This document shows, in pieces, positions 1 to 64,000 of a DNA stretch of 64,000 bases. This DNA is from Tolumonas osonensis (GTDB taxonomy: Bacteria > Pseudomonadota > Gammaproteobacteria > Enterobacterales > Aeromonadaceae). A program made the translations under genes and the position numbers. The notes under the pieces are model-generated. The model worked only from the letters and a program-made list of their open reading frames with translations. It was not told where the DNA came from and made no database searches. Each line of letters opens with the position of its first letter. The first letter of the stretch is position 1. Where the stretch lies: positions 1 to 64,000 of the forward strand of contig NZ_JACHGR010000003.1 in assembly GCF_014202415.1 (NCBI RefSeq). The letters are read 5' to 3'.

Positions 1-288
1 CACCTGCCGCGCGTGTTGATGAGCCATACCCGCCCTGAGCCGATGCTGGGCGTGCTGCGCCGCATTGACAGCGGCCCCTCGAAGACGCGGGCTTTGGGCT
101 ACATCAACCGCGGCGGCACACTCGATGTGGCTGGAATGCTGATCGCCAACCGCTGCACCTGGGCGGACGCCATCTATGCGGCTGCGCAAGTGACCGGCTG
201 GAACAGTTCGCAGGTTGCTGCGGCCGCGACCGACGCGCGAATTTCAAGTGGTTCTGACGCGGTCCGCGGCGACCGCGCCGGTTCCTGA
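1..288 (+). CDS. C-terminal fragment of an unidentified protein (cut by window edge)
   Basis: The frame is open from base 1 (HLPRVLMSHTRPEPMLG...) to TGA at 286-288, so only the last 95 residues are present. Features are a conserved-looking block KTRALGYINRGGTLD and ANRCTWADAI, then a low-complexity Ala/Ser/Gly tail. I do not recognise the family with confidence. It lies 35 bp upstream of the metallo-beta-lactamase-fold gene on the same strand and is probably in the same operon. An internal ATG at position 19 is unlikely to be the true start, because coding-like sequence continues to the edge. Confidence 0.6.
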   Translation, partial: HLPRVLMSHTRPEPMLGVLRRIDSGPSKTRALGYINRGGTLDVAGMLIANRCTWADAIYAAAQVTGWNSSQVAAAATDARISSGSDAVRGDRAGS

Positions 289-323
289 TTTCACAACCCA
301 CCAACAAGAGAGGAGACAAATAC

Positions 324-1682
324 ATGCTCTCATTGACCAGCCTGGGTGGTGCCGGCACCGTCACCGGCTCCAAGCACCTTATCACCCATGGCAATACCCG
401 CATCCTGATCGACTGCGGACTGTTCCAGGGATTGAAAAACCTGCGCGAACTTAATTGGCAGCGCCTGGCCGTTGAACCCAAGGACATCGATGCGGTCGTA
501 CTGACGCATGCGCACCTGGATCATTGTGGGTATCTGCCCCGATTGGTGCTGGACGGGTTCCGCGGGAAGATTTTCTCGACCTCAGCCACGCGAGATGTCG
601 CCGAACTCATCCTGCTCGACAGTGCCTGGTTGCAAGAGAAGGACGCCGAGTTCGCCAATCGAAAAGGATTTTCCAAACACAAGCCAGCCCTTCCGCTGTA
701 TCGGGTTCGGGATGCAGAACGTGCGCTCCTGCAGTTCAAACCGGTGCCGCTGCATCAAGAGACGGAATTGCCGGGCAATGCCCGTCTACTGCTGCGCAGC
801 GCTGGTCACATTCTTGGGGCGGCGACGGTTCAGATCGACATTGGCGGCAAGCGTTTGGTGTTCTCCGGCGACCTGGGGCGCTATGACGATGTGGTCATGC
901 CTGATCCTGAACCCGTCACGGCAGCGGACTACATCATCATCGAGTCCACCTATGGCAATCGTCGTCATGACCGTTCCGATGCCGTCGAAGCGCTGGGCGA
1001 CATCATCGAGCGCACGACTCGCCGCGGAGGCACCGTAGTGATTCCCGCTTTTGCCGTTGGACGCGCGCAGTCGTTGATCTATGACCTATGGCTGTTGCGA
1101 CAGCGCGGTCGGCTCCGCACCGTGCCCGTCTATCTGGACAGTCCCATGGCCACCAGCGCAACTGCGCTGCTGCACCGCCATGCCGACGACCACAAGCTCG
1201 CACAACACGATTTCGAGGCGGCATTCTCAGAAGTCACATACATGCGCGACGTTGAAGAGTCCAAGGCGCTATCGGCGAATCGCTACCCCAAGGTGATTAT
1301 TTCCGCCAGCGGCATGGCCACCGGTGGCCGCGTGCTGCATCACATAGAAGCGTTTGGCGGCAGTCATCAGAACACGCTGCTGTTCTCTGGATTCCAGGCA
1401 GCAGGTACGCGCGGACGCAAGCTGCTTGAGGGCGCTCGCGAAGTCAAAATTCATGGGCGCTGGATGCCGATCAAGGCGGAGGTCGCCGAGCTTGCGATGT
1501 TGTCGGCTCATGCCGACAGCGATGAGCTGATGCGATGGCTGCGCAGCTTTACCAAGGCACCGGAAAGAGTGTTCATTGTTCACGGTGAATCCGATGCCTC
1601 CGAGGCGCTGCGCGAACGTATCCAGCGCGAACTCAATTGGCACGCATCGGTGTCCATGCAAAACCAGGAATTCGCCCTGTGA
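324..1682 (+). CDS. Metallo-beta-lactamase/beta-CASP fold RNase-like protein
   Basis: The 452-aa protein has the metallo-beta-lactamase signature HAHLDH at about residue 60 (LTHAHLDHCGYLP), a zinc-ligand His in SAGHILGAA, an Asp in FSGDLGR, and the beta-CASP/RMMBL C-terminal part (SASGMATGGRVLHHI, then LSAHADSDEL and VHGE). This is the CPSF/YSH1-like family of RNA endo- and exonucleases; its bacterial members are taken to act on RNA. AGAGAGGAG lies just upstream of the ATG. The stop codon overlaps the GTG start of the next gene, so the two are translationally coupled. All metal-binding motifs look intact. The physiological RNA target is unknown. Confidence 0.85.
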   Translation: MLSLTSLGGAGTVTGSKHLITHGNTRILIDCGLFQGLKNLRELNWQRLAVEPKDIDAVVLTHAHLDHCGYLPRLVLDGFRGKIFSTSATRDVAELILLDSAWLQEKDAEFANRKGFSKHKPALPLYRVRDAERALLQFKPVPLHQETELPGNARLLLRSAGHILGAATVQIDIGGKRLVFSGDLGRYDDVVMPDPEPVTAADYIIIESTYGNRRHDRSDAVEALGDIIERTTRRGGTVVIPAFAVGRAQSLIYDLWLLRQRGRLRTVPVYLDSPMATSATALLHRHADDHKLAQHDFEAAFSEVTYMRDVEESKALSANRYPKVIISASGMATGGRVLHHIEAFGGSHQNTLLFSGFQAAGTRGRKLLEGAREVKIHGRWMPIKAEVAELAMLSAHADSDELMRWLRSFTKAPERVFIVHGESDASEALRERIQRELNWHASVSMQNQEFAL

Positions 1683-3196
1683 GTGCCCGCATCACCCCCC
1701 AGACACCCGCCTTGCAAGCATTGCGCATGCGACTGCATGCCCAGCATCAACCCGTCGTCTTGATGCGTACCGATTGCCATGTCTGCCGTGCCGAAGGGCT
1801 GGCACCGCGGTCACAGGTACTGATCATTGCCGGCGACCGCACTGTGCAAGCGCTACTGTACCAAATCGACAGCGATCTGCTCAAAACCGGACAGATCGCT
1901 CTGTCCGAGGCCGCCTGGGATGCCCTGGACATTCATGAGGGCGATCTTGTGCAGGTTCGGCATCCTCCGCTGCTCGAATCGTTGTCGGCCGTGCGTGCGC
2001 GAATTCACGGCCACCGACTGCAAACGACGGAGTTGCAGGCGATCGTCCGTGATGTGGTCGATGGTCGCTATACCGATGTCGCACTTTCGGCCTTCCTGAC
2101 CGCAACGGCGGTACTGCCTCTGGATATGCAAGAGACCATCCATCTCACCCGTGCGATGGTCGATGTCGGAGATCACCTGCAATGGCAGGCTCCGATTGTT
2201 GTGGACAAGCATTGCGTGGGCGGATTACCGGGAAATCGCACCACGCCGTTGGTGGTTGCCATCGCCGCAGCCAATGGATTGGTGATGCCCAAGACCTCAT
2301 CACGCGCCATCACCTCTCCCGCTGGCACCGCGGACACCATGGAAACGCTGGCTCCTGTAGACCTGGACCTGGATACGCTCAGAAAGGTCGTGGAGAAAGA
2401 GGGTGGATGCGTGGCGTGGGGCGGCGCGATGCACCTCAGCCCCGCGGACGACATCTTCGTGCGTATTGAGCGTGAACTGGATATCGACACGCAAGGACAA
2501 CTGATTGCCTCGGTGTTATCCAAGAAGATTGCAGCAGGGGCGACCCACATCGTGATCGATATTCCGGTTGGGCCAACCGCAAAAGTCCGCAGCCGGGAAA
2601 CTGCCGAGCATCTTGCGCATCACCTTTCGGAAGTCGCCGCGTCATTTGGCCTTGTATTGCGTTGCCTGTTTACAGACGGGAATCAGCCTGTCGGCAGAGG
2701 TATCGGCCCGGCGTTGGAGGCGCGCGACGTGTTGGCCGTATTGCGCAACGAGGCGGATGCGCCGCAAGACCTATGTGACCGCGTGGCGTTGGTCGCGGGC
2801 GCGGTGCTTGAGCTTGGCGGTGTCGCCAAAGAAGGGGACGGACTTCGGTTGGCTCACGAGACGATCAGCAGTGGCCGCGCCTGGGAAAAATTTCAGAGAA
2901 TCTGCGCGGCTCAGGGGGGATTTCGTGAGCCGCCCCAAGCTCTCTATGTCGAACCGCTTTTGGCAACCACTTCAGGCCGAGCAGTACACATCGACAACCG
3001 TAAGCTGTCCCGTTTAGCCAAATTAGCCGGAGCGCCTGAGAGTCCAGCCGCAGGGATTCAATTGCAAGTGCGCTTAGGTGACGAGGTAACACGCGGACAA
3101 TCATTGATGTTTTTGCATGCGCAAACCTCTGGAGAGATGGCCTATGCACTCGCATACGTGCATGACATTGGTGACATCGTAAAGATTGAACCTTAG
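1679..3196 (+). CDS. Thymidine/AMP phosphorylase family protein
   Basis: This 505-aa protein of the DeoA/AMP phosphorylase family cleaves nucleosides or nucleotides with phosphate. The phosphorylase core motifs are present: DKHCVGGLPGNRTTP (phosphate-binding) and KTSSRAITSPAGTADTME. An N-terminal extension of about 80 residues ahead of the core is characteristic of the longer archaeal-type AMP phosphorylases rather than of the roughly 440-aa DeoA. I chose the GTG at 1679 because it overlaps the upstream TGA as GTGA; an in-frame TTG at 1637 would bury the start inside the upstream gene. The substrate (AMP, CMP/UMP or thymidine) cannot be fixed from the sequence. Pairing with an RNase-like enzyme suggests recycling of RNA-derived nucleotides (inference). 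Confidence 0.85.
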   Translation: MSARITPQTPALQALRMRLHAQHQPVVLMRTDCHVCRAEGLAPRSQVLIIAGDRTVQALLYQIDSDLLKTGQIALSEAAWDALDIHEGDLVQVRHPPLLESLSAVRARIHGHRLQTTELQAIVRDVVDGRYTDVALSAFLTATAVLPLDMQETIHLTRAMVDVGDHLQWQAPIVVDKHCVGGLPGNRTTPLVVAIAAANGLVMPKTSSRAITSPAGTADTMETLAPVDLDLDTLRKVVEKEGGCVAWGGAMHLSPADDIFVRIERELDIDTQGQLIASVLSKKIAAGATHIVIDIPVGPTAKVRSRETAEHLAHHLSEVAASFGLVLRCLFTDGNQPVGRGIGPALEARDVLAVLRNEADAPQDLCDRVALVAGAVLELGGVAKEGDGLRLAHETISSGRAWEKFQRICAAQGGFREPPQALYVEPLLATTSGRAVHIDNRKLSRLAKLAGAPESPAAGIQLQVRLGDEVTRGQSLMFLHAQTSGEMAYALAYVHDIGDIVKIEP

Positions 3197-3382
3197 CGCC
3201 GTAGATAAACAGGGCTCTTGAATGCTCAGTCAAACACAGCCCGGCCTCTCGTTTGGAAAAGTTGAACGCCTACATCTCGTGCTCAAAGAGCATATGCAAA
3301 AAACATCGCCTAGAAGTTTTCAACCTGCATAGCGTGGAGCAAATAGAAGGAGGTCGTCAGCGTCTGAATAGGAACATTGCTC

Positions 3383-4273
3383 ATGGAACTGCGACACCTG
3401 CGTTGCTTTATCGTTTTGGCCGAAGAGCTTCATTTCACACGGGCCGCCGAGCGCCTGCATATCGAGCAACCCCCTTTATCTCGCGCCATCAAAGAGCTTG
3501 AAGACGAACTGGGGGTGGTACTTTTCGACCGAAATCGCCGTGGAACCGTTCTGACCGCAGCAGGTGCTGCCTTCTTGCAGGATATTCGACGCCTGTTCAC
3601 CGTCCTGGAGCAGGCACGAGAAAACGCCAAGGCTGTCGCCTCAGGCTTGCGAGGCAGCTTGCGCATTGCAGTGTCCGATGGTGCGATCGATCCTCGACTG
3701 TCAGCATTTCTGGTCCGCTGCCGCGCAGAGGAACCGGAGATAGAGATACGCCTATCCGAGGTGCCGTTGGCCGAGCAGCTACGCGGCTTGCGGTCAGGCG
3801 ACTTCACGATCGGATTCGCGCACACGGCCGAAGTCGGTGACGACATTGTTGCCGAACCCATCTGGCGGGATCCGTTGGTGATCGCCGTGCCAGCTCGGCA
3901 CGCGCTGCTCGTCCACAAGAAGGTCCCACTTCATGAACTCCGGGGGCATCCGCTTGTCTTGTGCGACCCTCACGCATGCGAGGGGTACTGCCGCGAATTG
4001 GGGCGGCTCTTGCAGGTGCTGGAGCACAAGCTGAACATCGTCGAGGAAGTGTCTTCGCTGGACATGATGCTCACGCTGGTCGGTGCAGGATATGGCGTCG
4101 GCTTCATGACGGCGACCAAGATTCCGGTCTGCCAATGGCCGGATGTGGTGATTCGTCCCTTGGCGATGGATTCCGCGGTGATCACCACCTACTTGCTTCG
4201 GCCTGAAAGCAACAGTTTGTCGGCTTCGCTGGAGCGGTTTATCGCTCGGTTACGCGACTCGTCCGACGGTTGA
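3383..4273 (+). CDS. LysR-family transcriptional regulator
   Basis: This 296-aa protein starts MELRHLRCFIVLAEELHFTRAAERLH, the typical LysR winged helix-turn-helix, followed by QPPLSRAIKELEDELGVVLFDR. The effector-binding domain covers the rest, with the common GAGYGVGFM block near residue 230. The ATG at 3383 matches the family N-terminus; an upstream in-frame TTG (3377) adds only two residues. It follows the phosphorylase gene after 186 bp, so it probably has its own promoter. Effector and targets are unknown; the neighbouring RNase/phosphorylase genes are candidates. Confidence 0.88.
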   Translation: MELRHLRCFIVLAEELHFTRAAERLHIEQPPLSRAIKELEDELGVVLFDRNRRGTVLTAAGAAFLQDIRRLFTVLEQARENAKAVASGLRGSLRIAVSDGAIDPRLSAFLVRCRAEEPEIEIRLSEVPLAEQLRGLRSGDFTIGFAHTAEVGDDIVAEPIWRDPLVIAVPARHALLVHKKVPLHELRGHPLVLCDPHACEGYCRELGRLLQVLEHKLNIVEEVSSLDMMLTLVGAGYGVGFMTATKIPVCQWPDVVIRPLAMDSAVITTYLLRPESNSLSASLERFIARLRDSSDG

Positions 4274-4296
4274 CGGAGTCCTGCCGGCGGACATCC

Positions 4297-4590
4297 TCAA
4301 GGATCGGTTTCGGCACGCAGATTGCGTTCGGTCGCCGTCATCAGTTCAGCCGCGCTTATCCTGAGCGCCGTAGAAATTCTCAGTATGAGAGGCAGTGTGG
4401 GCACGTGCTCACCGCGCTCGATCTTGCCCATGTGCGAGCGCGAGATGACTGCCCGAGACGCGAACTCGTCTTGCGCGACTCCCTGAGCGACGCGGGCAGC
4501 GCGCACGGCCTGTCCGAAGGCCAACGCCGACTCGGATTCATACGTTGATGTGCCAGTAGGGCGGCCTGGCTGGATTGTTGATTTCTGCAT
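4297..4590 (-). CDS. Xre/Cro-like helix-turn-helix regulator
   Basis: The small 97-aa protein has an HTH_3 domain at about residues 28-82 (FGQAVRAARVAQGVAQDEFASRAVISRSHMGKIERGEHVPTL), the classic phage-repressor fold. It has a short basic N-terminal tail and no other domain. It was evidently divergent from the LysR-like gene at 5818, but an IS630-family element now begins immediately upstream of its ATG. The native promoter and ribosome-binding region have been moved 1.1 kb away, so expression is probably altered or lost, although the reading frame is intact. In such elements these proteins often regulate transfer or neighbouring genes (inference). Confidence 0.8.
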   Translation of the reverse strand: MQKSTIQPGRPTGTSTYESESALAFGQAVRAARVAQGVAQDEFASRAVISRSHMGKIERGEHVPTLPLILRISTALRISAAELMTATERNLRAETDP

Positions 4591-5700
4591 TATTAACCCG
4601 GCCCTTAAATATATTCACTGCGCAGCATACGCAGCGGCCGGGTGCTGGAAGTAGGACCGGACACGCTCGGGGAGCGAGGCGATGCGGTCCATGATGGCGT
4701 GAGCCTTCTTCAAGAGCTGCGAATCATCGCGGCTGGGCGGCTCCAGGCGCAGCGCGGTCTTGAAGTCGTGATTCAGGTATTCGTCCGGATTGGACTCGGG
4801 CGCATAGGGTGGCAAGTAGAACAGCTCGATCTGCGCGGCACGCGGCTCGACCCAGGCCCGGACGAGCTTGGCGTGATGCACCCGCAGGTTGTCGACGATC
4901 AGGAACACCTTGCTCGCCGCACTGGTGATCAGTCGCTCGAGAAACTCGATGAAACGTTCGGCGTTGATCGTGCCCTCGACGATCTGGAAGGCGATCTCGC
5001 CCCGATTGGTGATGGCCGAGATCATCGACAGCTTGGCCCAGCGGGCCGATGCCTCGAGCACGGGCGTGCGGCCGGCCGGCGCAAAGCCTCGAATCCAGTT
5101 CGTGTCCTCCTTGACCGCCGTTTCATCGGCCCAGTAGATGACCGCGCCTTCGGCCTTGGCGCGCGCGGCAATGGCCGGGTAGCGCTCGCGCAGCCAAGCC
5201 TGGACCAGATCGTTGCGCTGCTCCATCGCCTTCTTGACCGGGCGCTGGGCGGTGTAGCCCCAGCGCTTCAGATACTTGCCCACGAGGCGATCGGACAACT
5301 GCAGTCCAAATTGCTGCTCCACCAAGGCCTGGATCGCCCGCCGAGTCCACAGGGCGAAAGGCAAGCTCAGCTGTTCGGGCACCGCAGCCACGATGCGCTG
5401 CCGTACCCAAACCTCCTGCGCCATCGTCAGCTTCCGGCAGGCCCCATAGGGACGGCCTCGCGTCTTCTCGACCAACGCCCCGGCACCGTCCCTGCGCGCC
5501 TTCCTCAGCCACGCCTGCACCGTGCGCACATGGACGCCGGCGATCTTCGCCAGCTCCACGCCGTTCATTCCAGACTGCGTATTCAGGCGCAGCACCATCT
5601 TGCGCAGCGTCTCGCGCCCTTCAGGACCCAGCTTGCGTGCATCGATCTTTTCCATGCACACATTATAGAGAAAACAGCCTATTTAAGGGCCGGGTTAATA
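4591..5700. mobile_element. IS630-family insertion sequence
   Basis: The element is bounded by perfect 21-bp inverted repeats at 4591-4611 and 5680-5700 (beginning TATTAACCCGGCCCTTAAAT). The outermost TA dinucleotides are the expected TA target duplication of IS630 elements, so the element proper is about 4593-5698. It encodes one DDE transposase on the minus strand. It separates the Xre gene from its former upstream region, which continues at 5701. Confidence 0.92.
4615..5661 (-). CDS. IS630-family transposase
   Basis: This is a 348-aa transposase. The N-terminus has a winged helix-turn-helix (GVELAKIAGVHVRTVQAWLRKA), followed by a linker with GRPYG. The catalytic DDE triad of the IS630/Tc1-mariner superfamily is visible: Asp in IYWADET, Asp in LIVDNLRVHH and Glu in APESNPDEYLN. 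A single uninterrupted reading frame fills the space between the inverted repeats. Length and motifs are complete, so the element could be active. Confidence 0.93.
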   Translation of the reverse strand: MCMEKIDARKLGPEGRETLRKMVLRLNTQSGMNGVELAKIAGVHVRTVQAWLRKARRDGAGALVEKTRGRPYGACRKLTMAQEVWVRQRIVAAVPEQLSLPFALWTRRAIQALVEQQFGLQLSDRLVGKYLKRWGYTAQRPVKKAMEQRNDLVQAWLRERYPAIAARAKAEGAVIYWADETAVKEDTNWIRGFAPAGRTPVLEASARWAKLSMISAITNRGEIAFQIVEGTINAERFIEFLERLITSAASKVFLIVDNLRVHHAKLVRAWVEPRAAQIELFYLPPYAPESNPDEYLNHDFKTALRLEPPSRDDSQLLKKAHAIMDRIASLPERVRSYFQHPAAAYAAQ

Positions 5701-5817
5701 GCAGAAGCGTCAAACAATCTTCCAAAATTAACCACGTTATTTTTAACGACGTTAAACTTCACTCTTAACCACGATGTTGGTTCGCCTTCCTGGCCAGATC
5801 GCTTCTTGGGGGTCCTC

Positions 5818-6471
5818 ATGCATGCCACCAGCCAGTTTTCTCATTTCAGGCTTGCTATAGCACCCGGGGTGCCGTCCTCATGCCTCTCCACGCTTCTCGC
5901 CCTGCAGCGCACGGAAGAGCCGGACACCCCCATCGCCTTCTTTGAAGCCTCGGGTGACGACCTGGTGATCGGCCTTGAAGAAGGCCGCTATGACGCAGGA
6001 ATATCGCTTCGGCACGTGAGTGCTCCGTTCCTGAGAAGCCAGCCTTTGTGGATCGATAACATGGCTGTCGCCATGCCATTGCGGTCTTCCTTGCTTGGCC
6101 GGGCAACGCTCACGACCGCCGAGGTTCTGGACTACCCCGGGTTTCGCTGGCAAGCAGAGACCTGCCCGCTGCTGGATCAGCGGTTGTCCTCCTTCCCGCC
6201 GCTGAGCGAGCAGAGCATGCAGCATGTCACTTCGTTTGAGATTTTGGCGCTATGGGTCGCCGCTGGCTATGGCGTCGGGATCTCTGCGCAATCGCGTATT
6301 GAGCGCGCCCATGCCTGGGGCATCACCATGCGGCCGCTTTCTGATGCTCCCTACGAGGTCGTGACACATCTGCAGCGGCCCAGGGAGCGAGCCAGCGCCA
6401 TTTCTGAGCTGTTCGAGCGCAGGGCGATGCAGGTTGCCAAAGATAGCGCGGCCTACTCGAATACCCGATAG
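5818..6471 (+). CDS. LysR substrate-binding-domain protein without DNA-binding domain
   Basis: The 217-aa protein reads like the effector-binding half of a LysR regulator (FSHFRLAIAPGVPSSCLSTLL..., LWVAAGYGVGISAQSRIERA) with no helix-turn-helix in front. ATG at 5818 is the first in-frame start after the IS end. The same frame runs unbroken through the IS complement, but that longer ORF is an artefact. The gene faces away from the Xre gene, which may have supplied the DNA-binding function before the IS insertion (inference). Alternatively it is a truncated LysR remnant. No other domain is seen. Confidence 0.65.
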   Translation: MHATSQFSHFRLAIAPGVPSSCLSTLLALQRTEEPDTPIAFFEASGDDLVIGLEEGRYDAGISLRHVSAPFLRSQPLWIDNMAVAMPLRSSLLGRATLTTAEVLDYPGFRWQAETCPLLDQRLSSFPPLSEQSMQHVTSFEILALWVAAGYGVGISAQSRIERAHAWGITMRPLSDAPYEVVTHLQRPRERASAISELFERRAMQVAKDSAAYSNTR

Positions 6472-6628
6472 CTCACTCGCGCTGCGTGCTCTCCACTCAG
6501 ATGCCGATGCCAGGCATCCGTAATCGGCGCGGGAATTCACTGCTTCCTGGTAATTGCAACGGCACGCGCTGTCAATGCGCCAGCATCGCGTTTTCATCTC
6601 TGGCAACATGACGAATTAAACCGGCCTT

Positions 6629-7601
6629 ATGGAGATGCCAATGGTTGGAAGTAGTTGGGACCGAGTACCCATCGACTCGCAAAGCATCGATGCGCCACTG
6701 TCGCGCGCGGCGGTGTTTCTCACATTGACGGTCGCCGAGGGCCGAGAGTCCCTGCAGGCGGTCGCCGGCGTCCTGGACGGCCTGGACGACCTGATCAAGA
6801 CGGTGGGCTTTCTTCGCGATCTCAACGGCCGGCTGTCGTGCATCACCGCCCTGGGATCGGCGCTGTGGGACCGTTTCCAGGCCGGAAGGCGCCCGAAAGA
6901 ACTGCGTCCCTTCGCACCCATCAAGGGCGCGAAGCACACCGCGCCGGCCACGCCCGGCTCATATCCGGGCCGAGGGCGAGGACCTCTGCTTTGAATTCGA
7001 GCGCCTGCTGTTGGACCAATTGGGCAGCAGCGTGACGGTGGCCGACGAGGTGGCGTGCTTTCGCTATTTCGACTCCCGCGATCTCCTTGGCTTCGTCGAT
7101 GGCACAGCCAATCCGACCGGGCACGAAATCGGCGCATCCACGCTGGTCGGCAGTGAGGATCAGGAATTCGCCGGCGGGAGCTACGTGGTGGTGCAGATGT
7201 ATCTGCATCAAATGCAGCCGTGGGCTCGGCTTCCCGAGGACCAGCAAGAGCAGATCATCGGCCGGGAGATCGTCAGCAATATCGAATTGCCCGATGCGAC
7301 GAGCGGCCAGAAGTCGCACAAGACCCTCGCCACGATCGTGGGTGCTGACGGTACCGAGCACGACATCCTGCGCGACAACATGCCCTTTGGCCGCCCCGGC
7401 CAAGGCGAATACGGCACCTACTTCATCGGCTACTCCAGGCATCTGTGCGTCACGCAGAAGATGCTGAAGCGCATGTTCCTCGGCGATCCGCCGGGCATGA
7501 ACGACCGCCTGCTCGATTTCTCGACGGCGCACACTGGTGCCGTGTTCTTTGCGTCCGCCCCGCGCACGCTGAGCGAACTCGTGCAGGCTGTACAAGCGTA
7601 G
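6629..7601 (+). pseudogene. DyP-type peroxidase, frameshifted
   Basis: Two frames together form one YfeX-like dye-decolorizing peroxidase of about 320 residues. The first half (6629-about 6958) carries the N-terminal ferredoxin-like domain and ends HTAPATPG. The second half (from about 6960 in another frame) resumes HIRAEGEDLCFEFERLLLDQ and includes the family GFVDGTANP motif, the heme-ligand His in QKSHKT and the distal Arg in MPFGRPG. By comparison with the family (PATPGDLxxHIRAE) roughly four codons are missing and one base is left over, consistent with a small out-of-frame deletion at 6958-6960. Translation from 7011 would give only the heme-binding half. The family oxidises substrates with H2O2; this copy is probably inactive. 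Confidence 0.75.
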
Positions 7602-7638
7602 CGCGGGGGCCGCAAGGCGCCCGCAAGGGCTGGTAGCC

Positions 7639-9573
7639 CTATGCGCCGTCCAGAACCACGGCGCTGTCCACCATTCGGCGAACGCTCTGCCGCACCTCCT
7701 CTGGGATAGGCCGCGGTGGGACTGTCTCTGGCGCATTCGCATGGAACTGGCCGCTTGCGATGACCTGGACCACCATGCCCAGATTGCTTGGCGTCACCAA
7801 ATCGATGGCCGCGCGATCGCCCAGGTCCGGGTGTGGCCGGGTCAGCATGCGGTAAAGCTCCCACGAATCCGCTTGCGGACACTGGCGCATGAGCACCTGG
7901 GCCAGCTTGTGCTTGAGCGGCACCAGTTGCCAATCGGGAACTCGCTGGCCCCGGTTGCCCAAGCTGACGGATAGCAGTTTGCCGGCCTTCAACTCGCGGT
8001 TGATCTGGTCTTTGGACTTCCCGGCCAACTTGCCGAACAGGGGGACCGGCAGGCTGCTCGGCGATTCATAGATGGCCAGCATTTCCTCGCGCTCGCGCTG
8101 GATGGCAGATACTTCCGGTTCTGGCGCATGCGTCGGAGGCGGCGGCACCTGCGACAGCCGCTGGAACGTGATGCTCCCGTCGTTCGGCGTCACGACGATG
8201 GGAGCGGTCACCATCGACGGAACGGGTGCCGCAGAGGACGCTGCAACGATGGCGTCGGGCTTGTCCTCCTCTGCCATGGCCGGCACGCCCTCGATGTGAA
8301 TGGTGAGGTGCGCGCTGGCCGCCTCCACCTGGCCATGTTCGAGCAGGTCGAGGCGATCCGCCCAGTCCTGCATCATCCGGCGGCGCGGCTCAACGTACTT
8401 GGCATGGTTGTAAGCCGAACTCACCTTGTTCGGGTCGGAGTGCGAGAGCTGCGCGTCCACCCAAATCTTGGGGTAGCCGATCTCGTTGAGCGCCGTCGAA
8501 ATCGTTCCCCGGATGCCGTGGCCGGTCAGTTGGTCCTCGTAGCCCATCCGCTTCAAGGCGGCATTGAGGGTGTTCTCGCTGATGCGCTTCTTGAGTTCGC
8601 TGCGGTGCGCCAGCAGGTGGCGCTGGGCCGGCCGTATCACCCCCAGAAGGTAGCTCACGATCTCGATGGCTTGAAGGGACAGCGGTACGATGTAGGGCGG
8701 CACATCCTGGGGGCGCTTGCCGGCCTTGCGCATCTCATCCTGAAGCTGCTTGACGATCTGGGGTGGAATGATCCAGAGGCCGCGGTCCAGGTCGAACTGA
8801 TCCGGGGTCGCCAGCCGCAGCTCGCCGGTTCGCACCCCGGTCAGGAACAGCAGCCGGATGCCGAGCTGGGTCTGCCAGCCACGCGGGTTGTAGAGCCGGA
8901 GCTTCTGAAGGAATTCCGGCAGCTCGGGCAAATGCAAGTACGGGTTGTGGTTCACCGGAGGCTTGGGCTCCGCCACCACATCCAGGTCAGAAGCCGGATT
9001 GGCCTCCAGCCCCTCGACGATCACGAGGGCATAGCGGAACAACTGGCTCAACCAGGTGCGGACCTTTTCTGCCGTGGTGAAAGCCTTGCGTTCCTCGATT
9101 CTTGCCAGGACGCCCAGAAGCTGGGGCCGGCGAATGTCGTAGATCGACATCTTCCCGAGGGCGGGCAGCACGTCCTTGCCGAAAATCCGCAGGATCTGCG
9201 AGAGGGTGCTTTGACGGCCTTCCTTGAGTTCCTTGCGCCGATGCTCGACCCAGGCATCGAAGACCGCCTTGAACGTGTAGTCGGCCGCCAGCTTCACGGC
9301 ATGGCGTTTCTGCTTGCGGTCGGTGTGAGGGTTGATGCCCCTAGCCAAGAGTGCGCGGGCTTCGTCGCGCAAGGTACGCGCTTCACGCAGGCCGATCTCG
9401 GGGTAGTTGCCCAGGGAGATGCGCTTTTGCTTGCCGAGCCAGTAGTAGCGCAGGTGCCACGATTTGCCGCCGGTAGGGGCGACCACCAGGCCGAGGCCAT
9501 CGGTATCGGGGAGGCTGTAGGTTTTGTCAGCGGCCTTGGCTTGCCGCACAGTCAGATCAGAGAGTGCCATCAT
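7639..9573 (-). CDS. Site-specific tyrosine recombinase (IntB13-like integrase)
   Basis: The 644-aa protein starts (M)MALSDLTVRQAKAADKTYSL, the DUF4102 arm-binding domain of P4-type integrases. The catalytic domain has Arg248 (LTGVRTGEL), His352-x-x-Arg355 (GHGIRG), His378 (QLSHSDP) and a nucleophile Tyr388 in SAYNHAKY (a second Tyr, 393, is close). It catalyses integration and excision at the tRNA-Gly 3' end. About 240 residues follow the core: a Pro/Ala-rich linker (about 430-490) and a compact domain at about 505-610 (RVPDWQLVP..., WELYRMLTRPHPDLGDRAAIDL) that resembles the C-terminal domain of MbcA/ParS-type antitoxins. The start faces the tRNA array 226 bp away. A hairpin overlaps the ribosome-binding site. 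Confidence 0.93.
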   Translation of the reverse strand: MMALSDLTVRQAKAADKTYSLPDTDGLGLVVAPTGGKSWHLRYYWLGKQKRISLGNYPEIGLREARTLRDEARALLARGINPHTDRKQKRHAVKLAADYTFKAVFDAWVEHRRKELKEGRQSTLSQILRIFGKDVLPALGKMSIYDIRRPQLLGVLARIEERKAFTTAEKVRTWLSQLFRYALVIVEGLEANPASDLDVVAEPKPPVNHNPYLHLPELPEFLQKLRLYNPRGWQTQLGIRLLFLTGVRTGELRLATPDQFDLDRGLWIIPPQIVKQLQDEMRKAGKRPQDVPPYIVPLSLQAIEIVSYLLGVIRPAQRHLLAHRSELKKRISENTLNAALKRMGYEDQLTGHGIRGTISTALNEIGYPKIWVDAQLSHSDPNKVSSAYNHAKYVEPRRRMMQDWADRLDLLEHGQVEAASAHLTIHIEGVPAMAEEDKPDAIVAASSAAPVPSMVTAPIVVTPNDGSITFQRLSQVPPPPTHAPEPEVSAIQREREEMLAIYESPSSLPVPLFGKLAGKSKDQINRELKAGKLLSVSLGNRGQRVPDWQLVPLKHKLAQVLMRQCPQADSWELYRMLTRPHPDLGDRAAIDLVTPSNLGMVVQVIASGQFHANAPETVPPRPIPEEVRQSVRRMVDSAVVLDGA

Positions 9574-9580
9574 CGAAGCT

Positions 9581-9599
9581 CCTAAGTCTTGGACTTAGG
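9581..9599 (-). promoter_or_regulatory. Hairpin overlapping the integrase ribosome-binding site
   Basis: Perfect 8-bp inverted repeat CCTAAGTC/GACTTAGG with a 3-nt loop. On the minus strand its distal arm ends TTAGG and is followed by AG-CTTCG-ATG, so the Shine-Dalgarno AGGAG is partly within the stem. It could limit integrase translation, or be a protein-binding operator. Confidence 0.5.
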
Positions 9600-9730
9600 C
9601 CCGATGCTGCTGGTCATCCCGATCCAACCCCAGCAACAAACCGGAACCGGCACCGCCCGCATTCTTTGGCCTTGTTTTTGGCCTCAAAAACGCTGGCTGT
9701 CGGTGGATTCCAGTGGCTTTTGCTGGAATG

Positions 9731-9756
9731 AAAAAAGGAGCCGAAGCTCCTCTTTT
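9731..9756 (-). terminator. Intrinsic terminator downstream of the tRNA-Gly array
   Basis: On the minus strand AGGAGC-TTCG-GCTCCT is followed by a run of T. The UUCG-capped stem lies about 43 bp beyond the last tRNA 3' end. It is on the element side of the attachment site, so it belongs to the integrated DNA and separates tRNA transcription from the integrase gene. Confidence 0.8.
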
Positions 9757-9798
9757 CAACGACTTACAGACCCCAGTGGAAGTCTGTAGATCATAATT

Positions 9799-9874
<76 letters not shown>

Positions 9875-9899
9875 GTCGCATGATGTAGATTCAAGATAT

Positions 9900-9975
<76 letters not shown>

Positions 9976-10002
9976 ACAATGTCTGAATCATTTTTTGAAT
10001 TT

Positions 10003-10078
<76 letters not shown>

Positions 10079-10104
10079 GTCGCAAAATGTGTAAGAAGCT
10101 GATT

Positions 10105-10180
<76 letters not shown>

Positions 10181-10206
10181 AATCAGTGCTCTTGCACAGG
10201 GCCCGC

Positions 10207-10234
10207 ATTATAGGGATGACGACTTCAAATGCAA
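10207..10234 (-). promoter_or_regulatory. Sigma70 promoter of the tRNA-Gly array
   Basis: On the minus strand TTGCAT (10229-10234), a 16-bp spacer and a perfect TATAAT (10207-10212). A G+C-rich discriminator (GCGGGCCC) follows, typical of growth-rate/ppGpp-controlled stable RNA promoters. Confidence 0.8.
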
Positions 10235-10283
10235 GAGCTTTTTCAAAAAGAACGATTAACCGCACATTTCGTGATCAGCGCGT

Positions 10284-10829
10284 TTAAATTGTAAACACAC
10301 GCTGACGGTAAAACTGCATTTCGGCGATAGACTCACGAATATCGTCTAATGCCTGATGGGTTCCGGTTTTGGTAAACTCATCCAGAATTTCCGGTTTCCA
10401 ACGGCTCACCAGTTCTTTTACTGTGCTGACATCAACATTGCGGTAATGGAAATAACGTTCCAGCTCAGGCATATACTTCACCATGAAGCGACGATCCTGG
10501 CCGATGCTGTTACCGCACATCGGGGTCTTCCGTTCCGGTACCCACTCTTTCATGAATTCCAGGCAAAGTGCCACAGCCTTCGCTTCATCGAACTGGCTGG
10601 TGCGGACTCGCTCAACCAGACCAGATTCACCATGGGTGCGGGTATTCCATTCGTCCATTGCAGCCAAAACTTCATCGGATTGATGTATTGCGATGACCGG
10701 ACCTTCCGCCAGTACATTCAGTTCCTTGTCGGTGACAATCATGGCAATTTCCAGAATACGGTCGATTTCTGGTTCCAGACCGGTCATTTCCATGTCTACC
10801 CAGATCAGATTCTGTTCATTTTGGCTCAT
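10284..10829 (-). CDS. orn: Oligoribonuclease
   Basis: This 181-aa DEDDh 3'-5' exoribonuclease finishes RNA decay by degrading 2-5-nt oligonucleotides, including linear pGpG. Exo motifs: [11 protein letters not shown] (Asp and Glu of motif I), [11 protein letters not shown] (motif II) and [12 protein letters not shown] (motif III with catalytic His and Asp). Full family length (E. coli 181 aa). It is divergent from rsgA, with 77 bp between start codons, the same arrangement as in many enteric and related genomes. Confidence 0.97.
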
Positions 10830-10906
10830 CGTATGTCCTTGTTATCGGGAAAATCAGTAATCAGGTGTATCATAGCTACTTTCTCTATTATTGCGAAATT
10901 GACACT

Positions 10907-11941
10907 GTGGCGAAAAAACCGAAACTGAGTCACGGCCAGCAACGCCGGGTACATGCCAACCATCAGAAACGACTGAATAAGCCGCAAGCTGATATTGATG
11001 ACAACCTGTTAGGTCCTGCTCAGGAAGGACTGGTTATCAGCCGCTTCGGCAAACATGCGGACATTGAAGACGAACATGGCGAGATCCATCGCTGTAACCT
11101 GCGTCGTACGCTGGAAAGTGTGGTCACCGGTGATCGCGTCGTCTGGCGTGCCGGTAACGATGCGTTGCAAGGTATTAGTGGCGTTGTCGAAGCAGTGCAT
11201 CCGCGCAAATCGGTGCTCAGCCGGCCCGATTTCTATGACGGGATCAAACCCGTTGCTGCCAACATTGATCAGATCGTTATCGTCTCTTCGGTATTACCCG
11301 AGTTTTCGACCAATATTGTCGACCGCTATCTGGTTGCCGCCGAGCATGTCGAAATTCCGCCGCTGCTGGTGCTGAATAAAATTGATTTACTGAATGATGC
11401 GCTGCGGGCATTACTGGAAACCCAGCTGGATATTTACCGGAAGCTGAATTACCCCCTGCTCTGTGTCAGCTGTACGACCGGTGAAGGGATTGAGGAGCTG
11501 CAGCAACACCTGAAAGACAAGGTCAACGTGTTTGTTGGTCAGTCTGGCGTTGGTAAATCCACACTCATTAATGCGCTCTATCCGCAGGCGAAAGCACTGA
11601 CCGGTGATATATCAGAGGGTTCCGGTTTAGGTCAGCACACGACCACTGCATCCCGTTTATATCGCTTTCCAAATGGTGGCACGCTGATTGATTCTCCGGG
11701 CGTTCGTGAATTTTCGTTATGGCATCTGGAAAATGAACGGGTCACCTGGTGTTTCAAGGAATTCCGGGATTATCTCGGTGGCTGCAAGTTCCGCGATTGC
11801 AAACATGGTACGGATCCTGGCTGCCTGATCCGCGATGCGGTAGAAAAAGGCGAAATCGCTCGGGAACGCTTTGATAATTACCACCGGATCCTGGAGTCCA
11901 TGCAGGATGCGCGTAACATGCGGCATGTCAGTCGCGAATAA
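10907..11941 (+). CDS. rsgA: Ribosome small-subunit-dependent GTPase A
   Basis: This 344-aa circularly permuted GTPase acts in late 30S maturation. N-terminal OB fold ([15 protein letters not shown]...), then permuted G motifs: NKID (G4), [14 protein letters not shown] (G1, P-loop) and DSPGVREF (G3). The C-terminal zinc motif is C-x(4)-C-x-H-x(5)-C in [17 protein letters not shown] chose the GTG at 10907 ([15 protein letters not shown]) because E. coli RsgA begins MSKNKLSKGQQRRV. An in-frame ATG at 10865 would add 14 residues not seen in the family. Confidence 0.95.
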
Positions 11942-12014
11942 TTTTCACTCTTTATCCTGAGGTAGCGTAGAATTCGCGCCTTTTATTTATTAATGAATTA
12001 GCTTGAGGCTCAAC

Positions 12015-12890
12015 ATGAAATTGCTGGATATGCTGAAAATAGCAACCCAATATCTGTTACCAAAACATGCGGTGTCCCGACTGGTTGGTTATCTGGCTGC
12101 TGCAGAAGCCGGTTCTCTGACTACCTTTTTGATTAAAGCGTTTATCAAACGTTTCAACATCAATATGAGTGAAGCGGAACAGGAAGATCCGGCGCACTAT
12201 AAAACCTTCAATGCGTTCTTTACCCGTAAACTGAAAGATGGCTTGCGTCCTGTTGTTGCCGACAGCAATGCGGTTGCATTGCCAGTAGATGGCTGCGTCA
12301 GCCAGCTGGGTGACATCAAACATGGCCGGATCATCCAGGCTAAACGCCATGATTTCAGTGCCCGCGAATTACTGGGTGGCGATAAAGATCTTTCGGATCA
12401 ATTTCAGGATGGCAAATTTGCCACAATTTACCTCTCTCCCCGCGATTATCACCGTATCCACATGCCACTCGATGGCGAACTGCAGAGCATGGTCTATATT
12501 CCCGGCGATCTGTTTTCGGTCAACCCGCTGACTGCGCAGAATGTGCCTAACCTGTTTGCCCGCAATGAGCGTGTTGCCTGTGTTTTTAAAACACCTTCCG
12601 GCCCGATGGCGCTGGTGCTGGTTGGAGCAACTATCGTTGCCAGTATTGAAACAGTCTGGGCAGGCACGATCACACCACCAGCCGGAAAAATGGTGAAACG
12701 CTGGGATTTTCATGGCAACGAGCCAATTACTCTGAAAAAAGGCGAAGAAATGGGTCTGTTCAAGCTGGGAAGTACAGTCGTATGTCTGTTCCCTCCGGCA
12801 ATGCTTGAATTTGCTGAACATCTGCAACCCGGTACCGAAACCCGCATGGGTGAAATTTTTGCAACGCTGAATTCTGCTGAACCAGCGTAA
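12015..12890 (+). CDS. psd: Phosphatidylserine decarboxylase proenzyme
   Basis: The 291-aa protein decarboxylates phosphatidylserine to phosphatidylethanolamine at the inner membrane. The pyruvoyl-forming self-cleavage motif LGST is near the C-terminus ([15 protein letters not shown]). The catalytic-triad region has PVDGCVSQ and [14 protein letters not shown] 12015 follows TTGAGG at good distance; an upstream in-frame start at 12003 adds four residues and lacks a ribosome-binding site. It lies directly after rsgA, the same order as in E. coli (rsgA-psd), and is probably co-transcribed. Confidence 0.96.
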
Positions 12891-12900
12891 TCTTCCCTGT

Positions 12901-12934
12901 ACAGCAGACCCATCCTCCGGGTCTGCTGTTTTCC
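12901..12934 (+). terminator. Intrinsic terminator after psd
   Basis: The stem CAGCAGACCC/GGGTCTGCTG has a short loop and is followed by TTTTCC, 10 bp after the psd stop codon. Confidence 0.8.
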
Positions 12935-13238
12935 GCTCAAATCCCCTTCCCGATCGCTGTATTCACAACGCTTTGATGATAAACAAGATTCTGACGCGTC
13001 ATTTCTGGCAAAATATCGCGCGTGTCAGGATGACCATCCGGATAAAAGAGAGCTGATTCTCATTTTTACTCGTGTGCTTTGATTACAATTTTTTAACACG
13101 TTAAAAATTAAACATTATCTGCATAATTTGCATTCATAAATTCGCAGATGATGAATGAATAGATTGAGTCTATTGTTAATTAGATCATCTAGAAGTCGCA
13201 TAACGAACGCTTGGATTTATGAGCCAGAGGAGGCCTAA
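12935..13238 (+). promoter_or_regulatory. Upstream region of frdABCD
   Basis: About 300 bp without a gene, A+T-rich in its second half. It must contain the frd promoter. A half-matching FNR-like site (TTGAT-TACA-ATTTT, from 13079) is visible but its right half is poor. AGAGGAGG lies just ahead of the GTG start of frdA. No ORF or RNA structure stands out. Confidence 0.35.
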
Positions 13239-15008
13239 GTGGACATTATCAAGACCGATGTCGCGATTGTCGGAGCAGGAGGCGGCGGATTACGGGCTGC
13301 GATCGCAATTGCAGAGAAAAATCCGGAGCTGGAAATAGCCCTGATATCTAAAGTTTATCCGATGCGCAGTCATACTGTAGCAGCCGAGGGTGGCGCTGCT
13401 GGTGTGGTTCGTGATGACGATAGTCTCGAAAACCATTTCCACGATACCGTTTCAGGCGGTGACTGGCTGTGTGAACAGGATGTCGTCGAATATTTCGTTG
13501 AGAATGCGACCAAAGAATTAGTACAGATGGAACACTGGGGATGCCCATGGAGTCGTAAGCAGGACGGTCACGTTAACGTGCGAGCTTTCGGCGGTATGAA
13601 AATCCCCCGCACTTGGTTTGCCGCCGATAAGACCGGCTTCCACATGTTGCACACCCTGTTTCAGACGTCCATTAAATACCCTTCAATAAAGCGTTTTGAC
13701 GAACATTTTGTTTTAGATCTGCTGGTACATGATGGTCGCGTACAAGGCGTGGTCTGTTTTGATATTCAGAATGGTGTCACCCGTTTGATTCAGGCGAAGT
13801 CTGTGATCATTGCAACCGGTGGCGGCAGCCGTGTTTACCGTTTCAATACCAATGGCGGCATTGTAACCGGCGACGGTATGGCACTGGCCTATCGTCATGG
13901 CGTACCGCTGCGTGACATGGAATTCGTTCAGTATCACCCGACCGGTTTACCGGGATGTGGCATTCTGATGACCGAAGGTTGCCGCGGTGAAGGCGGAATC
14001 ATGCTGAACAAAGATGGTTACCGTTATCTGCAGGATTACGGCCTGGGCCCGGAAACACCGATCGGTGAAACCAAGAACAAATATATGGAGCTTGGCCCGC
14101 GCGATCGTCTGTCTCAGGCGTTCTGGCAGGAACAGCAGAAAGGCCGCACGATCCCAGGCCCGATGGGCGATGTTGTTCACCTCGACCTGCGTCATTTAGG
14201 TGAGAAAAAACTGATGGAGCGTCTGCCGTTCATCTGTGAACTCGCCCGCGCTTATGTCGGTGTGGATCCGGTGAAAGAACCGATCCCGGTTCGTCCAACT
14301 GCTCACTACACCATGGGTGGTATCGAAACCAACGCGAAGTGTGAAACCCGTATGCCGGGTCTGTATGCCGTTGGTGAATGTGCCTCTATCGGTCTGCACG
14401 GTGCTAACCGTCTGGGTTCTAACTCCCTGTGTGAACTGGTGGTATTCGGCCGTGTAGCCGGTGAGGAAGCCGCCGAGTTTGCCAAGGCACACGACCATAT
14501 CGACAGTAATATTCTCTACCGTCAGGGAATGGAAGTCGTCGCTAAAGCCATGTCACTGATGGAAAACGGTGGAACCGAAAATCCGGCTGATATCCGTAAC
14601 GAGCTGGGTGACACCATGGAAAAAGGCGTGGGTATCTACCGTACAGAAGAGTTGATGCAAGGCACGATCGACAAGATCAAAGAGCTGAAAGAACGCTACA
14701 CACGCGTTCGCGTTGCAGACAAATCCTCTGTTTTCAATACGGACTGGCTGTATGCCATCGAACTGGGTTTCCTGCTCGATGTCGCTGAATCAGTAGCCCA
14801 CTCTGCAATCAACCGTAAAGAGTCCCGTGGTTCTCACCAGCGTCTTGATGGTTATGAAGAACGCGATGATGTGAATTTCATGAAGCACACACTGTCTTTC
14901 TTCAACACTGACGGTGCGCCGACCATTGATTACAGTCCGGTGACTATTACGAAATCTCAGCCAGCGAAACGAGTTTATGGCGCAGAAGCAGACAAGGGGG
15001 CCAAATAA
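13239..15008 (+). CDS. frdA: Fumarate reductase flavoprotein subunit
   Basis: The 589-aa catalytic subunit of the quinol:fumarate reductase reduces fumarate to succinate in anaerobic respiration on the cytoplasmic face. The N-terminal Rossmann motif is [11 protein letters not shown]. The covalent-FAD histidine lies in [18 protein letters not shown] ([11 protein letters not shown]) and [14 protein letters not shown] are conserved FAD/substrate blocks, and PTAHYTMGG carries active-site residues. The start is GTG with AGAGGAGG upstream. The E. coli protein is 602 aa. Its stop codon overlaps the frdB ATG by one base. It leads the four-gene frdABCD operon. Confidence 0.97.
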
Positions 15009-15748
15009 TGGCTGATATGATTGAAATTGAAGTATTGCGCTATCGCCCGGAAGAAGACAACGAGCCGTGGACTCAACGCTATCAGGTACCGTTTACCCAT
15101 GAAATGTCCGTGCTGGAAGCACTGACCTATATCAAAGATCACCTGGACTCTACCCTGAGTTACCGCTGGTCCTGCCGTATGGCAATCTGTGGTTCCTGCG
15201 GCATGATGGTCAATGGTAAACCTAAACTTGGCTGTAAAACTTTCCTGCGTGATTACAAAGCGGACGGTAAAATGCGGCTGGAACCGCTGGCCAACTTCCC
15301 GATCGAACGCGATCTGGTCGTGGATATGTCCGACTTCATGGAAAAACTGGAACGGATCAAGCCATACATTGTGCCAAAAGAAGAACTGGATGTTTGCAAT
15401 GGTGAAACCCTGCAGACACCGGAACAGCTGGCTAAATACCGTCAGTTCTCCATGTGTATCAACTGCGGTCTGTGCTACGCAGCCTGCCCGCAGTATGCCC
15501 TGAAACCAGAGTTCCTGGGGCCTGCGGCACTGGCGCTGCTGTACCGTTACAACGAAGACAGCCGTGACAGCGCCAAAGCAGAACGAATGAAGCTGGTACA
15601 CCAGGAATCAGGGGTATGGAGCTGTACCTTTGTCGGCGCCTGTTCTGACGTTTGTCCGAAAGGCGTTGATCCTGCGGCGGCTATTCAGCTGTACAAGGCT
15701 GAAAGTGCCAAAGATTACGTCATCGCTATGTTCAAGCCGGAGGACTAA
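15008..15748 (+). CDS. frdB: Fumarate reductase iron-sulfur subunit
   Basis: This 246-aa electron-transfer subunit bears three clusters. The [2Fe-2S] ligands are in [16 protein letters not shown] and [16 protein letters not shown] and [11 protein letters not shown] (with CTFVGAC) supply the [4Fe-4S] and [3Fe-4S] ligands. Length matches E. coli FrdB (244 aa). It passes electrons from menaquinol at FrdCD to the FrdA flavin. Confidence 0.97.
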
Positions 15749-15750
15749 TC

Positions 15751-16155
15751 ATGGATATGTCACAAAGCAAGCGCAAACCTTATGTGCGTCAGATGAAAAA
15801 GAGCTGGTGGTTACGCAATAGCTTCTATACCGGTTACATGCTGCGTGAAGGAACCTGTATCTTCGTTGGTGCTTATGCCGTTATCCTGCTTTGCGGATTG
15901 CTACGTCTGACCCAGGGCCCTGAAGCGTTTGCCGGCTGGTTGGAAGGACTGCAAAGCCCATGGGCGATACTGTTCCACCTGGTTGCACTGGCAGCATGCC
16001 TGTTTCATGCTAAAACCTGGTTCTCTCTCGCTCCTAAAGCGGTTCGTATCTTTAAAGGTGAAGAACTGCTCCCTGAGAAACCGATTATTATGGCGCAATA
16101 TATTGGTCTGGCAGCAGTCAGCGTGATTGTATTGCTTGTCGCTCTACTGGCCTGA
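15751..16155 (+). CDS. frdC: Fumarate reductase membrane anchor subunit C
   Basis: The 134-aa protein has three transmembrane helices (about 30-50, 70-90 and 110-132) and the family N-terminus RKPYVRQMKKSWWLRNSFY. Together with FrdD it anchors FrdAB and binds quinone; the conserved FHAKTW region of helix II is present. It begins two bases after frdB with GGAGG upstream. Confidence 0.95.
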   Translation: MDMSQSKRKPYVRQMKKSWWLRNSFYTGYMLREGTCIFVGAYAVILLCGLLRLTQGPEAFAGWLEGLQSPWAILFHLVALAACLFHAKTWFSLAPKAVRIFKGEELLPEKPIIMAQYIGLAAVSVIVLLVALLA

Positions 16156-16169
16156 TAAGGAACATCACC

Positions 16170-16520
16170 ATGAAACGTTCTGAAGAACCCATTTACTGGT
16201 TGTTATTTGGCGCTGGCGGTGTTGTCGCTGCAGTATTGCTGCCGGTATTGATCCTGATCTCCGGTATTCTGGTACCACTCGGAATTCTGGATACAGATAC
16301 GCTGAGTTATGAAAAGATGCATGCGCTGGCAACCTCCTGGTGGGGTGCACCGATCCTGCTGGCCGCGATTGCACTGCCTATCTATCACGCTATGCACCGC
16401 ATGTATCACGGACTGCACGATCTGGGTATTCATCCGGTTAAATTTCTGCATTACCTGTTCTACGGCTTCGCCTTTCTGGTATCTGTTGCAGCGTTAACAT
16501 TACTGATACAAATCCAGTAA
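16170..16520 (+). CDS. frdD: Fumarate reductase membrane anchor subunit D
   Basis: This 116-aa membrane subunit has three predicted helices and the family start RSEEPIYWLLFGAGG. The IYHAMHRMYHGLHDLG segment follows helix II. It is the last gene of frdABCD, 14 bp after frdC, and is followed by a terminator. Confidence 0.95.
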   Translation: MKRSEEPIYWLLFGAGGVVAAVLLPVLILISGILVPLGILDTDTLSYEKMHALATSWWGAPILLAAIALPIYHAMHRMYHGLHDLGIHPVKFLHYLFYGFAFLVSVAALTLLIQIQ

Positions 16521-16559
16521 GCAGCTATTGAATATCGCTTTAACCGGCGTATGATGTCC

Positions 16560-16594
16560 AAAACCGGAGGCCTTAAAAACCTGCCGGTTTTTTT
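16560..16594 (+). terminator. Terminator of the frd operon
   Basis: Stem AAAACCGG/CCGGTTTT with an interior loop, ending in a run of seven T, 40 bp after frdD. Confidence 0.7.
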
Positions 16595-16631
16595 GTGCCC
16601 GATTTTCAGTATAACTTGAGGCAAATGACCC

Positions 16632-17675
16632 ATGCGTATCGAAGAAGATCTGAAACTCGGTTTTAAAGATGTCCTGTTCCGCCCGAAACGCTCGACTCTG
16701 AGCAGCCGCTCTCAGGTCGAATTACACCGTGAATTCCGCTTCCGCCATACCCAGACAACATGGCGAGGTGTCCCGATCATCGCAGCCAATATGGATACTG
16801 TCGGCACTTTTGCGATGGCAAAAGTACTGGCCAGCTTTGATGTCATGACGGCAATCCACAAACACTATACAGAACAGGAATGGCAGACGTTTGTACAAAA
16901 CAGCAGCGATCCTTTATTGCAGTACTGTATGGTTTCGACCGGTACTTCGAATAATGATTTTCTGAAACTGCAGCGGATTCTGGCGTTGTCACCGGCACTG
17001 CGCTTTATCTGTGTGGATGTGGCTAACGGTTATTCAGAACATTTCGCCGACTTTGTGAAAATTGTCAGGGAAACGTTCCCGCAGCATGTCATCTGTGCCG
17101 GCAATGTCGTGACAGGCGAAATGGTGGAGGAGTTGATTCTCTCGGGCGCAGACATTGTCAAAGTCGGTATCGGTCCGGGATCTGTTTGTACTACCCGTGT
17201 AAAAACTGGCGTCGGTTATCCGCAACTCTCCGCCATCATTGAATGTGCTGATGCAGCCCATGGCCTGGGTGGACAAATCGTCGGAGACGGTGGCTGTACC
17301 TGCCCTGGCGATGTCGCCAAAGCGTTTGGTGGCGGCGCTGATTTCGTCATGCTCGGTGGCATGCTGGCCGCTCATGAGGAATCCGGTGGTAACAAATTCG
17401 AACGCGACGGAAAAACTTTCATGCGCTTCTACGGTATGAGTTCATCTACCGCCATGGATCAGCATGCCGGTGGCGTTGCCCACTACCGGGCATCAGAAGG
17501 GAAAACCGTGGAGCTGCCATTCCGGGGGCCGGTATCTGCAACGATTCAGGATATTCTGGGTGGTGTCCGCTCTACCTGTACCTATGTCGGAGCTGCCAAA
17601 CTGAAAGAGCTCACCAAGCGTACGACGTTTATCCGGGTCAGTGAACAGGAAAATCAGGTCTACGGACAGGAATAA
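16632..17675 (+). CDS. guaC: GMP reductase
   Basis: This 347-aa NADPH-dependent enzyme converts GMP to IMP and ammonia (purine interconversion). Family N-terminus [23 protein letters not shown]; the catalytic Cys lies in [13 protein letters not shown]; phosphate-binding GGG and FVMLGGMLA blocks are present. Same length as E. coli GuaC (347 aa). It is distinguished from the longer IMP dehydrogenase by the absence of a CBS insertion. It is monocistronic between two terminator-like structures. Confidence 0.96.
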
Positions 17676-17680
17676 TGACA

Positions 17681-17700
17681 AACGGGGCATGCGCCCCGTT
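17681..17700. terminator. Inverted repeat between convergent guaC and AEC gene
   Basis: Perfect palindromic stem AACGGGGC-ATGC-GCCCCGTT directly after the guaC stop. Only a weak T-rich tail (CATCGTTTTAATT) follows, so termination is probable but not certain. Confidence 0.6.
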
Positions 17701-17715
17701 CATCGTTTTAATTCA

Positions 17716-18633
17716 TCAGAGATATTGCACCAGTGCAATCACCACCGGCATGGTTAACGCGCTCAGCAGCGTCGATAAAAACACTGTTTGTGAGGCAAAT
17801 TCAGGATCGGAACGGTACTCTATCGCCAGTAACACGGTGTTGACTGCCGATGGCGCAGCGGCACAAATCACCATCACCTGCGCTACGACGCCACTGATTC
17901 CCCATATCCAGCAAACTGCGGCAGCCAGTAACGGTCCAACCAGCAAGCGCATGGCGTTAGATACCAGCACCCGGAAATTGCGCAGATAAAGATGGGTGCT
18001 GGCTAATTGCGCCCCCAGCGTAATCAATGCCGTAGGCACCAGCCCCTGCGCCATCAGTTCCATCGACGTCCAGAGCGGTTTCGGTACATCAATGCTCAGC
18101 CAGCGACAAAGCAATGCAATCAGTACCGCATAGGTCATCGGCATTTTGAAATTTTCCAGTAATGCCCCTTTCCATGAACGATCCGTACTGCTGGCATTCA
18201 TCACGCCGACGGTATTGGTCAGCAGTTGTTGAATCAGCATCACGATGATTTGTATCGAGAAGGCAAATGCCGTGTGATACATCAGCTGAATTAACGGAAT
18301 ACAGTAGTTACCACTGTTATAAAAACAAACAGAATTGATAAATGCACTGCGTTTCCCCGCATCCAGCTTCAACATACGGGCACAGACAAGACACGCGATC
18401 CATAACAGAACAAATAACACCAGATTGGCAAGAATCAGATCCCGTAACAGTGCACTATTCAATTCAGTTTGATAAATGGTGGTGAATAACAGCGCCGGAA
18501 TGAAAATATAGAACTGTACCTTGGTTAAGGTGGCCACATTCAGAGGAAATTTACGTTGTAATAAATAACCGGCGCCGATAGGAATAAAGATGGGCAAGAT
18601 AATGTTAAAAAACAGGAAACTGATGGTTTGCAT
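17716..18633 (-). CDS. AEC-family transporter (auxin efflux carrier-like)
   Basis: The 305-aa protein is nearly all membrane helices (about 10 segments in two five-helix halves), as in the AEC family of bile/arsenite/riboflavin-like carriers. A conserved Asn-rich helix break is present (FYNSGNYCIPLI). Bacterial members export or import carboxylates such as malate or malonate; the substrate cannot be told here. It is monocistronic, converging on guaC. A second AEC gene lies at 28360, and the two differ clearly in sequence. Confidence 0.85.
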   Translation of the reverse strand: MQTISFLFFNIILPIFIPIGAGYLLQRKFPLNVATLTKVQFYIFIPALLFTTIYQTELNSALLRDLILANLVLFVLLWIACLVCARMLKLDAGKRSAFINSVCFYNSGNYCIPLIQLMYHTAFAFSIQIIVMLIQQLLTNTVGVMNASSTDRSWKGALLENFKMPMTYAVLIALLCRWLSIDVPKPLWTSMELMAQGLVPTALITLGAQLASTHLYLRNFRVLVSNAMRLLVGPLLAAAVCWIWGISGVVAQVMVICAAAPSAVNTVLLAIEYRSDPEFASQTVFLSTLLSALTMPVVIALVQYL

Positions 18634-18718
18634 GCCGCCCTCCGGCGATCAGTGATAGGAACAAACATGCACAGTATACCGGTAACATTATCTTTATGCT
18701 TTTGACAAAAAACGGTTT

Positions 18719-19396
18719 TTATTCAATATCCAGATATTTATGCAACTGAACAGAAAGACGCCAGTTACGCTGGATACAGACTTTCATGGCTAATTCAGTC
18801 GCTCTGCTCTTCTGGCTGATCGGCTGCAGACAGATCACTTTGTCTGATATATCAATATCAGCCAGCAGCGCATCCAGTTGATAGATATGTTTTTCCGTAG
18901 CGACCGGATGTTTGATTTCATTGGCCCGATTCAAAGCTTCGGGTAATACGCTGTATCCGCCAGCCATTTTGATTTTCGGTGAGACGGTCACCCAGCAATG
19001 ATCATCAGCCCGAATTGGCTGCGTACCACTGGTTTCGATCTGAACACGGTAACCATGGGCAATCAGGGTTTGTGATAAGGCCGTCAGATCATATTCACAT
19101 GGCTCACCGCCGGTAATCACGACATGCTTAACGGTGTAACCCTGTTCCGCAAAACAGGTCAGGATCTCTTCGGGACTAAACCAGCTCCAGCCTGCCTCAG
19201 GTTTTTTCTCAGTAAATAATTGCCGGACAGGGATCAGATTTTCTGCATCCAGTTCCCACGAGTGCTTGGTATCGCACCAGGAACAGCCGACTTTGCATCC
19301 TTGCAGACGTACAAAAATTGCAGGAACACCGGAGAAATAGCCTTCCCCCTGAATGCTCTGGAATATTTCATTGATAGGATAATGATGACTCTGCAT
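18719..19396 (-). CDS. queE: 7-carboxy-7-deazaguanine synthase
   Basis: This 225-aa radical-SAM enzyme of queuosine biosynthesis ring-contracts 6-carboxytetrahydropterin. The cluster-binding motif is CKVGCSWCDTKHSW (C-x3-C-x2-C), preceded by the substrate-binding block SIQGEGYFSGVPAIFVRLQG. VVITGGEPC (SAM-binding) and QIETSGTQ follow. It matches the E. coli QueE architecture. No preQ1 riboswitch is evident upstream; the gene follows rplI after a terminator. Confidence 0.96.
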   Translation of the reverse strand: MQSHHYPINEIFQSIQGEGYFSGVPAIFVRLQGCKVGCSWCDTKHSWELDAENLIPVRQLFTEKKPEAGWSWFSPEEILTCFAEQGYTVKHVVITGGEPCEYDLTALSQTLIAHGYRVQIETSGTQPIRADDHCWVTVSPKIKMAGGYSVLPEALNRANEIKHPVATEKHIYQLDALLADIDISDKVICLQPISQKSRATELAMKVCIQRNWRLSVQLHKYLDIE

Positions 19397-19410
19397 GTTT
19401 ACTTACCAGA

Positions 19411-19440
19411 AATGAAAAGACCAACCCCGAAGGATTGGCC
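19411..19440 (-). terminator. Terminator of the rpsF-rpsR-rplI operon
   Basis: On the minus strand CCAATCC-TTCG-GGGTTGG (one G-T pair) is followed by TCTTTTC. UUCG-capped stem, 28 bp after rplI. Confidence 0.75.
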
Positions 19441-19467
19441 TATTCAACAGATGCCTACCGAATAAAA

Positions 19468-19917
19468 TTATTCAGCAACAACAGCTACTTTAACAGTAGT
19501 GTTTACATCAGTGTGCAGGTGAACAACGATGTCGTATTCACCCACGCTGCGCAGAACGCCGTTCGGCATACGAACTTCGCTCTTGGCAACAGGAACACCG
19601 GCAGCAGTGATCGCGTCAGCGATATCACGGGTACCAATAGAACCGAACAGTTTACCTTCGTCGCCCGCTTTGGTCGCGATGGTTACGTCGGTCAGTGCAG
19701 ACAGCTGAGCAGCACGAGCTTCAGCAGCAGCCAGAACGTCAGCCAGTTTGGCTTCCAGTTCAGCGCGGCGAGCTTCGAAAGCAGCCAGGTTGTCTTTAGT
19801 AGCCATTACAGCTTTGCCCTGTGGGAACAAGTAGTTACGAGCAAAACCGCTCTTAACAGAAACTTTGTCACCCAGACCGCCCAGATGAGCGATTTTGTCT
19901 AACAGAATAACTTCCAT
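19468..19917 (-). CDS. rplI: 50S ribosomal protein L9
   Basis: This 149-aa two-domain protein has the N-terminal [30 protein letters not shown] (23S rRNA-binding), a long connecting helix, and a C-terminal domain ending VVAE. E. coli L9 has the same length. It is the third gene of the rpsF-rpsR-rplI operon, 40 bp after rpsR. Confidence 0.98.
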
Positions 19918-19957
19918 TACCTTTCCTCGGTTTAGGTTGAGTTAGGCCAAGTGCCGA

Positions 19958-20200
<243 letters not shown>

Positions 20201-20214
20201 CTATATGACTGGAA

Positions 20215-20592
20215 TTATTCAGCTGCTTCTTCAGCTGCTTCTTCACGCACATCTTCACGACGTGGACGCTCTTCACGTGCTTTCAGCATCGGAGATGCTT
20301 CAGTCACAGCGTGTTTGGTGCGCATGATCATGTTGCGGATAACCGCATCGTTGAAACGGAAGTTGGTTTCCAGTTCGTCGATAACGCTCTGCTCAGCTTC
20401 TACGTTCATCAGAACATAGTGAGCTTTGTGCAGTTTGTCGATTGGGTAAGCCAGTTGACGACGGCCCCAATCTTCCAGACGATGGATTGTACCACCAGCA
20501 GCTTTGATAGCGCCGGTATAACGCTCGATCATGCCTGGAACCTGTTCGCTCTGGTCCGGATGAACCATGAATACGATTTCGTAGTGACGCAT
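20215..20592 (-). CDS. rpsF: 30S ribosomal protein S6
   Basis: This 125-aa protein starts [25 protein letters not shown] and contains [24 protein letters not shown]. The acidic C-terminal tail (EEAAEEAAE) corresponds to the region modified by RimK in E. coli. It is the first gene of the operon, preceded by a hairpin leader and a good promoter. Confidence 0.98.
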
Positions 20593-20614
20593 GAGTTGCT
20601 CCTTACGGGTTATA

Positions 20615-20648
20615 GCCTTCGTGATGGCTCAGTCAAACCGTCGAAGGC
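20615..20648 (-). promoter_or_regulatory. rpsF leader hairpin, possible S6:S18 autoregulatory element
   Basis: The minus-strand transcript forms GCCTTCG/CGAAGGC with an inner short stem GGTT/AGCC, about 23-56 nt ahead of the rpsF start. Its position fits the known S6:S18-binding leader of this operon. I could not confirm the conserved CCG bulge, so identity is tentative. Confidence 0.45.
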
Positions 20649-20687
20649 AAGGAACTTAAAAAAAGTGACTGATTTTTGAAGGGCTGT

Positions 20688-20716
20688 ATTCTATGCAGCG
20701 TATACTTTAATAGCAA
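20688..20716 (-). promoter_or_regulatory. Sigma70-type promoter of rpsF
   Basis: On the minus strand TTGCTA (20711-20716), 17-bp spacer, TAGAAT (20688-20693). It is placed to transcribe the leader hairpin and rpsF. Confidence 0.6.
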
Positions 20717-20760
20717 TCAGATTTTGCTGTTTCCCGGATGAATTAATGCAGAGGTCAGGC

Positions 20761-21405
20761 ATGTATACACGAATCCGCATGATCACTCCGGCGGAAGCAT
20801 TGCCGGGCCGGCCAACCCCCATGCAATTTGACCCATCACATTACGTGAACAAGGTCAGCATAGTCCCGCCCTACCCCGCTGGTCTGGAGATTGCCCATTT
20901 TGCCATGGGCTGTTTCTGGGGCGCGGAAAGATTGTTCTGGCGGCAACCCGGCGTCTATGCGACCGCCGTCGGTTATCAGGGTGGTTTTACACCGAATCCA
21001 TCCTATGAAGAGGTCTGCAGCGGCTATACAGGCCACGCTGAAAGCGTCCGTGTTGTGTATGATCCCGGCATGATCAGTTACCGTACGTTGCTGAAAATAT
21101 TCTGGGAAAATCATGATCCGGCACAGGGGTTCCGTCAGGGGAATGATATCGGTACACAATACCGCTCCGTCATTTTTACCGGCACAGAACAACAACTGCG
21201 TCAGGCCACAGAAAGCAGGGAAAGCTATCAGGCAGCCATGGGTAGGTATAACGATAACCGACTGGTTACGACCGAGATTGTTCCTGAAACAACCTTTTAT
21301 TTTGCCGAACAGTATCATCAGCAATATCTGGCCAAAAATCCGGGCGGCTATTGTGGATTGGGTGGCACAGGCATCTGTCTGCCAGAACAGAATCAGGGCG
21401 CCTGA
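20761..21405 (+). CDS. msrA: Peptide methionine (S)-S-oxide reductase
   Basis: About 214 aa; repairs oxidised methionine. The catalytic motif GCFWG is in [17 protein letters not shown]-terminal Gly-rich [14 protein letters not shown] supplies recycling cysteines. The N-terminal part [14 protein letters not shown] matches the long enteric-type MsrA. I prefer ATG 20761, which has GAGG about 5 bp upstream, over the in-frame ATG at 20746. Divergent from the rpsF operon. Confidence 0.94.
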
Positions 21406-21425
21406 TATACGCGCCCTGAAAATGT

Positions 21426-22625
21426 TTAACGTGACCCGATTTGCACTAACTGACCATCGCCGCTGACAGCAAAGTGTCCTACGGCGGCAGGCACAAAGCA
21501 GGATTCGCCGGCTTGTAATGTCAAGACCTGTTCACCACTGCTGATGACGGCATTCCCGGTGATACAAAACAGGATCAAGGCCGTTGAGGTTTCACTCTCC
21601 AGCGGCTCCGGCGCCAGATTTACCACGGTAAAGGAAAAATCCGTGACCGGAATCGGATAATCACTCACCGGACCCAGCACCATGGGATGCATCGACAATT
21701 CGGTCGCCGGCTTGGCGACAAAATCCACATTAGCCAGCAACGCATCAATATCCATATGCTTCGGCGTCAAACCGGCACGTAATACGTTATCGGAACTGGC
21801 CATGGCTTCCAGACCAACACCCTGCAGATAGGCATGTGGGGTCCGGGCATACAGGAACATGGCATCACCCGGCTGCAATGTGATCAGGTTGAGCAACAGC
21901 GGTGCAAACAGACCCATATCTTCCGGATAGAACGCCGCCAGACGCAATATCTCAGCAAACGCGTCTTCCTGCTGACGCTTCTGGGCCGTGTCCAGCAACG
22001 TGGTCACGGTCTGACGACGGGCTTCCCCCTGCAGGCTCAGTGAAGCACCAAACAGTGCTTGCAGTGTCTCGCCATCCGGATGCTGACAAAATGCGTCAAT
22101 TTCTGTCTGCAAGGCAGGTAACGTCAGCGATTGAATCAGCGCGACAATTTCACCAAACTCACGGAAGCCATTCATCGCCCGATACGGTGTCAGCGCGAAT
22201 ACCAGTTCCGGTTTATGGTTGGGATCCTTGAAGTTACGATGCGCTGCATTCAGCGGGATACCGGCCGCGTTCTCCGCCGCAAATCCGGCCTCGGAGCTGG
22301 CCTTGTCAGGATGCACCTGAATCGACAAGGGCTCTGCAGCCGCCAGTACCTTGAACAGATATGGCAATTCACCAAAATTCGTATACGCATCGCCTAAAAC
22401 AGCTGCGGTATCTTGAGCAATAAAGGCATCCAGACGCTGGATTTCGCCATTTTCATCAATCAGCGAAGAACACCCATTCGGATGGGCGCCCATCCAGATT
22501 TCGGCCTGCGGTTTGCCTTCCGGGTTTGCAACACCATACATGTCATGCAAGGCGTCCTTGCTACCCCAGGCATAGTTCTGGACAGGGTTTTGCATCCGGT
22601 AGATGCGGGTGGAGGAAAAACTCAT
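21426..22625 (-). CDS. manA: Mannose-6-phosphate isomerase, type I
   Basis: This 399-aa zinc enzyme interconverts mannose-6-P and fructose-6-P. N-terminal MQNPVQNYAWGSKDAL; zinc-binding motifs in PQAEIWMGAHP and LSIQVHPDK, and a further metal/active-site region FLYARTPHAYLQG. Length fits E. coli ManA (391 aa). It appears monocistronic and convergent with msrA. Confidence 0.95.
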   Translation of the reverse strand: MSFSSTRIYRMQNPVQNYAWGSKDALHDMYGVANPEGKPQAEIWMGAHPNGCSSLIDENGEIQRLDAFIAQDTAAVLGDAYTNFGELPYLFKVLAAAEPLSIQVHPDKASSEAGFAAENAAGIPLNAAHRNFKDPNHKPELVFALTPYRAMNGFREFGEIVALIQSLTLPALQTEIDAFCQHPDGETLQALFGASLSLQGEARRQTVTTLLDTAQKRQQEDAFAEILRLAAFYPEDMGLFAPLLLNLITLQPGDAMFLYARTPHAYLQGVGLEAMASSDNVLRAGLTPKHMDIDALLANVDFVAKPATELSMHPMVLGPVSDYPIPVTDFSFTVVNLAPEPLESETSTALILFCITGNAVISSGEQVLTLQAGESCFVPAAVGHFAVSGDGQLVQIGSR

Positions 22626-22814
22626 TATGTGTCCCTTCTACTGTGTTTATTAACGACATCACGGGATGACCCGAATGTTATTTCAACCTCAATGTGCCGG
22701 TCACATTCCATGAGTGCCCCCCACTACACAGAACTTGACGCAAACGCTTCTTTCATTTGGATCGGCTGAGCAGTTTATTAGAACATAAATACCCAGCCCG
22801 TTTTTTGCTATGGA

Positions 22815-24272
22815 TTAATTCTGGCGGTAAACCTTAATGTTGTTAAAGCCCTGTTCTTTCAGATACAGCGCCTGTAATTTGCTCATGACGCCACGCTCGC
22901 AATACAGCAGATACGTTTTGCTCTGATCCAGATCGCCATACTGCGTCGACAGTTTATAGAACGGCAAATGAATGACGGTCATGCCTTCCGGCTCGAAAGG
23001 TTTGTCTTCATGATCATCCGGTGAACGGATATCAAGGATGATTTCGTTATCCGCCAGTTGCGTTGTCGTTTCAACTTCCTGGACCTGTGCTGCGGTTTCA
23101 TTGGCAATATCGCGAATGTCGATCACTTTGGCGCTGGTAATCACATTTTCCAGCACATCGAAATTGAATTTGGCTTCATTAGCCAGCACGTCATCATACG
23201 GCGCTTTAACATTCGGTTTGTTGGAAATCACACCGCAATATTCCGGCATGGTTTCGGCAAATTCCAGGGTACCGATAGCCCGTGCCTGATCGATGATATC
23301 CTGTTTATCACTGACGATCAGCGGACGCAGGATCAGGGTATCAGTGACCCGATCAATGACCGACAGGTTAGTCACGGTCTGGCTGGAAACCTGACCAACA
23401 CTTTCACCAGTCACCAGCGCTTCGATACCCAGACGCTCCGCCACACGGGAGGCAGCCCGCATCATCATACGTTTCAGCACGACGCCCATCAGACCGTTGT
23501 CAATCTTTTCCAGAATTTCACCAACCACCGGCTCGAAAGGCACAGAGACAAATTTAACTCTGTGCGACTGACCATATTTGCTCCACAGGTAATAGGATAC
23601 CTGTTTCACACCAATTTCATGCGCCGCACCACCCAGGTTGAAGAAGCAGTAATGGACGCGGCTACCACGTTTGATGAACTGATAAGAGGCTACACCAGAG
23701 TCAAAACCACCGGAGATCAGGCTCAGCACATCTTCCTGTGTGGACAGCGGATAACCGCCCAGACCTTTATGAATGTCGGTCACCAGATACAGCTGATCGT
23801 CTTCAATCTGCAGGTTGACTTGCAGATCCGGATGCGAAAGCTTCACGCCATTTGACGGGAAATTCTGGTTCAGCCCACCACCGACATAACGTTCGATTTC
23901 GATGGAAGAGAATTCATGTTTACCCTTGCGCTTTACGCGGACACAAAAGGTTTTACCGACCAGTGTATGGCCGTATACGGCCGCTGTTTGCTCGTAAATG
24001 CTATGCAAGTCGGTAAAGGGTTTTTGGGTTACTTCCAGAAATGCCTGGATCCCCGGAATACAGCTCAGACGCTCCACCAGCCGATCACGATTTTCCGGTG
24101 CATCATTTTTACTGGACACCACCAGCTTGTCCCAGTCATTACGGACCGTGACGGTTTCATCCACTTTTTGCAGCACATTGCGGATGTTGCCTTGTAAAAC
24201 CTTCACCATACGCTGGCGAACAGATTTACTTTTAATCGTGATTTCCGGGAACAGTTTGATGATGAACTTCAT
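22815..24272 (-). CDS. thiI: tRNA 4-thiouridine sulfurtransferase
   Basis: 485 aa; makes s4U8 in tRNA and supplies sulfur for the thiamine thiazole. Domains in order: N-terminal ferredoxin-like and THUMP (about 60-165), PP-loop ATP pyrophosphatase with [10 protein letters not shown] (about 190), and C-terminal rhodanese (about 400-485) with the persulfide Cys in [10 protein letters not shown]. The rhodanese extension is the enteric-type form. Divergent from xseB-ispA-dxs, the conserved gammaproteobacterial arrangement. Confidence 0.97.
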
Positions 24273-24426
24273 GATACGCTCGTTTAGCTGGCGAAAAGTG
24301 GCGCATTATAATCCACCCGGCCGCAGAAGCTAAGCCTTGCAGCAAGAGATCACAGAGTTTCTACGCCATAAGGTCAGACAGTGGTAATATATGTAAATTA
24401 TCTACCTATGATGATCAGAACTCGTT

Positions 24427-24693
24427 ATGGCTGCGAAAAAAACCGAATCATTAAGTTTTGATGCTGCGCTCGGCGAGCTGGAGCAGATAGTGCAACAGCT
24501 GGAACAGGGCGATTTACCGCTGGAATCAGCGCTGAAACAATTTGAACGCGGTATTCAGCTGGCCCGGGTAAGTAAACAAAAACTAGAACAAGCGGAACAA
24601 CAGGTGCAGATACTGTTGCAGCAAGGCAGTCAGGAGAAACTGGTTCCCTTTTCTGTAGAACAGACATCAGACCAGGCCGCAGAGGAAGAGTAA
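24427..24693 (+). CDS. xseB: Exodeoxyribonuclease VII small subunit
   Basis: The 88-aa helical protein has the family signature SFDAALGELEQIVQQLEQGDLPLESALKQFERG. It partners with XseA (not in the window). First gene of xseB-ispA-dxs; its TAA directly abuts the ispA GTG. Confidence 0.96.
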   Translation: MAAKKTESLSFDAALGELEQIVQQLEQGDLPLESALKQFERGIQLARVSKQKLEQAEQQVQILLQQGSQEKLVPFSVEQTSDQAAEEE

Positions 24694-25584
24694 GTGTCAC
24701 TACAGACCTTTTCACAGCATTACCGGCAGCGTATCGACGCGCTATTGTTACAGCATATTGAGGCTTTACCTGAATTGTCTCCCAACCTGAAAGCGGCGAT
24801 GCGTCATGGTCTGGTATTGGGTGGCAAACGGGTGCGTCCGTTTCTGGTATACGCGACGGGTTCAATGCTGGGCGTGGAAGAAGCGTTACTGGACGGACCG
24901 GCTGCCGCCATCGAATGTATTCATGCCTACTCGCTGATCCATGATGATTTGCCGGCTATGGACGATGATGATCTGCGTCGTGGTCACCCGACGGTCCACA
25001 AGGCCTTTGATGAAGCGACCGCAGTTCTGGCCGGCGATGCCCTGCAGACTCTGGCGTTTTCCATTCTGGCTGATCATGCATTCCCGGATGCATTGCGTAC
25101 TCAGCAGGTGAAAATGCTGAGCGTTCTGGCTAAAGCATCCGGTTATGCCGGCATGTGTGGCGGGCAGGCGCTGGATCTGGCCGCAGAAGGTCAGCATGTC
25201 GGCCTGCAGGCACTGGAACAAATCCACCGGCATAAAACCGGCGCGCTGATTGAATGCGCAGTAATGCTCGGCGCGCTCTGCAGAGAAAATATAGATACCG
25301 CAACCATTGAGGCGCTGAAAAAATACGCGGCGGCAATTGGACTGGCATTCCAGGTGCAGGATGACATTCTGGATGTGACCGGCGATACCGAAACCCTGGG
25401 TAAACCACAGGGCTCTGATCAGGCACTGGATAAAAGTACTTATCCTGCGCTGCTGGGATTGGATGCCGCCCGGGCGATGGCGCAGGATCTGCACCAACAG
25501 GCGTTAGCTGCGCTAAAATCACTGCCTTATAATACTGAAATATTGTCTGCGTTTGCTGATTACATCATTGAGCGCACATATTAA
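24694..25584 (+). CDS. ispA: Farnesyl diphosphate synthase (geranyltranstransferase)
   Basis: 296 aa; condenses IPP with DMAPP/GPP to farnesyl diphosphate. First Asp-rich motif in [16 protein letters not shown], second in [19 protein letters not shown] binds the diphosphate. GTG start directly after the xseB stop; the last base overlaps the dxs start. Operon partner of dxs, giving two isoprenoid steps together. Confidence 0.96.
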
Positions 25585-27467
25585 TGTCGGATAATAAAAA
25601 ACACATGACGATTGATATGACCGAATACCCGACACTGGCATTAATTAATTCACCGGCGGATCTGCGACAAGTCCCGGAAGAGCGGCTGCCCCAGTTATGT
25701 CAGGAGTTGCGGACTTTTTTGCTGCACTCAGTGAGCCGCAGCAGCGGCCATCTGGCCTCCGGCCTCGGCGTAGTAGAACTGACGGTAGCCCTGCATTATG
25801 TCTATCAGACCCCGCTGGACAAACTGGTCTGGGATGTCGGTCATCAGGCCTATCCGCATAAAATTCTGACCGGTCGGCGAGACCGGATGGACACGATCCG
25901 CCAGAAAGATGGCATTCATCCGTTCCCGTGGCGGGAAGAGAGTGAATATGATCCGCTGAGTGTTGGCCATTCCAGCACCTCCATCGGTGCCGCTTTAGGC
26001 ATGGCTGTTGCCGCCAAACGGCAGGGACTGGACCATAAAGTGGTGGCAGTCATTGGTGATGGCGCACTGACCGCGGGCATGGCATTCGAAGCTATGAATC
26101 ATGCCGGTGATCTGCATGAAGACATGCTGGTGATTCTGAACGATAACGAAATGTCGATTTCAGAAAATGTCGGCGCACTGAATAATCATCTGGCGAAGTG
26201 GCTTTCCGGATCTCTCTACACCACGCTGCGCGAAGGTGGCAAAAAGGTACTGTCTGGCCTGCCGCCGGTCAAAGAGCTCGCCCGCCGGGCTGAAGAACAT
26301 ATTAAAGGTATGGTAATTCCGGGAACCTTGTTTGAGGAACTGGGCTTTAATTACATTGGCCCGATTGATGGCCATGACATCAAAGCGCTGGTCAACACCC
26401 TGAAAAATATGCGGCAGTTAAAAGGTCCGCAACTGCTGCATGTGATGACCAAAAAAGGCAAAGGTTATGAACCTGCCGAAAAAGACCCTATCGGTTATCA
26501 TGGCGTGCCGAAGTTTAATCCGGAAGATGACTGCCTGCCGCAGAAAAAAGGCGGGAAACCGACCTTCTCGAATATCTTCGGCCAGTGGCTATGCGATACC
26601 GCCAAAGCGGACAACAAACTGGTGGGGATCACCCCGGCGATGCGCGAAGGTTCCGGCATGGTTGAATTTTCTCAGCAGTACCCGGAACGTTATTTTGATG
26701 TCGCCATTGCCGAACAGCATGCCGTGACCTTTGCCGCTGGGCTGGCGATTGAAGGCATGAAACCGGTTGTCGCCATCTACTCCAGTTTCATGCAGCGCGC
26801 GTATGATCAAATCATTCATGACGTGGCTATTCAGAATCTGCCGGTGCTGTTTGCGATCGATCGCGCCGGACTGGTGGGGGCTGATGGTCCGACGCATCAG
26901 GGGGCTTTTGATATCAGCTTCCTGCGGACCATTCCCAATATGGTCATCATGACGCCGTCAGATGAAAACGAATGCCGGATGATGCTGACCACGGGTTATC
27001 AGTTAAATCAGCCGGCCGCAGTCCGTTACCCTCGAGGTTCAGGATGTGGAACCCCTGTCAGTACCGGATTCAACACACTGCCAATCGGTAAAGGGCAGAT
27101 CGTACGTAAGGGACAAGGCATTGCCCTGCTCTGCTTCGGTACCTTACTGCACCAGGCAAAAGCGGTAGCCGAAAAACTGGATGCCACCCTGGTCGACATG
27201 CGTTTTGTCAAACCGCTGGATACCGAATTGCTGAAAGAGATCACTGCTCAGCATGATGTCCTGGTGACTATCGAAGAAAACGCGATACAGGGCGGTGCCG
27301 GTTCGGCCGTGAACGAATGGATGATGACGCAACGCGTCTTGAAGCCGGTGTTGAATATCGGTCTGCCGGATCGCTTTATCGAACAGGGTACGCAGGAAGA
27401 GATTTATCACGATCTCCGGCTGAACAGTGCTGGTATTGAACAGCAGATCCGCGAGTTTATGGCATAA
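25584..27467 (+). CDS. dxs: 1-deoxy-D-xylulose-5-phosphate synthase
   Basis: 627-aa thiamine-diphosphate enzyme making DXP from pyruvate and glyceraldehyde-3-P, the entry step of the MEP pathway (also for thiamine and pyridoxal). ThDP motif [18 protein letters not shown]...NDNEMSIS; transketolase-type middle domain [14 protein letters not shown] and the [15 protein letters not shown] block; C-terminal domain [15 protein letters not shown]. Length close to E. coli Dxs (620 aa). Start overlaps the ispA stop by one base. A strong terminator follows. Confidence 0.97.
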
Positions 27468-27499
27468 ACCGTAGCGTTTTCGGTATTAGCAGGCAAATT

Positions 27500-27530
27500 T
27501 AAGGCTCCTTTTCAGGAGCCTTAGTTTTTA
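27500..27530. terminator. Terminator between convergent dxs and arsC
   Basis: Stem AAGGCTCC/GGAGCCTT with a TTTTCA-type loop and a T run on the plus strand. It could serve dxs and, less well, the convergent arsC transcript. Confidence 0.8.
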
Positions 27531-27956
27531 TCAGATCAGACGCTTACCATCCGTATCGACTACCTTTTCACCATCTTCCTTGGTGAACGCGCCCTGCTGC
27601 GCGGCAGGCAGAATATCCAGCACTAACTCCGATGGACGGCACAGTTTAGTGCCCAGTTCGGTAACGACGATCGGACGGTTGATGAGGATTGGATGCTGCA
27701 TCATGAAATCCAGCAACTGTTCATCCGTCCATTTCGGATCATCCAGGCCCAGCTCAACATAAGGATCGCACTTCTGACGCAGGACTTCGCGTACAGAGAT
27801 CCCCATATCGGCAATCAGTTTTACCAGTGTATCGCGGGTTGGCGGTGTTTCCAGATACAGGATCACATTCGGTTCGATACCGGCATTGCGGATCATTTCC
27901 AGCGTATTACGTGAGGTTCCGCATTTTGGATTATGATAAATCGTCACTTCAGACAT
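27531..27956 (-). CDS. arsC: Glutaredoxin-type arsenate reductase
   Basis: 141 aa; reduces arsenate to arsenite using glutathione/glutaredoxin. The catalytic Cys lies in IYHNPKCGTSRNTL, and the Arg-rich anion pocket is represented by INRPIVV and LCRPSE, as in E. coli ArsC. I prefer ATG 27956 (MSEVTIYH); an ATG two codons upstream is also possible, and a far-upstream ATG at 28013 would run into arsR. It follows arsR by 22 bp. No arsB or acr3 efflux gene lies next to it. Confidence 0.9.
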   Translation of the reverse strand: MSEVTIYHNPKCGTSRNTLEMIRNAGIEPNVILYLETPPTRDTLVKLIADMGISVREVLRQKCDPYVELGLDDPKWTDEQLLDFMMQHPILINRPIVVTELGTKLCRPSELVLDILPAAQQGAFTKEDGEKVVDTDGKRLI

Positions 27957-27978
27957 GGCCATTTCCCTTTCATGATCA

Positions 27979-28287
27979 TTAACGTGGAATACATTGTTCC
28001 GGATTGCCGCCACAACACTCTTCAGTCAGATAGGCAATCAGTTCCAGCATCAGCGGAACATTCGCACGATAGCGCTGATAGCGCCCTTCCTGCACTACTG
28101 ATAACAAGCCCGTGTGCGCCATCGCTTTCAGATGGAAAGACAGGTTATTCGGTGGCAGACCGAGCGTAGTCGCAATCTGTCCGGCGACCATGCCTTCCTG
28201 ACCACATTTCACCAGCAAACGATAAATATCCTGTCGGATACCGGATGCCAATGATTCAAAGATGAGTGTCGCGGATTCTTTTTTCAT
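27979..28287 (-). CDS. ArsR-family metalloregulator
   Basis: 102-aa winged helix-turn-helix repressor (AGQIATTLGLPPNNLSFHLKAMAHTGLLSVVQEGRYQRYRA). The usual ELCVCDL sensor in the recognition-helix region is not seen. Instead the C-terminus carries ECCGGNPEQC, three cysteines that could bind As(III) as in alternative C-terminal-site ArsR proteins (inference). Co-transcribed with arsC, which it probably represses in the absence of arsenite. Confidence 0.85.
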   Translation of the reverse strand: MKKESATLIFESLASGIRQDIYRLLVKCGQEGMVAGQIATTLGLPPNNLSFHLKAMAHTGLLSVVQEGRYQRYRANVPLMLELIAYLTEECCGGNPEQCIPR

Positions 28288-28295
28288 AATTCGAT

Positions 28296-28309
28296 ACTAC
28301 AAGAGTAGT
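28296..28309. promoter_or_regulatory. Candidate ArsR operator
   Basis: Inverted repeat ACTAC-AAGA-GTAGT starting 8 bp upstream of the arsR start codon. Placement suits autorepression, but it is too short to be sure. Confidence 0.35.
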
Positions 28310-28324
28310 TGAAGTAATCAAGCG

Positions 28325-28350
28325 AAAAAAAGCCAGCATGACGTGCTGGC
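28325..28350 (-). terminator. Terminator of the second AEC gene
   Basis: On the minus strand GCCAGCA-CGTCA-TGCTGGC is followed by seven T. It lies 10 bp after the AEC gene and isolates it from arsR. Confidence 0.85.
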
Positions 28351-28359
28351 CGATAAAAC

Positions 28360-29295
28360 TCATCCTGATAGCATGACACACAAGGGGGTCGTCACGGCTG
28401 CGATAACAGTAGAGAGTAACAAGCTGGTCGCCATCACGCCTTCCATCGTCTTGAACTGCCGCGCCATCAGATAGACATTGACCCCGGTGGCAATGGAAGC
28501 CAGCAATACAATGGCCTGTGTTTCCATGGTTGGCAGGCCGATTAGACGCGCAATTCCCCAGGTTGCCAGCGGATGGCCAACCAGTTTAAGCAGACATACG
28601 CTGGTCGATTGCCCCCAGTTACCGCCAATGCCATATTCGGCCAGCCCCATACCTAACGATAACAGCGCCATAGGGGCTGCCGCACCACTGATCATACTAA
28701 CGGTATTATCAATCATTAATGGCAGCTTCCAGCCGGTCAACCCCCAGGCAGTACCAGTCAGAATGCCAAATACGATTGGGTTTTTCAGTACACTTTTGAC
28801 TGTTTTGAAAAAGCCGCGAAAGGAAAAACTGCCATGCTTCGCCAGCTCCACAGACATGGTAACCAGCGTCCATAAAACCAATGAGTTAAAAACCAATACC
28901 AGTGCAACCGAAGGTAACGCCGCTGTACCCAACATCATTTTTGCCAGTGGCAATCCAAGCATGGAGTTATTAGAAAATATCCCGCCTAACGCAAACACCG
29001 ACTGGGAAACACCATCCAGCTTAAAGACTTTCCAGGCCAGTAACCGGCCGAGGATAAAGACAATGAAACATCCTCCAAAGAAAGCGATCAATAAACGGGC
29101 ATCAACCGGCGGCAGTTTTGAGAAATCACTCATCAGATGGAACAGCATCGCAGGCAATGCCAGTGAGAAAACAAAACGGGATAACGACTCTGACATCACT
29201 TTAGGCCAGTGCGCCCAACGCATCACACCGTAGCCAATAAATACCAGAATAAACAATGGGGTTGAGAGATAGATTTGATGTAATAACGCAGACAT
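28360..29295 (-). CDS. AEC-family transporter
   Basis: About 311-aa integral membrane carrier with roughly ten helices in two halves, with the AEC-type central break (GGIFSNNSMLGLPLAKM). I chose ATG 29295 with GGTGG upstream; a TTG six codons earlier is the alternative. Substrate unknown; other members carry organic acids. It lies beside arsRC but is separated by its own terminator, so a role in arsenic export is not supported. Confidence 0.82.
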   Translation of the reverse strand: MSALLHQIYLSTPLFILVFIGYGVMRWAHWPKVMSESLSRFVFSLALPAMLFHLMSDFSKLPPVDARLLIAFFGGCFIVFILGRLLAWKVFKLDGVSQSVFALGGIFSNNSMLGLPLAKMMLGTAALPSVALVLVFNSLVLWTLVTMSVELAKHGSFSFRGFFKTVKSVLKNPIVFGILTGTAWGLTGWKLPLMIDNTVSMISGAAAPMALLSLGMGLAEYGIGGNWGQSTSVCLLKLVGHPLATWGIARLIGLPTMETQAIVLLASIATGVNVYLMARQFKTMEGVMATSLLLSTVIAAVTTPLCVMLSG

Positions 29296-29479
29296 GGCAC
29301 CACCATCAGACAACGGGAGACAAAGTCTAGCATGACGAACATCACAAATATTGCGCCATGTTAACTTTCAAACGAAATAGGCAAATTCATCATTTAGTGC
29401 ATTGCCTGATTTCTGATAAACAACCTGATATGCTAGAGAAAACAAAGAAAAACCGATTGAAACACAGGAGTTTCAGGTC

Positions 29480-30286
29480 ATGCATAAATTTCCCTGGTGG
29501 CAGGCGCTCTGGCTATCATTCTTTTCCCGAACGTTATATCAGTCTGTTGCGCGCCAGTGGCAAGGGATTGGGTCATTGTACCTGTTGATTGTCTCTGCTT
29601 TAGTCGTCATGCCCGTTACCATGCAGATCCGGGAAGGTTATCTTGCATTTACCGAAGATGAACTGCCGCTTTATCTGGACGAATTGCCTGAGTTAACCAT
29701 TCAGAATGGTCTGGCTTCAACACCGGAAGAGCGCCCCTATATTATCAATGAAAGCGGGACTACCGAGCCGTTTATTGTTGTGGATACCACCGGGCAATAT
29801 ACGGATTTAGACCAGACCTCAGCGGCCATACTGATCACTGCAGATCAGATTTCTATCCGCAAGGATGATGTAAGTTCACAGTCTTATTCTTTTACCGATC
29901 TAGGCGATATGACCATTGATCGCTCATCAATAGAAACCTTCCTGACCACGACAGGTAAATTTGTACTGCCACTGGTCTATGTCATTCTGATCGCCGTTGC
30001 CTGGTTCTGGCGTTTTAGTCAGGCGATGGTGTATGCCCTACTTGCCGGATGGCTGGCCAGAAGACAAGGCGTGACACTGCGTTATAACTCGTTTGTCCGC
30101 CTGTGTGCGGTTGCGCTGACGCCCGCCATGATCATGGATATGCTGATCGGTGTATTGGGATTAACACTGCCTTTTGCCGGACTGTTATTTATTGCGCTGG
30201 AAGTGATGTATGTCCGTTTCGCCATTCAGAGTGTCTGCCAGTTGCCGCCGGATCAACGCAATGATGAAGGCTCAATCATCGCATAA
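29480..30286 (+). CDS. DUF1189-like membrane protein
   Basis: 268-aa protein with an N-terminal amphipathic start (HKFPWWQALWLSFFSRTLYQSVARQWQGIG), one helix at about 31-50, an extracytoplasmic domain of about 110 residues, and three or four C-terminal helices (from about 155). This layout resembles DUF1189 proteins. No enzymatic motif is visible. Ribosome-binding CAGGAG precedes the ATG. It is monocistronic with a clear terminator. Function unknown. Confidence 0.6.
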   Translation: MHKFPWWQALWLSFFSRTLYQSVARQWQGIGSLYLLIVSALVVMPVTMQIREGYLAFTEDELPLYLDELPELTIQNGLASTPEERPYIINESGTTEPFIVVDTTGQYTDLDQTSAAILITADQISIRKDDVSSQSYSFTDLGDMTIDRSSIETFLTTTGKFVLPLVYVILIAVAWFWRFSQAMVYALLAGWLARRQGVTLRYNSFVRLCAVALTPAMIMDMLIGVLGLTLPFAGLLFIALEVMYVRFAIQSVCQLPPDQRNDEGSIIA

Positions 30287-30317
30287 CGCGTAAACAAAAA
30301 AGAGAAATACAGATACG

Positions 30318-30352
30318 AAAAGGGAAGCCGACTCTGGCTTCCCTTTTTTATT
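30318..30352. terminator. Bidirectional terminator between convergent genes
   Basis: Stem AAGGGAAGCC/GGCTTCCCTT with A-rich left and T-rich right flanks. It serves the DUF1189-like gene and the convergent ABC importer operon. Confidence 0.85.
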
Positions 30353-30373
30353 TCTGTCTGATCCTGATAAGAC

Positions 30374-31309
30374 TCAGTCTTTATAAATCTTCGGATTGAA
30401 CAGATCGCGCAGCCAGTCACCCAGCAGGTTGATAACCAGCACCAGCACCACCAGACAGATCCCTGGGAATGCCGTGATCCACCAGGAGCCGGAGAAGATG
30501 TAGTTAAAACCAATGCTGATCAGTGAGCCGAGCGATGGCTTATCTACCGGCATACCCAGACCGAGGAATGATAATGCCGCTTCTGACATGATGGCATTCG
30601 CTACCTGCACAGTGGAAATAACCAGAATAGGTGACAGGCAGTTCGGCAGAATATGACGGAACATGATACGCGGCGCCTTAAAGCCCATCACGCGTGCCGC
30701 TTCGACATACTCTTTCTTCTTCTCGGAAAGCACAGACGCACGCACGGTACGGGCATACTGCGGCCATTCAGAGATACCGATGATCAGCACCAGCATCAGG
30801 ATGGCATATTGCGAGTAGAACTCACCGCCCAGCATCGCCTGAAAAATAGCAGAAACGATGATGGCAACCATCATGGTCGAGAATGACAACTGGATATCCG
30901 CCATACGCATCAGCAGGTTATCCACCCGACCGCCGGCATAGCCCGCAACCAGACCAATCACCACCCCGAATGCCAGCTGTAACGCGACGGCACACAGACC
31001 AATGATCAGCGATACCCGTGAACCGTACAGGATAGTACTTAAAATATCGCGGCCCTGGTTATCGGTACCCAGCAGGAAATTGGCATCCCCCTCTTCCATC
31101 CATGACGGTGGCATTTCTGCATCCATAATGTCATAGGTCGATGGATCATACGGGTTATGTGGCGCCAGCCACGGTGCCAGCGTTGCCAGCACCACATACA
31201 GCACAAAGATGACAAAGCAGGTCATCGCCACCTTGTCTTTAAGGAAATAGTAAACCAGATCTGACTGACGGAAGCGTTGCCAGCGAGTCATTGTTGCTTG
31301 TTGTGACAT
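30374..31309 (-). CDS. ABC importer permease, DppC/GsiD-like
   Basis: 311-aa inner-membrane permease with an N-terminal cytoplasmic helix and about six transmembrane segments. The cytoplasmic EAA loop for ATPase contact is EAARVMGFKAPRIMFRHILPN. N-terminal OppC_N-type start (RQSDLVYYFLKDKVAMTCF). It is the last gene of the operon ATPase-binding protein-permease-permease; it begins one base after the stop of the other permease. Confidence 0.92.
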   Translation of the reverse strand: MSQQATMTRWQRFRQSDLVYYFLKDKVAMTCFVIFVLYVVLATLAPWLAPHNPYDPSTYDIMDAEMPPSWMEEGDANFLLGTDNQGRDILSTILYGSRVSLIIGLCAVALQLAFGVVIGLVAGYAGGRVDNLLMRMADIQLSFSTMMVAIIVSAIFQAMLGGEFYSQYAILMLVLIIGISEWPQYARTVRASVLSEKKKEYVEAARVMGFKAPRIMFRHILPNCLSPILVISTVQVANAIMSEAALSFLGLGMPVDKPSLGSLISIGFNYIFSGSWWITAFPGICLVVLVLVINLLGDWLRDLFNPKIYKD

Positions 31310-31310
31310 C

Positions 31311-32288
31311 TTAGCTCCCCTTGGACGTCAGTTTGACAGTTGGGTTGATCAGACCATACAGCAGATCGACCAGCGTATTGGTCACCACAAACACCAGTCC
31401 GACAAAAATGACATAAGCCGTGATCAGCGGTGTATCCACGCGGGTGATGGCTTCCAGAAACAGGAAGCCGGTGCCTGGCCACTGGAACACTGTTTCCGTC
31501 AGAATGGTATACGCCACCATTGAGCCGATTTGCACACCACCCACTGTGATCACCGGCAGCATGGTGTTTTTCAGCGCATGTCGGAACCACACTTTGTTTT
31601 TATCCAGCCCTTTCGCCCAGGCAAATTTGACATATTCGGCACTCAGTGCCTCCAACATCTCAGCCCGCACCAGACGGATAAACAGCGGCAACATGATGGA
31701 AGAGAGCGCAATGGAAGGCAGTAACAGGTGCTTTAAGCCATCAATGGTAAAGAGACCGGATTCCCATCCCAGCAGATTAACCGTCTCGCCCCGTCCATAA
31801 GACGGCAGCCAGCCCAGTTCGATCGAGAAGACATACATCAGCAGAATCGCAGTCAGGAAGACCGGTACGGAAATACCGATGGTGCTGACACCCATGATCA
31901 GCTTGGTGCCCATACTGCGCGGTTTAATGGCGCAATACACGCCGGCCGGGATCGAGATCGAGATGATCCAAAACGTAGCGGCAAACACCAGCTCCAGTGT
32001 CGCCACCAGCTTACCGAGGATAATATCCAGCGCCGGTTTTTTAAAAATAAAGGATGTTCCCCAATCACCATGCAGCGCATTGGCCAGGAAACGGGAATAC
32101 TTAACCATGAACGGATCATTTAATCCCAGCTGGTTACGCAATACTTCACGCTGCGCTTCAGACACACCTTGTCCGACCATTTCACGCAACGGATCACCCA
32201 GATTATCCTGAATAGCGAATGCTACCAGACTAATCACCAACATCACGACAATGGCCTGCACCAGTCGTTTAAACAAAAAAGTCAGCAT
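31311..32288 (-). CDS. ABC importer permease, DppB/GsiC-like
   Basis: 325-aa inner-membrane permease with the typical N-terminus MLTFLFKRLVQAIVVMLVISL and the EAA loop YVKFAWAKGLDKNKVWFRHALKN. About six helices. Pairs with the downstream DppC-like permease to form the translocation pore of a dipeptide/glutathione-class importer. Confidence 0.92.
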   Translation of the reverse strand: MLTFLFKRLVQAIVVMLVISLVAFAIQDNLGDPLREMVGQGVSEAQREVLRNQLGLNDPFMVKYSRFLANALHGDWGTSFIFKKPALDIILGKLVATLELVFAATFWIISISIPAGVYCAIKPRSMGTKLIMGVSTIGISVPVFLTAILLMYVFSIELGWLPSYGRGETVNLLGWESGLFTIDGLKHLLLPSIALSSIMLPLFIRLVRAEMLEALSAEYVKFAWAKGLDKNKVWFRHALKNTMLPVITVGGVQIGSMVAYTILTETVFQWPGTGFLFLEAITRVDTPLITAYVIFVGLVFVVTNTLVDLLYGLINPTVKLTSKGS

Positions 32289-32355
32289 GCACGAAGATCC
32301 TGCATTTTAATAAAAAAGGATTTGGAGCCGGTACTATCGCCGGCTCCGCATCACA

Positions 32356-33912
32356 TTACTCTTTTACTTTCAGATCGCCGTAGTATGGGAAATCCAGACC
32401 ATTGACGATAGGTTTGATGTCCAGTTTGGATTTCGCCGCCCAGGACAGGTTTTGCCATTCCAGAGGCAGGTAAGCTGCATCCTTCATCAGGATTTTTTCA
32501 ATCTGCTGCAGCATGGCGGTACGTTTGGCAACGTCCACTTCACCATTGGATTCAGCAATCAGCTTATCCACTTCGGCATTGGAGTAACCACCGCAGTTGT
32601 ACTGACCTTTACCGGTTTTATCGTTACGGGTCTGTACCAGATATTCGAAATAGTTTCCGGAATCCTGTGTATCTGACTGCCAGCCGATCAGTTGCATACC
32701 CGCAGCACACTTATCAAACTCAGGCCAGTATTGTGCTTTAGGCATGGTTTTCAGCGTGACCTTGATGTTGATTTTGGACAACATGTTGGCCACTGCTTCA
32801 GCGATCTTAGCATCATTGATATAGCGGTTGTTGGTCGCGATCATGGTGATCTCGAAGCCTTTTTCCTGACCCGCCGCTTGCATCAGCTCTTTGGCTTTCT
32901 TCAGATCATACTGGGGCACCAGATCCGGAGTATGGCCCAGATAACCTTCAGGGCTCATCTGGCCTGCCGGAGTTGCGAAGCCTTTCATGATCTTGTCGAC
33001 AATACCTTTCTGGTTAACCGCCAGATTCACCGCTTCGCGTACGCGCTGATCTTTGAACTGAGGAACCACATTCTGGTTCAGCTCAAACATCACGATACGG
33101 TTACTGGTTTCAGTGACCATCTGCAGATTTGAGTCAGACTGAACACGTTTCTGATCGTTCGGCGCCACCGGTGCGATCATGTCCACGTCGCCAGACAACA
33201 GTGCTGCTACGCGGGTCGCATCTTCTTTGATTGGCACTACCGTCAGCTTATCAACGTTACCTGGTGACTTTTTATCCCAGTAATCCTTGTTACGTTCCAG
33301 GGTCAGTTTCACGCCCTGTTCACGGGAAACCAGCTTGAACGGACCGGTACCGGAAACATGGTTCGCCGCGTAGGTATTGGCCGCTTTGACGATTTCATCC
33401 TTGTCTTTACCGTCTTCGGTTTTACCGGTATAGAATTTGGAATCCATGATGAACAGATAAGTCGCGTTCTGCAGTACCAGCGGATATGGCACTTTAGCCA
33501 CTAAATCAACGGTGTAATCGTCGATTTTCTTCATGCCGTCGTAAACTTCAAACAGACCTTTATAGTCTTCTGACTTCATAATACGGTTATAAGTCCACAC
33601 CACGTCGTCCGCAGTGAACGCATTGCCAGAGTGGAATTTCACGTCTTTACGCAGATGGAAACGAACAGTTTTGGCATCCACCTGTTCCCATGACTCAGCC
33701 AGACGGCCTTCAAATTTCATGTCTTTGGTAAAACGCACCAGCGGATCAAAAGACATGTGAGCGTATTGCAGAATACCGCCGGACAGTTGTTCATAGATAT
33801 CCAGCGATTCCGGATCAGCATCTAAAGCAACTTTGACATCAGCAGCATACAACGGCATAGAGATGCCGGCAGCCAGTAACAAAGCGGTAATTTTGCTTAT
33901 TCCTGTTTTCAT
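32356..33912 (-). CDS. Periplasmic substrate-binding protein, peptide/nickel/glutathione class
   Basis: 518-aa SBP_bac_5-family protein. A cleavable signal peptide (KTGISKITALLLAAGISMPLYA, cut before AD) and no lipobox indicate a soluble periplasmic protein. The family block RFHLRKDVKFHSGNAFTADDVVWTYNRI is present. Ligand cannot be read from sequence; the gene order matches gsiABCD of E. coli (glutathione) as well as other oligopeptide systems. Confidence 0.9.
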   Translation of the reverse strand: MKTGISKITALLLAAGISMPLYAADVKVALDADPESLDIYEQLSGGILQYAHMSFDPLVRFTKDMKFEGRLAESWEQVDAKTVRFHLRKDVKFHSGNAFTADDVVWTYNRIMKSEDYKGLFEVYDGMKKIDDYTVDLVAKVPYPLVLQNATYLFIMDSKFYTGKTEDGKDKDEIVKAANTYAANHVSGTGPFKLVSREQGVKLTLERNKDYWDKKSPGNVDKLTVVPIKEDATRVAALLSGDVDMIAPVAPNDQKRVQSDSNLQMVTETSNRIVMFELNQNVVPQFKDQRVREAVNLAVNQKGIVDKIMKGFATPAGQMSPEGYLGHTPDLVPQYDLKKAKELMQAAGQEKGFEITMIATNNRYINDAKIAEAVANMLSKINIKVTLKTMPKAQYWPEFDKCAAGMQLIGWQSDTQDSGNYFEYLVQTRNDKTGKGQYNCGGYSNAEVDKLIAESNGEVDVAKRTAMLQQIEKILMKDAAYLPLEWQNLSWAAKSKLDIKPIVNGLDFPYYGDLKVKE

Positions 33913-33930
33913 CTAAAGCTCCCTGTTTTA

Positions 33931-35682
33931 TTAATTTGAAGACTGATTCACGGCTGCCAATTCATCCGCAATCTGCAGACCAGCGCGGCTCATGCCTTTA
34001 AATTCCGGCATCAGTGATATCAGCTTACGGCTGTACTCATGCTGTGGTGACAAGAACAGATCTTCTGTTTTCGCCACTTCCAGCAAAGTTCCTTTTTGCA
34101 TCACACCAATCCGGTCACACATCTGACGGATAACCGGCAAATCGTGACTGATGAACAACATGGTGAGTTTGAGCTCCTGCTGCAGATCTTTCAGCAGGTT
34201 GAGGATCTGCGCCTGTACCGATACATCCAGCGCGGAGGTTGGTTCATCACAAATCAGCAAACGAGGACGCGTCGCCAGTGCGCGGGCGATGGAAATACGC
34301 TGGCGTTGACCACCAGAGAACTCATGCGGATATTTCACGCCGGCCTTGTGACCCAGCCCGACGTGATCCAGCAGATCGCCGACGATATCCTGGATCTGAC
34401 GTTCATTTTCCGCCAAGTGATGGAAACGGATAGGCTCGGCAATAATATCCGCCACTTTCATGCGCGGATTCAGCGATGAGTACGGATTCTGAAATACCAT
34501 CTGCATCGCCCGGCGGAACGGGCGACGCTCTTTTTCCGTTTTTAGCGCCGTGAGATCAATCCCTTCAAAGATGACCTGACCTTCGTGCGGTGGGTACAAA
34601 CCGGTGATCACGCGGGCAATCGTTGATTTGCCGGAACCGGACTCCCCGACCAGACCGAAGGTTTCACCTTCATTGATTTCAAAACTGACGTGATTATTCG
34701 CCTGCACATATTCACGGCGCGACGGGAAAATAGAATCCTTGGTCAGGAAACGCAGGCTGATATCTTTCACCTGCAGCAGAGCACCCTGATATTCCCGGTG
34801 TTCCTGCTGTTGTCCCAGCCAGTGATTTTTCAGATCAATCGACACCGGCTGTTCAGCGGATTCGATATAAGAGACCAGCGGGAAACGCACCAGTTTAACA
34901 TCGGAACGCGGCACTGCAGAAATCAGACTCTGGGTATAAGGATGTTTCGGCGCACCCAGGACCTGTTCGGTGGTACCGATTTCTACCAGATCACCACGAT
35001 ACATCACCGCGACGCGATCAGTGATGTTCGACACCACCCCCATGTCATGGGTGACCAGCATGCAGCCAACCTGACGCTCTTTGCACAGCTTTTTAATCAG
35101 TTGCAGGATCTGATCCTGAATGGAGACATCCAGTGCCGTTGTCGGTTCGTCAGCAATGATCAAATCCGGATCACAGCACAGTGCAATCGCAATCACCACA
35201 CGCTGCCGCATGCCACCGGAGAACTGATGCGGATATTGTTTGATACGCAGTTCCGGTTGCGGAATACCCACCGCCTCCATCAGTTCCAGCGCTTTTTCAT
35301 ACGCTTCGTCCGGTTTCAGTTCGGTATTCGCCAGCATGGTTTCGACCAGCTGTTGTTCCACCGTAAACAGCGGGTTCAGCGACGTCATCGGGTCCTGAAA
35401 AATAAAACCGATTCTGGCACCACGGATTTCCCGGATAGCATCCGGCGACAACCCGGAAATTTTTTCACCATTCAGAAAGACGTCACCCCGGGCAATGCGG
35501 CCCGGAGGGCTTAACAAATCAATGATGGCATTACCAATGGTTGATTTGCCGGCACCAGACTCGCCGACCACCCCCAGAATTTCGCCTTTCTCAATCGAGA
35601 ATGACAGATCTTTCACTGCCGCCATCACCCCATGACGGGAGGGATATTCAATTCTTAAATTTCTGACTTCCAGCAGGGACAT
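33931..35682 (-). CDS. ABC importer ATPase with two fused nucleotide-binding domains
   Basis: 583-aa tandem ATPase equivalent to DppD+DppF in one chain. First half: Walker [10 protein letters not shown], signature FSGGMRQR, Walker [13 protein letters not shown]. Second half: [29 protein letters not shown]. Each half is followed by an oligopeptide-transporter C-terminal stretch (SAVPRSD, ISLMPEF). This is the GsiA/YejF layout. First gene of the operon; the binding-protein gene starts 18 bp downstream. Confidence 0.94.
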
Positions 35683-36075
35683 CCGTCGACCTCTAGTCTA
35701 GTAACGAAAACACGGTATTGAGAGACCAGAAGTGCACACTTCAGGCCAGGACAAGAGATTTATCTTATAAGGAAGATATGTTCAGAGAAACAATAAAAAA
35801 CAGAATTAGATTCCAGAAGACTAGCTATTTCACAAAATTAAATAAAAAAGGCAAAAAATTGCGCACATTCTGAAATAACCAACACAAAATGGCAGTTTGA
35901 GTCCGAAATTTGAAAAGGATAATATTGAATCCGCATCAATCTTTACCGTCGATTTTAACCAAAAACACTCAGATTTGTAACAAACTGAAAACAGGGATGC
36001 CATTGATAATGTTCTGTTTTAGTGCAGATGACATATGAATGGGCAAACGGAAAGAAAGTACAGAGATGGAAACAG
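35683..36075. other. A+T-rich intergenic region
   Basis: About 390 bp upstream of the ABC operon and downstream of the pilin cluster. It must hold the ABC operon promoter. A 72-codon ORF on the minus strand here overlaps the pilV-like gene end and has no ribosome-binding site or recognisable product; I see no gene. Confidence 0.5.
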
Positions 36076-36099
36076 AGAGGGCGGCTATTGCCGCCCTCT
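36076..36099 (-). terminator. Inverted repeat after the minor-pilin operon
   Basis: Stem GAGGGCGG/CCGCCCTC with a 6-nt loop, 8 bp after the pilV-like stop codon. The T tract on the minus strand is weak (CTCTGTTTCC), so termination is likely but not ideal. Confidence 0.6.
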
Positions 36100-36106
36100 T
36101 CAAATT

Positions 36107-38167
36107 TCAAGGTGCAGTTGTAGGACATGTTAAATTTGGATTTGGAATGCCCTGTTTGTAAAAAACCACACATCCACCATTGGTAATACTTTGTGTTGCA
36201 GTGGTAGTAATACTTGCAGGGTTAGGCACAAAGTCATAATCAGTTTGGTTAATAGAAAATGATGCTGTGATTGAGGCACCAGGATTAATATCACATTCAT
36301 ACACTTGATATTTATACACACTATCTGTCGAACCTTCTTTAGGCTCGAGATAACAGGTTGAGTCAGGTGTAATTGAGATGACCGGGGAACTTCCACTACA
36401 AAGAGTATATTTATTAGAATTTGAGTTATAGCTATCAAAACAATATACCCGTCCACGGACCTTATATTTTGTAGTAGAACCAGTCACTGTAACATTCAAT
36501 ATTCCTTTAATTGATGCTTGAGTAGGATCGGATACACTGACCTCGTCTTTTTTAGGGTTTTGAATATATGCAGAAATAGCTGAATTACCGTAATACGCTT
36601 CTGCAGTCACTTGATATGGACCACCAGGAGTCACAGGAGTAAGAACACCTCTTCGATAATAATCTGAATAATAAGAACCAGTTGCCTTATTCTGCGGACC
36701 ACTCATAGCCTCATTTAAGACTCGAATTTTACTAACGTCATCATCATTATTTGTTGTGTCATTTGGATGCCAACGAGTTAAGAGCGTCATATTAATATCG
36801 TAAAAAGGAACTTTACTGATATCAACAGTAGATGCATGATACTCCTCTAACCAGTCAGGTGACAGATTGTCAACAAAGATGCCTCTAGATATTAATTGGA
36901 TACTATTATCAGTTACGCTTAACGATAACGCCATCTTATCGCCGTTTGCATCTCTATTACTATTTGGATTAGCATCATACCAAGCATCAAAATCCAAAAT
37001 ATTAACATCTGAAAGTGAACCTACAGGCCAACTTGAAGACCAGTTAGATCGCTGCCATTCAACATATTTCATGACAACATAGGAAACATAATTTTGATAA
37101 TTGGTTAAATTTTCATCTTTTACAGTAAGGAAATCTTTGCTCATAACAACCAACTTCACCAAGTTCCAATCTGGCAGTGGCTTATAGTAACCATCAATCC
37201 GCATTAAACGACAAGAATCATAATATTTCCCTGAAGAAGTCGAAGTATATATTGGCGGATATACGCTGCCAGTAATATTATATTTATCTCCACCAACATT
37301 TAAACGATTATAAACCTCTTCAAATTTACTTTTATTTCCATCGAAATGGTTTTGACAACAAGTATTGCATAAAGTAGATGTTGTTGATGTACCCCGACTT
37401 TTAGTGGATGAAGACTTAGTCCCAAATTTCCAATATAATAAACCATCATCTGTTAATGTTGGTTCTGCAGGGTTAAAAGCTATTGCAGGATCTGTATAAG
37501 AGCAATCACAGGATACGGTTGCATAATCATCCAGCACTTGTGTATTACTGTTTTTATATGTGACAGTTTCAAAACTCACATTCATTAAGCCATTATCGCT
37601 ATTTTTAATCGTCGGCAATGGTTTGGTAGTTTCTTTTTTACTGCCATCGGGAAGTGTAATTGAAACGATATCAGGAGCAATCCCTGGTGTATAAACAACT
37701 TGAGGATTATATTCTTTAATAGAGCCAGTACTGATTAGTTTTGCCTCACTGATGCGATCTGCGCGAGCTATGCTACCATATAGACTAACTTCATCATTAC
37801 CATTATTCCAACTGACTGTTACCTTGATATCTTTGCTTCCATCACCTGCATCAGTGGATGTCCAATGGAGATTATAATTAAAGTTTCCAACAGATACCGC
37901 TCCGCTAACTATCGTGCCGCCCTTGTCACTCAGAATATCATCATATGCAGGAACACCCGAGCTCACAGTTAAACTGCCAAATGTTCTCAAATCATCCAGT
38001 TTACTTTCAGCCAGATTCAACGCTGTTAAACGAGTGCTGGATGCTATTTCATTTTGCAGATATTTATTATGTAATTGAAATAAAGCAACAACACTGACCA
38101 TAACAATGACAAATGCAATAAGCACCTCAAGTAAAGCGACACCATTTTGCCTATTAAAACTTTTCAT
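36107..38167 (-). CDS. Very long PilV-like prepilin with large C-terminal domain
   Basis: 686 aa. The N-terminus is a class III prepilin leader and helix (MKSFNRQNG then VALLEVLIAFVIVMVSVVALF, with Glu at +5 after the Gly), as in PilV/MshD-like minor pilins. Typical PilV is about 150-200 aa; here some 630 residues follow, rich in Ser, Thr, Asn and Tyr. Cysteine clusters (CDCSY, CNTCC, later scattered Cys) suggest disulfides. It is probably exported by the pilus machinery and displayed at the tip or base; an adhesin role is inference. Last gene of fimT-pilW-pilX-pilV, 9 bp after pilX. Confidence 0.75.
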   Translation of the reverse strand: MKSFNRQNGVALLEVLIAFVIVMVSVVALFQLHNKYLQNEIASSTRLTALNLAESKLDDLRTFGSLTVSSGVPAYDDILSDKGGTIVSGAVSVGNFNYNLHWTSTDAGDGSKDIKVTVSWNNGNDEVSLYGSIARADRISEAKLISTGSIKEYNPQVVYTPGIAPDIVSITLPDGSKKETTKPLPTIKNSDNGLMNVSFETVTYKNSNTQVLDDYATVSCDCSYTDPAIAFNPAEPTLTDDGLLYWKFGTKSSSTKSRGTSTTSTLCNTCCQNHFDGNKSKFEEVYNRLNVGGDKYNITGSVYPPIYTSTSSGKYYDSCRLMRIDGYYKPLPDWNLVKLVVMSKDFLTVKDENLTNYQNYVSYVVMKYVEWQRSNWSSSWPVGSLSDVNILDFDAWYDANPNSNRDANGDKMALSLSVTDNSIQLISRGIFVDNLSPDWLEEYHASTVDISKVPFYDINMTLLTRWHPNDTTNNDDDVSKIRVLNEAMSGPQNKATGSYYSDYYRRGVLTPVTPGGPYQVTAEAYYGNSAISAYIQNPKKDEVSVSDPTQASIKGILNVTVTGSTTKYKVRGRVYCFDSYNSNSNKYTLCSGSSPVISITPDSTCYLEPKEGSTDSVYKYQVYECDINPGASITASFSINQTDYDFVPNPASITTTATQSITNGGCVVFYKQGIPNPNLTCPTTAP

Positions 38168-38176
38168 TCAGGCCTC

Positions 38177-39385
38177 CTATTCCCAATCCCGCCAACTACC
38201 AGGCACTATTGCAACGATTCTTTTTGATTTATTACTCAAATTTGTTAACACATCAGGATCATAGACTGCGTTAAAACCACCATTACTAATTTTTAATTTA
38301 TAATTAGAGACAACCACACCATAAACAGAGGCTGTACCATTAATTTTCATATCATAGGTCGCTGTTGATGGATAATCTGGACTATTAGCTGTATCAAAGG
38401 CAAAAACCAATCCATATATAATAGCATTTGCATTTAATGTTAAATCACCATCCACAACTAATAATTCTACTGGATGATCTTTGCTACCAACAGTACCAGA
38501 GGGAGCACAGTTTCCATTAATAATATATCGCCCACTGGATGACGCATTCAAACTGCTGCAATCTGCTAACCCAGTTTTATTTACACCGACCCTATCTTCA
38601 TAATCCGTTGGATTAGATTGGATTGTATCCGAAATTACCTCTTCTACCGTCGAGCTTCCTGCAAAAATATAGGCCAATAAGGATGCACTATCCGGGGGAA
38701 AATTAATCTTATCATCTTCAACAATATCTGCTTGCTTACCATTTTTATTAGAACTATATGCTGCGGTTTTACAACCGCTGTTACCTGTATAATCATATTC
38801 CTCTCTGCCACAAGATGCAAAAGAAGCGCCGATATCAACCACTTCTCTTGACCAGACTGACAAAGGAACACCAGCTCCCCCGCCATTAGGATTTGCCACA
38901 ATAGCCAGGTTACCACCAATAGCAGTCCCTGCAGCAACCGTAAGAGGAGCATCAGGAAGTGAGGAAAGAGTGGGTATTTCTATAACCTGCTGACTGACTG
39001 CCACTCGTGATTCAGCATCTGTAGAAGTAGCCGAACTGGCCGAATAACCTGCAGTACCAACAGAACGAATAGTCACAGACCTAATGATATTATCACCCAG
39101 CGCAATCTCAGAAACGTTGCCAAAAGAAACCTGATAATAGGGAACTGCTGTCTGATGTTTTAAATCAGCCCGATTGTCAAAATCACTCATTAGCTGAGCA
39201 ATACCTTTATCCAGCCCGGCCTGCGCCGCATTCATGGCTTCATGATAACGAACCTGATTTGATGCCGAACGCTGTTCACCCATCAGCATTTTTCCGGTCA
39301 TCAATGACAACGCGGTAATCAGCAGAACAATAATTAACACAACCGTTAAGGTTATAAAGCCTGACTCTTTATTCAAATTGGTCAT
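38177..39385 (-). CDS. PilX-like minor pilin assembly protein
   Basis: 402 aa. Prepilin-type N-terminus ESGFITLTVVLIIVLLITALSLMTG with the PilX_N-type continuation QVRYHEAMNAAQAGLDKGIA. Residue +5 is Thr rather than Glu, as is common for PilX/GspK-like tip components. It is longer than usual PilX (about 160-200 aa); the C-terminal half resembles a beta-rich domain (NANAIIYGLVFAFDTAN...GTASVYGVVVSNYKL). Overlaps the pilW stop by 17 bp. Confidence 0.75.
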   Translation of the reverse strand: MTNLNKESGFITLTVVLIIVLLITALSLMTGKMLMGEQRSASNQVRYHEAMNAAQAGLDKGIAQLMSDFDNRADLKHQTAVPYYQVSFGNVSEIALGDNIIRSVTIRSVGTAGYSASSATSTDAESRVAVSQQVIEIPTLSSLPDAPLTVAAGTAIGGNLAIVANPNGGGAGVPLSVWSREVVDIGASFASCGREEYDYTGNSGCKTAAYSSNKNGKQADIVEDDKINFPPDSASLLAYIFAGSSTVEEVISDTIQSNPTDYEDRVGVNKTGLADCSSLNASSSGRYIINGNCAPSGTVGSKDHPVELLVVDGDLTLNANAIIYGLVFAFDTANSPDYPSTATYDMKINGTASVYGVVVSNYKLKISNGGFNAVYDPDVLTNLSNKSKRIVAIVPGSWRDWE

Positions 39386-40112
39386 TGCGTAACCTCACTA
39401 TACGATCAAGCCTCAGCTGAATGTCATTGTTTGTGCTACTTCTACCTGCAATTCGTATCCGGACAAAACGCTGGCCCGTAGTGTTGTAGGCACCACTAGT
39501 CGCATATCCACTACTTACCGGATCGAGAACAAAAGTGAGACCTGTAATATCCAGATGACCATCGCCACCAGCTAATACCTGCCATGTATTATCTACAGTG
39601 CACGATTGAGAACCTGCTGTGTTAAATTCCCGATATACAACTGAGTTGGCACCAGAAACATAACTGTATGCAATAATTTCCGGTGGATTGGCACCTCCGG
39701 TAATTGAACCATCACCGTTTGCATCATATCGCAGCAAAATGCAGTTATTCTGCAAGTCCAGTGTTGAACCATCTGACGCATAAGCAGAAAACATTGCGGT
39801 ATGAACAGCATTAGAAGCCGCGCTGCTGGTCGGATTGCCTGTACTATCTCTTTCCAGTGCAGCTTCTGCACCGCTGGCATACCCGGTGCGTTGAATATCG
39901 CGGGCGATGATATCCAGAGCCGCCTGCATATCCAGATTTAACCGGGATACCTGCACTGTCGTCGAATTAGCACGAATGATGCTGACATACATAGTAGCCA
40001 CAATCGCCGCCACAAATAAGCCAACCACCATGGCAACCATCAGTTCTATCAATGAAAAACCTTTCATTTTCTTCATTGTCAGGAGGCTCTTTTTTAAGGT
40101 GATGATGGACAT
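39369..40112 (-). CDS. PilW-like minor pilin
   Basis: 247 aa. Cleavage motif KGFSLIELMVAMVVGLFVAAIVATMYV (Glu +5), then VQVSRLNLDMQAALDIIARDIQRTGYAS, which is characteristic of PilW. ATG 40112 has GGGGTGG upstream and overlaps fimT; ATG 40076 (MKKMKGFSLIEL) would give a shorter leader but lacks a Shine-Dalgarno. Part of the priming complex of type IV pili. Confidence 0.85.
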   Translation of the reverse strand: MSIITLKKSLLTMKKMKGFSLIELMVAMVVGLFVAAIVATMYVSIIRANSTTVQVSRLNLDMQAALDIIARDIQRTGYASGAEAALERDSTGNPTSSAASNAVHTAMFSAYASDGSTLDLQNNCILLRYDANGDGSITGGANPPEIIAYSYVSGANSVVYREFNTAGSQSCTVDNTWQVLAGGDGHLDITGLTFVLDPVSSGYATSGAYNTTGQRFVRIRIAGRSSTNNDIQLRLDRIVRLRNDQFE

Positions 40113-40666
40113 TTATCCACCCCCGTCAAACCAGCTTTACCGATAGGCGTACACATAAAAACCCGTCCCAGTGATGTTGTTCTCACTTCTATTTCTTTCC
40201 CTGTCTCACCATAAGAAAATATGATTCGGTTAGTATTCATGATTGTTCTTTGAGACTGAATCGTAACGCTGGAGGTATTGCTGGTCATGCTGACCCTGGG
40301 GTAGCTGCTCCAACTGACACCACGCATTATACCATCATCATGGATATCGCAATCAGTATCTCCGCAACTGCCACAATCCGGATTATCAGAAACCTGATAA
40401 CACCAGTTGTCACCTGTCTGGAATAAGGAAACGGTTATATCATCCGTGTTGCGTTTAATCGCCTCACTACGGGCAAACTGAATATCTGCGTACAGCGCCT
40501 GAGCAGCACCCTGTAGGGTATTATCCTCCTTAAACTGCAGATAACTCGGCACTCCTATACCCAGCAGAATCGTCATCACCAGTATGGTGATGATCAGTTC
40601 CATTAGAGTAAAACCGGAAATTTGCGATCTCACGTGCTCTCTCCTTGGCATTGAGGTCTTTTTCAA
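40094..40666 (-). CDS. FimT/GspH-like minor pseudopilin
   Basis: 190 aa. Prepilin motif SGFTLMELIITILVMTILLGIGVPSYLQF and the GspH/FimT domain (AQALYADIQFARSEAIKRN..., near the C-terminus GRVFMCTP). First gene of the minor-pilin operon, divergent from pilE. Some FimT proteins bind DNA during uptake; whether this one does is open. Confidence 0.85.
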   Translation of the reverse strand: MKKTSMPRREHVRSQISGFTLMELIITILVMTILLGIGVPSYLQFKEDNTLQGAAQALYADIQFARSEAIKRNTDDITVSLFQTGDNWCYQVSDNPDCGSCGDTDCDIHDDGIMRGVSWSSYPRVSMTSNTSSVTIQSQRTIMNTNRIIFSYGETGKEIEVRTTSLGRVFMCTPIGKAGLTGVDKCPSSP

Positions 40667-40727
40667 CCAGAATAAAACAAGACCATTCTTATTAGTTTAA
40701 ATCGTACTCTGAAAGAGGTAGGTAAAT

Positions 40728-41114
40728 ATGAAAAATAATTCCAGAGGCTTCACCTTGCTGGAACTTATGATAGTCGTCGCTGTTGTTGCCATTCTGGCTA
40801 CCATAGCCTACCCGAGTTATCAGAACTTTATATTACGGTCACACCGTGCTGAAGCAATTGAAGGACTTCTGTCTGCCCAGTTACGGCAGGAAGAATGGCG
40901 GGTAAAAAACGGTTCATATACCAGCACGATGAGTAATATTGGAAGTCCATCAAGCACTTATTATAATTTTTCAGCTTCTGTTAGCAGCAGTGGTGTACCA
41001 ACCTATACCTTGACCGCATCAGCTGCAGGCAGCCAAACAGCAGATTCAGACTGTCCGACATTAACCATAACCAATGCCGATGTTAAAGGCCCATCTGCTT
41101 CCTGCTGGGAATAA
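40728..41114 (+). CDS. pilE: PilE-like minor pilin
   Basis: 128 aa. RGFTLLELMIVVAVVAILATIAYPSYQNFILRSHRAEA is the typical PilE N-terminus, with C-terminal Cys pair (DSDCPTL...SASCWE) forming the D-region. GAGGTAGG precedes ATG. Divergent from fimT with 61 bp between starts. Confidence 0.88.
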   Translation: MKNNSRGFTLLELMIVVAVVAILATIAYPSYQNFILRSHRAEAIEGLLSAQLRQEEWRVKNGSYTSTMSNIGSPSSTYYNFSASVSSSGVPTYTLTASAAGSQTADSDCPTLTITNADVKGPSASCWE

Positions 41115-41134
41115 AGTCCCATCATAAAGGATTC

Positions 41135-41162
41135 GTGCGCATACTTCTTTGGTATGCGCCAC
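41135..41162. terminator. Inverted repeat between convergent pilE and pgpA
   Basis: GCGCATAC/GTATGCGC with a 7-nt loop, midway between two convergent genes. No T tract on either side, so its role is uncertain. Confidence 0.35.
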
Positions 41163-41167
41163 ATAAC

Positions 41168-41671
41168 TCAAAAGAAATGTGCCAATATCTGCATCACGAT
41201 CAAACCGAATACCCCTGCCAGCACATCATCGATCATGATACCCAGACCGCCTTTGACATAACGATCCAGCCAGCGGATTGGCCAGGGCTTGATCACATCG
41301 AACAGGCGAAACAGCAGAAAACCCGTCAGTAACCAGAGTAAGCCTTTGGGAGCGGCGATCATGGTGATCCAGAAACCCACGAATTCATCCCAGACGATCG
41401 AACCATGATCCGACTGGCCGATGGCGTTCGTGGCTGACTGGCAAATCCGGATGCCGGCTATGGCTGCAATAGCGGTGATCGCAATGTAGACCGCTAACGG
41501 TAAATCCATCATCAACCAGTAAAACGGGATGGCAGCCAGTGTGCCGAACGTACCGGGCGCCACCGGCGATAATCCGGAACCAAAACCTGTCGCCAGCCAG
41601 TGCAGCGGATTACGCCAGTTTAACTTCTCCAACGCATCACGGCTTTTATGATGTTTTTCCAGTTTCACCAT
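41168..41671 (-). CDS. pgpA: Phosphatidylglycerophosphatase A
   Basis: 167-aa membrane enzyme dephosphorylating PGP to phosphatidylglycerol. Signature GFGSGLSPVAPGTFGTLAAIPFYW and DHGSIVWDEFVGFWITM, ending GIMIDDVLAGVFG. Start at ATG 41671 (MVKLEKHHKSRD), overlapping thiL by 26 bp, fits the E. coli protein; the longer upstream frame lies inside thiL. Confidence 0.93.
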   Translation of the reverse strand: MVKLEKHHKSRDALEKLNWRNPLHWLATGFGSGLSPVAPGTFGTLAAIPFYWLMMDLPLAVYIAITAIAAIAGIRICQSATNAIGQSDHGSIVWDEFVGFWITMIAAPKGLLWLLTGFLLFRLFDVIKPWPIRWLDRYVKGGLGIMIDDVLAGVFGLIVMQILAHFF

Positions 41672-42632
41672 GGTGAAAATGCTCCCAGCCATTGATATGT
41701 AATTCGACAGGTTTGCCCTGATGATACCAGGTGATATGAGGGGTACCGGCGGTGATAGCACCAATTCGTGTCAACGGTAGTGTCAGTGACGTAGCCAATT
41801 CATGGAGTCTGTTTTCATGTTCCGCCGGCACTGTGAAACAAAGCTCGTAGTCATCCCCTCCGCCCAAAGCCAGTTGCAATGCCTGCTCGGGGGTTACGCT
41901 CTGCACCACCGCCGGATCCACAGGCAGCGTGCTTAACTCGATTTCGGCCGCCACACCAGAGGCACGCAGAATATGCATCAGATCACCGGAAAGCCCGTCA
42001 GATAGATCCAGTGCACTACTCGCGATATCCCGCAAAGCCAGGCCCAGCTCACAGCGAGGCTGCGGATAATCCATTCGCTGTTGGCATGTCTGTAACGCGT
42101 CATCAGGGATATGCAGATTATGAATCCGTTGCTGCACGGCCAATGCCGCCGCCCCTAGGCTACCGCTGATATAAACAGCGTCACCGGCTTTCGCACCGCT
42201 GCGGCGCAAGGCCTGCCTGGCCGGCACGGTACCTTTTGCGGAAACAGTAACAGAAAGCGGTCCGCGGGTTGTATCTCCGCCGATCAGCGCCACATTATGC
42301 TTTGTCGCCAGCGCATGAAATCCACGGGCAAATTCAGCCAGCCAGGACTCGTTGGCTTCAGGCAGTGTAATCGCCAGCGACACCCAGCGCGGGTAAGCCC
42401 CCATGGCTGCCAAATCGGAAAGGTTGACCGCCAGGACCTTATGTCCCAGTGCGAAAGGATCAATATCCGCGAAAAAATGAATACCACTGACCAGCGAATC
42501 CGTGGTCACGGCCAGACATTCCCCGGCAGGGATATTCAGCAAGGCGCAGTCGTCACCGATGCCAAGTTCCACATCATCACGGACTGAAGCCTGTGAAGCA
42601 AAATAATGCTGGATCAGTTCAAACTCACCCAT
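41646..42632 (-). CDS. thiL: Thiamine-monophosphate kinase
   Basis: 328 aa; phosphorylates TMP to the cofactor ThDP. N-terminal GEFELIQHYF; metal/ATP motifs GIGDDCALL, TTDSLVSGIHF, GGDTTRG and LDLSDGLSGDL; GGGDDYELCF near the C-terminus. Follows nusB after a terminator-like hairpin; standard nusB-thiL-pgpA order. Confidence 0.96.
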   Translation of the reverse strand: MGEFELIQHYFASQASVRDDVELGIGDDCALLNIPAGECLAVTTDSLVSGIHFFADIDPFALGHKVLAVNLSDLAAMGAYPRWVSLAITLPEANESWLAEFARGFHALATKHNVALIGGDTTRGPLSVTVSAKGTVPARQALRRSGAKAGDAVYISGSLGAAALAVQQRIHNLHIPDDALQTCQQRMDYPQPRCELGLALRDIASSALDLSDGLSGDLMHILRASGVAAEIELSTLPVDPAVVQSVTPEQALQLALGGGDDYELCFTVPAEHENRLHELATSLTLPLTRIGAITAGTPHITWYHQGKPVELHINGWEHFHHGETGKTS

Positions 42633-42651
42633 GAATTATTCCTCTGATAAC

Positions 42652-42691
42652 AAAAATCCCCGTCCTTCCAGCAGAAAAAACGGGGATCTTC
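42652..42691 (-). terminator. Terminator-like hairpin between nusB and thiL
   Basis: On the minus strand GATCCCCGT...ACGGGGAT is followed by TTTTTG. It may end most rib-nusB transcripts so that thiL-pgpA are read at a lower level or from their own promoter. Confidence 0.6.
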
Positions 42692-42719
42692 ATGATGTAT
42701 GTGTTAACGCAAACGCAGA

Positions 42720-43136
42720 CTACTGGCGCAGTCCCATTTGTTTAACCACTTTATCCAGTACACCATTCACGAACTTATGGCTGTCATCCGCTGCAAATGA
42801 TTTTGCCAGTTCAATTGCTTCATTGATCACAACTTTATACGGCACATCTTTGCAATACATCAGTTCGTAACAGGCCAGACGCAACACACCTTTATCTACC
42901 TGATCCAGATCGTCCAGCTTACGAGACAGGAATGGGGAAAAGGTGGCGTCCAGGTTGGATACGTTCGTGGCAACACCGGTCAGCAACAGTTCGAAATATG
43001 GCAGATCAACGCCTTTGGTTGGCTGCTCAAGTTTAAACTGTTCTGCGATGTCGGCTACGTTGTCCTGAGTCAGCTGCCACTGATAAACAGCTTGCAGCGC
43101 TAACTGGCGCGCCTTACGGCGTTCAGCAGGTTTCAA
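42720..43136 (-). CDS. nusB: Transcription antitermination/ribosome biogenesis factor NusB
   Basis: 138-aa helical protein with signature [19 protein letters not shown] and [29 protein letters not shown]. Binds boxA RNA with NusE on rRNA transcripts. 13 bp after ribH. Confidence 0.97.
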
Positions 43137-43149
43137 TCTTTCTCTCCTA

Positions 43150-43620
43150 TCATGCGCCCAGGGCGTTCATGACATTAATCATTTCCAAAGTACTGAGTGC
43201 AGCTTCAACGCCTTTGTTGCCCGCTTTGGTACCGGCGCGCTCAATAGCCTGTTCAATGTTTTCGGTAGTCAATACACCGAATGCAACCGGAATTTCAGCT
43301 TCCAGTGCAACCTGAGCCAGACCTTTGGCGCATTCACCGGATACATACTCAAAATGAGCAGTACCACCGCGGATAACGCAACCCAGTGCAACGATGCCAT
43401 CAAACTGTTTGCTCTTGGCCAGACGTTTTGCCGCCAGAGGCAGTTCAACGGCACCAGGCACCTTCACCAAAGTGATATTTTCGTCAGCAATCTGACCCTG
43501 ACGTTTCAACGTATCCAGTGCACCTTCTACCAGACGGTCGTTGATGAAACTGTTAAAGCGAGACACTACGATCGCAATTTTGGCCTGTGGAGCCGGGATG
43601 ACGCCTTCAATCACTTTCAT
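43150..43620 (-). CDS. ribH: 6,7-dimethyl-8-ribityllumazine synthase
   Basis: 156 aa; condenses ArP with DHBP. Active-site blocks [44 protein letters not shown] and [16 protein letters not shown]. coli RibH is also 156 aa. Between ribBA and nusB. Confidence 0.97.
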
Positions 43621-43711
43621 GGGTAATCCTATAATCTGTTATGTCAGATAAACAAAACCTGATAATTCTATCACATTCAGCGCATGACCAAAACACGCGC
43701 CACAAGATCAG

Positions 43712-44818
43712 TTATTCACTGATGTATTCCACGACTTCCAGGCCAAACCCGGAAAGTACATAGCGTTTCGGTGAGCTAAGCAGACGCATCTGTTTCACGC
43801 CCATTGCTTTCAGGATCTGCGAGCCAACGCCAACCCGGCGGGAAGCAATGCCCGGTTTGCAGATTTCACTCGTCTGGCCAGCATCGACGGCAGCGTAATG
43901 TTCCAGCCGGCCCAGCAACTCTTCCTGACTGTTTTCATGACCGATGATAACGACGATACCACCTTCTGCATTAATCCGGCTCATCGCCTTATCCAGCGGC
44001 CAACTGCGCGGATTACCACGCTGACTATTCAGAACATCATTCAGGTAGTCATGCAGATGTACACGCACCAGTACGGGTTTGGATGGATCTTTCTGGGGCT
44101 TGCTCAATGCAAAATGCAGCTGATTATCAATGGTATCACGGAATGTGGTCAGTTCGAATTCACCGTATTCGGTCGGCAGATGACACTGGGATACTTTCTG
44201 AATGGTGGTTTCATGCTGATTGCGGTACTCGATCAGATCGGCAATGGTACCCAGCTTGATTCCATGTTCTTCGGCAAAGATCTCCAGATCCGGCCGGCGC
44301 GCCATGGTGCCATCTTCATTCAGAACCTCGACAATCACGGCAGCAGGTTCCAGACCAGCCAGACGCGCCAGATCACAGCCAGCTTCAGTGTGCCCATTGC
44401 GGGTCAGAACGCCACCATCCTGTGCCATCAGCGGGAAAATATGGCCGGGCTGCACCACATCGCTTGGCTTGGCATCCGGTGCGACAGCGGCCTGTATAGT
44501 ACGGGCGCGATCCGCTGCGGAAATACCTGTGGTCACCCCTTCCGCCGCTTCGATGGTCACGGTGAATGCCGTGGAAAACTGCGCTTCATTTTTATCGACC
44601 ATCAACGGCAGATCCAGTTGCTGACAGCGGGCTTTCGACAGTGTCAGACAGATCAGCCCACGGCCATAACGCGCCATAAAGTTGATATCTTCAGGGCGCA
44701 CCATGGATGCTGCCATCAAGATATCGCCTTCATTTTCCCGATCTTCATCGTCCATCAGAATAACCATCTTACCCTGACGAAAATCTTCAATAATCTCTTC
44801 AATCTTACTGATAGCCAT
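43712..44818 (-). CDS. ribBA: 3,4-dihydroxy-2-butanone-4-phosphate synthase with degenerate GTP cyclohydrolase II-like domain
   Basis: 368 aa. The N-terminal RibB domain (1-205) has [24 protein letters not shown] and [15 protein letters not shown], all needed to make DHBP from ribulose-5-P. The C-terminal half has the RibA fold, but the zinc-binding Cys cluster (C-x10-C-x-C) of active GTP cyclohydrolase II is replaced around [16 protein letters not shown], so it probably lacks that activity. Such RibBX-type proteins are common in Vibrio-like bacteria, which carry a separate ribA. Confidence 0.93.
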
Positions 44819-44835
44819 GACATCCCCTTAGTCAG

Positions 44836-45495
44836 TTATCGCAGAAAACCGTTCTTTGCCAGCATTTCCATGGTGATGTTGCTTTGCGTGGATTGTGCGG
44901 CTTTGTCACCCAGCAACAAACGTTCCAGGTAACGTGCAATCACATCCACTTCCAGATTAACTTTCACGCCGGTCTGCCATTCATCGACCGTGGTCTCACC
45001 GCTGGTATGTGGCACAATGGTCAGCTTGAAACGCGCACCGTCGATCGCATTTACCGTCAGACTGATACCATCAACGGTAATTGAACCTTTTTCTGCAATG
45101 TATTTCGCCAGTTCGTCTGGCGCCTTGATCCAGTATTCTTTCGCCCGGCCAAGCTGTTTGACCGCCACGATTTCACCAACACCATCAACATGTCCGGAAA
45201 CCAGATGTCCGCCCAAGCGGGTATTGGGTGTCAGCGCCCGCTCCAGATTGACCTGTTGTCCGGCCTGATAGAAGGCAAAACTGCTGCGCTGTAGCGTTTC
45301 CAGCGATAAATCCGCGATATAGCCATCGCCGGTTAATGCCACAACGGTGAGACACACACCATTGGTAGCGATTGAATCGCCCAGTTTCACATCTGATAAA
45401 TCCAGCTTACCGCTTTTTACCCGGACAGAAACATCCTCACCTTTCGGTTGTATCGCCGCGAGTGTACCTACCGCTTCAATAATTCCGGTAAACAT
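44836..45495 (-). CDS. ribE: Riboflavin synthase, alpha subunit
   Basis: 219 aa (called ribC in E. coli); dismutates two lumazines to riboflavin. Two homologous halves: MFTGIIEAVG...NGVCLTV and LGGHLVSGHVDGVG...DGISLTVN. 17 bp upstream of ribBA. Confidence 0.96.
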   Translation of the reverse strand: MFTGIIEAVGTLAAIQPKGEDVSVRVKSGKLDLSDVKLGDSIATNGVCLTVVALTGDGYIADLSLETLQRSSFAFYQAGQQVNLERALTPNTRLGGHLVSGHVDGVGEIVAVKQLGRAKEYWIKAPDELAKYIAEKGSITVDGISLTVNAIDGARFKLTIVPHTSGETTVDEWQTGVKVNLEVDVIARYLERLLLGDKAAQSTQSNITMEMLAKNGFLR

Positions 45496-45497
45496 CG

Positions 45498-46616
45498 TTA
45501 TTCCTTATTCGGACGTAAGATTAAGCGCAAGTCATTACCGACTTTACGGACATCCTGCCACTGCCAGCCGGTAACTTCAGACATATGCTGAAACTCAGGC
45601 AGATTGACCAGACCCCGCGCAGGATTTCCCATCAGTTTGGGGGCGAGATAAACAATCAGTTCATCGACCAGTCCGGCATGTAATAAAGCGCCACCCAGTG
45701 TGGCACCCGCTTCGACCCAGATCTCATTCATGTGACGTTGTGCCAGTATCTGCATCAGCGAAGTCAGATCCAGCTTGCCCGAGTCTGCCAGAGGGACGAT
45801 CAGTTGCTGCACCTGCTCCGGCCATTGCCCCTGCGCTTCCTGTCGTGCCAGCCAGATCTCGCCGGAAATGGAGAACAGCCTTGCGGATGGTTCAATGCGC
45901 TGCTGCGAATCGACAATGACGCGCACCGGCTGACGAATGTTTTCTGCAGGATATGTTTCCTGTAAGGATGAAGGGAATTGCGTCCAGCGGACATTCAGTG
46001 AAGGATCATCTGCCAGCACGGTGTCCGCCCCGGTCAGAATGGCACTGCTTTGTGCCCGCCAGCGCTGCACATCGGCTCTGGCAGCCGGCGAGGTGATCCA
46101 CTGGCTCTGTCCGTTGGCCAATGCGGTGCGGCCATCCAGACTGGCGGCCAGTTTCAGCCGGACATACGGCAAGCCATGACGCATCCGTTTGATAAAGCCG
46201 GGATTCAGTGCTTCTGCCTGCGGTTGCAGCAACCCCGACTGAACCTGAATACCAGCCTCGGCCAGCCGGCGCATACCCCGGCCTGAAACCTGCGGATTCG
46301 GATCCTCCATTGCCGCGACTACACGGGCAACGCCCGCCTTGACCAGCGCGTCCGCACAGGGGGGCGTCCGGCCAAAATGGGAACAGGGTTCCAGCGTCAC
46401 GTAGGCTGTTGCACCCCGCGCCTTATCGCCCGCCATCCGCAACGCATGGACTTCCGCATGCGGTTCGCCAGCGCGCAGATGAAAGCCTTCACCGACTATC
46501 ACCCCGTCAGACACAATCACACAACCCACATTCGGGTTCGGAGAAGTGGTAAAGCACCCCTGCTTTGCCAGTTGCAAAGCGCGGCTCATATACAGATGAT
46601 CTTCGGCAGAAAACAC
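45498..46616 (-). CDS. ribD: Riboflavin biosynthesis deaminase/reductase
   Basis: 372-aa bifunctional enzyme. N-terminal deaminase with zinc motif HAEVHAL and PCSHFGRTPPCADAL; C-terminal reductase from about 150 (PYVRLKLAASLDGRTAL, VIVDSQQRIEP). Two bp ahead of ribE, directly after nrdR. No FMN riboswitch is seen upstream. Confidence 0.96.
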   Translation of the reverse strand: MFSAEDHLYMSRALQLAKQGCFTTSPNPNVGCVIVSDGVIVGEGFHLRAGEPHAEVHALRMAGDKARGATAYVTLEPCSHFGRTPPCADALVKAGVARVVAAMEDPNPQVSGRGMRRLAEAGIQVQSGLLQPQAEALNPGFIKRMRHGLPYVRLKLAASLDGRTALANGQSQWITSPAARADVQRWRAQSSAILTGADTVLADDPSLNVRWTQFPSSLQETYPAENIRQPVRVIVDSQQRIEPSARLFSISGEIWLARQEAQGQWPEQVQQLIVPLADSGKLDLTSLMQILAQRHMNEIWVEAGATLGGALLHAGLVDELIVYLAPKLMGNPARGLVNLPEFQHMSEVTGWQWQDVRKVGNDLRLILRPNKE

Positions 46617-47066
46617 TTATTTCTCCAGACGTGCGATCTCTTCACCAAATTCACGGATATCTTCAAAACTGCGATAGACAGAGGCAAACCGGATATAAGC
46701 GACTTTATCCAGTTGCTTCAGTTCTTCCATGACCAGATTACCGATAATCTTGGACATGATCTCGCGTTCGCCGGTGGCCCGCAGATTTGATTTTATCCGG
46801 TTGATACTTTGTTCAATCAGCTCGGTGCTGACCGGCCGTTTTTCCAGTGCCCGCTGAATGCCATTACGCAATTTATCTTCGTTAAAGGGCTCGCGGACAC
46901 CATTGCTTTTTATTACTCGGGGCATGACCAGTTCGGCCATCTCAAATGTAGTAAAACGCTCATGACAAACCAGGCATTCCCGCCGGCGGCGTACCTGATG
47001 CCCGTCCGCTACCAGGCGCGAATCAATAACCTTCGTGTCATCGGCATTACAAAATGGACAATGCAT
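46617..47066 (-). CDS. nrdR: Transcriptional repressor of ribonucleotide reductase genes
   Basis: 149 aa. N-terminal zinc ribbon [17 protein letters not shown]...[19 protein letters not shown]-cone domain from about 49 ([22 protein letters not shown]). Senses (d)ATP and represses nrd operons. Its stop abuts the ribD ATG, the usual nrdR-ribD pair. Confidence 0.97.
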
Positions 47067-47127
47067 CTGTGCTTAATCCTGAAATCTGTCGGTTTTGCCA
47101 GTTTATCAGAGATCCCCGAAACGCCAA

Positions 47128-47160
47128 TAAAAAAACAGCCGGCATAAAGCCGGCTGTTCG
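47128..47160 (-). terminator. Terminator of glyA
   Basis: On the minus strand ACAGCCGGC-TTTAT-GCCGGCTGT is followed by seven T, 22 bp after the glyA stop. Confidence 0.9.
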
Positions 47161-47181
47161 TATCACATAATCTGTTACAAA

Positions 47182-48435
47182 TTATGCATATACAGGGAAG
47201 CGTTTGCAGATATCCAGTACTTTGGTACGGATAGCAGCAATGACCGCTTCATCAGTGTGATTGTCCAGCACGTCACAGATCCAGCCAGCCAGTTCTTTCG
47301 CTTCAGCTTCTTTGAAACCACGGCGAGTGATGGATGGAGAACCGATACGGATACCGGAAGTCACAAATGGTGAACGTGGGTCGTTTGGTACTGAGTTTTT
47401 GTTCACAGTGATGTTGGCCAGACCCAGTGCTGCGTCAGCTTCTTTACCAGTCAGTTCACGATCAGTGAAATCAACCAGGAACAGGTGGTTTTCAGTACCG
47501 CCGGAAACGATTTTGTAACCGCGGGACAGGAATACTTCGACCATTGCCTTGGCGTTTTTCACAACCTGCTGCTGGTACGCTTTGAATTCAGGTTCCATCG
47601 CTTCTTTGAACGCTACCGCTTTACCAGCGATAACATGCATCAGCGGGCCACCCTGAGTACCTGGGAATACTGCAGAGTTCAGCTTCTTATGCAGTTCTTC
47701 ATCATTGACCGCAGACAGGATCAGACCGCCACGTGGGCCAGCCAGTGTCTTATGGGTAGTAGAAGTCACGACATGAGCATGCGGAACAGGGTTTGGATAA
47801 ACACCGGCAGCAACCAGACCTGCTACGTGCGCCATATCAACAAACAGGTACGCACCTACTTTGTCAGCGATTTCACGCATTTTTGCCCAGTCAACCACAC
47901 CTGAGTACGCAGAGAAGCCACCCAGAACCATTTTTGGTTTGTGTTCCAGAGCCAGACGCTCCAGTTCGACGTAGTCAATTTTGCCGCTGGCATCAATACC
48001 GTAAGGAACGATGTTATACAGCTTACCGGAAAAGTTAACCGGTGAACCGTGAGTCAGGTGACCACCGTGTGCCAGGTTCATACCCAGAACAGTATCACCT
48101 GGTTTCAGCAGAGCCATATAAACGGCAGCGTTTGCCTGAGAACCTGAGTGTGGCTGTACGTTTGCGTAAACAGCACCGAACAGTGCTTTAGCGCGTTCAA
48201 TGGCCAGAGTTTCAGTTTTATCAACAAACTCACAACCACCGTAATAACGTTTGCCCGGATAACCTTCGGCATATTTGTTGGTTAATTGTGATCCCTGTGC
48301 TTGCATTACACGCGGGCTGGTGTAGTTTTCAGAAGCAATCAGTTCGATATGTTCTTCCTGACGCTGTGTTTCCTCCACGATTGAAGCCCACAGCTCCGGA
48401 TCATAATCGGCGATGTTCATATCACGCTTCAGCAT
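47182..48435 (-). CDS. glyA: Serine hydroxymethyltransferase
   Basis: 417-aa PLP enzyme interconverting serine and glycine with one-carbon transfer to tetrahydrofolate. Start [16 protein letters not shown] and [20 protein letters not shown] match E. coli GlyA (417 aa). PLP Lys lies in [23 protein letters not shown] precedes the ATG. The 266-bp gap upstream to aroQ is promoter region without a gene I can name. Confidence 0.98.
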
Positions 48436-48749
48436 TCTTAAGTGTCTCCTGACTCATGGCGTCATGTTAGGGTATTGTTATATTCTACCCTGACTGACCG
48501 TTTGACGCATCAATAAAGCGACTCTTTTTACAAAGAGAGCAAGATCGGTCCGTTGTCCCACACAACAGAGGCGTCACTGGTCATTTTTTGCTATTTTTCC
48601 AATGAAAATGCTGACAACGTACAAGAATCTACGGTAATCTTGCCAGTCAGCGTAAAAACAACCATCTTCCGAATAATTTTTAAACAAGAACTGTCCGGAA
48701 AATGATTAAAATGAAAGATAGCTGCATGTTTGCAGAGGATAGCGACTCA

Positions 48750-49208
48750 ATGACTGCAAAATTCCGTATTTTGGTGCTTAACGGCCCTAACCTGAATTTG
48801 CTGGGAAAACGTGAGCCAGGCATCTATGGTGCCGCAACACTTGACGATATCGTCAGCCGGTTACAACAACAGGCAACCGAGCAAGGTGTTGAGATAACGC
48901 ATAAACAATCCAATGCGGAATATGAACTGGTCGATACCATTCATCAGGCGATGGGGAAAGTCGATTTCATCCTCATCAACCCGGCAGCCTTCACCCATAC
49001 CAGCGTCGCCATCCGTGATGCCTTGTTGGGTGTTGCTATTCCATTTATCGAAATTCATTTATCGAATGTCCATGCCCGTGAACCATTCCGTCATCACTCC
49101 TATCTGTCTGATGTAGCCAAAGGTGTGATCTGCGGTCTGGGTGCCGATGGGTATGAATTCGCACTCACAGCGGCCGTCCGCCATCTGGAACGGTCATCCC
49201 GTAATTAA
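48750..49208 (+). CDS. aroQ: Type II 3-dehydroquinate dehydratase
   Basis: 152 aa; dehydrates 3-dehydroquinate in the shikimate pathway. Signature [18 protein letters not shown] with the active-site Tyr, [16 protein letters not shown] with the catalytic His, and [20 protein letters not shown] 48750 starts the family N-terminus ([12 protein letters not shown]); in-frame ATGs upstream add non-conserved residues. Adjacent to accBC, as in many gammaproteobacteria. Confidence 0.95.
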
Positions 49209-49239
49209 ACAAGCAGAAGAAGTTGAACTGAGAATGCAA

Positions 49240-49686
49240 ATGGATATCCGTAAAATCAAAAAACTGATCGAGCTGGTAGAAGAATCCGGCATTGCTGAAC
49301 TGGAAATCTCCGAAGGGGAAGAATCTGTTCGCATCAGCCGTGCAATCAGCGGTCAGGTTGCACCTATGGTCAATTTCGCAGTACCTCAGGCGCCAGCGCC
49401 ACAGGCAGCAGCACCTGTAGCGGCAGCAGCACCGGCAGCTGAAGTGGTCAGCGGCTATACCCTGCGTTCACCAATGGTGGGTACTTTCTACCGTTCTTCC
49501 AGCCCGGACGCCAAAGCGTTTGTTGAAGTTGGTCAGACGGTGAAAGTGGGTGACCCGCTGTGCATCGTAGAAGCAATGAAGATGATGAACCAGATCCAGT
49601 CAGATAAAGCGGGTGTGGTGAAAAGCATTCTGGTTGAGAACGGTGATACCGTTGAATTTGATCAGCCTCTGTTTATCATCGAATAA
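49240..49686 (+). CDS. accB: Biotin carboxyl carrier protein of acetyl-CoA carboxylase
   Basis: 148 aa. N-terminal [32 protein letters not shown]; Ala/Pro-rich linker (about 46-72); biotinyl domain with the biotinylated Lys in [11 protein letters not shown]. Start taken at MDIRK as in E. coli; ATG 49234 two codons earlier is equally possible. 11 bp ahead of accC. Confidence 0.96.
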
Positions 49687-49697
49687 GAGAGCTTGTT

Positions 49698-51038
49698 ATG
49701 TTGGATAAAGTTGTCATTGCTAACCGTGGTGAGATCGCTTTGCGCATCCTGCGTGCATGCAAAGAACTGGGTATCAAAACGGTAGCTGTGCATTCCACTG
49801 CCGACCGGGATCTGAAGCACGTCAAACTGGCCGATGAAACCATCTGCATTGGTAAACCAGCAGCGAAAGAATCTTACCTGAACGTACCGTCTATTATCGC
49901 GGCAGCAGAAGTCACCGGTGCAGTAGCTATTCATCCTGGTTACGGCTTTCTGTCTGAAAACGCTGATTTTGCCGAACAGGTAGAAAAATCCGGTTTTATT
50001 TTCATCGGTCCGCGTGCTGAAACCATCCGTCTGATGGGTGACAAAGTGTCAGCTATCGATGCCATGAAAAAATCCGGTGTACCGTGTGTTCCTGGTTCAG
50101 GCGGTCCGATTGGTGATGATGCCAAGCAGAACGCAGCCATTGCCAAACGCATCGGCTATCCGGTGATCATTAAAGCTGCCGGTGGTGGTGGTGGTCGCGG
50201 TATGCGTGTGGTTCGCCAGGAAGAAGATCTGGAGAACTCCATTGCACTGACCAAGTCCGAAGCAGGTCAGTTCTTCGGCAACGACATGGTCTATATGGAA
50301 AAGTATCTGGAAAATCCTCGTCATATCGAGATCCAGGTCTTAGCCGATGGCCAGGGTAACGCGATTTATCTGGGTGAACGTGATTGCTCTATGCAGCGCC
50401 GTCACCAGAAAGTCGTTGAAGAAGCGCCAGCGCCGGGCATCACTGAAGAGATGCGCCGTTATATCGGTGAGCGTTGTGTTCAGGCCTGTATCGAAATCAA
50501 CTACCGCGGTGCCGGTACGTTCGAATTCCTGTATGAAAACGGTGAGTTCTACTTCATCGAGATGAACACCCGTATTCAGGTAGAACACCCTGTGACCGAA
50601 ATGATCACCGGTGTGGATCTGATCAAGGAACAGCTGAAAATCGCAGCCGGTCAGCCACTGTCTATCAAACAGGACGAGATCCGTATTCGTGGTCATGCCA
50701 TTGAATGCCGTATCAACGCGGAAGATCCGGAAACCTTCCTGCCAGCACCAGGCAAGATCCAGTGGTTCCATGCGCCGGGTGGTTTAGGTGTTCGCTGGGA
50801 TTCCCATATCTACTCCGGCTATACCGTACCGCCGCATTATGATTCGATGATCGGTAAACTGATTTGCTACGGTGAAAACCGCGATATCGCGATTGCCCGT
50901 ATGCGTCAGGCGCTGGACGAGATTGTGGTGGAAGGTATCAAAACCAATATTCCGCTGCACAAAGAAATCCTGCGTGACGAAAACTTCCACAATGGTGGTA
51001 CCAATATCCACTATTTACACAAGAAGTTAGGACTGTAA
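49698..51038 (+). CDS. accC: Biotin carboxylase subunit of acetyl-CoA carboxylase
   Basis: 446 aa; ATP-dependent carboxylation of AccB-biotin. [25 protein letters not shown], Gly-rich ATP loop [30 protein letters not shown] with catalytic Glu/Arg. Same length class as E. coli AccC (449 aa). Followed by a terminator. Confidence 0.98.
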
Positions 51039-51055
51039 GTCCGCCTCGTTTCTTC

Positions 51056-51084
51056 AAGGCCGCACTCACATGCGGCCTTTTTTA
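51056..51084 (+). terminator. Terminator of accBC
   Basis: Stem AAGGCCGCA/TGCGGCCTT with a CTCACA loop and a following T run. Confidence 0.9.
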
Positions 51085-51166
51085 TGCGATAAAGCTCACA
51101 ATTTATCCTGATATTTTTCTCGTTATGAGCTAAAATGCCACAACGCTCACAGATTTTTTAAGTGTT

Positions 51167-52486
51167 ATGGTATCCATCCAGTCAGATGACAATCAACAGC
51201 GCCTGTTAGTCTTGCCTATTCTGCTGCTGACTTTTGCACATATGCCACAAGTCATCATTGCGAATATTGATTATACCGGACATCTCTGGCTGACCATCTT
51301 CCATGGCTTACAACAGGCTGCGCCCTTATTACTGGCAATGGCGGTGGCTATCAGCCGCACCCGTTATCAGTATGATATGCAACCGCTGAATGCCTGTCTG
51401 AGCTATGTCTTACTGGCTAAACTGCTGCATACCCTAGGTCCGGAGAGTATTCCAACCGATATTATTGCGGCACTGATCAGTGGCTATGCGGTTGTCTGGG
51501 CAACCCCGCATACACAGAAAATCCGTTTACCATCCTGGCTACGGGCTTTCCAGGGTGATGCCGTTGTCCTGTTGTGTAATGGTTTTTTCTGCATGCTGCT
51601 GTCGCTGCCGGTAGCAGGTCTGCTCAATCTGTTCAGTCAGTTTTTAATCCAGAACCAGACCACCGAATTGTTACTCTGGCTGGAACCGATGGTGCTGTTG
51701 TCCGGCGGCACCATCGCCAAATTGCATCTGACCACCACCGAGTGGCAATCCTTTCTGTCCTCCCCGTATATTTGGCTGGTAGTGCTTTGTATCTCCTGGA
51801 TTTTCCAGAAAGCGTTGATCAATATTCAGGGAACAAAAATCCAGAAACTGGTGCTCAACGGTATCCTGAGTTTGTTGATGATCGCGTCAGGTCAGGCGCA
51901 GCCATTGCTGCTGCTATTACTGCTCTGGGCACCGAAGCATTGTATCTATGCCCTGCTTGTGCTCGGATTTATCAATAACGGCTGCAGCTGGCTGCAGGAA
52001 GAACAGTTTGCTTATTCCAGTATCCGGTTGCCGGCAGTCTGGTTTGCCATCCCGATGTCGCTATTCGGTATTCTGCTGTATGAGTTACGCAGTTATATCA
52101 GCCAGCATCCGATCCAGTTTGCCAATGCGGCAATGGCAACCCCGGAGGCAGTGATGCGAAGCAGCGAACCGGAGTTGTTGCTGGATGTGGACTATCTGAC
52201 CATCAGTTATCTGAAAGCCATGGGTGGGTTAGATAATCTGGTTTCTCTGCGGGCCGATCTGACGCGACTGATTGCCGATGTGGAAACGGTGGCGGATCTG
52301 GATCGGGATCGCCTGCACCAGCTCGGCGTGATGTCGATCAAGATTGTGTCTACGCAGCGGGCAGAATTGTTAACCGGCCCAATCGCACTCACGCTGGAAA
52401 GCCGGATTCATAATCTGGCGAAACGCCAGTCGCTGGATTTGACGCCGAGAGAAGTTCATCCGCTAATGCCATTTCGCATGGACTAA
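51167..52486 (+). CDS. PTS permease-like membrane protein with degenerate EIIB domain
   Basis: 439 aa. Residues 1-310 form about eight to ten hydrophobic helices, smaller and more diverged than a normal EIIC. Residues about 341-415 read like the EIIB domain of the glucose/N-acetylglucosamine family (YLTISYLKAMGGLDNLVSLRADLTRLIADV...LHQLGVMSIKIVS...LLTGPIA). Where active EIIB has the phosphorylated Cys (SLDACITRL type), this protein has Asp364 (SLRADLTRL). It therefore cannot carry the usual phosphocysteine. A transport or sensing role is open. Between accC and prmA, 128 bp after accC; not part of a visible PTS operon. Confidence 0.65.
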   Translation: MVSIQSDDNQQRLLVLPILLLTFAHMPQVIIANIDYTGHLWLTIFHGLQQAAPLLLAMAVAISRTRYQYDMQPLNACLSYVLLAKLLHTLGPESIPTDIIAALISGYAVVWATPHTQKIRLPSWLRAFQGDAVVLLCNGFFCMLLSLPVAGLLNLFSQFLIQNQTTELLLWLEPMVLLSGGTIAKLHLTTTEWQSFLSSPYIWLVVLCISWIFQKALINIQGTKIQKLVLNGILSLLMIASGQAQPLLLLLLLWAPKHCIYALLVLGFINNGCSWLQEEQFAYSSIRLPAVWFAIPMSLFGILLYELRSYISQHPIQFANAAMATPEAVMRSSEPELLLDVDYLTISYLKAMGGLDNLVSLRADLTRLIADVETVADLDRDRLHQLGVMSIKIVSTQRAELLTGPIALTLESRIHNLAKRQSLDLTPREVHPLMPFRMD

Positions 52487-52572
52487 TTTCCGTCAGCGGA
52501 AAATGATGATTCTATCCGTTCACCGGCGGATGTTAGAATAGCGCACTTTTTTGTATAACCTGATGTACTGCC

Positions 52573-53451
52573 ATGCCCTGGATCCAAATCAAAATCAATG
52601 CCACTGCCAAGACCGCGAACAAAGTCAGCAACATGCTGATGGGTCTTGGTGCGCAGGCTGTTACCTATATGGACGCGCAGGATACGCCTGTCTATGAGCC
52701 CTTGCCGGGTGAAACCAAATTATGGGGCGATACCCGCTGCATCGGTCTGTTTGACGCGGAGGTGGATCCGGCACCGATTGTCGCCTTCTTCCAGACGCAT
52801 TTTGGTGAAGATGTGCCTTATCAGGTCGAGTTGCTGGAAGATAAGGACTGGGTGCGCGAATGGATGGAACATTTCCAGCCTATGCAGTTTGGCGAACGTT
52901 TGTGGATTTGTCCGAGCTGGCGTGATGTTCCTGACCCGACGGCAGTGAATGTATTGCTGGATCCGGGTCTGGCGTTTGGTACGGGTACCCACCCTACTAC
53001 CGCGCTTTGTCTGCAATGGCTGGACAGCCTGGATCTGAAAGGCAAAACGCTGGTCGATTTTGGCTGTGGCTCCGGCATTCTGGCGATTGCAGCGCTGAAA
53101 CTCGGCGCGGAACGCGTCATCGGTATCGATATCGATCCGCAGGCGATTGAAGCCAGCCGTGACAATGCCCAGCGTAACGGGGTCAGTGATCAGCTGGAAC
53201 TGTATCTGCCGGAAGATCAGCCACAAAATCTGCAGGCGGATATTGTGGTGGCCAACATTCTGGCCGGTCCGCTGCGCGAGTTATCCGGCTTAATCAGTGG
53301 TCTGGTTAAACCACATGGCCGCATGGCGATTTCCGGTATTCTGGAAAGTCAGGCACCGGAACTGCTGGAAGTTTACAGCCAGTGGTTTGAGATGAATCCG
53401 GCTACCGAACGCGAAGAATGGTGCCGTCTTGATGGCATCAAGAAAGGCTGA
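52573..53451 (+). CDS. prmA: Ribosomal protein L11 methyltransferase
   Basis: 292 aa; trimethylates L11. N-terminal substrate domain ([27 protein letters not shown]), then SAM methyltransferase core with [34 protein letters not shown] and [10 protein letters not shown]. coli PrmA is 293 aa. Upstream of dusB-fis, the conserved order. Confidence 0.97.
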
Positions 53452-53561
53452 TGGTTGCCGATCAGACCGGTATTTGTCTGATCTTGTTAGCGAAACGATT
53501 TGGCAAGGATTTTCATCAGAAAATACAAGCATTTTTTTCACGTTACGCTCAATTTCTAACC

Positions 53562-53590
53562 TTTTCAGCGTGGTGAAAAAGCCGTAAGAT
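53562..53590 (+). promoter_or_regulatory. Promoter of dusB-fis
   Basis: TTTTCA (53562-53567), 17-bp spacer, TAAGAT (53585-53590), then a G+C-rich discriminator ACGCGCCCTC. This resembles the growth-phase and stringently controlled fis promoter of E. coli. Confidence 0.65.
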
Positions 53591-53620
53591 ACGCGCCCTC
53601 AAGCTTAGGGGGCGAACGCC

Positions 53621-54589
53621 ATGCAAATCGGACCTTATTCGTTACCAGCCCCGGTGATCGTTGCACCGATGGCCGGTGTGTCAGACCAGCCCTTCCGGCA
53701 GTTGTGTCTGCGAATGGGCGCTGGTATGGCGGTCTCTGAGATGATGTCGGCAAACCCGGATACCTGGGATACCGACAAGTCACTTAAGCGAATGTATTTG
53801 GCTGATGAGCCAGGCATACGCGCTGTGCAAATTGTAGGTGCTGAACCGGAATGGATGGCTGATGCCGCCCGCCGCTCAGTGACTGAAGGGGCACAGATTG
53901 TCGATATCAATATGGGTTGTCCAGCCAAAAAGATTAACCGTCGTTTGGCCGGGTCAGCTCTGCTGCAAGACCCTGCGCTGGTGCGCGAGATCCTGCAAAC
54001 CGTCGTCGCTGCGGTAGATGTACCTGTGACCCTGAAGATAAGAACCGGATGGGATACAGAACATCGCAATGGTGTAGAAATTGCTGAAATAGCCGAGTCC
54101 TGTGGTGTTCAGGCATTGACTGTTCACGGGCGTACCCGTGCGTGTTTATTCAATGGTCAGGCCGAATACGATACGATCCGGGCAATCAAGCAGCATATTT
54201 CTATTCCTGTGATAGCGAACGGTGATATTGACACTCCACAGAAAGCGCAGGCTGTACTGGAGTACACCGGTGCCGATGCCATCATGATTGGCCGGGCAGC
54301 ACAAGGACAACCCTGGTTGTTCCAACGCATCCGCCACTTCCTGATGCACGGTTCGGATCTGCCATCGCCGGCATGGGATGAAGTCAGAACGATAGTGCTG
54401 GAACATGTTGCAGCTTTGCATCAGTTCTATGGCGAATACAAAGGAGTGCGTTTTGCCAGAAAACATGTTGCCTGGTATCTGGAGAGATACGAGTCAGCAA
54501 AGCATTTCCGCAGAGGTTTCAATGCGCTAACAAGTGCTGAAGAGCAACTTGACGCACTGGAGCTGTTTTTTAGTAACGCAATTGCATAA
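53621..54589 (+). CDS. dusB: tRNA-dihydrouridine synthase B
   Basis: 322-aa FMN enzyme reducing uridine in the tRNA D-loop. [26 protein letters not shown]; catalytic Cys in [22 protein letters not shown]-binding VHGRTR, ANGDI and [13 protein letters not shown]. coli DusB 321 aa. Co-transcribed with fis, 18 bp downstream. Confidence 0.97.
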
Positions 54590-54607
54590 TGAAGAGCAGA
54601 AAAAATT

Positions 54608-54907
54608 ATGTTGGATCAAACCCTGACTTCTGAGGCACTGGTAACCACCGTCACTCACGCACAAACTCATCAACCTGTTCAGCGTCCACTGCGTGACTCC
54701 GTACAGCAGGCTTTACGTAACTATCTGGCGCAACTGAACGGTCAGGACGTTACTGAACTGTACGATATGGTTCTGAGCGAAGTTGAAGCCCCAATGCTCG
54801 ACATTATCATGCAGTACACCCGTGGTAACCAGACCCGTGCTGCAATCATGATGGGTATCAACCGCGGTACACTGCGCAAGAAACTGAAAAAATACGGCAT
54901 GAACTAA
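54608..54907 (+). CDS. fis: DNA-binding protein Fis
   Basis: 99-aa nucleoid-associated factor. C-terminal helix-turn-helix [29 protein letters not shown], nearly identical to E. coli Fis (98 aa); N-terminal beta-hairpin region needed for Hin/Gin stimulation is present. Activates rRNA/tRNA promoters and shapes the chromosome during fast growth. Confidence 0.98.
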
Positions 54908-54932
54908 TAGCTCTTCGCTAGTTCATTGAAAT

Positions 54933-54968
54933 AAAAGGCATTTTCCTTTATTGGTTAGTGCCTTTTTG
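54933..54968 (+). terminator. Terminator of dusB-fis
   Basis: AAAAGGCA/TGCCTTTT with a long loop, ending in TTTTTG. It is the last feature before the CRISPR array. Confidence 0.65.
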
Positions 54969-55035
54969 TTTTCCAGTGATACACCTAGTGATATACGATG
55001 AGATCTGTCTGCCATTTTTGCGGAATTTTAGCTCT

Positions 55036-55063
55036 TGCTCACCTCCACAGATGTGGGGACGAC
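55036..55063 (-). repeat. Degenerate terminal CRISPR repeat
   Basis: In register (61 bp before the first perfect repeat). It differs from the consensus at 8 of 28 positions: the first four bases and positions 9, 14, 16 and 17. The last 11 bases (GTGGGGACGAC on the plus strand, less one) are intact. A decayed last repeat marks the leader-distal end. Confidence 0.85.
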
Positions 55064-55795
55064 CACTCCACCAGATACGCGAACCCGCCGATGTCGGAAA
55101 CACCCCCACGGGCGTGGGGACGACGCCCACACCCCGGCATTCGAACCGTTGTTCCAGGAAACACCCCCACGGGCGTGGGGACGACTTCAGTGTCACCCGT
55201 TCATCGGTGATCAGCTCAGAAACACCCCCACGGGCGTGGGGACGACCAAGGCATTGTAAGGCGTGATAACGGTTTGTGGGAAACACCCCCACGGGCGTGG
55301 GGACGACAGATAGCTTATTTATGCGTAACTTATTAAATTAGAAACACCCCCACGGGCGTGGGGACGACCCGATTGATGATTTCCTGTCTGTTAGTTGGTA
55401 AGAAACACCCCCACGGGCGTGGGGACGACCGAATAATATAACATCCAGTATCCCGACATCGAGAAACACCCCCACGGGCGTGGGGACGACTCATCATCTG
55501 AGAAATCAGGATCAATTTCATAAGAAACACCCCCACGGGCGTGGGGACGACTCGTTCTGAGGGTTAATATGACGCCCGAAGCTGGAAACACCCCCACGGG
55601 CGTGGGGACGACTGGATAGCTCCAATCTCTTCAGATGTCAATCGGGAAACACCCCCACGGGCGTGGGGACGACCCTGCTGGAGAAGGAATACCGCCATGA
55701 GTGACAGAAACACCCCCACGGGCGTGGGGACGACCGCACTCAATCAGACAGGCATGACAGATTACGAGAAACACCCCCACGGGCGTGGGGACGAC

Positions 55796-55828
55796 CTAAG
55801 ATCAAAACGCTCACAGATCCGCGCTATG
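55796..55828 (-). other. Spacer related to spacer 56284-56316
   Basis: 33-bp spacer identical to the one at 56284-56316 except for three adjacent bases (GCG here, TTT there). Read on the minus strand both encode I-x-RICERFDL, x being Ala here and Glu in the other. Confidence 0.9.
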
Positions 55829-56283
55829 GAAACACCCCCACGGGCGTGGGGACGACAAATCGATTTTAGCTTTACCCGCTAGGATAGCGGAAACACCCCC
55901 ACGGGCGTGGGGACGACGTTTCACCAATCTCTTGTTCACCTGTGAATTGAGAAACACCCCCACGGGCGTGGGGACGACCGCGCTGTTCATCCGTGTATTC
56001 AATGGTTTGCAGAAACACCCCCACGGGCGTGGGGACGACGCTTACCAGATGGGTGCGGATGGCCTCGCTAAAGAAACACCCCCACGGGCGTGGGGACGAC
56101 ATCCGAATATAACATAATCTGGATGTTATATTAGAAACACCCCCACGGGCGTGGGGACGACCTTGAATATGAAGCGAATTCAAAACGTGACCCAGAAACA
56201 CCCCCACGGGCGTGGGGACGACGCATACTAACGCCGGTTCCGTCTGCTTGCAATAGAAACACCCCCACGGGCGTGGGGACGAC

Positions 56284-56316
56284 CTAAGATCAAAACGCTC
56301 ACAGATCCTTTCTATG
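56284..56316 (-). other. Spacer related to spacer 55796-55828
   Basis: Near-duplicate of the spacer eight units to the left. The three differing bases fall at crRNA positions 6-8 if the array is transcribed on the minus strand. Confidence 0.9.
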
Positions 56317-57425
56317 GAAACACCCCCACGGGCGTGGGGACGACGGCCTTTTACCGTAGGAATGCAAGCATGACTCAGAAACACCCCCACGGGCGTGGGG
56401 ACGACCAAGATGTGGCTGATCATGGAGCATCATGTGGAGAAACACCCCCACGGGCGTGGGGACGACGGAGGTGGCTATCGAGTAACAAAGAAGGATCGAG
56501 AAACACCCCCACGGGCGTGGGGACGACCTGTCGCCTTCTCCTTGGTCTGCCCGCGCGGTAGAAACACCCCCACGGGCGTGGGGACGACTCATAGGGGCAC
56601 TGATAGCGGGCTACAAAGGGAGAAACACCCCCACGGGCGTGGGGACGACATTGCCGTGGGTACTGGCTCCGCTACCGCGATGGAAACACCCCCACGGGCG
56701 TGGGGACGACATATTCTTACATCCCAGTCAGCAAGCGGATCTCGAAACACCCCCACGGGCGTGGGGACGACGTTATTGCTCGTCGCAATCATCTGTGCGT
56801 AAGAGAAACACCCCCACGGGCGTGGGGACGACGATAGAAAATCTCGGGCACGTTGGCTTGAAAAAGAAACACCCCCACGGGCGTGGGGACGACTTTGGCT
56901 TTCGCATCGGCCCCAAGGATGCGCCAGAAACACCCCCACGGGCGTGGGGACGACCATTTTGCGATGTCCATCCAGCCGCGAGGAAGGGAAACACCCCCAC
57001 GGGCGTGGGGACGACTTCCGGCTCAAGCGGAAAACAAAAAGCCAGCCAGAAACACCCCCACGGGCGTGGGGACGACCCAAAGCAGAGACAACCACTCAGG
57101 CGTCATATAGAAACACCCCCACGGGCGTGGGGACGACGTGCAGACAATACCAATGATGATCGCCCAGTCAGAAACACCCCCACGGGCGTGGGGACGACCC
57201 ATTGTGCAAGCATCTGCTTGGCTTCTTTTTGGAAACACCCCCACGGGCGTGGGGACGACTCGTTGCGTCGTGTGTCGCGCTTCGATGAGTTAGAAACACC
57301 CCCACGGGCGTGGGGACGACGAACGGTGACTTATCCAGAAAGACTTTGCCGTAGAAACACCCCCACGGGCGTGGGGACGACAGGAGAATCTTTTTCATTT
57401 TTAATGAACATACAGAATGTAGCGG

Positions 57426-58588
<1,163 letters not shown>

Positions 58589-58989
58589 GGAACACCTCTT
58601 TCTTTGGTGGAGACTTTACCACCTTAAATGGTGTCCGGGTTCATTAAACCACTACAGAAACACCCCCACGGGCGTGGGGACGACCGAGGTGATGCTATGA
58701 AGTGCTACGCCAATCTGGAAACACCCCCACGGGCGTGGGGACGACCTTCTATCCCTGCTACCCTGATCCGCGCCGTTGGAAACACCCCCACGGGCGTGGG
58801 GACGACTTGGCAGAGATATTGCATAAGACTTTTATAGGAGAAACACCCCCACGGGCGTGGGGACGACCGTCTCAGGATAACCCTGAGAGCGTTCTTTGAA
58901 GAAACACCCCCACGGGCGTGGGGACGACGGTGTGATGACGATCTAGAAAAAGTTGCTTATAGAAACACCCCCACGGGCGTGGGGACGAC

Positions 58990-59022
58990 AAACGAGTACA
59001 GCACCAATAAGCATCCCCGTAA
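58990..59022 (-). other. Spacer related to spacer 60027-60059
   Basis: Shares 28 of 33 bases with 60027-60059. On the minus strand it reads TGMLIGAVLV against TEMLIGVALV, a hydrophobic segment of what is presumably one phage protein family. Confidence 0.85.
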
Positions 59023-59050
59023 GAAACACCCCCACGGGCGTGGGGACGAC

Positions 59051-59083
59051 GAAATGCTCATAAGATGATTTAAGTCCGCCTTG
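59051..59083 (-). other. Spacer homologous to 62040-62072 on the opposite strand
   Basis: Read on the minus strand it encodes QGGLKSSYEHF. The spacer at 62040-62072, read on the plus strand, encodes QGGLKSSYD with different codons. Confidence 0.8.
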
Positions 59084-60026
59084 GAAACACCCCCACGGGC
59101 GTGGGGACGACTTCACTAACAGATATTCGAGACGGTGTAGCATAGAAACACCCCCACGGGCGTGGGGACGACTCATGAATGGGATTATGTATCCTGCCGA
59201 TGAAGGAAACACCCCCACGGGCGTGGGGACGACGTGTTGTCGTTGATGACCATCTGGTCATAGACAGAAACACCCCCACGGGCGTGGGGACGACTGATTG
59301 GCAACAAAGTTGTCACGGCTAGTCGCGGAAACACCCCCACGGGCGTGGGGACGACAATTTAACTTTGCCAGATCGGAAAGATCTTTCAGAAACACCCCCA
59401 CGGGCGTGGGGACGACTAAGAATAACCAAAGCAGGAGCTGTAATTGTAAGAAACACCCCCACGGGCGTGGGGACGACTCTTTGTAGCTGCTGCTAAGCTC
59501 TTTCTATCGGGAAACACCCCCACGGGCGTGGGGACGACTATATTCTGGGAATAAATACTCCGTCTTATAAAGAAACACCCCCACGGGCGTGGGGACGACT
59601 TCCTTTTCCAGCCCACTCACCTGCAATAATGAGAAACACCCCCACGGGCGTGGGGACGACCCCTTATGTAAAGGTCTATTAAACTCTTGCTAAGAAACAC
59701 CCCCACGGGCGTGGGGACGACCATTTCTTTTCGATGTGTAACTTAATATCTTTAGAAACACCCCCACGGGCGTGGGGACGACAATACAATCGGCGGGAAA
59801 TTGATGCAGGAAGGGGAAACACCCCCACGGGCGTGGGGACGACTTATGAGCATTTCCAAGAAATCCCGACGTTAGAGAAACACCCCCACGGGCGTGGGGA
59901 CGACGTCAACCAACGCGAGGTCTGTAACATGAAAGCAGAAACACCCCCACGGGCGTGGGGACGACGCAACAAAGAAACAAGATCGCCCGTGTGGACCAGA
60001 AACACCCCCACGGGCGTGGGGACGAC

Positions 60027-60059
60027 AAACGAGCGCAACACCAATAAGCATCTCCGTAG
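60027..60059 (-). other. Spacer related to spacer 58990-59022
   Basis: Partner of the spacer at 58990. The differences from it alter four bases inside codons plus the edge base. Confidence 0.85.
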
Positions 60060-62039
60060 GAAACACCCCCACGGGCGTGGGGACGACCGACGGGCACTGA
60101 CCCGATCACTAACCTCCCGGGAAACACCCCCACGGGCGTGGGGACGACCTTACTTTAAGAATTTAAGGAGGATAAAATGAAGAAACACCCCCACGGGCGT
60201 GGGGACGACGCCCTGATTACCTGTGCTAACTTCTTGCTGTCGGAAACACCCCCACGGGCGTGGGGACGACGTAAAGGTATCGGCCAGATGATGCAGGAGG
60301 CCAGAAACACCCCCACGGGCGTGGGGACGACCATCGGAGCCTAATATCTGGTCAGTTCCAGTGGGAAACACCCCCACGGGCGTGGGGACGACCAGAGCGC
60401 TATACGCTGGGGAAAGGTCATGTGAGAAACACCCCCACGGGCGTGGGGACGACTCCGTGAAACTAAAGCAGCCAAAGCAGTAAAAGGAAACACCCCCACG
60501 GGCGTGGGGACGACGCAAATGATAAATAGTATAAAGTAACTTATCTAGAAACACCCCCACGGGCGTGGGGACGACAACATAGAAGCGATGAAATGTAAAG
60601 AAATATAAGAAACACCCCCACGGGCGTGGGGACGACGAAGGTTTTCATTTTCAGCTCACTTTGTTGATGGAAACACCCCCACGGGCGTGGGGACGACCCG
60701 TGATGATGACACAATGTCGGTTTCAACCCAGAAACACCCCCACGGGCGTGGGGACGACTCTGTGCTACAAAGAAAGATGCCAAGTGGTTGAGAAACACCC
60801 CCACGGGCGTGGGGACGACTTGTTATCGTTGCCTCTGGCCCCGCTCCTGTGAGAAACACCCCCACGGGCGTGGGGACGACCTGATGACTTCTTTGTGATC
60901 TTCTGCGCGCAGAGAAACACCCCCACGGGCGTGGGGACGACTAACCAAGCCAAGATCCTGCGCTTGCTGCATCAGAAACACCCCCACGGGCGTGGGGACG
61001 ACAACTGCACTGGCATTAAACATGGCGCTGGCTGAGAAACACCCCCACGGGCGTGGGGACGACAGAATTTATTAAAAATAACAATCTCATCAACGAGAAA
61101 CACCCCCACGGGCGTGGGGACGACACAACTAAGCAGCTCTGATCAGCGGCTTTTTTAGAAACACCCCCACGGGCGTGGGGACGACCCAGATGAAGACCAC
61201 TGGTGGCACGAATACGAAGAAACACCCCCACGGGCGTGGGGACGACCGTATTTTGACTGACCAAAATCAGGCAGATCCAGAAACACCCCCACGGGCGTGG
61301 GGACGACCTGTTTTCAAGCCTTCCTGAAGCATTACTTTAAGAAACACCCCCACGGGCGTGGGGACGACATAATCCGGCCATTACACGGTTGATGCCAGTG
61401 GGAAACACCCCCACGGGCGTGGGGACGACCGAGAACCACGACAACCACAAAAAAGGCTTCGGGAAACACCCCCACGGGCGTGGGGACGACACTGGCCCAT
61501 GCCGACATATACGCCAGCACCAAGAAACACCCCCACGGGCGTGGGGACGACGACATGACCATCAAAGCGCGCGGCACCTCAGCGGAAACACCCCCACGGG
61601 CGTGGGGACGACATCGACAAACAGCAACGGCACGACATGGCGCAAGAAACACCCCCACGGGCGTGGGGACGACAATTTACTGCTATCAGAACATCTTCTG
61701 GCTGAAGAAACACCCCCACGGGCGTGGGGACGACCATATGTTTTTGTAAAGTCTGAAGTTTTTAATGGAAACACCCCCACGGGCGTGGGGACGACTATGC
61801 CTAACTGCACTTTGCACTTCTTCCGCCAGAAACACCCCCACGGGCGTGGGGACGACCCATTTTCAACGTACGCAAGGTTGAACCTCATAGAAACACCCCC
61901 ACGGGCGTGGGGACGACGGAAGTCCCTTTTCCGTCAGAGGATCAAAAAGAGAAACACCCCCACGGGCGTGGGGACGACTGGCACCGCGTTTACTACGTAC
62001 ACATCAGGTGGGAAACACCCCCACGGGCGTGGGGACGAC

Positions 62040-62072
62040 CAAACAAGGTGGCTTAAAATCATCTTATGATCA
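62040..62072 (+). other. Spacer homologous to 59051-59083 on the opposite strand
   Basis: Read on the plus strand it contains GGC-TTA-AAA-TCA-TCT-TAT-GAT; the partner has GGA-CTT-AAA-TCA-TCT-TAT-GAG. Same peptide apart from Asp/Glu. Confidence 0.8.
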
Positions 62073-64000
62073 GAAACACCCCCACGGGCGTGGGGACGAC
62101 ACGACCTTCGCCCAGGCGAAGAAGTCGGGACAAGAAACACCCCCACGGGCGTGGGGACGACTCTTTTTCTGCCTGTGCAGTGGCAGATTTAAGAGAAACA
62201 CCCCCACGGGCGTGGGGACGACCTGCCCACCAAGCTTATCCACTTCACTGATAAGGAAACACCCCCACGGGCGTGGGGACGACGTCCTGGTAATAACTTT
62301 TTAAGTCTTCGATCAGGAAACACCCCCACGGGCGTGGGGACGACCAAGACGGTAGCCAATAGAAAGACCTGTGATAGGAAACACCCCCACGGGCGTGGGG
62401 ACGACGCACTTCTGGATCTGCGTTGTAGTGCATAGCCAGAAACACCCCCACGGGCGTGGGGACGACTTCAGATCCATCCATACTTCTGGTGTCCTGAAAG
62501 AAACACCCCCACGGGCGTGGGGACGACCGATTGCTGTACCGGAGTCATTGATTGCTCAAGGAAACACCCCCACGGGCGTGGGGACGACGAGGGCCGCGAA
62601 CCTGTCCAACTTCATCAAGAAGAAACACCCCCACGGGCGTGGGGACGACTAATCGCTTACCAGATGGAACAATACGCACCAAGAAACACCCCCACGGGCG
62701 TGGGGACGACTGCAGACTGCATCATGTTTAACACATGGATCAAGAAACACCCCCACGGGCGTGGGGACGACCGGGGGAACCAAAAAGAACTAGCAGGCCT
62801 ACTAGAAACACCCCCACGGGCGTGGGGACGACATAGTAACTCCTTAGCGCGTTTTGCTGACGCAAGAAACACCCCCACGGGCGTGGGGACGACCTTAAAA
62901 TGCAGCATAAAAACTTCACAGAATCAGAAACACCCCCACGGGCGTGGGGACGACCCGGTTATAGCAATATCAACAAGTGACGCTGAAGAAACACCCCCAC
63001 GGGCGTGGGGACGACCAACCCAAGCCCATCAACATCAAACGATTTAAAGAAACACCCCCACGGGCGTGGGGACGACTTGCCTTTCTTATCAAATATAAAG
63101 AATCATTAGGAAACACCCCCACGGGCGTGGGGACGACACGGGAATTACAGGCTAGCCAATCATATGCTAAGAAACACCCCCACGGGCGTGGGGACGACGT
63201 TTTCAGGGTCATAGTTTTCATGATATCACCGGAAACACCCCCACGGGCGTGGGGACGACTAGTCAAAAACCTTACTAACGAAATGTTTTCAAGAAACACC
63301 CCCACGGGCGTGGGGACGACTTCGTCGATAGCCTTGCGCATGACATCGCGCAGGAAACACCCCCACGGGCGTGGGGACGACTGAATGGTGAATAAGCTGT
63401 CCAGATGTGCCACGGAAACACCCCCACGGGCGTGGGGACGACTGCTACAGATATTGCCAGCAAGTCGTTGGGCGAGAAACACCCCCACGGGCGTGGGGAC
63501 GACGCGGCCAAGGCATGGTGAATTCATAGTCACTCAGAAACACCCCCACGGGCGTGGGGACGACTCATTGATTAACCTGCTTTTTAATGGTCATATAGAA
63601 ACACCCCCACGGGCGTGGGGACGACTGGAATGGGAAGCGATAGCCGGTAGACGGGAAGGAAACACCCCCACGGGCGTGGGGACGACCAAGGTGGCACAAT
63701 TTACCAGGCTCTGCAAGAAGAAACACCCCCACGGGCGTGGGGACGACGGATTATATCATTGTTGATACTAAAACCGGTAGGAAACACCCCCACGGGCGTG
63801 GGGACGACTAATCTTCCAATTCGTAATGCATTAATGTTTTAAGAAACACCCCCACGGGCGTGGGGACGACCCCACAATAATGATCAACTTTTGCCCTCAG
63901 ATAGAAACACCCCCACGGGCGTGGGGACGACACTCTAGTGAAACAAACGCTGGAGAATATACAGGAAACACCCCCACGGGCGTGGGGACGACGAACTTAC

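Follow-up and report, generated by a model that had tools for sequence, protein, structure and literature searches.

The type I-E* CRISPR-Cas system of Klebsiella pneumoniae, in the part of PMC12188710 available, is described with cas6e between cse2 and cas7e, and AAG has been reported, in the accessible text of PMC7301723, as the commonest PAM of type I-E in this species. For the Vibrio cholerae island GI-24, low-rate excision detected by PCR and a PAM given as 3' NTT 5' appear in the available sections of PMC6360697. According to the portions of PMC8047081 and PMC7145573 at hand, bacterial arrays usually hold fewer than 50 spacers, more than 100 are known, and the database maximum is 587. 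In the accessible portion of PMC10111431, which deals with phage satellites integrated at fis (fis-site PICIs), the word “CRISPR” appears once, inside a reference title. The P2-like phages and P4-like satellites of Escherichia coli are said in the available text of PMC9122126 to have no defence systems other than short ones and to be devoid of CRISPR-Cas, for which capsid size is blamed.

The locus analyzed here lies across the right edge of a 64,000-nucleotide stretch of Tolumonas osonensis DNA (the window; positions 1 to 64,000 of contig NZ_JACHGR010000003.1, abbreviated C3). With a probability of about 0.8, it is a type I-E* system with a 154-spacer array, carried on an island integrated at the 3' end of fis, whose memory was built by AAY-linked uptake. 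The original prediction, which concerned the array only, was partly supported, and the membership of the array in an integrative island is an addition to it.

The prediction had placed at least 127 repeats in the window, spaced at 61 bp apart from one insertion sequence (IS), invariant in all full copies and continuing past the edge, and all of these points were borne out. The repeat, GAAACACCCCCACGGGCGTGGGGACGAC on the plus strand, had 126 exact copies in the window, the first starting at 55097 and the last at 63965, and a degenerate terminal (trailer) copy with 8/28 mismatches to the repeat, at 55036 to 55063 on the minus strand, brought the total to 127. Among the 125 intervals between exact copies, 123 measured 61 bp, one measured 62 bp, and one measured 1303 bp because the IS lies there. 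The window part of the array (55097 to 64000, minus strand) thus contains 126 of 154 identical 28-nt repeats separated by 33-nt spacers, and the array ends at C3:65700. The full contig, from which the prediction had proposed to obtain the repeat total and the leader, contained 154 exact repeats, the last starting at 65673, no variant full repeat, and a leader just past the window; a search of the same genome at up to three mismatches likewise counted 154, on a single strand among the matches listed. Of the 154 spacers, 153 were 33 nt long and one was 34 nt, the putatively PAM-derived base included. No spacer was duplicated within the window, the most similar pair of the whole set differed at 3/33 positions, and six spacer pairs had a 13-mer in common, compared with 0.16 expected and a simulation maximum of three (n = 300). 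A chance origin of so regular a series is ruled out, and the repeat run is, on its sequence features, an ordinary CRISPR memory in which 154 sequences are stored. Expansion or collapse of the repeats during assembly has to be considered for a repetitive region in a 30-contig assembly, but the spacing is regular and the contig runs on into other genes on both sides; expansion is unlikely because all 154 spacers differ, and we regard an artefact of either kind as highly improbable.

The unusual length claimed for the array held in one respect and failed in another: 154 is far above the usual figure, but arrays of more than 100 are known and one relative has 151 repeats. In a survey of 27 relatives' loci, 20 arrays were obtained after the removal of L011, L013, L020, and L025, which had no repeat, L016, which had an unrelated repeat only, and L029 and L031, which had other repeats. 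Since relatives' arrays reach 151, 104, and 93 repeats and are nearly invariant too (150/151, 102/104, and 93/93 identical, respectively), the length and uniformity seen here are high, yet not exceptional. A new repeat is a copy of the leader-proximal repeat, and uniformity is therefore expected even in long arrays. Strong selection or recent growth had been proposed from the uniform repeats; given the equal uniformity of the relatives' long arrays, this claim was not upheld, and uniform repeats were rejected as proof of recent growth.

The IS, which we take to be of the IS3 type from its family features, occupies 57418 to 58656 on the minus strand and has two ORFs (58588-58280 and 58271-57426). 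It entered 3 nt into a repeat, which it interrupts, and its 3-bp target duplication, GAA, left one repeat whole. No second copy was found in the same genome. The IS has 115 of the 154 spacers before it and 39 downstream, the first of these 39 having lost its upstream repeat except for 3 nt, and it would split the array transcript at this point, with 115 spacers ahead and 39 behind.

The leader and the type I-E cas operon lie just past the window edge, in agreement with the predicted type. The genes cas3, cas8e, cse2, cas7e, cas5e, cas6e, cas1e, and cas2e are all present as neighbors on one strand (a predicted operon), their ORFs are open, and each of the eight I-E Cas proteins exceeded an NCBIfam cut-off, with the model matched over most of its length; for Cas3, the cas3_core model was passed and PRK09694 was not. 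The position of cas6e, between cse2 and cas7e, is the same in 26 of the 27 relatives' loci. Because of this gene order, the repeat, and the Cas sequences, the system is assigned to the I-E* lineage, to which the systems of Klebsiella and Serratia sp. Ag1 belong. An I-E repeat adjoins cas2 with a conserved leader, whose terminal motif is identical to that of Serratia Ag1 (20/20) and close in only 8 of the 15 relatives (no more than 3/20 differences, compared with at least 7/20 in the other seven). The 200 bases that immediately precede the array contained no perfect IHF consensus. From the side on which the leader and cas2 lie, the array would be transcribed leftwards, on the minus strand, so that its promoter-distal end would be the left end, adjoining fis, and its leader would fall outside the window.

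Searches of phages, plasmids, the genus and family genomes, and IMG/VR patterns yielded no convincing protospacer for this array. Three queries spanning the whole array gave a best E of about 2 against phages and E values of up to 1 against plasmids among the matches listed. Two of the plasmid records inspected were themselves I-E* arrays. The 10 genus and 64 family genomes were searched with one of three array parts; in the genus genomes there were two weak matches (E, 0.002), of which one had no ungapped match at nine or fewer mismatches and the other had nine mismatches ungapped and lacked AA. The lone family-genome match (G046) fell on the repeat rather than a spacer and was rejected. Five exact or degenerate IMG/VR patterns gave no matches, Cas8e had no relatives in IMG/VR, and the Serratia Ag1 array had no matches among phages. 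The four weak full-length phage matches inspected (4 to 7 mismatches; E, 2 to 9) were those of spacer s36 to a Vibrio phage (4 mismatches; flank TG), s23 to an Aeromonas phage (5 mismatches; flank GC), s120 to a Salmonella phage (5 mismatches; flank AA), and s119 to an Erwinia phage (7 mismatches; flank AA), and the one plasmid match inspected, the best among those listed, was that of s100 to a Novosphingobium plasmid (9 mismatches ungapped; flank TC). Reversed spacers gave 12 to 14 mismatches, an unfair chance level because the loci had been preselected by the search. This lack of a convincing present target, together with the IS in the array, would suit a relic in which the array and cas genes were kept after expression or acquisition had been lost; against this stand the eight open cas ORFs matched over most of their models, the identity of all 154 internal repeats, and the leader end shared with Serratia Ag1, and a relic is considered quite improbable.

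The base beside each repeat is T or C in 153/154 cases here and in 795/810 among the relatives' arrays, the latter count being 819 intervals minus 9 of odd length. Relatives' protospacers with zero or one mismatch carried AAY in 6/6 cases, and two weaker matches assessed by eye had AAT (5 mismatches) and CAC (2 mismatches). Because T/C is nearly constant and AAY occurs at the relatives' close protospacers, the base beside the repeat probably records a PAM. Support for AAY comes from the relatives and from few spacers, since this array has no convincing protospacer and its weak phage matches are mixed, with AA before the 29th base in two of four and TG and GC in the others; the AAG given for K. 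pneumoniae type I-E in PMC7301723 also counts against AAY. Along the array, T and C followed one another without a pattern (72 runs, compared with 68 expected). The near-invariant Y and the relatives' AAY may allow cheap PAM reading from arrays without identified targets.

Among 75 family genomes, cas8e occurred in 1, its own, and cas1, the cas2 end, and the leader had no DNA match in any of 10 genus relatives, several of them incomplete. The host gene fis had a single match in each of the 8 genus relatives examined (of 10). Here, fis (54608 to 54907, plus strand; 68% identity over 99 residues to the annotated E. coli Fis) provides the integration site at its 3' end. The attL sequence (54891 to 54973, plus strand), which consists of the fis 3' end and terminator with the core TACGGCATGAACTAA at 54893, is identical at 79/83 positions to attR, an 83-bp copy of the fis 3' end at C3:79654-79736, past the window. 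These copies bound an island of 24.8 kb that contains the array and the cas genes; their mismatch at 4/83 bases implies that mobility may be lost. A tRNA was rejected as the integration site, none being present in L004. The island has an inward P4-type integrase and an AlpA protein, and most of its remaining sequence is taken up by the I-E* operon and array. The integrase is 50% identical to an E. coli integrase adjoining the fis core, AlpA is 46% identical to an E. coli AlpA over only 39 residues, and Rfam gave no matches over this part. Of 4 other family genomes, 3 have a homologous integrase next to a copy of the fis end, and the same holds for 2 of 7 IMG/VR loci and for both E. coli regions inspected (24 had a match). 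The six larger ORFs between the WYL gene and attR were scanned; they showed only a weak replication-O-like match, no primase, SSB, or DUF5906 replication zone, and no late or packaging gene families. A 305-aa protein was unlike the DUF6387 protein beside the E. coli fis-core integrase.

Two separate insertions might also have produced this arrangement, with a decayed fis-site element contributing the integrase, AlpA, the replication-like gene, and attR, and the CRISPR-Cas system arriving otherwise, in the space between attL and this element, and never moving with it. The G+C content differs between the integrase part (0.39) and the cas part (0.50), the fis core (one mismatch or fewer) was found in 0/27 relatives' loci, all of them partial, and related I-E* systems on plasmid records and chromosomes had no match to this integrase in the stretch examined. 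However, the att core, at up to three mismatches, occurred at two places in C3:50000-90000 and nowhere inside the island. Repeats that resemble integrase arm-type sites lie on both sides: GTGATACAC and GTGATATAC form direct repeats at 54976 to 54996 (plus strand), with the terminal CRISPR repeat 40 bp away; two further copies of GTGATACAC lie near attR at C3:79495 and C3:79507. Elements in G058, G055, and G071 have tandem repeats of varying sequence at the equivalent left-end place, so the array appears to lie within the element's own ends, and two independent insertions are judged unlikely.

Under the favored reading of a single island, the integrase would have brought about recombination between an attP of the island and the 3' end of fis, which stayed intact. 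Cas1-Cas2 would have taken fragments beside AAY and added each at the leader end, every insertion copying the repeat and retaining Y as its 29th base; repeats copied at each insertion would be uniform for that reason. The leftward transcript would be cut by Cas6e and loaded on Cascade, which would act with Cas3 against AAY-bearing DNA. The great length of the array is what one would expect if the same invaders had been sampled again and again and few spacers lost. A very long array is a natural record of a lineage's encounters, and a record inside an integrative island could pass horizontally as a whole memory.

Judged from sequence and from the available text of PMC10111431, the island has the site and integration module of the fis-site phage satellites; its satellite status is putative. 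It shares with them the att core, the inward integrase, and AlpA, whereas no Bro-zone, primase, or late genes were recognised in it, and the end next to fis, which in these PICIs as described there holds the late zone, is occupied by CRISPR-Cas. The fis site and the PICI-type module raise the question of whether large defence systems travel on satellite-type islands despite supposed capsid limits. It is a speculative and rather doubtful proposal that a fis-site satellite lineage exchanged its late genes for complete adaptive immunity, including a memory of 154 spacers, and is mobile to this day; if true, this would be a mobile immune record, transferable between hosts and aimed at rival phages, and would contradict the remark in the accessible part of PMC9122126.

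GI-24, likened here by its description in the available text of PMC6360697, is also an integrase island with attL and attR and carries a type I-E system whose cas genes follow this variant order, but it measures 17 kb, occupies the VC0289/VC0290 site, and has arrays of 2 to 80 spacers. The K. pneumoniae I-E* system has a repeat of the same family, with Y as the 29th base at 13/13 spacers of one record, but the strain of PMC12188710, as far as the text is available, has two arrays with 50 spacers altogether, and the chromosomal site is the ABC-transport/glyoxalase site in the accessible part of PMC7301723. The type I-E CRISPR1 locus of Serratia sp. Ag1, for which the available part of PMC10484321 gives 19 spacers and in which 20 repeats were counted here to the contig end, differs by two bases in the repeat and by the absence of the fis core from its locus as examined, but it shares the 28-nt repeat length, the 33-nt spacers, the gene order, and the leader end, and its proteins are 91% (Cas1), 91% (Cas7), 86% (Cas8e), and 80% (WYL gene product) identical to those of the Tolumonas island.

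Contig C3 of the 3.29-Mb, 30-contig Tolumonas osonensis genome has 154 exact copies of the repeat, of which 126 lie in the window, and a whole-genome search allowing up to three mismatches gave a count of 154 as well; the predicted uniformity of the full repeats held. The array terminus at 55036, next to fis, is a degenerate repeat (8/28 mismatches), which brings the count in the window to the at least 127 repeats originally predicted. The array does continue past the window, as foreseen, and ends at 65700 (coordinates beyond 64000 follow C3 numbering running on from the window, i.e., those of the fetched stretch L004 plus 63899). Repeats recur at 61 bp in 151 cases, at 62 bp in one, and at 1303 bp in one, the last interval containing an insertion sequence. 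All 154 spacers are distinct, and the most similar pair differs at 3/33 positions. The insertion sequence, which we take to be of the IS3 type, is 1239 bp long, carries two transposase open reading frames with rve/HTH domains in the direction of array transcription, and is flanked by the target site duplication GAA; further copies were not found. Between the leader and this element there are 115 spacers, and the other 39 are on its trailer side.

The original prediction further held that most type I-E arrays are far shorter. This stands for bacterial arrays in general, which typically have <50 spacers according to the accessible part of PMC8047081. Among 20 relatives' loci with parsable arrays, several of these being cut by contig ends, the repeat numbers include 151, 104, 93, and 75. 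Long arrays in relatives are likewise nearly uniform, with 150/151, 102/104, and 93/93 identical repeats. The array is thus the longest among those compared here, yet in line with its lineage; the longest in CRISPRCasdb is given as 587 in the accessible parts of PMC8047081 and PMC7145573.

The full contig also supplied the leader, at 65701-65753. To the right of it, all on the minus strand, are cas2e (65754-66035), cas1e (66013-66882), cas5e (66889-67611), cas7e (67617-68690), cas6e (68683-69417), cse2 (69323-69889), cas8e (69903-71426), cas3 (71430-74057), and a WYL regulator gene (74180-75055), with gene starts as listed for predicted open reading frames. In Serratia sp. Ag1 (80%) and Shewanella (54%), too, a WYL gene precedes cas3 in the same orientation. 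The last 20 bases ahead of the first repeat are identical in Serratia sp. Ag1; of 15 relatives, 8 depart from a shared motif at no more than 3 of these bases and the remaining 7 at 7 or more. Because the leader and cas2e are on the right, new spacers are expected to enter there, beyond the window; the fis side would accordingly be old, and the coordinates of the original prediction would begin at the oldest array end.

A search with the Cas1 protein returned 25 named loci, the best being Serratia sp. Ag1 (91%). In 26 of 27 relatives' loci, cas6e is located between cse2 and cas7, the arrangement of the I-E* lineage; the exception was a Spirochaetales locus (L031), and in the survey output L027 was without cas3 and L032 without cas2. 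Identical cas orders appear in the accessible texts on Klebsiella pneumoniae I-E* (PMC12188710) and Vibrio cholerae GI-24 (PMC6360697). An I-E* array is also present on the Enterobacter asburiae plasmid NZ_CP074179 (L073). Four of its spacers have perfect matches in Ackermannviridae phages, and an IS21-type element lies between the plasmid's cas5e and cas6e genes, at the expected place of cas7e, which is not annotated. In another genome of the family, a single orphan repeat (G046:C1, ~2216407; L094 1507-1534), which has exactly the GTCTTC form of the relatives and differs at one base from the T. osonensis repeat, adjoins apparent duplicated tRNA 3' ends, as judged by eye, and is perhaps a collapsed array.

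No convincing protospacers of the T. osonensis array were found in phages and plasmids searched with the whole array, in 10 genus and 64 family genomes searched with one of its three parts, or in IMG/VR with five exact or degenerate patterns. Six spacer pairs had a common 13-mer, versus 0.16 expected and a maximum of 3 in 300 simulated sets. In two pairs, both spacers are versions of a single protospacer (30/33 identical; 28/32 aligned). Another pair has a 13-nt overlap on opposite strands, and a third spacer represents that site in diverged form. These related pairs suggest that related invaders were met repeatedly over the array's history. The spacers at 56284 and 55796 differ only in three neighbouring bases close to the PAM end, a region in which changes to the seed would favour phage escape. 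The spacer at 63504 matches the RuvC-type resolvase gene of Vibrio phage ValSw3-3 over its full length with 4/33 mismatches and without an adjacent AA; this match may hint at which sort of phage the array has recorded.

In the transcribed orientation, the first base 3' of the 28-nt repeat was T in 103 cases, C in 50, and G in 1, and the spacer positions after it were of mixed composition. The same base in relatives was T in 420 cases, C in 375, G in 10, and A in 5 (n=810). Relatives' spacers were compared only with 11 stretches, each fetched as a search match; six spacers, four from an Enterobacter plasmid array and two from arrays of a Klebsiella plasmid record, had counterparts with at most one mismatch in phage or plasmid DNA, and AA preceded that base in all six (AAT in four, AAC in two). 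Two weaker matches of relatives, read by eye, had AAT (5 mismatches) and CAC (2 mismatches), and AA was present in two of four weak phage matches of the T. osonensis array and absent from the other two. Since AAC, AAT, AAG, and AAN (Klebsiella), among others, are already tabulated as I-E PAMs, AAY would be a refinement and no new PAM class; the commonest PAM of K. pneumoniae type I-E is AAG in the accessible part of PMC7301723.

The fis 3' ends of five relatives matched the contig twice, at fis and at ~79654-79730, past an integrase gene (78247-79470). The two ends, attL and attR (79654-79736), have 79/83 bases in common, and arm-like GTGATACAC repeats are close to both. Genes for a replication-O-like protein (76386-76880), AlpA (77041-77226), and a 305-aa protein (77292-78209) are, like the integrase gene, on the minus strand. 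In three genomes of the family (G055, G058, and G071), homologous integrases adjoin a copy of the fis end and are 7.8-13.6 kb from the true fis; no adjoining fis-end copy was found for the G009 integrase or a second T. osonensis integrase. The latter (G000:C1:378393-379607; L087) is 80% identical and lies beside a terminator-like site other than the fis end. The G058 element has the 305-aa and O-like proteins in common with the island, but its cargo at the fis-side end (L088 12601-14133) consists of an ImmA/IrrE-HTH protein and another protein whose PIN match falls short of the Pfam cut-off; cas8e was not found in the G058 genome. The best PADLOC models for the ImmA/IrrE-HTH protein were RmrA. 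The G055 and G071 elements (L090 and L092) are ~13 kb each with similar replication-type proteins; a 545-aa protein of the former matches phrog_601 (unknown function), and the latter has a similar open reading frame. Furthermore, 24 of 5426 Escherichia coli genomes had a DNA match to the integrase. In both regions inspected, the integrase adjoins yhdJ and is immediately preceded by a fis core. One region has annotated fis and dusB genes at its opposite end, and the other stretch stops short of there.

Phage satellites integrated at the fis 3' end (fis-site PICIs) have the same att core and int-AlpA module, as described in the accessible part of PMC10111431. Unlike the satellites described there, the island has no recognised Bro, primase, or late genes and is therefore not classed as a PICI; as judged from its sequence, it uses the integration site and module of fis-site PICIs. 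Among the titles listed by a literature search on phage satellites or PICIs and type I-E CRISPR-Cas, none dealt with a CRISPR-Cas system borne by a fis-site satellite. The I-E* system is itself ordinary; its array is unusually long without being a record, and both lie on an integrative island at fis. An island also carries CRISPR-Cas in V. cholerae GI-24, so the kind is already known from the accessible text of PMC6360697.
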